Below, one piece after another: positions 1 through 39,617 of a stretch of 39,617 nt of DNA. The position numbers were made by a program, and so were the translations under genes. Source of the stretch: Nitrospirota bacterium (lineage in GTDB: Bacteria > Nitrospinota_A > UBA7883 > JACRGQ01); the NCBI GenBank assembly GCA_024275955.1, contig JAJRYD010000029.1, positions 68,500 to 108,116 on the forward strand, read 5' to 3'. The notes beneath the pieces are model-generated. The model searched no databases. It saw only the letters and a program-made list of their open reading frames with translations, and had not been told where the DNA came from. Position 1 is the first letter of the stretch, and each line of letters starts with the position of its first letter.

Positions 1-426
1 GATTTTGTCCAGCGCGTCTTTTTCCTCCGGGTCTGTTAGCGCGATGGTGAGACTGCCGTTGGCTTCGTAAAGCGGCACGGTGAGATGCTTCATAGCAAAA
101 GGCATCGGTATGGTGTCGGTAACGACATCGGCATCGAGTTCTAGCGGGTCAAGTTTTCTAAACTCTAGGTTGTACTCTTTTGCCACTGCCCGCATGATAA
201 CGGTTTCGTCTAGTTTTCTGTTCTTCCCGGCGTTTAGCTTTAGCTTTTCTATAATTTTTATGGCGTTGTTCGGTTCTTGACCGGCAATGCCTTTGTTTCC
301 ATATTTTTTGCGCTGTCGTTCCTTTTTGTTTTTTTCATTTTCAAGGAGTGCCAGTTGTTCCTCGTTAATAACTTTTTGGCGCAGAAGGATGTTTCCCAGT
401 TTCATAACATTATCTGTAAGCGACAT
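1..426 (-). CDS. GspE/PilB-type secretion ATPase, N-terminal part only (cut by window edge)
   Basis: The minus strand is open from an ATG at 426 to base 1 with no stop, so the gene continues outside the window. The 142 visible residues begin MSLTDNVMKLGNILLRQ and look like the MshEN/T2SSE N-terminal domain that precedes the ATPase core of GspE and PilB. The shared pattern is an LG-x-x-L-x-x-x-x-V-I-x-E-E-Q-L helix, a second helical repeat with an AVAKEYNLEF segment, and then a V-P-L-x-E-x-x-G-x-L-x-I-A-L-x-DP strand near residues 120-134. In this family the domain contacts the inner-membrane platform or binds c-di-GMP. The Walker motifs are not visible, so whether it serves type II secretion or type IV pili cannot be decided. 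A purine permease gene lies divergently, and a secretin-like gene follows 1.4 kb away. Confidence 0.75.
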   Translation of the reverse strand, partial: MSLTDNVMKLGNILLRQKVINEEQLALLENEKNKKERQRKKYGNKGIAGQEPNNAIKIIEKLKLNAGKNRKLDETVIMRAVAKEYNLEFRKLDPLELDADVVTDTIPMPFAMKHLTVPLYEANGSLTIALTDPEEKDALDKI

Positions 427-502
427 TCTGCCCACCCCTATATATATTTCTTTTTGTTTCTCTAAATTCTATACTGAATGCGCGGCACAATTAATTTTTT
501 GT
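427..502. promoter_or_regulatory. Divergent intergenic region between secretion ATPase and NCS2 permease
   Basis: This short AT-rich gap must carry the start signals for both divergent genes. A run of alternating T and A at 438-447 and the sequence TATACT at 470-475 are -10-like, but I cannot place a convincing -35 partner. A purine-rich stretch directly upstream of the minus-strand ATG (GGGGTGGG on that strand) is the only ribosome-site candidate there. Confidence 0.3.
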
Positions 503-1864
503 ATGTTTTTGGGGGAAAAGGTTTTGGTTGAGAGCTTTTTCAAAATCAAGGAACGCGGTTCCAGCGTCTCTACCGAGCTGGTAGGAGGCCTGACCACCTT
601 TGTGACGATGTCGTATGTCATATTCGTCCAGCCTGCGGTACTTTCGATAGCTGGGCTTGATTTTGGATCGGTGATGACAGCAACCTGCATTTCCGCCGCT
701 TTTGGGTCGATTTTAATGGGGCTTTTGGCCAACCTTCCTGTGGCTCAGGCACCGGCGATGGGGCACAACTTCTTTTTTGTATTTACAGTATGCGGCGCTA
801 CCGCTGTAGGCGGGTACGGGTTTTCTTGGCAGGCGGGGCTTGGGGCTGTTTTTATTTCCGGCTCGCTGATGACTGTTCTTTCTCTTTGGGGTATGCGCGA
901 TAAGGTTGTGACGGCGATGCCGTCATCGCTTAAGTTTGCCATTCCGGCCGGCATAGGGCTTTTTATAGCCTTAATAGGTATGAAGTGGGGCGGGGTGGTG
1001 GTCGATAGCCCAGATACCTTTGTTGCCCTCGGTTCGTTTAGAGACGGCCCTGCCGGAATGGTGATGATAGCGGTTCTGATAATAGCTCTTCTAATGATGC
1101 TAAATATTAGGGGAGGCATTCTTATAGGAATCGGCTTTGCCGCTCTATCGGCTTTAGCTTCCGGCTATTCGCAGTGGCATGGGTTTATAGGGCTTCCTGC
1201 TTCAATAAGCCCGACGCTTTTCTCGCTTGATATAATAGGAGCGATCTCTACTCCTCATCTGCTTACGGTCGTTTTTGTTTTTTTTATTCTCGACCTCTTC
1301 GATACGATAGGCACTCTTACCGCCGTCTGCTCCGGCGCGGGGCTTATGAAAGACGGCAAGCTTCCAAAGGCGAGAGAGGCTCTTTTTTCCGATGGCGTCT
1401 CTTCGGTAGTCGGCTCTCTTCTTGGCACCACGACGGTTACAAGCTATATAGAAAGCGCGTCCGGTGTGGCGGAAGGCAGTAAAACAGGCTTGAGCGCTGT
1501 CGTTACCGGCCTTATTTTTCTTGCGGCGCTTTTTCTCTACCCTTTGGCCGAGATGGTAGGAGGCGGTTACGAAACAGCTGACGGCGATTATCTATATCCT
1601 ATTATCGCTCCGGCTCTTATAGTGGTAGGCTCCTTTATGCTTCCTCTTGCCGCTAAGGTCGAGTGGGAGAGAGTGTCGGAGGCTATCCCAGCGTTTCTTA
1701 CAATGGTTGCTATGCCTTTTACCTTTTCGATAACGGAAGGGGTGTCGTTTGGGATAATTTCATACAGCCTGCTTCACCTCGGTATATTCGGTCTGCCGAA
1801 AACCAGCCTGCTTATCCATCTCCTTGCTCTCTGTTTTCTTTTCCGCTATCTCTTCTTAGTATGA
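503..1864 (+). CDS. NCS2/AzgA-like purine (xanthine/uracil family) permease
   Basis: A polytopic membrane protein of about 450 residues, rich in glycine and hydrophobic segments. The start ESFFKIKERGSSVSTE, then GGLTTFVTMSYVIFVQP, matches the N-terminus of AzgA-type NCS2 nucleobase permeases. APAMGHNFFF replaces the usual APGMGxNxFF substrate loop, and DLFDTIGT and ESASGVAEGSKTGL are the two other family signatures. The family takes up purine bases by proton symport; the exact substrate is not readable here. The frame is open upstream of 503. ATG 503 has no ribosome site, whereas TTG 524 has GGGGGA at 511-516 in good position and gives 446 residues, so 524 may be the true start. The stop overlaps the next gene by 4 bases (ATGA), implying coupled translation with an apparently unrelated secretin-like gene. 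Confidence 0.85.
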   Translation: MFLGEKVLVESFFKIKERGSSVSTELVGGLTTFVTMSYVIFVQPAVLSIAGLDFGSVMTATCISAAFGSILMGLLANLPVAQAPAMGHNFFFVFTVCGATAVGGYGFSWQAGLGAVFISGSLMTVLSLWGMRDKVVTAMPSSLKFAIPAGIGLFIALIGMKWGGVVVDSPDTFVALGSFRDGPAGMVMIAVLIIALLMMLNIRGGILIGIGFAALSALASGYSQWHGFIGLPASISPTLFSLDIIGAISTPHLLTVVFVFFILDLFDTIGTLTAVCSGAGLMKDGKLPKAREALFSDGVSSVVGSLLGTTTVTSYIESASGVAEGSKTGLSAVVTGLIFLAALFLYPLAEMVGGGYETADGDYLYPIIAPALIVVGSFMLPLAAKVEWERVSEAIPAFLTMVAMPFTFSITEGVSFGIISYSLLHLGIFGLPKTSLLIHLLALCFLFRYLFLV

Positions 1865-2721
1865 GTAAAACCTTCTCCACCTTCGCGGTACTGTCCGTCT
1901 GCGTGCTTTTATCTTCTCCGCTGGTTTCGACATCGGCCGAAATGAAGGTGGAGGTTCTGACAGTTTATTGGCGTAGTGCTGTGGATCTGGTGGAATCTGT
2001 TTCGATGGCAAAATCTGAGCGGGGGAAAGTGGTTGCCGCGGCGGCTACCAACTCGCTTATCGTTAGAGATTACCCTCAAAATATAGTGGCAATGCGGGAA
2101 CTCCTCAAGGAGCTTGATTTGAAGAGACGGCAGGCAAGAATTTCTGTCAGCTTTATCGAAAAGGAACAGCTGGAAAAACTTGGAGTAGATATTAGCTGGC
2201 AAATATCAGGCAAGGGCTGGTCTGTCGGCAATCTGCCGCCAGGCTGGAGCGGGGGTAATGCTCTGGCAGTTTCTGCCGGAGGTGAAAAGGGAAAGATCGA
2301 ACGCGGTAACAGGCAAAACCTGCTGATTATGGAAGGTGCCGAAGGGTCGATATTTGTTGGAAGTGAAATTCCGTATGCTGAACGGTTGGTGAGCTATAGC
2401 GAGAGAGAACGGTATGTTGCGGTTGGAACGGTTTTCAAGGTGGTTGGTATATCTTTTTCCGTTATTCCAAGAGTTCTCGACGACAATATGGTGGAACTGC
2501 AAATCGTGCCGAGAATGTCGGTTATAAACCGTGATAAAGGCAAGAGCGATATATTCTTTTCAAAAGCTTCTACCATCGTTACGCTAAAAAATAGGGAGTC
2601 GGTACTTATAGCTGGCAACGAGTCGGAAAGCTTGAGTATCGTGGGTATCTTTCTATCTGGCTATCAAACTTCCGGGCAGAAAAGCAGTTTTGCCATACTT
2701 CTCTCTGTTGCCATAGAATAG
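1861..2721 (+). CDS. Short secretin-like protein (type II/III secretion secretin family)
   Basis: A 286-residue protein with a signal peptide (residues 1-26, hydrophobic core FAVLSVCVLLSSPLV). Next comes a secretin_N/NolW-like repeat at about 65-105 (TNSLIVRDYPQNI, then a helix and RRQARISVSFIE). The second half resembles the C-terminal secretin beta domain: GTVFKVVGISFSVIPRV, VELQIVPRMSV and ASTIVTLKNRESVLIAG match the TTVRVKDGETVVIGG type of motif. It is far shorter than GspD or PilQ (600 residues or more). It lacks N0 and most N domains, and lacks the VPxLGDIPxLGxLF gate/lip motif. It could be a minimal secretin, an accessory ring protein or a remnant. Translation is coupled to the permease upstream, and a GspE/PilB-type ATPase gene lies just beyond. 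Confidence 0.7.
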   Translation: MSKTFSTFAVLSVCVLLSSPLVSTSAEMKVEVLTVYWRSAVDLVESVSMAKSERGKVVAAAATNSLIVRDYPQNIVAMRELLKELDLKRRQARISVSFIEKEQLEKLGVDISWQISGKGWSVGNLPPGWSGGNALAVSAGGEKGKIERGNRQNLLIMEGAEGSIFVGSEIPYAERLVSYSERERYVAVGTVFKVVGISFSVIPRVLDDNMVELQIVPRMSVINRDKGKSDIFFSKASTIVTLKNRESVLIAGNESESLSIVGIFLSGYQTSGQKSSFAILLSVAIE

Positions 2722-2883
2722 AATATTGTCTATTTAGCTATATTAGAATTGGATAGATGTCGGTCTCTTTTTTCCCAGACTATGTTAGACTGAAGGTATA
2801 GTTCGTCTTGCATTTTGCATTTAATGCTTATAAAACAGCCTGTTGGTATCGACTTTTTTATCTGTTTTTTTATATAAAAACGG

Positions 2884-2916
2884 TTGCTTTCTTGCTTAAG
2901 TTAAATATACTTAAAG
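2884..2916 (+). promoter_or_regulatory. Promoter with overlapping inverted repeat upstream of the Rrf2 gene
   Basis: TTGCTT at 2884-2889 and TATACT at 2906-2911 are separated by 16 bases, an acceptable housekeeping-type promoter. An inverted repeat, TTAAGT at 2896-2901 and ACTTAA at 2909-2914 with a 7-base spacer, covers the spacer and -10 box. That is the position expected of a repressor operator. Rrf2 regulators commonly repress their own promoter, so self-binding is inferred. Confidence 0.5.
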
Positions 2917-2945
2917 GAACAACGATTAAGGGGGTCAAAGTAGTC

Positions 2946-3440
2946 GTGTTTAGGTTGTCGAAAAAGGGCGAGTATGCTCTTAGGTCTGTTTTTCATCTCG
3001 CTGTCCGCGATACCATCTGTACTACAGAAGAGATTTCAAAGGCTCAAGATATACCTCGTCCGTTTCTAAAAAAAATTATCCAGTCGCTTAGTGTGGCGGG
3101 AATTGTCATTTCGACCAAAGGTCAAAAAGGCGGAGTCGTTCTGGCTCTCCCTTCAAACAAAATTACACCCAAAGACGTTATCGAGAAAGTAGAGGGGCCG
3201 TTGTTTCTTAACGACTGCCTTTTGTGCGAAGGAACATGTCCGCGAGACAGCATCTGCCCTTTGCATGAGGTCTGGAAAAAGTGTCAGGGAAAAATTGTCG
3301 AAGAGCTGAGCGCGAGCAACTTCGCGGAGCTTGGAAAGCGGCACCTTGAGCTTGTCGCGGCCGCAAAAAAAGACAAACGGAAAATGGGGGTAATTCCAAA
3401 GTCAATTTTAGGCCTAGTTCCGGCAAATGCTGAAGGCTGA
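2946..3440 (+). CDS. Rrf2 family transcriptional regulator, probably Fe-S cluster binding
   Basis: The 164-residue product begins MFRLSKKGEYALRSVFHLA, the standard opening of Rrf2 winged-helix regulators (IscR, NsrR, CymR). The recognition helix region is at about residues 25-60 (TTEEISKAQDIPRPFLKKIIQSL) and the wing is GQKGGVVLA. A cysteine cluster follows at about 95-110: NDCLLC, EGTC and RDSIC, giving C-x2-C-x3-C-x5-C. This is close to the three-cysteine cluster site of NsrR/IscR with one additional cysteine. Start GTG 2946 was chosen because the frame is in phase and the protein then begins exactly like relatives; AGGGGG at 2929-2934 is the ribosome site, somewhat distant. It sits directly upstream of ccoN on the same strand, so sensing of oxygen, NO or iron status for cbb3 control is a reasonable inference. 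Confidence 0.85.
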   Translation: MFRLSKKGEYALRSVFHLAVRDTICTTEEISKAQDIPRPFLKKIIQSLSVAGIVISTKGQKGGVVLALPSNKITPKDVIEKVEGPLFLNDCLLCEGTCPRDSICPLHEVWKKCQGKIVEELSASNFAELGKRHLELVAAAKKDKRKMGVIPKSILGLVPANAEG

Positions 3441-3525
3441 ATAGTTTTAAGGGTTAATTTTTTGTAGGTTAAGCTGGTTAAGCAACCAGTATAAAGTGCG
3501 AGTTTAATATAGCGGGGAGGGGACG
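3441..3525 (+). promoter_or_regulatory. ccoN leader with repeated TTAAG motifs and a small hairpin
   Basis: The gap between the Rrf2 gene and ccoN holds three TTAAG motifs within about 40 bases, two of them in the direct repeat GGTTAAGC. A 6-bp inverted repeat lies at 3474-3479 (CTGGTT) and 3484-3489 (AACCAG). The TTAAG core resembles the half-site of the inverted repeat in the Rrf2 promoter. No FNR-type TTGAT-N4-ATCAA box was seen. A strong ribosome site GGGGAGGGG at 3514-3522 precedes the TTG start. Confidence 0.4.
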
Positions 3526-4947
3526 TTGTCGAATAATCAGGAAGATAGTTTATATAACTTTAAAATAGTCCAGTGGTTTACCTTTTGCGCGGTGCTCTAT
3601 CTGCTGGTTGGAACCTTTGTAGGTTTATACATAGCGGCTGAGCTTGCGTGGCCTTTTCTTAACTTCGATATACCATACCTAACATTTGGACGGCTTCGCC
3701 CGCTTCATACTAACGCGGTAATTTTCGCGTTCGGCGGTTGCGTGTTGATGGCCTCTTCGCACTATATAGTGCAAAGGACATGCGCGGTGAGGATATGGAG
3801 CGACAAACTGGCGTGGTTCACATTCACGACATGGAATATCGTAATAGTATCTGCCGTCATTACGCTTCCGCTAGGGCTTACTCAGGGTAAGGAATACGCG
3901 GAGCTTGAATGGCCTATCGACATACTGATTGCTGTTTCATGGCTTTCGTATCTTTTTAACTTTGTGATGACATTGGCAAACAGAAAAGTCTCTCACATTT
4001 ATGTGGCCAACTGGTTTTTCCTCGCGATGATGGTAATGATTACCTATCTTCATGTGGTAAACAGTCTTGCCATACCTGTGGGGCTCTTTAAGTCTTACTC
4101 CATATTTTCAGGGGTGCATGACGCGATGATTCAATGGTGGTATGGGCATAACGCCGTCGGCTTTTTTCTTACGGCCGGTTTTCTTGGAATAATGTACTAC
4201 TTCATACCGAAACAGGCAGGAAGGCCTATTTTTTCCTACAGGCTTTCGGTAGTCCACTTTTGGGCGCTGACATTCGGGTATGTTTGGCTCGGTTCGCACC
4301 ACCTGCAATATACCGCTCTGCCAGATTGGGCAGGCTCTCTTGGCGCCGCTGTTTCTCTTGCGATGATAATCCCATCGTGGGGCGGGGCGGTAAACGGGCT
4401 ATTCACGCTTAGCGGGGCATGGCACAAGCTTAGGACCGACTATGTACTGCGGTTCCTTATTATGGCGGTCGCCTTCTACGCGATGTCTACCTTTGAAGGG
4501 CCTTTGATGAGCATTAGAACTGTCAACGCTCTTTCTCACTACACCGATTGGACTATAGGCCATGTTCATTCCGGCGCTCTTGGCTGGGTAGCGATGGTTG
4601 GCATAGGAGCGATTTATCACCTAATACCAGTACTCTGGAATACAAAAATGTATTCAGAAAACCTCATCAATGTCCATTTCTGGATGGCTACGATAGGAAC
4701 AGTTATATACATCTGCGCCATGTGGGTATCGGGAATTATGCAGGGCCTTATGTGGAGAGCGTATGACGAGCAAGGCTCGCTTCTTTACACCTTTGCCGAA
4801 TCGGTAGAGGCTATGCACCCCTATTATGCTTTGCGGGTGCTTGGAGGGTTGGTCTTTGTCGGCGGTGTCGCCTTGATGTTCTTCAACATGATTATGACGA
4901 TTAAAAACTCCGGCCAGACGGCCGAAGCTACGGAAGGGGGGCGTTAA
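3526..4947 (+). CDS. ccoN: cbb3-type cytochrome c oxidase subunit I
   Basis: A 473-residue, roughly 12-helix heme-copper oxidase subunit that reduces oxygen to water at the inner membrane. All ligands are present: H61 and H348 for low-spin heme b, H346 for heme b3, and H208, H258 and H259 for CuB. Y252 lies six residues before the HH pair (GYVWLGSHH), where C-family oxidases carry the cross-linked tyrosine. Length and spacing match characterised CcoN proteins closely. The start is TTG 3526, chosen because the strong ribosome site ends three bases before it and the residues that follow ([13 protein letters not shown]) fit the family. First gene of ccoNOQP; the next gene starts one base after its stop. 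Confidence 0.98.
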
Positions 4948-4948
4948 G

Positions 4949-5617
4949 ATGAGTACGAATACCGAAAACGAAACCTTCCAACAAAAGCTGGAGAAGAATG
5001 TTGTTGCTCTGACACTGGTGCTGGCTCTTGTTCTGTCAATAGGCGGAATTGTTATGATAGTTCCTCTTTTTTATCTTGATAATACGCTTGAGAGCTCGGA
5101 AAAGTTTCCCGAGCTTGAAGGGGTACGACCATACACAGCATTGGAACTGGCGGGGCGGGATGTCTACCTGCGCGAAGGATGCTATCTTTGCCATTCTCAG
5201 ATGATAAGGCCTTTTAGAGACGAGAAGGAGCGTTACGGCCATTATTCTTTGGCTGTCGAGTCTAAGTACGACCATCCACACCAATGGGGCTCTAAACGAA
5301 CAGGCCCCGACCTTGCGAGGGTAGGCGGAAAATATTCCGATGAGTGGCATTACGAACACCTAGAAGACCCGAGGTCTGTCGTGCCGGAATCGGTAATGCC
5401 CAGGTACCGCTGGCTGAAGAAAGCAGAGGTAAATGGAGAGCAGATTAAGAGCAATATGAACGGGATGAAGATTATCGGTGTGCCGTATTCCGACAAAGAT
5501 ATAGAGAACGCCCCTAACGATGTCAACGGCAAAACAGAGCTGGAAGCTCTTGTCGCGTATCTGCAGGTGCTTGGCACCATGATTAAGTTTGAAGAAGGGA
5601 AGGATTATCGTGACTAG
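4949..5617 (+). CDS. ccoO: cbb3-type cytochrome c oxidase subunit II (monoheme cytochrome c)
   Basis: A 222-residue protein with one N-terminal membrane anchor (about residues 20-42, [19 protein letters not shown]) and a periplasmic cytochrome c domain. The heme site is CYLCH with C78, C81 and H82. M150 in PESVMP is the likely axial methionine. [17 protein letters not shown] and [16 protein letters not shown] are hallmark CcoO segments. It passes electrons from CcoP toward the CcoN heme b. Tightly coupled: it begins one base after ccoN, and its last 8 bases overlap the GTG-started ccoQ. Confidence 0.97.
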
Positions 5618-5813
5618 TATTAAAGCATTTTTCCAAACCGACTTCCAAGCTATGACAGCGTCCGATTATGTTGGCCTTGCCATGACCATTATTGTATTTC
5701 TGCTGATGGCCGCGGCGTATCTATACGCATTTCATCCTAAAAACAGGGAAAAATTAAATTCTTACGGAGATATCCCTTTAAGAGATGATTTACACGAAAG
5801 GGGGGGGAAGTAA
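5610..5813 (+). CDS. ccoQ: cbb3 oxidase small subunit CcoQ
   Basis: A 67-residue protein with a single membrane helix ([24 protein letters not shown]) followed by a polar tail beginning [16 protein letters not shown]. This is the usual CcoQ layout. GTG 5610 was chosen over an upstream TTG (5589) because GGAAGG at 5598-5603 lies six bases before it. It overlaps the end of ccoO by 8 bases and abuts ccoP with no gap. CcoQ helps stabilise the CcoNOP complex; it is weakly conserved, so the call rests mainly on position and topology. Confidence 0.88.
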
Positions 5814-6680
5814 ATGAGCGACATAAACGAAACTCCTGATGAAGCGGGCGATACCGGCCATGAGTGGGATGGAATACGCGAGCTGAAAAACCCTATCCCA
5901 AGATGGTGGATGGTCTCCTTTTATGCTTCTATTCTCTGGTTGGTGCTGTACCTCATTCTTTACCCCAGCATTCCGCTGATAACCGGAAATTCCGAGGGAC
6001 TGCTGGGCTGGACTCAGGTAAAAGAGTATAAAGACGGCATGAAAGAGGTAGAAGCTATAAGGGCGCCTTTTGAAAAACGGATAAAAGAGCTTGATGTTGG
6101 CGGAATACTTAAAGACACCGAGCTGTCCCAGTTTGCCATAGCCTCCTCTAAAGTTCTTTTTGGCGACCACTGCGCTCCGTGTCACGGGTCTGGCGGGCAG
6201 GGTACTTCCGGCCTCTATCCAGTACTTGTGGATGACGACTGGCTCTACGGAGGCAAAATCGAAACTATAGTGGAAACAATCGCCGAAGGGCGCGAAGGTT
6301 CTATGCCGGGTCATAAAGATTCGCTCTCCCAAAAGGAGCTTGACGATGTTGTAAAGTTTGTCCAAAGCCTGAGTGCCGGAAGCTTTTACGCGCCTGGAAA
6401 GAAAGTATATCTTGGCGAAACAGCGGGTGAGGCAGAGTGTGCCGGCTGTCACGGCGAAGACGGCAAAGGCCTTACAGATTTCGGCTCTGCAAACCTTGCC
6501 GACGGCATATGGCGTTTTGATGGAACGCAGGAAGGGATAATGCACACGATTTTGTACGGGGTTAACGAAGACAACCCTGACACGAGGAAAGCAAAAATGC
6601 CTGCATTTGGCGAAAAACTTATGCCGGAGCAGATTAAAAAGCTTGCCGTAAAGGTACACCTTCTCGGTGGCGGGCAGTAG
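5814..6680 (+). CDS. ccoP: cbb3-type cytochrome c oxidase subunit III (diheme cytochrome c)
   Basis: A 288-residue diheme cytochrome c that receives electrons from soluble cytochrome c and relays them to CcoO. The N-terminus carries the family segment HEWDGIRELKNPIPRWW, followed by one membrane helix (about residues 37-55). Two heme sites follow: C120-A-P-C123-H124 and C209-A-G-C212-H213. Candidate axial methionines are in GSMPGH and KMPAFG. An 8-base ribosome site, AAGGGGGG, at 5799-5806 fits the ATG at 5814. Last gene of the structural operon; a hairpin lies 40 bases downstream. Confidence 0.97.
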   Translation: MSDINETPDEAGDTGHEWDGIRELKNPIPRWWMVSFYASILWLVLYLILYPSIPLITGNSEGLLGWTQVKEYKDGMKEVEAIRAPFEKRIKELDVGGILKDTELSQFAIASSKVLFGDHCAPCHGSGGQGTSGLYPVLVDDDWLYGGKIETIVETIAEGREGSMPGHKDSLSQKELDDVVKFVQSLSAGSFYAPGKKVYLGETAGEAECAGCHGEDGKGLTDFGSANLADGIWRFDGTQEGIMHTILYGVNEDNPDTRKAKMPAFGEKLMPEQIKKLAVKVHLLGGGQ

Positions 6681-6719
6681 AAGAGTAAATTTCGCTGAAA
6701 TTTGTTTCTAGTTATCGTT

Positions 6720-6754
6720 ATATTCCCAGCCGCTTTTAAGGCGGCTGGGGATAT
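6720..6754 (+). promoter_or_regulatory. Strong hairpin between ccoP and ccoG
   Basis: The 5' arm at 6720-6733 pairs with 6741-6754 as a 14-bp stem containing one G-U pair. The 9-bp core CCCAGCCGC/GCGGCTGGG is perfect and the loop has 7 bases. No U-run follows, so it is not a classic intrinsic terminator. It may stabilise the ccoNOQP messenger end or attenuate readthrough into ccoG. A second small stem (GCCGG/CCGGC) follows at about 6768-6784. Confidence 0.55.
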
Positions 6755-6905
6755 ACGAACTTTCTGCCGGTGTGGTGCCGGCTTTCATTAGAAAGGTGCA
6801 AAACATCTTTTTAATTGTTATTCTTAAGGTTTAGGCATCTCGATTTTCGGGAAATTATAAATCTAATTTCAAAAAGTCTGAATTTAGGCCGCTTTTAATC
6901 TGGCT

Positions 6906-8342
6906 GTGGGGAACAAAAGCTTGAGCGAAAATATAAAAGAGCAGGAGCTAGCAGAGCTTTATAGCGAATCTGAGTATTGGCATGTAAATCTTGGCGAAAC
7001 GACAATACATGCCAAGAGAATTTCGGGCAAGTTTCGTAATATAAAGTGGATTATCGCCGCCGCTGTCTACCTTCCATGTTTCCTCGTGCCTTATATTAGG
7101 TGGGAGGGCAAGCAGGCGATACTTCTGGATATTCCGGGAAGAAAATTTAATTTTTTTAGTCTGCATATATGGCCTCAGGAAGTATGGATGCTGGCTCTTT
7201 TACTTATGCTCTTTTTTTTGGTCATGCATGCCGTTACCTCTGTGGCCGGAAGAGTCTTTTGCGGTTATTTTTGTTGGCAGACTGTCTGGGTAGACGTTTT
7301 TACATGGATAGAGGAAAAGTTAGAAGGCCCGCCGGTAGCTAGAGTAAAGCTCGACGCCGCTCCGCTCTCTTTCCATAAAGTAAAAATAAAAGCGGCTAAG
7401 CATACAATATTTCTTCTGCTTGGAGTTTTTACGGGCATTTCGTTTATATCCTACTTTATAGATGTTTACGATATGTGGGGGTACTATTTCACTCTATCCG
7501 GGCCTAAGGAGATATGGATAACTATCCTCCCTTTTGCTATCGGCACATACCTTGGTGTCGCGTTCATGCGGGAGCAGATATGTTTTTGGCTTTGTCCATA
7601 CGCCAGGATACAAGGCGTTATGAGTGATGCCGATACGATAATGCCTACCTACAATTTTAAGCGCGGGGAGCCAAGAGGCAAGATAAAACGCGAAAGCGGT
7701 GATGATGAAAAAAAGCTTGGAGACTGCATAGATTGTAGCCTTTGCGTGGCGGTATGCCCCACAGGTATAGATATCCGTCATGGACAGCAAGAGGGCTGTA
7801 TTACCTGCGGGCTTTGCATAGATGCCTGCAATTCAATAATGGAGAAGGTAGACCGCCCGAAAGAACTTATTACCTACATATCGTTAAGGGAACTGCTTGG
7901 ACATAGGCACCGTCCTTTCTATAAAAGGGGCAGGGTGCTTTTATATTTCGCTATAATTTTATCGCTCTGTTCCGGAATTGTTTGGGGGCTTATAACTATA
8001 ACGCCTCTTTCACTTACCGTCATAAGGGAACGCCAGCCGCTTTTTGTCATGCTGAGCAACGGAGATATACAGAACAAGTACACGCTTAAAATTTTAAATA
8101 AATCAAATTCCGACATAGATGTCGCCGTAAAAGTTAGAGGGCTTAGAGGGGCGGTTCTTGAGTTAAGGCCGTCAAAGATTACGGTGCCTGCCGGAAAGCT
8201 TAAAAAGGTTACTGCTTTTGTCAGGGAACACCGCGAGAATATTGATGGCAAAAGCACGCTGACCTATTTTAAAGTGGAAAACATGAAAAATAAAAAAATG
8301 AGAGATAGTTACAAAACAGTTTTTATGGGGCCAAAACGATGA
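6906..8342 (+). CDS. ccoG: cbb3 oxidase assembly polyferredoxin CcoG (FixG)
   Basis: A 478-residue membrane ferredoxin that helps reduce or handle copper for cbb3 assembly. Membrane helices lie at about 48-68, 95-115, 165-185, 205-225 and 340-362. Cytoplasmic motifs are VFCGYFCWQTVW and CFWLCPYARIQG. A double 4Fe-4S ferredoxin domain follows (CIDCSLCVAVCP, then CITCGLCIDAC). The C-terminal Ig-like FixG domain spans about 370-478. GTG 6906 has no ribosome site; TTG 6921, preceded by GGGGA at 6908-6912, may be the real start and shortens the protein by 5 residues. The 225-base gap upstream contains a hairpin, so it probably has its own promoter. The stop overlaps ccoH (ATGA). Confidence 0.95.
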   Translation: MGNKSLSENIKEQELAELYSESEYWHVNLGETTIHAKRISGKFRNIKWIIAAAVYLPCFLVPYIRWEGKQAILLDIPGRKFNFFSLHIWPQEVWMLALLLMLFFLVMHAVTSVAGRVFCGYFCWQTVWVDVFTWIEEKLEGPPVARVKLDAAPLSFHKVKIKAAKHTIFLLLGVFTGISFISYFIDVYDMWGYYFTLSGPKEIWITILPFAIGTYLGVAFMREQICFWLCPYARIQGVMSDADTIMPTYNFKRGEPRGKIKRESGDDEKKLGDCIDCSLCVAVCPTGIDIRHGQQEGCITCGLCIDACNSIMEKVDRPKELITYISLRELLGHRHRPFYKRGRVLLYFAIILSLCSGIVWGLITITPLSLTVIRERQPLFVMLSNGDIQNKYTLKILNKSNSDIDVAVKVRGLRGAVLELRPSKITVPAGKLKKVTAFVREHRENIDGKSTLTYFKVENMKNKKMRDSYKTVFMGPKR

Positions 8343-8863
8343 CGGATAACGAGAAAGAAAAAAAGAGATGGCCGGAGGAAAAGTCGGACTTTAGGTCTCC
8401 TTGGGTTTGGGGGATAGGCACGCTGTTTTTACTTTTTATGTCTGTCGAAGTTTATATGGTCATAACCGCTATAGCGGCAAAACCAGACCTCGTAACGAAC
8501 GATTACTACGAGCGCGGGCAAAGCTTTACCGAAAGGTCAAAGCTAAAAAGCGAAACTATCCAAAAGCTCGGCTGGGAGATGAATTTTACCGTCGGCGAGA
8601 TAATAGTGGATGAGCCTGCACGCTTATCATTGTCTATCACTTCCAAAGGCGATGCCATAGATGTCGGTGAGGTCTTTTTGTTCGTCTACCGCCCTTCCAA
8701 CGCTAAGAAAGATTTTAAAAGGCAGATGGAGAAAGCTACAGAAGGTAACTATCAGGCAGAATTGACATTTGACGAGCCGGGGTATTGGGATGTTATCGCG
8801 GTGGCCAGACGCGATGGAAAAGAGGCAGACGTGGCAAGACGTATATATGTAAAAAGCGATTAG
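8339..8863 (+). CDS. ccoH: cbb3 oxidase assembly protein CcoH (FixH)
   Basis: A 174-residue single-span membrane protein of the FixH family, needed for stable cbb3 assembly. A basic cytoplasmic tail (EKEKKRWPEEKS) precedes the family motif SPWVWGIGTLFLLFMSVEVYM. It is followed by KPDLVTNDYYERGQSF, which matches the FixH consensus in which a YY pair follows the membrane span. The remainder is a periplasmic beta domain ending in GYWDVIAVARRDG. It starts by 4-base overlap with ccoG and precedes ccoI by 9 bases, the standard ccoGHIS order. Confidence 0.93.
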   Translation: MTDNEKEKKRWPEEKSDFRSPWVWGIGTLFLLFMSVEVYMVITAIAAKPDLVTNDYYERGQSFTERSKLKSETIQKLGWEMNFTVGEIIVDEPARLSLSITSKGDAIDVGEVFLFVYRPSNAKKDFKRQMEKATEGNYQAELTFDEPGYWDVIAVARRDGKEADVARRIYVKSD

Positions 8864-8872
8864 AATGAGCGG

Positions 8873-11323
8873 ATGAAGGAGTCAGCCTGCTACCATTGCG
8901 GTCTTCCTGTTCCTCAGTCGGGTACGGTTGCCGGCAGTATTAACGGCGTGGACAGGCTCTTTTGCTGTGAAGGATGCAAGTCTGTTTCATCTGTCATACA
9001 CGAGGCTGGGCTGGAAGGCTTTTACGGCAGAGTTCCAGATGATATAAGCCTCGCACTTCCTTTACAGGCAACCGCTCAAGCCGATATATATGATATAGAT
9101 GAGTTGCAGTCCGAATTTGCCGATACCAGCTCCGATATACGGGAGGTGACTCTCCTTGTCGAGGGGATGCACTGCGCCGCCTGTGTGTGGCTTATCGAGA
9201 AGGTTTTGGAAAAAGCAGAAGGAACCAAAGAGGGGAGGGTGAATCTTGCCGCTAAGAAGCTTCGTGTCAGGTGGGACAACAGCACAACGAAGCTTTCCGA
9301 AATAATCAAAAAGGTCGCCTCGGTTGGATACTCGTCTGTTCCATACACAGCTAGCGCGGCGATGGAGGAAGCTGAGAGTTCCAGGAGAAGTTCACTTTTT
9401 CGTATCGGCTTTTCAGGTTTTGCCGCCATGAATATGATGTGGATATCTATTGCATTGTGGACAGGTGCCGGCGATGGCGAATACCGTGATTTTTTCAGGA
9501 TTATAGGGATGTTTCTCTCGTTCTTTACGCTTGCCTACTCCGGCTACCCGTTTTTTAAAAATTCTTTTTTGGGGCTAAAAAGCTTTTATCTGACTATGGA
9601 CCTTCCGATAGTAATAGGCGCGCTTTCTGTATTTTTTTACTCTTCCTACATAACACTTCTTTCGCCGGATAGCGGTGAAGTTTATTTCGACACGGTGGTC
9701 GCGCTTATATTTATTATCCTCATAGGCCGGCATCTTGAAACATCTTCCAGAGCTATGGCGATGGATGCCGCAGGACGGCTTATGCAACTCCAGCCAAAAG
9801 TTGCCACAGTTTTAAGAGATCGGCTGGAGTCAGCAGTACATGTAAAAACCGTAAAGAAAGGCGAAACTATTTTAATAAGGCCGGGCGAGCGTATAGCGCT
9901 TGATGCCGAAGTTATCAGCGGAGAGAGTGATGTCGATGAATCTATCGTAACCGGCGAGTCGAAAATGGTTAAAAAGTCTGTCGGCAGTCTGCTGGTGGCG
10001 GGAGCTATGAATGGAAACGGGTCATTAACCGCAAAGGTTGTAAACGCTCTCCCCAACGGTACGCTTAGCAAAATGGCAAAGCTTATAGACGAAGCGCAAA
10101 CCAGCAAAGCACCTACCGAGCGTATAGCGGAGAAGATCGTGCCGTGGTTTATAGCGGCAACCATCTCTGCATCGGTAGTTACTTTTTATCTATGGTATGG
10201 AGAAGGGCTAGAGACCGCGCTTTTGACCGCTGTTTCGGTGTTGATAATAACATGTCCGTGCGCTCTCGGTCTTGCCACTCCGATGGCTGTAACGGCTGGC
10301 ATGAGGCTTGGCTCCCGTATAGGGGTGCTTGTAAAAAACGGAGCCGCGATAGAGATTTTGTCGACTGTCGACAGGTTTATATTCGATAAAACCGGAGCAT
10401 TGACCGAAGGGAAAATGAGCGTAATAGAAATAAAAACCTTTAACGGTTTTTTAGAAAAGGAGCTTCTTTTAGTTTCGGCTTCTGTCGAATCGCATTCCGA
10501 ACACAATATAGCGAAGGCTGTAGTCCGCGCCGCCAAAGCTGAAAATATCGGCATTCTTATATCCGATATAAAAAGTTTTAAGGCGGCTCAAGGGTACGGC
10601 GTTACGGCTGTCTTTGGTGAACGAAAGGTAGTTATAGGCTCTAGAGAATGGATGGATAAGCATGATGTTTTGACTGATGGAATGTATCTGACAGAATATT
10701 TTTCTAAAGGCCGAACGGTGGTTTTTTGCGCTATCGAAGGAAAACTGGCAGGGCTGTTTGTGCTGGGCGATAGACTAAGAGATGGCTCGCTGGAGGTGAT
10801 TGATTTTTTACGCAAAGAACATCTAAAAATTTCTATCTTAACCGGCGATGTAAAAGAGGTGGCGGAGCATGTCGCAAGTTCGCTTCATCTTTCTGGTTCA
10901 AACGAGGTAGAGATAAAAAGCGGAATGAAACCAGAGGAGAAGTACTTCAAAGTGGCGCAGTATCAAGAGGAGGGGAATGAAAGGGTGGTTATGATAGGTG
11001 ACGGGGTGAACGACGCTCCGGCACTGGTAAAGGCAGATGTAGGGATAGCTATTAGTTCGGGTGCGGACGTTTCGGTTCAAAGCGCGGATATGATTATCAC
11101 CGGAGGATCGCTTCAAAAGCTTGTTAAAGCGGTAAAACTTTCCAGAGCTACCACTGCAGTGATAAGACAGAATATCGCGATTTCGCTGGTATATAATATC
11201 GTTTTGGTTCCTATGGCGGTTATGGGGCTTATCACCCCGGTGTTTGCCGCCATTATTATGCCTCTTAGCTCGCTGACCGTTATAGGCAACACATTCCGAG
11301 TGAGGAAAGAAAAGCTGTTATGA
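8873..11323 (+). CDS. ccoI: Copper-translocating P-type ATPase CcoI (FixI), with altered catalytic motifs
   Basis: An 816-residue P1B ATPase that moves copper across the membrane for cbb3 maturation. It has an N-terminal cysteine domain (CYHCGLPVP and CCEGC), a heavy-metal-associated domain with GMHCAAC (C101, C104), eight membrane helices, TGES in the actuator domain, the CPC ion site at 461-463 and GDGVNDAPAL in the P domain. Two core motifs deviate. The phosphorylation motif reads DKTGALT at 505-511 instead of DKTGTLT. The nucleotide-domain SEHP motif reads SEHN (H544, N545). The phosphorylatable D505 and H544 are kept. ATG 8873 is preceded by only a weak ribosome site. The stop overlaps ccoS by 4 bases. 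Confidence 0.96.
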   Translation: MKESACYHCGLPVPQSGTVAGSINGVDRLFCCEGCKSVSSVIHEAGLEGFYGRVPDDISLALPLQATAQADIYDIDELQSEFADTSSDIREVTLLVEGMHCAACVWLIEKVLEKAEGTKEGRVNLAAKKLRVRWDNSTTKLSEIIKKVASVGYSSVPYTASAAMEEAESSRRSSLFRIGFSGFAAMNMMWISIALWTGAGDGEYRDFFRIIGMFLSFFTLAYSGYPFFKNSFLGLKSFYLTMDLPIVIGALSVFFYSSYITLLSPDSGEVYFDTVVALIFIILIGRHLETSSRAMAMDAAGRLMQLQPKVATVLRDRLESAVHVKTVKKGETILIRPGERIALDAEVISGESDVDESIVTGESKMVKKSVGSLLVAGAMNGNGSLTAKVVNALPNGTLSKMAKLIDEAQTSKAPTERIAEKIVPWFIAATISASVVTFYLWYGEGLETALLTAVSVLIITCPCALGLATPMAVTAGMRLGSRIGVLVKNGAAIEILSTVDRFIFDKTGALTEGKMSVIEIKTFNGFLEKELLLVSASVESHSEHNIAKAVVRAAKAENIGILISDIKSFKAAQGYGVTAVFGERKVVIGSREWMDKHDVLTDGMYLTEYFSKGRTVVFCAIEGKLAGLFVLGDRLRDGSLEVIDFLRKEHLKISILTGDVKEVAEHVASSLHLSGSNEVEIKSGMKPEEKYFKVAQYQEEGNERVVMIGDGVNDAPALVKADVGIAISSGADVSVQSADMIITGGSLQKLVKAVKLSRATTAVIRQNIAISLVYNIVLVPMAVMGLITPVFAAIIMPLSSLTVIGNTFRVRKEKLL

Positions 11324-11511
11324 GTGTGATTTACTGGCTTGTGCCTATAATGATTCTGGTTGGCGGGGTGGCTGTGCTTATGCTTTTTTGGTCGGTTAAA
11401 AGCGGGCAGTATGACGATTTGGAAGGCTCTTCAAACAGAATTTTGATGGACGATGACGACCCAAAACTTCCGTGGAACCAAAAGCAAAAAGAGGACGAAG
11501 AAGACAGATAG
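11320..11511 (+). CDS. ccoS: cbb3 oxidase maturation protein CcoS
   Basis: A 63-residue single-span membrane protein. After the helix (about 4-26) comes FWSVKSGQYDDLEG and then NRILMDDDDP, the diagnostic CcoS pattern of a charged DDLEG turn and an acidic stretch. CcoS is needed to insert cofactors into cbb3 oxidase. It overlaps the end of ccoI (ATGA) and closes the ccoGHIS group. Its stop lies one base from the end of a convergent gene on the other strand. Confidence 0.94.
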   Translation: MSVIYWLVPIMILVGGVAVLMLFWSVKSGQYDDLEGSSNRILMDDDDPKLPWNQKQKEDEEDR

Positions 11512-11512
11512 C

Positions 11513-12187
11513 CTACATCTCCATCATAAAGCGGTCAAAGAGAGCTGTTGATTTTAAGATTAACAAAAGCCCGTACAAAGCCATTGCGGCCGCCGCTACT
11601 TTTATGAAGCGGTTGCGAACCGAAGGCTCTATCCGTTTTACCGTCCATGCCACCCCGAAAAGCCACGGCACAGTGCCAAGCCCGAAAAGAAACATTATGG
11701 CGACGCTGTGGAAGATGTCGGCTTTTTCGAGAGCTATAGCTAGGGCCGAGTAGACAAGCCCGCAGGGAAGGAGGCCGTTAAAAATTCCGAGCAGTATCCA
11801 GTAATAAATGGAGCCTTCCTTTTGCGTTCCTTTCAAGACGGATGATGGGATTTTTAAAAATTTTGAAAGGAAGCCGAATTTTTCCGGTATCCAGCCGCCT
11901 ACTTGAATAGCCAAAAAGGTTATCGAAACCCCAGCTATAAGAGAGAGCATTTTTTGGCCGTTGGCAAAGAGGTTGGACTTTAGAAAAACAATGCCGATGG
12001 TGGTTGCCGCTATCCCGAGAAAAATATAGGTAGCGACCCTTGAAAGCTGATAGAGGGCTATACCGGGCCAAGATATACGGCCGCTCCCGATAGAAACTGA
12101 CGCGACAATTCCGCCGCACATTCCAACGCAGTGAAACCCGCCCAAAAAACCTAGCAAAAATGGTGGAACATACTCGTACAACGCCAT
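11513..12187 (-). CDS. TauE/SafE (UreH/DsbD_2-like) membrane protein next to the cbb3 cluster
   Basis: A 224-residue protein with six predicted membrane helices. Two family motifs stand out: GGFHCVGMCGG at about residues 16-26 and NGLLPCGLVYSALA near the middle. The HC-x2-MC arrangement could bind a metal. Members of this family (COG2836, often labelled sulfite exporter) are frequently found beside ccoGHIS and are suspected, not shown, to act in copper or cytochrome handling. ATG 12187 was chosen over an upstream TTG (12223) because it gives the family N-terminus. It is convergent with ccoS, with a single base between the stops, so it is transcribed separately. Confidence 0.8.
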   Translation of the reverse strand: MALYEYVPPFLLGFLGGFHCVGMCGGIVASVSIGSGRISWPGIALYQLSRVATYIFLGIAATTIGIVFLKSNLFANGQKMLSLIAGVSITFLAIQVGGWIPEKFGFLSKFLKIPSSVLKGTQKEGSIYYWILLGIFNGLLPCGLVYSALAIALEKADIFHSVAIMFLFGLGTVPWLFGVAWTVKRIEPSVRNRFIKVAAAAMALYGLLLILKSTALFDRFMMEM

Positions 12188-12612
12188 AAAAAACCTAACG
12201 CTGGATAAATTAAAACTGTTCAAAACAGTCTTACATAGATAAGCGAAATAATGAAAGCCTGTTTAACGCTTGGTCGCGCGTCAATTTGAGTTTCAGTCGC
12301 TTCCCATCCTTTAACTTCGCTCGTAGAAGCTGATAGGGAGTGAAAAGCTTCGGAAACTTGCTTTTGTGAAAGAGGGGCTAAGGTGTGACGCCACTTGTTG
12401 AGACTGTTGTCAAAACCGATAAATTCGATTTTGCTATAGATTGCCAATCTCTAACGGCTCTATTTTCGAAGAAGTTAAAAGATGAACCTTTCCTTAAAAT
12501 GCTCCAAAAGCTCTCTTGGAAATGGTCTCCTTTTAAGGTGTGGCACTTCTCCCGTATTTCCACTAAACTTAAGTTCTTTTTTAATTTTTCACTGGGGGAG
12601 AGGGGCTCTTTA
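12188..12612. other. Long intergenic region upstream of ctaA
   Basis: These 425 bases hold the divergent start regions of the TauE/SafE-like gene and ctaA. They also contain one copy of a dispersed repeat (12404-12523). The plus frame of ctaA stays open back to 12385 and short minus ORFs cross the repeat, but neither looks like protein. GGGGGAGAGGGG at 12594-12605 is the ctaA ribosome site. I could not place a confident promoter. Confidence 0.5.
12404..12523 (+). repeat. Dispersed intergenic repeat, copy A
   Basis: This 120-base stretch aligns with 20222-20339 at roughly three quarters identity by eye, with small indels. Shared blocks include GATTTTGCT, GCCAATCTCTAA and AGATGA followed by CTTTCC. 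Both copies lie on the plus strand, 90-250 bases upstream of the first gene of an operon. No terminal inverted repeats or coding capacity are evident. Confidence 0.7.
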
Positions 12613-13533
12613 ATGTCTGACACCATGTCGTCCAACAACAACATGTTTGCGCCAAAATTGCTTCTTGGCTCTACCATAGCTTTCACCTATGCGCTTTTAA
12701 TAATGGGAAACCTTGTAACTACAACAGGTTCTGGCCTCGATTGCCCAGACTGGCCTCTTTGCCACGGCTCCTTTAACCCTCCCAAACAGGTTGGGATATG
12801 GATAGAGTGGACACACAGGCTAATGGGCGGGATTGCCGGCATTCTGATAGCTGGTTCTATCATATATATGTTCAAGAAGGTTTCAGGAGCTGTCAAATTC
12901 CTTTTTAAGATGATTCTAGGTCTCTTGGTTACGGTTATCATTCTCGGCGGAGTGGTGGTTTTAATAGAGGCTCCTTTGCTCGATAACTTGGTGAGGATAG
13001 CGACTGTTTCGAGCCACATAATTATAGCGACGATTATCTTCACCAGCCTGATACTCGCCTTTAGGATGACATTTAAAAGCGGGGAGAGGACGGAAAAGGT
13101 TTATACCTTGTGGCTCTTCGGGCTTGTATCGTTTCAGGTTCTTTTGGGGATTCTCGTAAGGTATTCAAACTCTTCTCTCGCCTGTCCCGACTGGCCTCTA
13201 TGCCATGGGGCTATCTTTCCTCCATCTATGATGCCGGAAGTTCTTTTGCATTACACTCACCGGCTTTTTGCCTACACCGTATTCGGGCTTACCCTCTGGA
13301 AGCTGGTCAGCACCGTAAGATCCGGTGGCGAAAATAAGCTTATACATTCCATAACCTTCGGGCTGGTGCTTATGCAGGCAAGCATAGGCGTCTTTATAGT
13401 GCTTACCAAAATGTTCCTGCCGTTTCTTATCGCTCATGGAGCGGGAGCTTTCCTCATACTTGGATGGGTTGCCTTTCAGGCGGCGCCTTATCTTGTACTA
13501 CCCGGCGAAACGGCCGAGAGTCCGGCAGGCTGA
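12613..13533 (+). CDS. ctaA: Heme A synthase (COX15/CtaA family)
   Basis: A 306-residue, eight-helix membrane enzyme that oxidises the methyl group at C8 of heme O to the formyl group of heme A. The two pseudo-symmetric halves each carry a heme-ligand histidine pair: H68 (in IEWTHR) and H135, then H216 (HYTHR) and H275. E65 corresponds to the essential glutamate of the family. Each half also contains CPDWPLCHG (C44/C50 and C191/C197), the cysteine pairs of bacterial CtaA. ATG 12613 follows a strong purine-rich ribosome site by about 8 bases; the upstream open frame has no family similarity. The last bases overlap ctaB. It opens the heme A/O and assembly operon. Confidence 0.94.
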   Translation: MSDTMSSNNNMFAPKLLLGSTIAFTYALLIMGNLVTTTGSGLDCPDWPLCHGSFNPPKQVGIWIEWTHRLMGGIAGILIAGSIIYMFKKVSGAVKFLFKMILGLLVTVIILGGVVVLIEAPLLDNLVRIATVSSHIIIATIIFTSLILAFRMTFKSGERTEKVYTLWLFGLVSFQVLLGILVRYSNSSLACPDWPLCHGAIFPPSMMPEVLLHYTHRLFAYTVFGLTLWKLVSTVRSGGENKLIHSITFGLVLMQASIGVFIVLTKMFLPFLIAHGAGAFLILGWVAFQAAPYLVLPGETAESPAG

Positions 13534-14423
13534 TGAAAAGTTCTTCACTGTTCGCAGGCTTTCCTATGACGAAAAAGTCTTTGACAGCTCTTTTTATGCT
13601 ACCAAAGCCGGGAATTGTGCTTCTTTCGCTGGTAGCAGGCTGGACAGGGGTTTATATAGGCTCTCACGGCCATCCCAGCCCTCATGTTGTTCTCTGGCTC
13701 TCTGTAGGTCTCGGTCTCGCTACTGCCGGAGCGGCGGTTATGAATAATGTTGTAGACAGAGATATAGATTCCGTAATGAAGAGGACGAAAGGGAGAACAT
13801 TACCGTCCGGCGCTATATCGCCAAGGAGTGCTTACTGGATAGGGGTTTTGATGATACTAAGCTCCCTTTTGGTCACTATGTACTACTTTGGAAGCTTGGT
13901 AACGATACTTACATGGATTGCGATATTCATATATGTTGTTCTCTATTCAATTTACCTTAAACGCACCACCCCGATGGCGACTCATATAGGAGGCTTATCC
14001 GGCGCGTTGCCGCCTCTTATAGGCTACGCCGCCGCGAATGGAAGCCTAGATGTTAATGCCTACATACTTTTTGCCATCATCGTTGTGTGGCAACAGCCTC
14101 ACTTCTGGGCGCTCGCCTTAAAGTATAAAGACGACTACGCGAGTGCCGGCGTTCCGATAATGCCGGTCTCGATGGGGGTAGAGGCAACGAAGGTCAGGCT
14201 GTTGTGGTGGACTGTCGGCCTTTTACCTATAGCAGTTTTGCCGTACTTTTCCGGAATGGCTGGCATATATTATCTGGTGGTCGCTGTACTGCTCTCTATT
14301 GTCTATATAGGGTTTACTGTTCGTTTTGTAATGTCCAACAAAGATAAGGAGATGTTCCTTTTTTTCTTTTCGATTTTTTACCTTGGAGTTCTGTTCGGCA
14401 CCATGGTTCTTGATATGACATAA
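13533..14423 (+). CDS. ctaB: Protoheme IX farnesyltransferase (heme O synthase)
   Basis: A 296-residue UbiA-superfamily membrane enzyme that attaches a farnesyl group to heme b to make heme O, the substrate of CtaA. The first aspartate-rich motif is NVVDRDIDSVMKRT with GRTLPSG after it. The second region contains KYKDDYASAGVPIMPV. QQPHFWALAL is a heme O synthase signature. ATG 13533 overlaps the ctaA stop; an internal ATG at 13566 would give a protein 11 residues shorter and also fits. Gene order ctaA-ctaB is the usual one for making heme A. Confidence 0.96.
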   Translation: MKSSSLFAGFPMTKKSLTALFMLPKPGIVLLSLVAGWTGVYIGSHGHPSPHVVLWLSVGLGLATAGAAVMNNVVDRDIDSVMKRTKGRTLPSGAISPRSAYWIGVLMILSSLLVTMYYFGSLVTILTWIAIFIYVVLYSIYLKRTTPMATHIGGLSGALPPLIGYAAANGSLDVNAYILFAIIVVWQQPHFWALALKYKDDYASAGVPIMPVSMGVEATKVRLLWWTVGLLPIAVLPYFSGMAGIYYLVVAVLLSIVYIGFTVRFVMSNKDKEMFLFFFSIFYLGVLFGTMVLDMT

Positions 14424-14444
14424 ACTTTTTTTACAGGAAAAAAT

Positions 14445-15764
14445 ATGCGAAACAGTTATACAGGCAGGTGGTTTATTCTTTCGGTGCTTTCTCTTGGAAT
14501 GGGGGGTGCGTTCGCGTTTCTTATAGGAATGAGCAGAATGCCGGGTGCCGCCGATTTTTTTCCGAGCAACTATTTTCAACGCGCGCTTGTTGGGCATGTC
14601 GATTTGGCGATACTGTGCTGGCTGATGATTTCGGCCATTGTCCTTTGGAGCTATCATCTAAAAGAAGCAGGCGCAAAGACAAGCTTTTGGGTAGGCTCTG
14701 CCGGTGTTTTTATGATTGCCGCGGCGGCACTGCCTGGAAGCGGAGAAGCTGTTCTTAATAACTATGTCCCTACAATAGTAAGCCCGCTCTTTTTTACGGG
14801 GCTTATGCTCTTCTTTGTCGCTTTTAGCGTAAATGTTTTCGGCTATCTAAAATATGTAAGGAGTGGTTTTCGTTCGGAAAGCATGGTCTACGACGCTATC
14901 TCCGTCTCACTTGTAATATCTCTGGTTATGATATTTTCTGTCGTAATATCGTTTGCCCTTCTTTGGTCAGATAGTTCCAATACGCAAGTTTACTTCGAAA
15001 AGATTTTCTGGACACCGGGTCATATTCAGCAGGTTCTCAACGGTGCTATGCTCATAATCGTTTGGTACGCGCTTCTTGGCAAAACTATAGAAAACGAGCC
15101 AGAATTTCCAAACTTTCTCAAAGTGGCAAACAAGATGCTTATACTCTCGACGATAACGATGCTGGGTATGCTGTTTTTGATGGATCCGCTTGATAGGGCC
15201 TCTAGGATAGGTTCTGAAGTTATATACGCGATAGGGCTTGGCATACCGCTTTTTATGCATATATGGAATATCCTAAAGCAATATAAGTTTGATAAATCGA
15301 AACCGGCATCGGTATCACTCTTAATCTCGATAATCATCTATCTCTTCGGTATTTTTATAGCCTACGGCGGCTTTGGAAACGACACAAGGGTACCGGCCCA
15401 CTACCACGGAGCGGTAACGGCATTGACGCTTGCTCTTATGGGCTTTGGGTATCATATGGTTAAAGAGTCGGGGGTGAAAATTTACTTCGAAAAGATAGCC
15501 CGCTCACAGCCGTATGTTTACGGGGTCGGCATGGTTATGTTTATAGCAGGTCTTTTCGTCTCCGGCCTTCATGGAGCGCCAAGAACAACACACGGAGTGG
15601 CATGGACAGACGACCCGATTGTGCTAGGCGCGATGACACTGATGGGAGTAGGCACGTTGCTGGCCGTCGCCGGCGGTATAATGTTCGTATTTTATATCGG
15701 TATAACGGTCATAAAGGAAAAAAGAGCAATGAGTGACAACGGCAATATGCCAAAGCCGGAGTAA
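14445..15764 (+). CDS. Orphan heme-copper oxidase subunit I-fold protein lacking two CuB histidines
   Basis: A 439-residue protein with about 12 membrane helices that aligns by eye with CcoN-type subunit I. H51 (ALVGHVD) and H321 match low-spin heme ligands. H319 (AHYHGA) matches the high-spin heme ligand. H193 (WTPGHIQQ) matches the first CuB histidine. Where the other two CuB histidines belong (SHH in CcoN at 257-259) this protein reads LFL before MDPLDRAS, so the pair is absent. There is also no tyrosine four residues after H193. It therefore probably binds two hemes but no normal CuB. A good ribosome site (AGGA) precedes ATG 14445, 21 bases after ctaB. It has no subunit II partner here. 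Roles such as heme chaperone, sensor, quinol or NO chemistry are all speculative. Confidence 0.8.
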   Translation: MRNSYTGRWFILSVLSLGMGGAFAFLIGMSRMPGAADFFPSNYFQRALVGHVDLAILCWLMISAIVLWSYHLKEAGAKTSFWVGSAGVFMIAAAALPGSGEAVLNNYVPTIVSPLFFTGLMLFFVAFSVNVFGYLKYVRSGFRSESMVYDAISVSLVISLVMIFSVVISFALLWSDSSNTQVYFEKIFWTPGHIQQVLNGAMLIIVWYALLGKTIENEPEFPNFLKVANKMLILSTITMLGMLFLMDPLDRASRIGSEVIYAIGLGIPLFMHIWNILKQYKFDKSKPASVSLLISIIIYLFGIFIAYGGFGNDTRVPAHYHGAVTALTLALMGFGYHMVKESGVKIYFEKIARSQPYVYGVGMVMFIAGLFVSGLHGAPRTTHGVAWTDDPIVLGAMTLMGVGTLLAVAGGIMFVFYIGITVIKEKRAMSDNGNMPKPE

Positions 15765-15970
15765 ATCAGTTACAGAATGCCATCCGGCTAATGGCTGTTG
15801 TCTTCATCTGCCGTAGCATCCTTTACTAGGCTAGATTGCGGCGGCTCCGGTTTTTGCTGTTTGTATTGCTATTGTTTAAATCGCTACCGCCGGCTTTTAG
15901 CAGATGATATGATTCCCCATACAAGAATTTTATTCGCACTGGTAACAAAAGGTTTGGAGAAGCGGAGTAG
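15765..15970. other. 206-base gap before the ABC exporter genes
   Basis: No gene is seen here. Two GC-rich half-sites (CGGCGG near 15840 and CCGCCG near 15890) form an imperfect inverted repeat that spans an AT-rich centre. GGAG at 15964-15967 is the ribosome site of the next gene. Whether the downstream genes are read through from ctaA or have their own promoter is not clear. Confidence 0.35.
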
Positions 15971-16915
15971 ATGGATGCTGTTCGTATAAGCGGGTTGCGC
16001 CACAGCTATCCAAAGACAGATACCGAGGTTCTAAAAGGGATATCTCTTTCCGTGCCGGAACGGTTGATTTTTGGGTTTCTTGGCCCCAACGGCTCGGGCA
16101 AGACAACACTCTTTAAAATTCTTTCCACGCTTTTTGTTTCTACCTCTGGTTCGGTCGAAGTTTTTGGTATTAATACCAGCAGGAATCCTTACGAAGCCCG
16201 CAAGCTTATAGGAACGGTTTTCCAGTTTCCAAGTATAGATTTAAAGCTGACGGTAGATGAAAACCTCCGGCACCACGGTCATCTTTACGGCATGAGAGGC
16301 GAAGAGCTTAACTCACGAATAGATGAGCAGGTAGAGCGGTTCGGGCTTTTGGAAAAGCGGGCTGAATTTACCGGAAAACTTTCCGGTGGACAGCGTAGAC
16401 GGGTAGAGCTTGCTAAGGGGATGATACATTCTCCAAAGCTTCTTATTATGGACGAGCCGTCCACAGGGCTGGACCCAAGCGCGCGCCTCTCTTTGTGGGA
16501 GACACTTTGCGAATTGAAAGAGAGTAGCGGCGTAACAATTCTGCTTACCACGCACCTTATAACCGAGGCAGAAAAGTGCGACCGTCTTGCCATTCTTAAC
16601 AAAGGGGAGATAATCGCCAGCGGTTCGCCCAAAAAGCTTAAAGGCGAGATAGGCGGGGATATCTTGACAGTCTCCAGTCATTCGCCGTTAGAGTTCATAA
16701 GCAGGTATAAAGAAAAGTACGGTGGTAATCCGGTTCAGCTTAACGGGAAGGTAAGAGTGGAGCATGAAAACGGATACCGCCTAGTACCGGAACTTGTAGA
16801 TGCTTTTCCTGACCTTGTCGATAGCATCACCTATGGCAAACCTACCTTAGAAGATATTTTTGCGCTCCGTACCGGACGTTCTTTCTGGAGCGGCGGGGCA
16901 GATAAAAATGAGTAA
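15971..16915 (+). CDS. ABC transporter ATP-binding protein (ABC-2 type exporter)
   Basis: A 314-residue ATPase of the DrrA/NodI/CcmA-like group. Walker A is GPNGSGKTT (about 38-46), followed by a Q-loop in VFQFP, signature LSGGQRRR, Walker B LLIMDEPSTGLD and the switch histidine in LTTHL. The extra C-terminal domain (about 225-314) contains PTLEDIFALRTGR, usual in ABC-2 ATPases. It energises the permease encoded next, with which it overlaps by 8 bases. Linkage to ctaA, ctaB and a DUF420 gene suggests a role in cytochrome oxidase biogenesis, but the substrate is unknown. Confidence 0.9.
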   Translation: MDAVRISGLRHSYPKTDTEVLKGISLSVPERLIFGFLGPNGSGKTTLFKILSTLFVSTSGSVEVFGINTSRNPYEARKLIGTVFQFPSIDLKLTVDENLRHHGHLYGMRGEELNSRIDEQVERFGLLEKRAEFTGKLSGGQRRRVELAKGMIHSPKLLIMDEPSTGLDPSARLSLWETLCELKESSGVTILLTTHLITEAEKCDRLAILNKGEIIASGSPKKLKGEIGGDILTVSSHSPLEFISRYKEKYGGNPVQLNGKVRVEHENGYRLVPELVDAFPDLVDSITYGKPTLEDIFALRTGRSFWSGGADKNE

Positions 16916-17684
16916 CCAGCTTCTCGGCATAGCCACGCTTTGGCAAAGGGAGATGGTTCGCTTCTACAGAGACAAAAGTAGGGTTATAGGCGGGCTTGTT
17001 CCGCCGGTTATTTTTTGGGTTTTTATCGGTTCCGGTTTTAGCGGTTCGTTTCGTGTAGGCACAGGGGATGGTATGAACTATATGGTCTACTTTTTCCCAG
17101 GTATCATTACGCTTATATTTTTGTTTACGTCGGTTTTTTCCAACATGTCTATAATAGAGGACAAAGTGCAAGGGTTTATGCAGTCGGTACTTGTAGCTCC
17201 GGTTCCAAGGTATGTGATAGTTGTCGGCAAGGTGTTTGGCAGTACTACGCTTGCGTTCATACAGGCGTTGCCGTTTTTGGTTATAGGATATTTTGCCGGA
17301 ATAAACTTTCGGGCGGAAATGCTTTTCGAGATGGTCATAATCCTTTTTAGCATCGCGTTTGTTCTCTCATCTATCGGTTTTATCGTTGCGTGGGTTCTCG
17401 ATAGTTCGCAAGGGTTTCACGCTATTATGAATATGTTTCTGATGCCTATGTGGCTTTTGTCCGGCGCACTTTTCCCATTGGAAAACCTGCCGGTATGGCT
17501 TGAATGGATGGTAAAGGTAAACCCGCTTACATACGCTGTTGCCGCGCTACAGCGTGTTATTTTCGACCCGGGCCTCATCACCACTCTGCCGACGATGCGG
17601 CAATGTTATATTGTAATATTCGTTTACTGTGCCGTTTGCTTTCTTGGCGCGCTTTTTGTGGCAAATAGAGGAAACAATAGATGA
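16908..17684 (+). CDS. ABC-2 type transporter permease
   Basis: A 258-residue membrane protein with six predicted helices in ABC-2 permease arrangement. The N-terminal amphipathic WQREMVRFYRDKSRV precedes the first helix. GFMQSVLVAPVPRYVIVVGKVFG is the conserved cytoplasmic coupling region. The stretch MNMFLMPMWLLSGALFPLENLP with NPLTYAVAALQRV is a family signature. ATG 16908 was preferred to the longer open frame from 16860, which would overlap the ATPase gene by 56 bases. It overlaps the next gene by ATGA. It forms an exporter with the preceding ATPase; the substrate is not deducible. Confidence 0.9.
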   Translation: MSNQLLGIATLWQREMVRFYRDKSRVIGGLVPPVIFWVFIGSGFSGSFRVGTGDGMNYMVYFFPGIITLIFLFTSVFSNMSIIEDKVQGFMQSVLVAPVPRYVIVVGKVFGSTTLAFIQALPFLVIGYFAGINFRAEMLFEMVIILFSIAFVLSSIGFIVAWVLDSSQGFHAIMNMFLMPMWLLSGALFPLENLPVWLEWMVKVNPLTYAVAALQRVIFDPGLITTLPTMRQCYIVIFVYCAVCFLGALFVANRGNNR

Positions 17685-18121
17685 TAGATATAAGTATCCT
17701 GCCCCATTTTCAGGCTTTGATGAACAGCACGACAGTCTGCCTTATGCTTATAGCGTTTTATTTTATAAAACAAGATAAGGAAAAGAACAAAAAAAAACAT
17801 ATGTGGTTTATGCTTTCAGCGCTCTTTACCTCTATGCTTTTTCTTATCTCCTATACCATTCACCATAAATACGCAGGGCTCACAAAGTTCAGCGAAGATG
17901 GTCTTGTTAGGTATTTTTATCTTACATTGCTTCTTGTCCATACTGTTGTCTCTTTTGTGCTTTTGCCGATGGTACTGCTTATACTTTACAGAGCGTTCAA
18001 AGGCGACTTTAAGCGTCATGGAAAACTTGCGAAGTGGACATTGCCGACATGGCTTTTCGTCTCGGCTTCCGGCGTTATAATATACACCATGCTGTATCAT
18101 CTATATCCGCCGTCCGGCTAA
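17681..18121 (+). CDS. DUF420 membrane protein (CtaM-like oxidase biogenesis factor)
   Basis: A 146-residue, four-helix membrane protein. Conserved features of DUF420 are the histidine pair in YTIHHKYAG, the helix histidine in LLLVHTVVSF, and KRHGKLAKWTLPTWLFVSASGVIIYTMLY near the end (about 110-138). In Staphylococcus the relative CtaM is needed for an aa3-type oxidase. Four conserved histidines suggest heme or copper binding. It follows the ABC permease by 4-base overlap and ends 4 bases before miaB, so the cytochrome module and miaB may share a transcript. Confidence 0.85.
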   Translation: MIDISILPHFQALMNSTTVCLMLIAFYFIKQDKEKNKKKHMWFMLSALFTSMLFLISYTIHHKYAGLTKFSEDGLVRYFYLTLLLVHTVVSFVLLPMVLLILYRAFKGDFKRHGKLAKWTLPTWLFVSASGVIIYTMLYHLYPPSG

Positions 18122-18125
18122 GAAG

Positions 18126-19490
18126 ATGAAAAGATACCACCTTGTTACCTTCGGGTGCCAGATGAACAAGTACGACTCTCAGAGGATGGAAGGAGTGCTT
18201 GCGTCTAACGGCATGCGGCAGGTAGAAGAGGCGGAGAACGCCGACGTTATCATTCTCAACACATGCTCAGTAAGAGAAAAGGCGGAGAATAAAGTTTTTT
18301 CTATGATAGGCAGGCTGTCATCGCTGAAAAACGGAAACACAAAACCTCTTATCGGGCTTGGCGGCTGTATGGCGACATTTTGGAAAGAAAATATTTTCCA
18401 AAGAGCGCCGGCGCTCGATTTCGCTTTCGGGCCGGACGCGCTGGAAAGGCTACCCTGCATTATCAATGAACGGATAGCGACAGGAAAGAAACAGCTAGAT
18501 ATAGGTTTTGGCAAAAAACCGGCGTGGGACGGCCCTGAATCGTTCGTAAGGCCAAGCACTGTTACCGCATGGGTAGGGATAATGAAAGGGTGCGACAACC
18601 ATTGCTCATACTGTGTGGTGCCTGGTACCAGAGGCTCAGAGGTAAGCCGCTCCGCCGATTCTATATTGAGTGAGGTAGAAGAACTCGCAAAGAAAGGTTT
18701 TAAAGAGGTTACTCTTATAGGGCAGAATGTCAACTCGTATGACTGGCAGTCGGCAGGGGGGAGAATTTCTTTCCCATCGCTTTTGAAAAAAGTAGATAAG
18801 GTTACAGGTATCGAGCGGATAAGATTTATGAGTTCACACCCAAAAGACCTTACGGACGAGCTGATAGAGACCATCAGCGGTTCAAAAAAAATATGTTCTT
18901 CTATTCACCTGCCTGTCCAGTCCGGCTCGGACAGAATATTGAAAATGATGAACAGGAAATATAGCTCTGCCGAATATCTGGAAAAGGTCGGCAGGCTAAA
19001 GTCGGCTATAGAAGGGATAACTATTTCCACAGATCTTATGGTAGGCTTTCCATCTGAGACGGAAGATGATTTTAAGCAGACTCTTGAGCTTATGGAGAAG
19101 GTTCGGTTTGACGCTCTGTACCTCTTTATCTATTCGAAGCGCGGCGGAACGCCGGCAGAGAAATATGATGGACATCTTTCGCGTGGGATAGCGCAAGAGA
19201 GATTTGAGATAGCTTATTCACTGCATAAAAGATTGATTTTAGAGAAGAACGCCAAGTTTGTAGGAAGAACTGTTGAGGTGCTTTGCGAGGGGCAATATAA
19301 TGGCAGTCCTGGAAGCGGTGATGATTCTTTCGGAGTGAATGGCCAGTTCGGAAGAAGTGATGGAAACCACGATGTCGCTTTTGTAGCTGATCGCGACATG
19401 ACCGGCAGGTTTGTGCAGGTAGAGATTGCCGATTCCAGCGCGTTCAAGCTGAGGGGCATCGCCTCTAATGAAAGGGTTTTAGATGAGTGA
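18126..19490 (+). CDS. miaB: tRNA-2-methylthio-N6-dimethylallyladenosine synthase MiaB
   Basis: A 454-residue radical-SAM methylthiotransferase that modifies A37 of tRNAs reading U-starting codons. The N-terminal domain has three cluster cysteines C11 (TFGCQMN), C47 (NTCSVRE) and C81. The radical-SAM cluster is C156-x3-C160-x2-C163 (GCDNHCSYC). VVPGTRGSEVSR matches the usual VVPYTRGxExSR with a glycine in place of tyrosine. The C-terminal TRAM domain covers about 380-450 and carries a Gly/Ser-rich insertion (GSPGSGDDSFG). The 8-base overlap with the next gene indicates coupling. Confidence 0.96.
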   Translation: MKRYHLVTFGCQMNKYDSQRMEGVLASNGMRQVEEAENADVIILNTCSVREKAENKVFSMIGRLSSLKNGNTKPLIGLGGCMATFWKENIFQRAPALDFAFGPDALERLPCIINERIATGKKQLDIGFGKKPAWDGPESFVRPSTVTAWVGIMKGCDNHCSYCVVPGTRGSEVSRSADSILSEVEELAKKGFKEVTLIGQNVNSYDWQSAGGRISFPSLLKKVDKVTGIERIRFMSSHPKDLTDELIETISGSKKICSSIHLPVQSGSDRILKMMNRKYSSAEYLEKVGRLKSAIEGITISTDLMVGFPSETEDDFKQTLELMEKVRFDALYLFIYSKRGGTPAEKYDGHLSRGIAQERFEIAYSLHKRLILEKNAKFVGRTVEVLCEGQYNGSPGSGDDSFGVNGQFGRSDGNHDVAFVADRDMTGRFVQVEIADSSAFKLRGIASNERVLDE

Positions 19491-19986
19491 AGATACGATG
19501 ATCGAGATGAGGGTTGAAGGGCTTGTACTCGACCCTGTTACAAATATGCCGATAATAATTCTTAAAGATATGGATGGGAAACGTTCGCTTCCTATATGGG
19601 TTGGGATATTCGAAGCGAATGCTATAGCGCTTGAGATGGAAAAGATAGAAACACCGCGCCCTATGACGCACGACCTTGTGAAAAATATTTTCGACGGTCT
19701 TGAAGCCGAGGTTAATTACATTTGTGTGAGCGAACTTAAGGATAATACCTTTTACGCGGTTATCTCTGCCTCTATTAACGGTAAGAAGGTGGAGATAGAT
19801 TCTAGGCCTTCAGACGCGATAGCTGTGGCATTGCGGCTCGACACAAAAATTCTCGTAGAAGAAAAAGTGCTGGCCGAAGCCAAAACTTTTGACGTTTCGG
19901 CAGAGGGAAGCCTAGGAGAAGACGACCAGTGGAAGAAGTGGCTCGACAACGTAAGACCGGAAGATTTTGGTAAGGACGACCAGTAG
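19483..19986 (+). CDS. Bifunctional nuclease (BFN/DUF151) family protein
   Basis: A 167-residue soluble protein. The DUF151 core is recognisable from MIEMRVEGLVLDPVTNMPIIIL, LPIWVGIFEANAIALEMEK, RPMTHDLVKNI and the highly conserved DSRPSDAIAVALR. Plant and bacterial members have been reported to have nuclease activity, though the cellular role in bacteria is unsettled. The acidic C-terminal extension (EDDQWKKWLDNVRPEDFG) is common in the family. miaB and BFN genes are often neighbours. ATG 19483 lies inside the miaB end. The gene is followed by a 596-base gap. Confidence 0.9.
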   Translation: MSEDTMIEMRVEGLVLDPVTNMPIIILKDMDGKRSLPIWVGIFEANAIALEMEKIETPRPMTHDLVKNIFDGLEAEVNYICVSELKDNTFYAVISASINGKKVEIDSRPSDAIAVALRLDTKILVEEKVLAEAKTFDVSAEGSLGEDDQWKKWLDNVRPEDFGKDDQ

Positions 19987-20221
19987 CAAACAAAATTAAT
20001 CACTTCGAGGGAAAGCTTTTACCCTATTCTCTATGGTTCGTTATTGCTATAGCGGTTTGGAATTATCTAAAGAGCATATCCTTGACCGCAAGCTTGTAAA
20101 AAGCGGCAGGCAACGCTTGTGCCGGGGGGGATGGTACGGCTGATTTAAAAGCATCCAGATGCTGACTAACTCTTGGGGGAGATGCCTTTGCCAACTGACA
20201 CGACCGAACCAAAACAAGGGG

Positions 20222-20339
20222 CTGTTGCCGAATGGCATAAACTTGATTTTGCTGTAAATCGCCAATCTCTAAAGCCTCTGTTTTTACGAAGTTAGAAGAT
20301 GAGCTTTCCTTTAAAACGCTTAAAAACTATTTTGGAAAC
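20222..20339 (+). repeat. Dispersed intergenic repeat, copy B
   Basis: Aligns with 12404-12523 in the same orientation. The best-conserved parts are GATTTTGCT, GCCAATCTCTAA and AGAAGATGAGCTTTCC (AAAAGATGAACCTTTCC in copy A). A net 1-base length difference in the middle means any reading frame is not preserved between copies, which argues for a non-coding element. Confidence 0.7.
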
Positions 20340-20537
20340 AGTCCCAACAAAAGACCACAGCCTTAGATTTACAATACCTCTTCGTCTTTCTAAAATGATT
20401 GCCAGAACATAAAGCTACGGCAGTAAGCGGCAAAGCGGTATTCACTATCTTTCTTAATCACCTGCAACACTTCAAGGAAATTGGGCGAAAAACCGATAAG
20501 AAAGCTACGGTACTTCTCTAGCTTGGTTTAAAAAGTA

Positions 20538-20565
20538 TTGAAATTTCAAAGGTTTAGTTTATAAT
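20538..20565 (+). promoter_or_regulatory. Sigma70-type promoter with palindromic -35 region
   Basis: TTGAAA at 20538-20543 and TATAAT at 20560-20565 are separated by 16 bases, followed 17 bases later by the ATG at 20583 with ribosome site AAAGGG at 20573-20578. The -35 box is the left half of a perfect 12-base palindrome TTGAAATTTCAA (20538-20549), which could be an operator. Confidence 0.65.
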
Positions 20566-20582
20566 CTTCATTAAAGGGATTT

Positions 20583-21347
20583 ATGGTTAGCAAGGGTAGC
20601 AGTAGGGCGGGGTTTGCGCTCGCACTTTTTCTTTTTGGGGCGGGCTATCTTTTTTGGATGGAAAGTGCGCAGATTCATCTTAGGCTTGGAATCAAGCTCA
20701 ACAAAGAAAGCCACCCAGCGGCGGTTCGTATCCTAAGGGGTGGCATCGCCAAAGATTCCAGCAACTACATGCTCCATCATTATCTAGCCAAGGCACTTTA
20801 CGCGGAGGCCTTTAGAGAGCAGGCCCAAGGTGTCAAAAGTTCTATCATGCTTATTGAAGCAAAGAAAGAGCTGTACGACGCGCATACCTTGCGGTTTGAT
20901 AGTTTTAATTACCTACTGCGGGCATCAATCTATGAGGCCGAAGGTGATTTGGACAGATACCTTACCGACCTTAACTTAAGCTTTTTTTTCTCTCAAAATC
21001 CCAAAGAGCTTAAAAGGCTGTTAAGGCTCAAGGGCCGGCAGACGGCACTGTCTGAAAAGCTTCTTAAAGGCGGCTCCGTTACAGCCGCGCTTATCGTAGC
21101 GTTCAATCATATTTCCAGATACAAACCATTCTGGAACCCAGACACCGCGGGAACTCTTTTAAAAGATTTTTTTCTTTCCATCCCTCCAGCGCTCTGGCTG
21201 GAAGAAGCAGGCCCAAAAGAGCCGCAAAAAAGAAAAGAGCTTTTAAGAGATATTTTTAAAAACCTTGATGCGAACGAAAAGAAAGATGTTCTCAAGATTT
21301 TTAGTTCGGCAGGGTTTGGTTTTTTGTCGGAGTTTTTGAGCAAATGA
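20583..21347 (+). CDS. Membrane-anchored TPR-like protein of polysaccharide operon, function unknown
   Basis: A 254-residue protein with one N-terminal membrane helix (about 9-27, AGFALALFLFGAGYLFW) and an otherwise helical periplasmic or cytoplasmic domain. The segments SSNYMLHHYLAKALYAEAF and FDSFNYLLRASIYEAEGDLDRYLTDL resemble degenerate TPR helices. I do not recognise a family. It is first in an operon: the next gene (O-antigen ligase type) overlaps its stop by 4 bases. Similar small TPR proteins are encoded beside polysaccharide polymerases, where they may assist the polymerase or ligase; this is inference from context only. Confidence 0.75.
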   Translation: MVSKGSSRAGFALALFLFGAGYLFWMESAQIHLRLGIKLNKESHPAAVRILRGGIAKDSSNYMLHHYLAKALYAEAFREQAQGVKSSIMLIEAKKELYDAHTLRFDSFNYLLRASIYEAEGDLDRYLTDLNLSFFFSQNPKELKRLLRLKGRQTALSEKLLKGGSVTAALIVAFNHISRYKPFWNPDTAGTLLKDFFLSIPPALWLEEAGPKEPQKRKELLRDIFKNLDANEKKDVLKIFSSAGFGFLSEFLSK

Positions 21348-22690
21348 AGCTTCTTTTCAGCCAGCCTATAACAGTTCTTCTTCAAACCTTGCTGGCCACC
21401 TCTCCTGTCATTTTTTTTCCATTGGCCGATGACCCGTTTCGGCTTTTCCGCGAAACCTTTTTTCATGTCGTGATGCTCGGTCTAGCTATAGCGCTATTGT
21501 ATCGGCTGATATTTGATGGTAACGGTATCGAAAAGATAAAGGCTTACATCAGCGCTGACAGGCTGAAAAAGTTTTTACTGGCGATGTTCGCTTTTTCTTC
21601 CGTAGCCTTTTCAATAACGCTACCGTTTATATCTCCTACCAGTTTACAGGTAAGCAGTGCGTTAAACTACTTTTTAGGCGGTGCTTTGTTTTTTTTCTTT
21701 ATCGAGAATATAGACACAGCATCGTCTTTAAAATGGGTAAAGCTTTTGCTGGCCGCCGTGATGGTAAACTCGGCTTTGGCTATAAGCCAGTATTTTGGGT
21801 TTGATCCGTTCTTTACAAGCTTAGACCCCAGCTTCCACGAAACCCACAGAAAGTACATCGTAACAGGTTTTATGGATAGCCCCAATATGCTCTCCGCGCT
21901 TCTTGCTTCGATGGTGCCGTTTTTGCTATGCCGAATGCTTATCGCCGGTGAAGGAAAAGGCATTCTCTTTTGGGGCTTGGCTACAGCTTTCGTACTGCTT
22001 CCGATAGTGCTTACTAAAAACCTAGCGAGTCTTATAGCTCTCGCGGTTGTTGTCATTTGCGTGCTTATCTTTTTTTCTCTGAATTCTATGATGAACCGGC
22101 CTGTGCGGCTGTACCGTCTTGCTATCTGCTGGCTGGCGGTTTTTCTTCTGTTTATCGGCGGCCTTTATACCTTTTCAAAGACAGACGCAGATGTAATCAA
22201 AATGAAAAAATGGTCAATACAGGAACGAGCCACGCAAAATGCGGTGGCATGGAGGATGTTTTTAGAATCGCCCCTTACTGGAAAAGGGCCGGGATATTTT
22301 TACAGGCATTTCGTTGAATACCGGCGGGCGGTATGGTTTTCCAGTCCTGTTGAAAAATATCCAGAGAGAGCGGCGCACCAGACGCACAACGACTATGCCC
22401 AACTGCTGGCGGAGGGAGGGCTTTTAACAGCGTTGCCGGTTATCGCTTTTTTGGGAGCTTTCTGGTTTCTAGCTTTCCGTTATGCCAAGCCGGCATTGAA
22501 AAGAAAGATAGATAGCAATCTGGACGCGGCGGCAATCGGCTCTACCGGAGGGTTTACGGTTATCGCTATAAACGGGCTGGTAAATTTTCCGTTTCATATA
22601 GAGCCTTTAGCGGTTACCGCTATCTTTTGGCTTTCTATAATGTTTATTCTTTTACAGCGTAGAGCCACTGATGAGCTTGCGGGAGCATAG
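21344..22690 (+). CDS. O-antigen ligase/polymerase family protein (WaaL/Wzy)
   Basis: A 448-residue protein with about 11-12 membrane helices and one large periplasmic loop near residues 285-355. The loop carries the Wzy_C signature: TQNAVAWRMFLESPLTGKGPGYF, followed by AHQTHNDYAQLLAEGG. The catalytic-type histidine lies in HQTHNDY. Such enzymes join O-antigen to lipid A core or polymerise repeat units at the periplasmic face of the inner membrane. Ligase and polymerase cannot be separated by sequence here. It overlaps the TPR-like gene and precedes the glycosyltransferase by 3 bases. Confidence 0.88.
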   Translation: MKLLFSQPITVLLQTLLATSPVIFFPLADDPFRLFRETFFHVVMLGLAIALLYRLIFDGNGIEKIKAYISADRLKKFLLAMFAFSSVAFSITLPFISPTSLQVSSALNYFLGGALFFFFIENIDTASSLKWVKLLLAAVMVNSALAISQYFGFDPFFTSLDPSFHETHRKYIVTGFMDSPNMLSALLASMVPFLLCRMLIAGEGKGILFWGLATAFVLLPIVLTKNLASLIALAVVVICVLIFFSLNSMMNRPVRLYRLAICWLAVFLLFIGGLYTFSKTDADVIKMKKWSIQERATQNAVAWRMFLESPLTGKGPGYFYRHFVEYRRAVWFSSPVEKYPERAAHQTHNDYAQLLAEGGLLTALPVIAFLGAFWFLAFRYAKPALKRKIDSNLDAAAIGSTGGFTVIAINGLVNFPFHIEPLAVTAIFWLSIMFILLQRRATDELAGA

Positions 22691-22693
22691 ACA

Positions 22694-23664
22694 GTGATGG
22701 AAAAACCTTTAGTCAGCATAATTATCGTTAATTGGAACGGCATGGAGGAGATAAAGGCTTTCATTAAAAGTTTGGAACGCTTTGAAGATGTCGCAGAACT
22801 GCAGATAATAATCTCCGATAACAACTCTACCGATGGTTCCATTGAGATGGTAAGGGAGAAGTTTCCCTATGTAGAGATATTGGAAAACAAAAAAAATATA
22901 GGGTTTGGAGCCGGCAACAACCGAGCGGTTTCTCTTGCGAGGGCTGGCTATATTCTTTTTGCGAATCCTGATATGGAGTTTGTAGAAAGAGGCCTTAAAA
23001 AGCTGGTAGACCTTATGGAAAACGAAAAGGATGTCGCCGCGTGCGGCTGTATGGTCTTGAACAGTGACGGTTCCTTTATGAGCCAGTGCCGGCGCGGTTT
23101 CCCAGATCCACTTACATCTTTTTACTATCTAAGCGGGCTTGCTTTTCTTTTTCCAAGCATCCTAAATTTGGAAAGTATCTTTACTCCAACATGCCTATTG
23201 ATAAGGAGATGGATGTGGACGCGCTTTCCGGCTCCTTTTTTATCGTAAGAAAAGAGGCATTCAGCGAGGCAGGAGGTTTTGACGAGGCTTACTTCCTTTT
23301 TGTTGAGGAGGTAGACCTCTTTAAAAGAATGCGTCTGCAAGGGCGCAGGCTAAAGTATCTGCCGAGCTTTAAAATAAAACATCATGGCGGAGCATGCATG
23401 AAGAAAAGGGACAGTCCGCAGGTTTTTTATAATTACCATATGACGAGATCTCACCTGATACTTTTTGCAAAAGAGAGGCTTGGCCTTGGCGGAGACCTGC
23501 CGGCCACTTTAATCGGCAAAGCTGGGTATCACGCTACGTTTGCGTTTATAATCCTCAGGTATGTTGTTATCTCAGTTTTTGGGCTTAATGTAAGCGTGGC
23601 GAGCCATCTTGCCGAATTTACCACGATACATTTCGGAAAGTTTTCAAAGTTGGAAGATGTTTGA
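22694..23664 (+). CDS. Family 2 glycosyltransferase, interrupted by a frameshift
   Basis: One GT2 enzyme (about 323 residues) is split over two frames. The first frame, from GTG 22694 (or ATG 22697), carries VSIIIVNWNG, SDNNSTDGS, the DxD-like ANPDMEF and CRRGFPDPLTSFYYLSGLA. The second frame, up to the TGA at 23662, carries KFGKYLYSNMPIDKEMDVDALSGSFF, GGFDEAYFLFVEEVDLFKRM and IKHHGG. The homologous text moves to the -1 frame near 23143-23154, at CTTTTTCC (T run 23148-23152). One missing base there would restore a single frame. The first frame runs on uselessly to 23248. It resembles rhamnosyltransferase-type GT2 proteins. The cause may be a true mutation, a sequencing error in the T run, or less likely programmed slippage. 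Confidence 0.85.
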
Positions 23665-23685
23665 AATGAGTGAGGGTGTAGCCAG

Positions 23686-24726
23686 ATGATATGGTTTGAA
23701 TATATATCTTTTTTTGCCGCCGCTTTTATCATGTCATTTATTATTTCTGGAAGGTTGCCGGATATTCTTGAGCGATATTCCGTTTACGACAGAAAGTCGC
23801 TTCCACGCAAGGTTCTTACATCTGGCGGAGCCGCGATAGCTGTTTCATTTATTACCGTGGTAGTTATCGCCACTGTTTTTAATTCGCCGGTTTTTAATTT
23901 AGCCCCCCAAATGATGCTGTCGCTTTGCGTCGCTTCGGCGCTGGTCGCGTCGATGGGATTTTGGGATGATACCAAAGGCCTTAGCGCGGTTGCCAAACTG
24001 GCTATACAGGCGGTAGCCGCGCTGATACTTATAGGATCCGGCCTGCAGATGGGAGAGATAACCAACCCGTTTGCCGGTTCCGTCAGCACCGGCCTTCTGG
24101 GCAATTTTATACTGGTAGTTTGGATACTTGCCATAACCAACGCGGTAAATCTTATTGACGGAATAGACGGGCTGGCGGGAGGGATTTCCCTTATTTCGGC
24201 GTTTACACTTTTTATCATTTCACATATCTTTGGCGAGCATACGCTTTCGCTGTTATCGCTGGTTCTTGCCGGCGGTATTGTAGGCTTTATCCGGTTTAAC
24301 CTTCCTCCAGCAAAAATCTATCTTGGAGATACAGGTTCGCTATTTTTAGGTTTTGCACTGGCGGCGATATCGCTTACCGAAAGGCGTAAAGGCTCGGTAA
24401 CTATTACTTTGCTGGTACCGCTTCTCGTGCTTGCCGTGCCGCTCATCGACACCATCATGGCTTTTTTTAGGAGAATGCTCAGCGGTAAAAACCCGCTTAA
24501 AGGCGATACGATGCATATACACCACAGGCTTCTAAAGCTTGGGCTTTCGGCAAAACAGATAAATCTTATGCTTTATATGTTCACAGTTTATTTAAGCTTA
24601 GTTGCCGGTGTGATGGCATTTTTTCCAAAAGAAACGACAATGGTGGTCGTAATCCTTCTTGCTGTCGGCATTCTTATGGGGCTTGAGTTTCTAAATTCGC
24701 TGGAGCGTGATAAAACCTCGGAGTAA
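23686..24726 (+). CDS. Undecaprenyl-phosphate N-acetylglucosaminyl 1-phosphate transferase-like (WecA/MraY family)
   Basis: A 346-residue, roughly 10-11-helix membrane enzyme that starts polysaccharide assembly by moving a sugar phosphate from a UDP-sugar to undecaprenyl phosphate. Family motifs are GFWDDTKGL (Mg2+-binding DD), NAVNLIDGIDGLAGG, KIYLGDTGSLFLGF and the WecA-type MHIHHRLLKLG near residue 275. The HIHHR motif favours WecA/TagO over MraY. The sugar is most often GlcNAc in relatives but is not proven here. It is preceded by GAGGG and is the last gene of the 20583 operon. An inverted repeat lies just downstream. Confidence 0.92.
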   Translation: MIWFEYISFFAAAFIMSFIISGRLPDILERYSVYDRKSLPRKVLTSGGAAIAVSFITVVVIATVFNSPVFNLAPQMMLSLCVASALVASMGFWDDTKGLSAVAKLAIQAVAALILIGSGLQMGEITNPFAGSVSTGLLGNFILVVWILAITNAVNLIDGIDGLAGGISLISAFTLFIISHIFGEHTLSLLSLVLAGGIVGFIRFNLPPAKIYLGDTGSLFLGFALAAISLTERRKGSVTITLLVPLLVLAVPLIDTIMAFFRRMLSGKNPLKGDTMHIHHRLLKLGLSAKQINLMLYMFTVYLSLVAGVMAFFPKETTMVVVILLAVGILMGLEFLNSLERDKTSE

Positions 24727-24754
24727 TTTCAACAGGCATTTTAATTTTCTTGAA

Positions 24755-24790
24755 TGCTTCCTAAAATGAAATAGAATGTAACAGGAAGCA
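24755..24790 (+). repeat. Inverted repeat after the polysaccharide operon
   Basis: TGCTTCCT at 24755-24762 and AGGAAGCA at 24783-24790 are perfect 8-base complements with a 20-base AT-rich centre. No U-run follows, so a transcription-factor site or a weak hairpin is as likely as a terminator. It sits in the 106-base gap before a 61-residue gene. Confidence 0.45.
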
Positions 24791-24832
24791 GAGTGCATGG
24801 CAATTTTCTTTAAATGCAGTTAAAGGTACCCA

Positions 24833-25018
24833 ATGGACAAGTTTTCCATGGACGAATTCTCCAATATTATGCAGGATTTTGGGCAGGCAAACCCCGGCGA
24901 CCCTATGTTGTGGACTGCTTGGCTTATTCTTTTTCTTTTTCTTTTTCTGGCTGTAAAGTGGGATGCAAGAAGGCAGAGAAAAGAAGAAGAAGAGTTACAA
25001 AAAATACACGAAAAGTAG
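24833..25018 (+). CDS. Small single-span membrane protein, unknown
   Basis: A 61-residue open frame with a sensible layout: a polar N-terminus, one hydrophobic helix (AWLILFLFLFLAVKW, about 29-44) and a highly charged tail (DARRQRKEEEELQK). AAAGG at 24821-24825 is a suitable ribosome site for ATG 24833. A competing frame (24814-25110) overlaps it but has no comparable organisation. I do not recognise the family. Neighbours are a WecA-type gene and a receiver-TPR gene. Confidence 0.55.
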   Translation: MDKFSMDEFSNIMQDFGQANPGDPMLWTAWLILFLFLFLAVKWDARRQRKEEEELQKIHEK

Positions 25019-25191
25019 ACCGGCTAAACCAGCATAGCTTAGAGGCTAACATCTTGTTTTTATTGGCATTGTTACTCTTGGGTGATAGTTTGGCTTTTCC
25101 TTTGGCTTGATAGAATTTTAGGCCTGCTTTAGACTAAGCGAAGAGTTGCCGATAGGTATTCTATCTGTTTTGCGAAGAGGGTTTTTATTTT

Positions 25192-26391
25192 ATGGTTAAT
25201 GCTTTTGAGTTGAAAGGTTCGCTTTCTCCTTCCAAGCTGTCGGAGAAGGCTGATGGCGGTGTAGTTATCGTCGCTGTCAGCATGTCTGATTTGCGGAAAA
25301 CTATAAGAGGCATCATAAAGAAGGCGGGGCAGTTCTCCGTCCTAGAGGCGGGAGAAGGTGCCGCAGTATTGCGACTCCTAAAAGATAACAATACGAAAAC
25401 TGATGCTTTCGTCATACTCGATTGGGATTTGGAAGGGCTTTCCGGTGTTGGTGTTGCCAGAGAAATTAGAAGCAACCCGGATTTTAAAGATACCGCGATA
25501 ATGATTTTGATGTCTGACCCAACTGCCGAATATATAGGTCTTGCGGCCGAAGTGGGAGTAAGCGGCGTTGTGCTAAAACCGTTCGCTCCGGTAACATTGG
25601 TCGACAAATTTTTAAACATAAGGAAGGGCAGGGCCAACCCGCCGGAGCATGTGCTTTTGATGAAAGCTGGTGAAGACCTTGTTGAGCATGGCAGTTACGA
25701 CGAAGCGCTGGAACTTTATATAGAGTCGCAGAAAATAAAAAACAGCGCGCGCATAATCGTTCTTATAGGCGAAGTTTACGAAAAGAAAAGAGATTTTGCC
25801 AGCGCTCAGGTGTCGTACGAGGAGGCGGCCCAGATGAACCCGCTTTACCTTAAGGCATATAATAACGCCTCAAGCCTTTTGATGAAGCTGGGGGATGAAG
25901 CCTCTGCGATGGGCTATCTTGAAAAAGCTGTTGAGATAAGCCCGCTTAGCGCGGATAGACAGGCTACCCTTGGCGGGCTTTATTTAAAGAACGGCGATAA
26001 ACAAAGTGCCGATAGAGCGCTTAGTGAGGCATTAAGGCTTGACCCAACCAAAGGGGTGGAAATAGGCGATAAATATCTTGAGGCTGGGGACGCAGAGAGA
26101 TCTGCCGACTGTTTTAGGAAATACCTTAAAGGAGATGATGACCTGCATACCTATAACCAGCTGGGAATAGCCTTGAGAAGACAGGGCAAGTGGCAGGAGG
26201 CGATAGACGAGTATAAAAAAGCTTTGAGGCTGTTCAGCGACGACGAGGCTTTGCATTTTAATATGGGGAAAGCGTATCTAGAGGGCGAAATGACATTCGA
26301 AGCGAGAGAATGTTTTGGCAAAGCTCTTGCGACGAACCCGAACTTCAAGGAAGCAACGAAAGAGTTACAAAGGCTCGGGTTCGGTTATTAA
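25192..26391 (+). CDS. Response-regulator receiver domain fused to TPR repeats
   Basis: A 399-residue cytoplasmic protein. Residues 22-140 form a receiver-like domain with the phospho-acceptor D77 (VILDWDLEGLSG), S108 (MILMSD) and K129 (VVLKPF). The acidic pair that normally ends the first strand is missing, because the strand reads VVIVAVSMSD. Mg2+-dependent phosphorylation may therefore be weak or absent. Residues 160-399 contain about six TPR units, for example AYNNASSLLMKLGDEASAMG and HTYNQLGIALRRQGKWQEAI. This suggests a scaffold or adaptor. No histidine kinase gene is nearby. ATG 25192 follows GAGGG at 25177-25181 by ten bases. Confidence 0.85.
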   Translation: MVNAFELKGSLSPSKLSEKADGGVVIVAVSMSDLRKTIRGIIKKAGQFSVLEAGEGAAVLRLLKDNNTKTDAFVILDWDLEGLSGVGVAREIRSNPDFKDTAIMILMSDPTAEYIGLAAEVGVSGVVLKPFAPVTLVDKFLNIRKGRANPPEHVLLMKAGEDLVEHGSYDEALELYIESQKIKNSARIIVLIGEVYEKKRDFASAQVSYEEAAQMNPLYLKAYNNASSLLMKLGDEASAMGYLEKAVEISPLSADRQATLGGLYLKNGDKQSADRALSEALRLDPTKGVEIGDKYLEAGDAERSADCFRKYLKGDDDLHTYNQLGIALRRQGKWQEAIDEYKKALRLFSDDEALHFNMGKAYLEGEMTFEARECFGKALATNPNFKEATKELQRLGFGY

Positions 26392-26699
26392 TCGGCGCGT
26401 AGGCTTGTAAGTTCTCGAAAATAGTTGTCCAGTATTTTTATCTGGTCAAACCCGAGCGTTTTTGGGATATCTTTTTTTTAAATTTCGATATCATCCGCGT
26501 CATCTTTTGCTTTGGCTGTAAAAACGGCATTTAGTCGTCCCTGAAAAAGTCGTTTACTGTTTAAACGATTATAAAAACTTTTCCCTTTTTAAGAAGGGAA
26601 GGTGGCGCAAGCCTGTCGAACGCCGGAAGGCTACCGCAACCACCCCCGCCCTTCAGGCTACCCCTCATTCCGCTTCACTAAGGAGGAAGTTTTTGCAAA
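26392..26699. other. Intergenic region with two adjacent hairpins
   Basis: No gene is seen. Besides two hairpins (26548-26570 and 26581-26600), the stretch 26600-26690 has an odd C-rich composition (CCACCCCCGCCCTTC), suggestive of an old repeat element. A 102-residue plus-strand frame (26602-26910) crosses this into the Nudix pseudogene and is not credible as protein. Confidence 0.5.
26548..26600. terminator. Tandem hairpins between the convergent receiver-TPR and Nudix genes
   Basis: The first stem is TCGTTTA at 26550-26556 with TAAACGA at 26562-26568 (5-base loop). The second is TTCCCTT at 26581-26587 with AAGGGAA at 26594-26600 (6-base loop), and a T-run lies within its loop side. Their position between a plus-strand gene end and the end of a minus-strand pseudogene suits bidirectional termination, but neither has a proper trailing U-run. 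Confidence 0.4.
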
Positions 26700-27106
26700 T
26701 AACCTTGAGTTTAATAACTATGTTTTTCATTACTTCTTCATTTTTCTTGCGATTTCCAAAGAGTTAAAAACCGATATTAATCTTTGTCTGCGGTACGAAA
26801 CAACTTTATCAGGGGCGACTAGATATCGCATGCAGTCTTTTGTCTCTCTTTGGGTCGGAATAGGTGGAACTGTTTTAAATCAAAAACTTTCAGTGAAGTT
26901 TCCTCCCTAGCTTCACGCATCGCTACAGATTAGAGCGGCTCCCCGTAATCTACAAAGCCGGCCGGTACCGCCCAAACCTTCGGTTCGTTTTTCCGGTGTA
27001 TAAGGACTATGCCGTTTTCCATCTCGATGACCGTAGGTTTCGGGTTTTTAAAAGTATCTACGCTTTCCCCGCATTTGGGGCAGTTGACGGTTCTCACTGT
27101 TGCCAT
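26700..27106 (-). pseudogene. Nudix hydrolase pseudogene (in-frame stop plus frameshift)
   Basis: From ATG 27106 the minus strand encodes [19 protein letters not shown], a short zinc-ribbon start, then the beginning of a Nudix domain ([23 protein letters not shown]). A TAA at 26930-26932 stops it after 58 residues. In the same frame beyond the stop comes SVAMREAREETSL, clearly the rest of the Nudix box, so GEPLE has become GEPL-stop (one base change from GAA). Next, at about 26861-26870, the frame shifts: KQFH continues as TYSDPKRDKRLHAIS one base over, consistent with a 2-base deletion. Similarity then decays toward 26700. Intact relatives hydrolyse ADP-ribose or NADH-like substrates. The downstream end is uncertain. 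Confidence 0.8.
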
Positions 27107-27175
27107 CTTTCGATTTTATACTTTTTGGCAAGCTTCGTGAAGAAAAGGAGCCGCGAAAAGCCGAAGGATAATTTT

Positions 27176-28048
27176 TTAAACGAGAGAATGTTTTTTGAGA
27201 GCCTTTTTTAATTTATCTCTATTAACTTTTGACATAGCGGTAAGCGGAAGGCGCAGTTCATCGCCCATCCTGCCCATAATCGAAAGAGCGGTCTTTACAG
27301 GCACGGGGTTTGTTTCGTAAAACATCGCTTTGGTCAGCTCCCGCATTTCATAATGAAGTTTTAACGCTTCATCATGGTTTCCAGCGAAGAACGTGTCGTG
27401 CATTTTTGCCATTTTCTTTGGAACCACATTGATAGTTACCGATATCGAGCCATGACCGCCGACAGCGAGCATCGGGTAGTTAATGGCATCGTCGCCGGAA
27501 AGAAGCAAAAAACCTTCGGGACAAAGCGCAAGCAGGTCGATAGCCTGCTCTAGTGAGCCGGTAGCCTCTTTTATCCCGACAATATTCTGGTGTTTGGCAA
27601 GCCTTGCTACTGTTTCTGGGCGTATATCAAGAGCTGTCCTTCCGGGGACATTGTAAAGCACCTGCGGGATGTCGACAGCGTCGGCTATTTTCATATGGTG
27701 GCGGTATGTTCCTTCTTGAGTAGGCTTGTTGTAGTAGGGCGATATCAACAGCGAGCCGTCCGCCCCCAAATCTTTCGCGGCGGCTGTAAGCCTCACCGCT
27801 TCGTTTGTGGAGTTGCTTCCTGTGCCGGCGATTACCTTTACCCTACCATCGGCCACTTTTACCGTGAGTCCGATAAGCTCCTTATGCTCTTCATGGCTAA
27901 GAGTCGCCGACTCTCCGGTAGAGCCACACGGCACTACGCCGTTTACTCCGCTCTCGATAAGCCATTCAATATGCTCGGAAAATTTTCCCATATCAGGCTT
28001 ACCGTTTTCCATCGGTGTAGGTAACGCGGCAAAAGAACCTCTAAACAT
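27176..28048 (-). CDS. dapA: 4-hydroxy-tetrahydrodipicolinate synthase
   Basis: A 290-residue class I aldolase that condenses pyruvate with aspartate semialdehyde, the first committed step to diaminopimelate and lysine. The Schiff-base lysine is K160 (IVGIKEATG). Y132 (LYNVPGRT) and GSTGE (42-46) complete the active site. Family length is normal. The gene has its own promoter and ribosome site (GAGGGG on the minus strand at 28054-28059) and is transcribed away from efp. The other pathway genes lysA and dapF lie 4.5 kb away on the opposite strand. Confidence 0.97.
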   Translation of the reverse strand: MFRGSFAALPTPMENGKPDMGKFSEHIEWLIESGVNGVVPCGSTGESATLSHEEHKELIGLTVKVADGRVKVIAGTGSNSTNEAVRLTAAAKDLGADGSLLISPYYNKPTQEGTYRHHMKIADAVDIPQVLYNVPGRTALDIRPETVARLAKHQNIVGIKEATGSLEQAIDLLALCPEGFLLLSGDDAINYPMLAVGGHGSISVTINVVPKKMAKMHDTFFAGNHDEALKLHYEMRELTKAMFYETNPVPVKTALSIMGRMGDELRLPLTAMSKVNRDKLKKALKKHSLV

Positions 28049-28074
28049 TCACAACCCCTCTTTTAAAAACCAAT

Positions 28075-28104
28075 AGTATAGTTCTAACCTTTCTATCTTG
28101 ACAA
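28075..28104 (-). promoter_or_regulatory. dapA promoter
   Basis: On the minus strand TTGTCA (28099-28104) and TATACT (28075-28080) are separated by 18 bases, and the dapA ATG follows about 27 bases after the -10 box. Both boxes differ from consensus by one base. Confidence 0.6.
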
Positions 28105-28362
28105 CCTATTCGGAGAATAACAGCCTGATATTAGTCTGTCGTATCTTTTTTACACTTTCACGTACTTTTAAAACTGTTTTAGGCTGGCTGATGGCAGGCT
28201 TGGCTGTCCGTTGCCGGCTAGCGCAATGATACTACTGGAAATGGTCTTTCCAGTTGTCCAGCTATGGGCTATCTTTACTGCTTCTCTTGCCATTTTCTTT
28301 GCAGGTTATTTTTTTAGAAACCGCTCGAAACAGCCTAAAAACAGCCCAAAACAGCTAAAAAT

Positions 28363-28391
28363 TTGCAAAAATCACTCAAAAATGGTTAAAT
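28363..28391 (+). promoter_or_regulatory. Possible efp promoter
   Basis: TTGCAA at 28363-28368 and TTAAAT at 28386-28391 with a 17-base spacer, in an A-rich context 35 bases before the efp ATG. The -10 box is weak, so this is tentative. Confidence 0.35.
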
Positions 28392-28425
28392 TCGGTTCTT
28401 CAACAGAATTACAAGGAGAGTTTGC

Positions 28426-28986
28426 ATGTATTCGATGAGCGACCTTAAGGTTGGTCTAAAAATTGAGCTCGACAGCTCAATTTATATAGTCACCACTTAT
28501 GCCCATACCAACCCTGGCAAGGGGCAGGCTTTTGTGAAAGTGAAGATAAAAAATATGAAAACAGGTCAAGTTTTGGAAAAAACCTTTAAGAAGGGCGATT
28601 CCATAAAAAAACCTGACTTTGAGGACAAGGAGATGCAGTATCTCTACAAAGATGACCAAGGCTATCACTTTATGGACACCGCCACATACGAGCAGACGTT
28701 TATAGAAGAGGAGCAGTTGGGTGACGTGGGTAAATTTCTTCAGGAAAATGCTAATGTAAAGGTTCTTTTTCATAACGAAGAGATGATAGACATACAGCTT
28801 CCGGCTCACCTTGTGTTTGTTATATCGCACACGGAACCGGGGCTAAAAGGCGATACAACCGGAACAGCCACAAAGCCGGCAACGCTTGATACCGGCGCTA
28901 TCATACAGGTACCGCTTTTTGTCAACGAGGGAGAGAAGGTAAGGGTTGATACGAGAACAGGGGCATATATAGAAAGAGCGAAGTAA
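28426..28986 (+). CDS. efp: Translation elongation factor P
   Basis: A 186-residue three-domain protein that relieves ribosome stalling at polyproline. Domain I has the loop PGKGQA with K32 at the tip (numbering from ATG 28426), the residue post-translationally modified in many bacteria. Domains II and III contain YLYKDDQGYHFMD and GDTTGTATKPATLDTGA, followed by VRVDTRTGAYIERAK, the usual EF-P ending. A lysine at the tip with PGKG context is compatible with beta-lysylation, but no epmA/epmB gene is in the window. AAGGAGAG at 28411-28418 fits ATG 28426; ATG 28435 is an alternative. It is followed by accB after 17 bases. Confidence 0.97.
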   Translation: MYSMSDLKVGLKIELDSSIYIVTTYAHTNPGKGQAFVKVKIKNMKTGQVLEKTFKKGDSIKKPDFEDKEMQYLYKDDQGYHFMDTATYEQTFIEEEQLGDVGKFLQENANVKVLFHNEEMIDIQLPAHLVFVISHTEPGLKGDTTGTATKPATLDTGAIIQVPLFVNEGEKVRVDTRTGAYIERAK

Positions 28987-29003
28987 GAAATAAGGGGTAT
29001 CTA

Positions 29004-29471
29004 ATGGATCTTGATGAAATAAAAAAGCTTGTGCGTCTTGTGGAAAAGAGCGGGATAAGCGAACTGGAAATAGAAGAAGACGGTAAGAAGATAAAGATAA
29101 CCAAAGCAGAAAGCGGGACGGCTCGGTCTCAGCCTGTTTCTATACCTGTTCCGGTTAACGAGCCTGAGACAGCTCCCATCAAGGAAGTGGTTCGGCCTGT
29201 TGCCCAAAAGGCGGAAGCCGATGTTTCAGGACTTCACTCGATTAAAAGCCCGATAGTAGGCACTTTTTACAACGCGCCATCGCCTGATGCCGGCCCGTAT
29301 GTAAAAGTGGGCGACAGCGTGGAGAAGGGGCAGACGCTTTGCATTATTGAAGCTATGAAGCTGATGAATGAAATCGAATCCGATATAAGCGGAAAAATAG
29401 TTAATATCGTTCCAGACAACTCATCGCCGGTAGAATTCGGCGAAACACTTTTTAGGATTCAGCCGTCATAA
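29004..29471 (+). CDS. accB: Acetyl-CoA carboxylase biotin carboxyl carrier protein
   Basis: A 155-residue carrier protein. The N-terminal domain (about 1-36, LDEIKKLVRLVEKSGISELEIEEDG) binds AccC. A Pro/Val-rich linker covers about 40-72. The biotinyl domain (79-155) carries EAMKLMN, with K119 as the biotinylation site. It hands carboxybiotin from AccC to the carboxyltransferase to make malonyl-CoA for fatty acid synthesis. accA and accD are not in the window. Order efp-accB-accC with short gaps indicates one operon. Confidence 0.97.
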   Translation: MDLDEIKKLVRLVEKSGISELEIEEDGKKIKITKAESGTARSQPVSIPVPVNEPETAPIKEVVRPVAQKAEADVSGLHSIKSPIVGTFYNAPSPDAGPYVKVGDSVEKGQTLCIIEAMKLMNEIESDISGKIVNIVPDNSSPVEFGETLFRIQPS

Positions 29472-29504
29472 GGGCGATGCGGCGCGGACAGTGCTTTACT
29501 ACTG

Positions 29505-30842
29505 ATGTTTAAAAAAATCCTTGTTGCTAATCGCGGTGAAGTGGCTATGCGCATTATCCGGGCCTGTAAGGAGCTCGGAATCGACACCGTCGTAGCACAT
29601 TCAGAAGCCGACGCAGACTCTCTGCCTGTCAGGTTTGCCGAGCTGTCGGTATGTATAGGCCCAAAGCAGGCGGATAAAAGCTACCTCAATATACCAGCGA
29701 TAATTTCTGCCGCCGAAGTTACCGGTTGCGACGCTATACATCCCGGTTACGGTTTTTTATCGGAGAACGCTGGTTTTGCGGAGATATGCGAATCGTGCGA
29801 GATGACCTTTATCGGCCCCTCCGTCAAGCATATAAAAATGATGGGCGACAAAATACAGGCACGGCAAACGGCGATAAAGGCTGGAGTGCCGGTTGTTCCT
29901 GGTAGTGACGGCCCCCTAAAAGAAAAAGATGAAATAATAGCAATCGCTAAAAAAGTAGGCTTTCCGGTGATGCTAAAAGCGTCGGCTGGCGGTGGCGGAC
30001 GTGGCATGAGAATGGTAGAGAATGAAAGTGAGTTACTGTCTACGTTAAAAATTGTGCAGACAGAGGCTCAGGCGGCGTTCGGCAGTGATGTTATTTATCT
30101 TGAAAAGTTTATCACCCAGCCGCGTCATATAGAAGTGCAGTTGCTTGGCGATAAACATGGCAATATAGTTCACCTTTTCGAGAGGGATTGTTCGGTCCAA
30201 CGCCGTCACCAAAAGCTGATAGAAGAAGCTCCGTCCGGCACGCTTGACGAAGATGTTCGCAGGAAGATGGGCGAAACCTCCGTCGCGCTTGCAAAGCATA
30301 TCGGCTACTATTCAGCTGGTACCGTCGAGTTTCTTTTAGACGGTGATACAGATTTCTACTTTATGGAGATGAACACAAGGCTTCAGGTAGAACACCCCGT
30401 GACTGAAATGATTACCGGCATTGATATTCTAAAGGAGCAGATTAAAATCGCGGCGGGGGAGAAAATGCCGTTTTCGCAGGAAGATATCGGTATAAACGGC
30501 CATAGTATCGAATGCAGAATTAACGCGGAAGACCCGGAAAAATTTCTCCCTTCCGTGGGGAAAATACACGAAGTCTACTTCCCGGGCGGGCCTGGCGTTA
30601 GGGTTGATACCGCTCTTTTCGCAGGGTTCGAGGTAACACCATACTACGATTCTCTTATCGCTAAAGTAATCGTCCATTCGCCAAACAGGGAAGAAGCGAT
30701 TATAAGAATGAAGCGCGCGCTGGGCGAGTTTCATATCACCGATATAAAAACAACCATTCCTATTTTATCCAGCATTCTCGATTCCGAGCAGTTTCATGGC
30801 GGAAAGGTTACCACTAGGTTTCTGGAAGACTTTATGAAATGA
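29505..30842 (+). CDS. accC: Acetyl-CoA carboxylase biotin carboxylase subunit
   Basis: A 445-residue ATP-grasp enzyme that carboxylates biotin on AccB using bicarbonate and ATP. It opens MFKKILVANRGEVAMRIIRA. The ATP-binding glycine loop is KASAGGGGRGMRMV. RDCSVQRRHQKLIEEAPS and FYFMEMNTRLQVEHPVTE carry the catalytic and metal-binding residues. Length and N-terminus are typical. The stop overlaps the transporter gene by ATGA, so the symporter is probably cotranscribed. Confidence 0.98.
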   Translation: MFKKILVANRGEVAMRIIRACKELGIDTVVAHSEADADSLPVRFAELSVCIGPKQADKSYLNIPAIISAAEVTGCDAIHPGYGFLSENAGFAEICESCEMTFIGPSVKHIKMMGDKIQARQTAIKAGVPVVPGSDGPLKEKDEIIAIAKKVGFPVMLKASAGGGGRGMRMVENESELLSTLKIVQTEAQAAFGSDVIYLEKFITQPRHIEVQLLGDKHGNIVHLFERDCSVQRRHQKLIEEAPSGTLDEDVRRKMGETSVALAKHIGYYSAGTVEFLLDGDTDFYFMEMNTRLQVEHPVTEMITGIDILKEQIKIAAGEKMPFSQEDIGINGHSIECRINAEDPEKFLPSVGKIHEVYFPGGPGVRVDTALFAGFEVTPYYDSLIAKVIVHSPNREEAIIRMKRALGEFHITDIKTTIPILSSILDSEQFHGGKVTTRFLEDFMK

Positions 30843-32329
30843 GCGGCAGGAAGGCTACCAGTAGAGAGTTTTTTTCGTCTCGCTGGGGTCTGCTTGCGGC
30901 ATCGCTTGGCTGTGCCATCGGTGTCGGCAATATCTGGAGGTTTCCACGGCTTGCCGCGGAGTACGGCGGCGGTTCCTTCATTATAATCTGGCTTATATTC
31001 CTTTTCGTGTGGTCTATACCACTTATCATTGCCGAATACACATTAGGCAGAAAAATGCGCTTAGGGCTTGTAGGAACCTTTGCCAAGTTTGGAGAGAAAA
31101 ACCGCGCGTGGATGGGCGCCTTCATAGCTCTTGTCGCTACCGCCGTTCTTTTTTACTACTCGGTTATAGCGGGGTGGTGTTTTTACTATTTTTTCCAGTC
31201 GCTTGGCGGCGGAGTTGCCGGCTTGGAAAGCGGAGATGCCAAACAGTTTTTTCTCGATTTTGCGGCAAACCCCGTCAATGGCCTTTCTTACATGATTATT
31301 CCTCTGCTTATTTGCGGCGGAATTATTTTTGCGAAAGGCGTTCATGGGATAGAGCAGATGAACAAGTTCATGATTCCCTCGCTTTTTGTGCTTCTCATAA
31401 TTACCGCCGGATATGCCTGCGCTATGCCGGGAGCTATGCGGGGCATCGGCTACCTGCTTATCCCTAAGTGGGAACAGTTTTTAAATTACGAAACATGGAT
31501 AATGGCGCTTGGGCAGTCGGCATGGTCTACTGGTGCTGGTTTCGGGCTTTTTCTTACCTATGCCGTTTATGTTAAAGAAGAAGAAAATATAGTAGCCAAC
31601 TCGATACTCACAGGAATAGGAAACAACATAGCATCCATAATAGCGGCGCTAGCGATAATACCTACCATATACGCTTTCATGCCGCCGGAAGATGCGGCGA
31701 CCGTTCTTAAGTCAGGCTCGGTAGGGCTTACATTTTTTACATTGCCGGAGCTTTTCGCGCAGATGCCGATGGGGAGTGTGATAGGCCCGCTCTTTTTCCT
31801 TACGCTGATATTCGCCGCACTCAGCTCAATGATATCACTGATGGAACTGCCGACAAGAGTGTTGATGGACTTTCATCTGCCGAGAAAAAAAGCTGTGGTA
31901 ATCGTAGTAGCTACCGCTATAGCTCTCGGGTTTCCCTCCGCGTACAGTCTCGACTTTCTCGACAATCAGGATTTCGTTTGGGGGCAGGGGCTTATAATCT
32001 CCGGTTTTCTATTTGCTTTTTTAATTATCAGTTACGGTGTAACACGGTTCCGCGAACAGCTACTCGATGTCGCTAAACGGTTTCGTGTGGGAGGTTGGTT
32101 CGACTTAGCTATCAAATATGTCATACCTGTCGAGTTCGCGCTGTTGATGCTCTGGTGGTTTGTCGGGGCTATCGGCGAAGAAGCAGACTGGTACGATATT
32201 TTTGCCGTCAAAAGTCTTGGCACTTGCCTTTTTCAGTGGGGTCTTGCCGCTTTTGTCTTTTACCTGCTAAACGATTTTATGAAACGAAAGCTTCACGCAT
32301 CGGCAGAACCTTCCGATCATAATTTCTGA
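30839..32329 (+). CDS. Neurotransmitter:sodium symporter (NSS/LeuT-like) family transporter
   Basis: A 496-residue protein with 11-12 membrane helices. The family start RWGLLAASLGCAIGVGNIWRFPRLAAEYGGG includes the unwound TM1 with GNIWRFP, which binds Na+ and substrate. LIIAEYTLGR in TM2 and the TM6 region AWSTGAGFGLFLTYA also match. LeuT-type relatives import amino acids with Na+. The substrate is unknown, though the position between accC and lysA hints at amino acids. It is coupled to accC by a 4-base overlap. A small GC stem (GGCGC/GCGCC at 32352-32366) lies just downstream. Confidence 0.93.
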   Translation: MSGRKATSREFFSSRWGLLAASLGCAIGVGNIWRFPRLAAEYGGGSFIIIWLIFLFVWSIPLIIAEYTLGRKMRLGLVGTFAKFGEKNRAWMGAFIALVATAVLFYYSVIAGWCFYYFFQSLGGGVAGLESGDAKQFFLDFAANPVNGLSYMIIPLLICGGIIFAKGVHGIEQMNKFMIPSLFVLLIITAGYACAMPGAMRGIGYLLIPKWEQFLNYETWIMALGQSAWSTGAGFGLFLTYAVYVKEEENIVANSILTGIGNNIASIIAALAIIPTIYAFMPPEDAATVLKSGSVGLTFFTLPELFAQMPMGSVIGPLFFLTLIFAALSSMISLMELPTRVLMDFHLPRKKAVVIVVATAIALGFPSAYSLDFLDNQDFVWGQGLIISGFLFAFLIISYGVTRFREQLLDVAKRFRVGGWFDLAIKYVIPVEFALLMLWWFVGAIGEEADWYDIFAVKSLGTCLFQWGLAAFVFYLLNDFMKRKLHASAEPSDHNF

Positions 32330-32552
32330 TTCCTGTTTTCGTAATAGGCTTGGCGCATGTCGCGCCTGTTATGCCGGTTTTCTCCGTTCTACCCCTCGGT
32401 GCCGTGTAATAAACGTCTCCCGAAGGTGGTAGCGGTGCTATTAGCTAAAGTTCAGAAGTTTTCAAAGATATTATTATCCGTCTGTGAGGGCTGGTTCTAC
32501 GCCTATATAGTGGTGTAGAATACCTGCTTTCTGTATATTACGAGGAGGGTCG
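32330..32552. other. Gap before lysA with hairpin and inverted repeat
   Basis: GGCGC at 32352-32356 and GCGCC at 32362-32366 form a 5-bp stem after the symporter gene. TTCTAC at 32495-32500 and GTAGAA at 32515-32520 form an inverted repeat about 35 bases before lysA, around a TATATAG sequence, plausible as promoter or operator. GAGGAGGG at 32542-32549 is a strong lysA ribosome site. No lysine riboswitch was recognised. Confidence 0.4.
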
Positions 32553-33806
32553 ATGCATCATTTTGATTATAAGGACGGTATCCTGCATTGCGAGGATGTC
32601 TCACTCGAAAAGATTGCCGAGGAGGTCGGCACACCGTTCTACTGCTACAGCCAGGCGACACTTTCGCGGCATTTTAGAGTATTTGATGACGCATTTAAAG
32701 ATATCGACCATCTTGTCTGTTTTGCTGTAAAGGCGAACTCCAACCTTGCTATAGTCAACGAGCTTGTAAAGGCCGGCTCCGGCTGTGATACCGTTTCGGC
32801 AGGGGAGATTTTCCGCGCTTTAAAGGCAGGGTGCGATCCAAAAAAGATAGTCTACGCCGGAGTAGGCAAGACAGAAAGCGAGATCGAATATGCCCTAAAA
32901 AGCGGCGTGCTTATGTTCAATGTCGAATCTTCGCAGGAACTTTTTGCGATAGACTCTGTCGCGGCGAGGCTCAACACAAAAGCTAGAGTAGCCTTAAGGA
33001 TAAACCCCGACGTAGACCCACAAACACATCCGTACATCTCTACAGGTTTAAAGGAGAACAAGTTCGGCTTCAATATCAACACGGCGATAGACGAATACCG
33101 GCTCGCGGCAAAGATGGACAATCTCGAGATTGTCGGCGTGCATCAGCATATAGGTAGCCAGATAACTATGATAAGCCCGTTCGTCGACGCTCTTTCACGG
33201 CTTCTTGAATTTGTTGTAAAACTAAAGGACGATGGAATTAACATTAAGTATATAAACCTCGGCGGTGGGCTGGGCATCACTTACAAAGACGAATCGCCCC
33301 CTCTTCCAGCGGAGCTGGCAAAAGAGATAGTACCGCTTTTAAAAGATAGCGGCTGTACTATTGTTTTTGAGCCGGGCAGAATGATTGTCGGCAACGCCGG
33401 GGTTATGGTCTCCCGCATCATCTACACAAAGAAAAACGAAGGGAAGACGTTTTACATTGCCGATGCCGGCATGAACGATCTTGTCCGCCCATCTCTATAT
33501 AACGCGCATCAGGCTATACAGCCTGTTTCGCAGAGTGCCGCCCAAAGAAAAAAAGTAGAGGCCGACGTGGTAGGCCCGATATGCGAGAGCGGGGACTTTC
33601 TGGCCAAAGATAGGGTATTGCCGGAGTTTAAAAAGGGAGAGCTTTTTGCCGTTATGAGCTCCGGAGCTTACGGGTTTACTATGTCTTCCAACTACAATTC
33701 CCGCAGGCGTGTGCCGGAAATCTTCGTAAAAGGAGACAGGTACGATATAATACGCGAGAGGGAAAGTATGGAAGATCTTATTCGCGGCGAAAAGATACCT
33801 GTATAG
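32553..33806 (+). CDS. lysA: Diaminopimelate decarboxylase
   Basis: A 417-residue PLP enzyme of the alanine-racemase fold that converts meso-diaminopimelate to lysine. K60 (CFAVKANSN) is the PLP lysine. HQHIGSQ, NLGGGLGITY and FEPGRMIVGNAG build the phosphate site. The CESGDFLAKDR segment carries the cross-subunit catalytic cysteine, and GAYGFTMSSNYNSRRR is the C-terminal signature. Strong ribosome site; dapF follows after 6 bases, so the two form a lysA-dapF operon for the last steps of lysine synthesis. Confidence 0.98.
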   Translation: MHHFDYKDGILHCEDVSLEKIAEEVGTPFYCYSQATLSRHFRVFDDAFKDIDHLVCFAVKANSNLAIVNELVKAGSGCDTVSAGEIFRALKAGCDPKKIVYAGVGKTESEIEYALKSGVLMFNVESSQELFAIDSVAARLNTKARVALRINPDVDPQTHPYISTGLKENKFGFNINTAIDEYRLAAKMDNLEIVGVHQHIGSQITMISPFVDALSRLLEFVVKLKDDGINIKYINLGGGLGITYKDESPPLPAELAKEIVPLLKDSGCTIVFEPGRMIVGNAGVMVSRIIYTKKNEGKTFYIADAGMNDLVRPSLYNAHQAIQPVSQSAAQRKKVEADVVGPICESGDFLAKDRVLPEFKKGELFAVMSSGAYGFTMSSNYNSRRRVPEIFVKGDRYDIIRERESMEDLIRGEKIPV

Positions 33807-33812
33807 CTAAAA

Positions 33813-34643
33813 ATGGCAAAGAGGTTAAACTTCTCCAAATGGCATGGGCATGGCAACGATTTTATAATAATCGACGATCGCGCCAACAGGTTTACTTTTA
33901 GTAAAAAACTTGTGGCACAGCTTGGCGACCGCAACTTTGGAATAGGGTGCGACCAGTTTATGGTGATACGCAACTCCAAAAAAGCCGATTTTAAAATGGA
34001 GCTTTACAATCAAGACGGCGGAAAAGCGGAGATGTGCGGCAACGGTATACGTTGCTTTGCCGTTTACCTTTATTCACGAAAAATTACGCGCAAAAAACTG
34101 CTGGAGATTGAAACCGGAGCTGGGATAATACGTCCAAAGATAAAGAGTGACGGAACGGTAGAGGTCGACATGGGTACGCCGATACTAGAAGGGCGGAAAA
34201 TACCTGTGGCACGCGATGGGCTTATAGTAAACCAGCCCCTAAAAATAGGAGCAGGCAGGTTTAGCTTTACCGCCGTTTCTATGGGAAACCCGCACGCGGT
34301 TATTTTTGGACATACGCTGGATGAGGCCGAGTTTCAAAAATACGGCCCGGCAATAGAAAGCCATCCGCTTTTTCCAAAAAGGATAAATGTAGAGTTCGTC
34401 CATCTTATAAGCCGCAAAAAGGTGAGGGCGAAAGTATGGGAACGCGGCGCAGGGCCTACTCTTGCCTGCGGTACAGGCGCGTGCGCCATAGCGGTGGCAG
34501 GTGTGCTTAACGGCCTTACCGACAGGAAGGTTACCGTCGTGCTTCCCGGCGGAAGCTTAAAAATAGAATGGAGAGAAGATAGCAACAGAGTTTTTATGAC
34601 AGGCCCCGCTACGGAAGTTTTTAACGGAACGCTGAAGGTCTAG
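33813..34643 (+). CDS. dapF: Diaminopimelate epimerase
   Basis: A 276-residue, cofactor-independent enzyme that interconverts LL- and meso-diaminopimelate. The two catalytic cysteines are C75 (MCGNGIRC) and C219 (ACGTGACA), in two mirrored domains. FSKWHGHGNDFIIID at the start is characteristic. It supplies meso-DAP both to LysA and to peptidoglycan. It ends 6 bases before the end of a convergent protease gene. Confidence 0.98.
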   Translation: MAKRLNFSKWHGHGNDFIIIDDRANRFTFSKKLVAQLGDRNFGIGCDQFMVIRNSKKADFKMELYNQDGGKAEMCGNGIRCFAVYLYSRKITRKKLLEIETGAGIIRPKIKSDGTVEVDMGTPILEGRKIPVARDGLIVNQPLKIGAGRFSFTAVSMGNPHAVIFGHTLDEAEFQKYGPAIESHPLFPKRINVEFVHLISRKKVRAKVWERGAGPTLACGTGACAIAVAGVLNGLTDRKVTVVLPGGSLKIEWREDSNRVFMTGPATEVFNGTLKV

Positions 34644-34649
34644 AACAGC

Positions 34650-36128
34650 TTATCGCTTTAAGTCCGGCGACATCTTTTCCTTGATGTCGTACCGCTTCAA
34701 AAGCTCGGCCTCGCTTTCCTTTACCGCCTTGTTATCTAGGATACTCTGCGTGCCGTCTTTAGTTTCTATTCGGGTAAACTTGCCGCTACTGTTCTCTAGC
34801 GCTGTTACCAGCTCCAGCATGTCGCCAATCTCGATGCCGTTTACTTTGCTCACCAGCAGGTCGGCCTTTTTGTGGTAGCCGATATTAACTTTGTGCGCAA
34901 GCACACTGCCTATGATTACCAGCTCCCTTGTTTTTTCCGTAGGGTACTGGCTTTCCTCGGTAGCTCTTAAGTATGGCGGCGCCTTTAGGTAATACCATTT
35001 TCTGCCGCGTTCCATAAGGTAGTTTTTGGTAAGTGGCATTAGGATAAGGCCCCCAAAAATGTAGTAGCTTGGCTTTTTGTCGTGAACTTTTGGTATCAGC
35101 TGTACGTTCGGCTTGAGTGGCATAGAAATATCAATCTTCTTTTTATCTCGTATTACGCCAAACTTAAGCGTCTCCCCCAGATAATGGCTACGCACAAGAT
35201 AGGTCGCCGCGAGCCTTATATCTTTGTTTAGTTTTATCGTGCCGTCGTTAGCGGTAGATATGCCGTCTACCTCCACTATTACATCGTCTTTTTGTATAAA
35301 GCCGTAAGCCGAACTGCCAAAGGAAACGTGGTGGACAAGTAGCCCTGCCTCTCCATTTTTCAGACCATAGTATTTTCTTAGCGATTCGCTTTCCATCCCT
35401 TGCGCGAAAATGCCGCTATCGGGGAATCCGTCGTAACTGCCGTCTTCCACATCTTTTAGAAAATGTTTTATTATCGGAGTAGGGATTATATAGCCGATGT
35501 TGTTGCTCGACTGTATTCCCTGCATTACAATTCCGATAATTTTTCCTTTCTCTAAAGCAGGGCCTCCGCTGTTGCCGGGGTTTATAGCTGCGTCTATCTG
35601 CACGCCAAGAAGGTCGTAACTGCTGTGCGTATATTCCATCTGTTCTATACGGGAGACGATCCCTTTGGTAATAGATATCTCGTTGCCGCCCATCGGGAAC
35701 CCGAATACCGAAACCTCGTCCTGTAGTTTAGGCAGTTTGCCTAGGTTTAACGCTTTCGTTTCGTCAAAGAACGACAGGTTGTCAATCTTCAATATCGCAA
35801 GGTCGCACTGATGACCGATTTTTTCTATCCGCGCCGTATACCTTTGCGGGTCGTTCGCTTTTTTAACCTGTATGAAAACCGAATCGCTAACTACATGGGC
35901 GTTTGTAAGTATCCGGTTTCCACTGATTATTACTCCTGTGCCTGTCGCGCTTTTTTGCATTTTGTACTGCCACGGAGTCGAAAAGCTCGGCGCTCTTGAT
36001 ATCGAGAAAATCTTCACGACAGACCTGTTTATAGTGTCGAGTTTGGTTTTCGCATGCGAGGCCGCCGGAGCCGACAAAACAAAAAGCAGGCCAGCGATGA
36101 CGGCGATAGTAGATTGTTTAATAGACAT
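34650..36128 (-). CDS. Deg/HtrA-like serine protease with PDZ domains
   Basis: A 492-residue exported protease. The signal peptide (residues 1-26, IAVIAGLLFVLSAPAASHA) is followed by a trypsin-like S1C domain with the triad H78 (LTNAHVV), D109 (CDLAILKID) and S187 (NPGNSGGP). Two C-terminal PDZ-like domains follow at about 240-320 and 400-470 (for example GFIQKDDVIVEVDGI and LLVSKVNGIEIGDM). The arrangement resembles plant Deg9-type proteases rather than E. coli DegP. ATG 36128 was chosen because it gives a clean signal peptide; the longer open frame reads into pepA. It is 11 bases downstream of pepA and probably cotranscribed. It is presumably a periplasmic quality-control protease. Confidence 0.92.
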   Translation of the reverse strand: MSIKQSTIAVIAGLLFVLSAPAASHAKTKLDTINRSVVKIFSISRAPSFSTPWQYKMQKSATGTGVIISGNRILTNAHVVSDSVFIQVKKANDPQRYTARIEKIGHQCDLAILKIDNLSFFDETKALNLGKLPKLQDEVSVFGFPMGGNEISITKGIVSRIEQMEYTHSSYDLLGVQIDAAINPGNSGGPALEKGKIIGIVMQGIQSSNNIGYIIPTPIIKHFLKDVEDGSYDGFPDSGIFAQGMESESLRKYYGLKNGEAGLLVHHVSFGSSAYGFIQKDDVIVEVDGISTANDGTIKLNKDIRLAATYLVRSHYLGETLKFGVIRDKKKIDISMPLKPNVQLIPKVHDKKPSYYIFGGLILMPLTKNYLMERGRKWYYLKAPPYLRATEESQYPTEKTRELVIIGSVLAHKVNIGYHKKADLLVSKVNGIEIGDMLELVTALENSSGKFTRIETKDGTQSILDNKAVKESEAELLKRYDIKEKMSPDLKR

Positions 36129-36139
36129 CTGTGCCGGCG

Positions 36140-37639
36140 CTATCTGTTTTTTTGCAAAAAGTCTAACAACAGCCTTACCCCTACGCCGGTTCCGCCGGAG
36201 GAGTTGTATGGGGTTGTCGGTTTCGCGCTGTCTGCCGTGCCTGCTATATCTAGGTGTACCCACGGGTAGTCTGTAAATTTTTTGAGAAACGCGGCGGCAG
36301 TTATAGAGCCTGCGTACCTTCCGCCGATATTTTGCATATCGGCTATTTTACTTTTAATCATATTTTCATACTCTTCCCATAGAGGAAACTGCCAGCATCT
36401 CTCGCCTGTGCGTCTGCCCGATTCCAGCACGGAGTCGGCCAGCTTCTGGTCGTTAGAAAATAAGCCTGTGGCGTAGCTTCCAAGCGCTACCATTATCGCG
36501 CCTGTAAGAGTCGCTAGGTCTATCACCTTTGCAGGTTTGTACTTTTGCGCGTATACCAGCGCGTCGGCAAGTATCAAACGGCCTTCGGCATCGGTATTGA
36601 GTACTTCGATTGTCTGTCCGTCGGATGCTTTAATTACATCGCCAGGTTTATTTGCTTTTCCACCCGGCATATTTTCTGTCAATGGCACAAGCCCTACGAT
36701 ATTTTTCTTGGTTTTTAAAAGCCCTGTGGAGAGCATAGTTCCTATAACAGCCGCGCCGCCGCTCATGTCAAACTTCATCGCTTCCATACCGCCAGCAGGC
36801 TTTAAAGATATACCGCCGGTATCGAACGTAAGCCCCTTGCCGACTAAGACAATAGGCTTTTGCGATTTTGGGCCTTTCATATGCTCCATGATGAGAAACT
36901 TTGGTTCTTCCGCGCTTCCCTTTGCTACGGCCCAAAACGAACCCATATTCAGCTTTAGTATCTGTTGCTTGCCTAGAACCTTACACTTTACCCCTGCTTT
37001 TTGTAAATGTTTTCTCGCCTGATTTGCTACGAACGCAGGCGTTGCGATATTGCCCGGATGGTTTTGCAAATCGCGCGCGAGGAAAACACCTCTGGCCGTT
37101 TTTTCTGCCGTGGTTATCGCTTTTTTAACTTTAATGCTCTCTTTCTTTTGCGAAAATATTATCGCTATAGCTTTCTTTTTTGTGTTGTCAGATTTTTTCT
37201 TTTTCTTGTAGGCGGTAAATGAATATCCAGAAAGAATCAAACCTTCCGCCGCCGCCTGTGCAAGCTCGGCAATTCCTATATTTTTGGAAGGAAGGTGTTC
37301 AATCGAAAGGCCTATGCTTTTCGCGCTTCGAGATTTAGCGGCCGCTATAGCCTTAGCCGAAGCTTGCCGTAGAACTTCTGCCGAGAAATTTCTGTCCTTG
37401 CCGAGGCCTACGACGATTACGGTTTCGGCTTTCAGCTTTTGGAGGGTGTCTATAGCTCTTACCGACAGTTTTTTGGCCGTGAACTCTTTTTTGCTTAAAA
37501 GGGAGGTTATCTTTTTGCCAAGTTTCGTGTCGACCGTCTTGTAATGTGTGTCGTTTTTTTTGTCTTCAAAGAGGAATATGACGATTGCGTCGGTTTTAAG
37601 TTTTTCAACTGATTCTGGTTTTAGCTTGATGTTTGCCAT
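36140..37639 (-). CDS. pepA: Leucyl aminopeptidase (cytosol aminopeptidase, M17)
   Basis: A 499-residue dimetal aminopeptidase that removes N-terminal residues from peptides. The C-terminal catalytic domain has VGKGLTFDTGGISLKP and the diagnostic NTDAEGRLILAD, which supply Mn/Zn ligands and catalytic Lys/Arg. The N-terminal macro-like domain covers about 1-165. ATG 37639 begins MANIKLKPE and is preceded by GGAGAAG. The longer open frame upstream has no similarity. It is divergent from the secreted protein gene at 37734 and upstream of the Deg-like protease. Confidence 0.96.
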   Translation of the reverse strand: MANIKLKPESVEKLKTDAIVIFLFEDKKNDTHYKTVDTKLGKKITSLLSKKEFTAKKLSVRAIDTLQKLKAETVIVVGLGKDRNFSAEVLRQASAKAIAAAKSRSAKSIGLSIEHLPSKNIGIAELAQAAAEGLILSGYSFTAYKKKKKSDNTKKKAIAIIFSQKKESIKVKKAITTAEKTARGVFLARDLQNHPGNIATPAFVANQARKHLQKAGVKCKVLGKQQILKLNMGSFWAVAKGSAEEPKFLIMEHMKGPKSQKPIVLVGKGLTFDTGGISLKPAGGMEAMKFDMSGGAAVIGTMLSTGLLKTKKNIVGLVPLTENMPGGKANKPGDVIKASDGQTIEVLNTDAEGRLILADALVYAQKYKPAKVIDLATLTGAIMVALGSYATGLFSNDQKLADSVLESGRRTGERCWQFPLWEEYENMIKSKIADMQNIGGRYAGSITAAAFLKKFTDYPWVHLDIAGTADSAKPTTPYNSSGGTGVGVRLLLDFLQKNR

Positions 37640-37733
37640 AAGGCCCGCTTCTCCAATATAATCACAGTTTCTTAATATTTGATGGTTTCTAATTAACATC
37701 GACAGTATAGTATATCTGAAAGGAAAACAGAAA
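37640..37733. promoter_or_regulatory. Divergent promoter region of pepA and the secreted protein gene
   Basis: These 94 AT-rich bases must hold both start regions. TATAGT at 37706-37711 is a possible -10 box for the plus-strand gene. The ribosome site AAAGGAAAA lies just before ATG 37734. I see no clear -35 elements. Confidence 0.35.
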
Positions 37734-38249
37734 ATGTCTATACGCTTTATTAAAGTTTTAACGCTTTCCTCCCTGCTGTTGTCGACCGCAGTTTCCAGTG
37801 CCGTTGCAGATGAATGGAGGAACTTTAGTGCCGTTGTCATCGAGTATACTCCTGGTAAAGCTACGGAGCTTAAAAGGTCGTCTTTTAAAAGCAAGGTCTC
37901 TGTCTTTGAGCAGGGTGCTGTAAAAGTTATTCAGATAAAAAACTTTATCAGTGGAAAAAGAAAGCACGATGCCCTTATAAAGATCGCCATTTCGTCCAAC
38001 TCGATGGGCAGTATAATTTACGATTCGCAAAATAAGCCGATAGCCGAATATGGCAATGGGAAGATTGTAAGCGACACTCATTATATGTTTGAGCAGGAGT
38101 TAAAAGACGGCGTTACAGTAGGCAGGTGGTTTATAGAAGAAGACTATATTATGAGTGATATCTCGTATATGGATAAGGAAGGCAACCTCTTGTACAAGGA
38201 AACAGTTATATACATAGCCAAACGGCCAAAGAAGAAAAAGCGGAAGTAG
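37734..38249 (+). CDS. Secreted protein of unknown function
   Basis: A 171-residue protein with a clear signal peptide (about 1-25, VLTLSSLLLSTAVSSAVADE). The mature part is beta-rich (SKVSVFEQGAVKVIQIKNF, ALIKIAISSNSMGSIIYD) and ends in a lysine/arginine tail (KRPKKKKRK). I do not recognise a family. The basic tail could contact membrane or cell wall. It stands alone between pepA and a cyclic-nucleotide-binding gene. AAAGGAAAA at 37719-37727 supports the start. Confidence 0.75.
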   Translation: MSIRFIKVLTLSSLLLSTAVSSAVADEWRNFSAVVIEYTPGKATELKRSSFKSKVSVFEQGAVKVIQIKNFISGKRKHDALIKIAISSNSMGSIIYDSQNKPIAEYGNGKIVSDTHYMFEQELKDGVTVGRWFIEEDYIMSDISYMDKEGNLLYKETVIYIAKRPKKKKRK

Positions 38250-38375
38250 TACCAATTTTCAAATCTATCAGCTTGCGCTCCATTTTCTCTTTGCATGTTT
38301 TATAAACGAAGTTTTTTGACAAAAATATATTAGAATCATTGCCATGTAGGAGTCTGTGGTGGAGAATAGTTATTA

Positions 38376-39077
38376 ATGTCAAAATCGCTTAAAGAGCTTT
38401 TAGCCGAACATCTTGAAACCTATACCATCGCTAAAAACCCGATTAATCCCGAAATTTTTGGGGAGATACCTTTCTTCAACGAACTGTTCCCCAAAGATGT
38501 TTGGCCGCTACTGGTCAAGATGGGGGGGAACGATGGTATAGCCTATATAGAGCTGAAAAAAATCGCTCCCCGGACACGCATCATTCAAAAAGGGGTATTC
38601 GACATGATGGTCTATTGGCTGATAGACGGAGAGGCCGACGTAATGGCGACAATAGGCAAAAGAAAAACAATCGTAAAAAAATATAATGAACAGGGGCATT
38701 GTTTTGGGGAGATGGCAATAATAGACGAGAACGAACGCACGGCAGATGTCTATACATGCTCCGATAAAGGAGCAACCATCCTTGAGATAGATTGGTCGAT
38801 TACAGGCAGAGTTGCCGAGCTTGAAAAAAGGTTTAATAAGCTTTTGCTTAAAACAGTAAGCAAAAAACTGCAGGATAGCTATGCGCTAACCAAAAAAGCT
38901 TATCTTGCATTGATAAATATGAAGAATGCTTCCGATGCGCAGTTGGTGGAAATTGCCGAACTGCGCGCGAAACTCGAAAATCATGGCGTTGATGCCGGGG
39001 AGCAGACTTCGATGGATCTTACAGGCGAAATTACCGCTATTACAGATGAGATAACTTCCAGAATAGGCCAGCCGTAA
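38376..39077 (+). CDS. Cyclic nucleotide-binding domain protein
   Basis: A 233-residue soluble protein. A cNMP-binding beta-roll spans about residues 40-150, with the phosphate-binding cassette CFGEMAIIDENERTADV, where the glutamate and arginine normally hold the ribose-phosphate. The rest is helical (LEKRFNKLLLKTVSKKLQDSYA, then a coil-like AELRAKLENHG). No DNA-binding HTH or enzyme domain is seen, so it may be a signalling adaptor. TTGACA at 38316-38321 lies upstream, but I could not find a matching -10 box. GGAG at 38360-38363 is some way from the ATG. Confidence 0.85.
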   Translation: MSKSLKELLAEHLETYTIAKNPINPEIFGEIPFFNELFPKDVWPLLVKMGGNDGIAYIELKKIAPRTRIIQKGVFDMMVYWLIDGEADVMATIGKRKTIVKKYNEQGHCFGEMAIIDENERTADVYTCSDKGATILEIDWSITGRVAELEKRFNKLLLKTVSKKLQDSYALTKKAYLALINMKNASDAQLVEIAELRAKLENHGVDAGEQTSMDLTGEITAITDEITSRIGQP

Positions 39078-39470
39078 TGATAAGAATTTAAGTTAGGAAA
39101 CAGCAGGCGTGCTTATAACCAGAGAGCTTTGCGCACTGCCTTGAGTTTGGGCTATAGGCTTGGGGGAGAGAGCTTATGTATTGGCGGTAGGTTGCCGGCA
39201 ATATAGAGTCTGCGATTCTCGCCTTCATGCGAACAGCTACTCAAAAACCTGAGCTTAGGGAGAGGCTTAATGTCGAAACATCTGCCGGTAAGCTGAGCAA
39301 TCTCTTTTACGGCAAGCAAATACCAGTTGTCCTATTTCGCCAGAATAGACGGTTATAGAGCTGTACACTTTCTGAGCAGAGGCAGAGCTTGCCGTACTCG
39401 ACGACGAATATGCGAAATATGGCGGATTTTTTTGGGGCATATTGGCCAGTCGATAAGTTAACTTGTAATT
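39078..39470. other. Intergenic region before the insertion sequence; no recognised gene
   Basis: About 390 bases without a convincing gene. Two frames stay open for 25-55 codons near 39300-39460 (one reads AEAELAVLDDEYAKYGGFFWG) but lack start codons and ribosome sites. They could be remnants of a gene displaced by the element to the right. I see no tRNA or promoter here. Confidence 0.45.
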
Positions 39471-39497
39471 CCTCGTAGCTTGCTGCGGGGTGAGATT

Positions 39498-39511
39498 CCT
39501 TATATAAGGAG
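39498..39511 (+). promoter_or_regulatory. Palindrome overlapping the transposase ribosome site
   Basis: CCTTATATAAGG (39498-39509) is a perfect 12-base palindrome whose right arm contains most of the ribosome site AAGGAG (39506-39511). Folded in the messenger it would hide the site and limit transposase translation, as known for IS200. Confidence 0.55.
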
Positions 39512-39514
39512 TGG

Positions 39515-39617
39515 ATGGGAACGCTCCGGCGAAGTAGACATAATGTATATCAAATTCACTATCATTTTGTGACCCCTATAAAGTATCGCAAAGGGATATT
39601 TAAAAAGCCGGTGCGAG
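39515..39617 (+). CDS. tnpA: IS200/IS605 family transposase TnpA, N-terminal fragment (cut by window edge)
   Basis: From ATG 39515 the frame is open to the last base. The 34 visible residues start MGTLRRSRHNVY and continue QIHYHFVTPIKYRKGIF. The HNVYxIxYHFVxxxKYRKxxF pattern is diagnostic of the Y1 single-strand transposase TnpA. The HUH motif and catalytic tyrosine lie beyond the window. The ribosome site AAGGAG ends three bases before the ATG and overlaps a palindrome. Confidence 0.82.
   Translation, partial: MGTLRRSRHNVYQIHYHFVTPIKYRKGIFKKPVR

Follow-up and report, generated by a model that had tools for sequence, protein, structure and literature searches.

A COX1-fold protein family without a CuB site, linked to heme O synthase genes, as a candidate factor in oxidase maturation

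The gene at positions 14445..15764 (+) of the window, the 39,617-nucleotide stretch of Nitrospirota bacterium DNA analysed here, encodes a COX1-fold protein (P0001) whose family, as read from the alignment of its members, lacks the CuB site throughout. We give an even chance to the proposal that this CuB-less protein acts as a pseudo-subunit I without catalytic activity, holding heme O or heme A while copper-containing oxidases and eNORs mature. The proposal fits a heme pocket that is kept, a CuB site that is lost, co-inheritance with the heme O synthase, and no preference for an oxidase over an NO reductase as client; the gene shows the linkage to heme O/A synthesis and oxidase genes expected of an assembly factor.

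The gene is a single, full-length open frame with an ATG start, encoding 439 residues with 12 transmembrane helices. Its product matches the Pfam family PF00115 (COX1) with 45.8 bits against a cut-off of 34.8, and has no NCBIfam match. An AlphaFold2 model, built from 66 family members and without cofactors, comprises twelve long helices at a pLDDT of 94.3. Among solved structures, it comes nearest to subunit I of the B-type ba3 and of the aa3 oxidases, at TM-scores of about 0.71-0.79, and no solved structure of any close relative was found. The modelled fold places the protein in the heme-copper superfamily. The first-pass annotation had allowed that it might belong to an already characterised subfamily; Pfam, NCBIfam, structure and literature searches found no named or characterised family below PF00115 that fits. 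The literature search, which did not extend to the recent main work on new NOR families, returned no COX1-like assembly protein. A 2024 PNAS study reportedly covers eNOR/sNOR/gNOR/nNOR. The family appears to be undescribed, and may have received brief mention in the recent NOR-family work.

To define the family, we aligned 81 members, comprising the best 80 of at least 580 relative loci together with the window protein. Alignments with the CcoN of the window, A-type COX1 and eNOR bear out the earlier reading that H51, H193, H319 and H321 are retained. H51 in helix II (14595..14597, +; His in 80 of the 80 members covering it) pairs with H321 as ligands of the low-spin heme, with H319 as the high-spin ligand; the H319-Y320-H321 motif in helix X (15399..15407, +) is present in 81/81. 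The remaining CuB ligand, H193, corresponds to CuB His 1 and sits in the motif W189..GH193xxQ196 (15009..15032, +; 81/81), whose Gln is common to eNOR. At the place of the CuB HH pair lies M242-L243-F244 (15168..15176, +). Depending on gap placement, the pair aligns to L243-F244 or M242-L243, never to His, in agreement with the replacement of HH by LF noted before. R380-T381 (15582..15587, +) takes the place of the two Arg residues that lie close to the heme propionates, with Arg at 380 in every member; at 15585-15587 the window protein alone has Thr, where the other 80 of 81 have Lys beside the invariant R380. Invariant across all 81 are W189, G192, H193, Q196, P317, H319, Y320, H321 and R380, giving a family pattern of H51, W189, GH193xxQ196, P-x-HYH321 and R380 without HH. 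Position H193+4 is V197 in the window protein, mostly Phe across the family, and not Tyr. The first-pass annotation was right about the missing Tyr, but its comparison with CcoN at this position is not diagnostic, because the cross-linked Tyr of C-type oxidases is not at H+4. The alignment with CcoN itself holds, but eNOR, with Gln at H+4, is the closer comparison.

With HH in 0/81 members, the family lacks the three-histidine CuB of A-, B- or C-type oxygen reductases, and likewise the H+4 Tyr of the A and B types. The combination of H+4 Gln and complete CuB that marks eNOR is also absent, as is the FeB site of cNOR/qNOR, made of three His plus Glu, since two of the three His are gone. The possibility, raised earlier, that other residues supply CuB was pursued in the family alignment, where no other invariant His, Cys or Met was found near the site; alternative ligands were rejected, as none of the conserved residues looks capable of restoring CuB. 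Because CuB cannot form, neither O2 nor NO should be turned over by the protein, in line with the prior expectation that standard O2 reduction is excluded. Heme binding is predicted from the retained ligand residues.

The relatives, collected by running a profile against a single genome for each species, are widespread, so that the pattern is more than a peculiarity of one genome. The best 80 come from Nitrospinota, Nitrospirota, Deltaproteobacteria (old sense), Gamma-, Alpha- and Betaproteobacteria, Aquificota, Rokubacteria and Methylomirabilota. In the tree, the CuB-less proteins group in a single clade of 64 rows (SH-aLRT 100) beside eNOR and apart from A-type COX1. eNOR would be the sister clade within the set used, in a quick tree that has some long branches and in which eNOR is the only NOR family among the references.

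Of 69 nonredundant loci, 42 have CtaB no more than 3 kb away, and in 34 of these the distance is at most 300 bp; SCO1 is a neighbour in 27 (up to 5 kb), CtaA in 11 (up to 3 kb) and DUF420 in 8. Subunit I of eNOR occurs within 8 kb in 16 of the 69 and A-type COX1 in 9; all these counts are lower bounds because many contigs are short. The gene order varies with lineage: COX2-eNOR-CuB-less gene-CtaB-SCO in Deltaproteobacteria and Nitrospirota, CtaA-CtaB-CuB-less gene-DUF420 in Aquificota, and COX3-SCO-COX2-COX1-CtaA-CtaB-CuB-less gene-ABC-ABC-DUF420-MiaB in the window's relatives (L038, L149). By the tree, the partner enzyme has switched between aa3 and eNOR no fewer than three times, and the CuB-less protein is therefore not tied to one enzyme. 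As a sole partner, eNOR was rejected on account of the aa3-linked loci (L038, L068, L074, L078, L089, L096, L103, L108 and L149), and CtaA because it is missing from many deltaproteobacterial genomes. Adjacency to COX2-eNOR subunit I or COX3-COX2-COX1 in many loci, strong co-occurrence with eNOR and retained heme ligands could also mean an extra structural or electron-carrying subunit, a heme-bearing pseudo-subunit I paired with the catalytic one of an oxidase or eNOR complex. We regard such a subunit as improbable, given the repeated switches between very different partners, a gene that often stands apart from oxidase genes yet adjoins ctaB, and its persistence in the window's genome with neither partner.

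The constant companion appears to be CtaB, because about 13 genomes carry the CuB-less gene and CtaB, mostly with eNOR, and no CtaA at all. These same genomes could be taken to favour an enzyme that modifies heme O and, for instance, stands in for a missing CtaA. We consider that highly improbable: the pocket is COX1-like and unlike that of CtaA, and a normal CtaA adjoins the gene in Nitrospinota, Aquificota and Gammaproteobacteria, so a replacement is not needed there. Within one phylum-level group of 148 genomes, CtaB scored over the cut-off in 6/6 carriers of the CuB-less gene against 14/148 overall (Fisher p 2e-7, and 2e-6 once the centre genome is removed), and eNOR was found in 5/6 carriers against 6/148 overall (p 6e-8, and 1e-6 once it is removed), p-values that overstate significance because the 148 genomes are related. 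The single eNOR genome of this group without the CuB-less gene also lacks CtaB. Surf1 is absent from 48 of the 61 genomes examined and present together with the CuB-less gene in 13, so that a role as Surf1 substitute is not supported as a rule.

The gene neighbourhood in the window, with ctaA, ctaB and DUF420, was correctly described at first sight. The heme A synthase gene ctaA (12385..13533, +; start probably near 12613) retains EWTHR and further His motifs, and the heme O synthase gene ctaB (13464..14423, +), which ends 21 nt before the CuB-less gene, retains the motif DRDIDSVMKRT. Downstream lie an ABC transporter ATPase (15971..16915, +) and an ABC-2 permease (16860..17684, +), both syntenic in the family, followed by a DUF420/CtaM-like protein (17681..18121, +; for the role of CtaM, see PMC9145763). 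The CtaA-CtaB-CuB-less gene-ABC-ABC-DUF420-MiaB block is intact in this genome. Further upstream on the same strand, positions 3526-11323 hold ccoNOP, ccoG and a CcoI/FixI-like P-type ATPase for the cbb3 oxidase; no other complete heme-copper oxidase turned up in the window's genome.

In that genome, which is 98.4% complete, no aa3 oxidase, eNOR or COX2 was found, and CcoN is the only full COX1; a third PF00115 match is short and fragment-like (L003). All other carriers checked in the class have an aa3 oxidase or eNOR. The stretch upstream of ctaA (12224..12600, no strand assigned), where the relatives L149, L038 and L155 carry COX3-COX2-COX1, contains no COX1-3 remnant by tblastn. The empty syntenic place, the absence of any COX2 or eNOR and the Thr at 381 would fit a relic confined to this genome, with the oxidase gone and the assembly genes in decay, a view compatible with any family-wide reading. 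We think it rather unlikely that the window copy is such a relic. It is a full-length frame with all ligands retained, its terminal branch in the tree is not long, and it is not fast-evolving; CtaA, CtaB and DUF420 of the window are about as conserved as the adjoining MiaB; and a missing contig is conceivable, since the COX operon stands at a separate locus in the relatives G005 and G009. The persistence of the gene here may be due to a loss that is still recent, to a contig absent from the assembly, to a different client such as the bd-like oxidase of this genome, or to a function of the protein's own.

Contig C40 of the same genome (G000) encodes a 683-residue bd-like oxidase with a THH motif amid c-type cytochromes (L166:4635-6686, -), which resembles the bd-like oxidases of Nitrospina/Nitrospira (PMC8026999) and is possibly an alternative O2 reductase. 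A relative from the same taxonomic family as the window's genome, G007 (92% complete), has no CuB-less protein, CtaA, CcoN, aa3 or eNOR. The window's genome, and several deltaproteobacterial loci where they lie divergently beside the CuB-less gene, also encode short COX1-derived proteins of 136-311 residues that span a portion of PF00115 (L003:1486-2421; L085:5726-6133, -); these are possibly a second kind of reduced COX1.

Retention without an aa3 or eNOR client, together with H193 and Q196, which are invariant despite the loss of CuB and for which a bare carrier has no obvious need, leaves some room for a copper-free redox enzyme or gas sensor, a di-heme membrane protein that would bind NO or O2 at its open heme, where H193 and Q196 lie distally. 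Such a role seems unlikely to us, as the protein has no signalling domain and no dedicated redox partner whose gene is conserved, many polar positions that eNOR conserves are lost, including HH and the H+4 Gln, and the linkage is to heme O synthesis rather than to regulators. The first-pass annotation had suggested a heme carrier or sensor for oxidase assembly, or an enzyme of a new type; the survey of neighbourhoods favours an assembly or heme-handling role over the sensor, because the gene keeps company with the heme O synthase and changes partner between aa3 oxidases and eNORs.

Under the maturation role that we favour, heme O from CtaB, joined where CtaA is present by heme A, would enter the COX1-like pocket, be ligated by H51/H321 and H319 with its propionates gripped by the R380/K381 pair, and be passed to apo-subunit I of the oxidase or eNOR encoded nearby. 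In this scheme the handover and the direction of transfer are putative. There are also findings that speak against this role. The window's genome keeps the gene and intact ctaA and ctaB with no client, whereas a pure chaperone should decay in that situation, unless the loss is recent or the assembled genome misses a contig. In addition, Surf1 accompanies the gene in 13 genomes, and 11 of the 38 loci whose flanks are complete carry no ctaA or ctaB in the surrounding 3 kb. More tentatively, and with the balance leaning the other way, we suggest that a whole branch of the superfamily may have become a dedicated copper-free carrier of heme O/A from CtaB/CtaA to subunit I of oxidases and eNORs. According to a 2022 review (PMC9145763), the mechanism that delivers heme A from its synthase into subunit I is not known. 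The CuB-less family is a concrete candidate for such a delivery factor, in that it copies the heme pocket of subunit I, has no CuB and is co-inherited with CtaB. It also calls for care in annotation, as these proteins pass the PF00115 threshold and may be miscounted as terminal oxidases or NO reductases.

One of the closest known systems is eNOR, the Gln-type NO reductase. Beyond the sister-clade position, the CuB-less protein and eNOR have W, GHxxQ, HxH and the first residue of the Arg pair in common, and both conserve 23 alignment columns, including the heme ligands, W189, Q196 and R380. Unlike the CuB-less protein, eNOR has three CuB His, a CuA-type subunit II and, as its diagnostic residue, Gln at H+4 (PMC8756737); the CuB-less protein lacks HH and this Gln, is about 60-70 residues shorter and has lost many polar positions. 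With A-type and B-type COX1 (aa3, ba3) it shares the 12-helix fold and the heme ligands, the top PDB matches being Thermus ba3 and Aquifex 7deg, but it has neither CuB nor Tyr and is only 14-17% identical. CcoN, subunit I of cbb3, shares the PF00115 fold and is more distant in sequence, with a lower TM-score (about 0.67) and a full CuB. Surf1, Cox11/CtaG and CtaM (DUF420) resemble the CuB-less protein in the proposed role in oxidase maturation and in gene neighbourhood, although they belong to unrelated protein families, and Surf1 is mostly missing from the genomes with the CuB-less gene that were examined.
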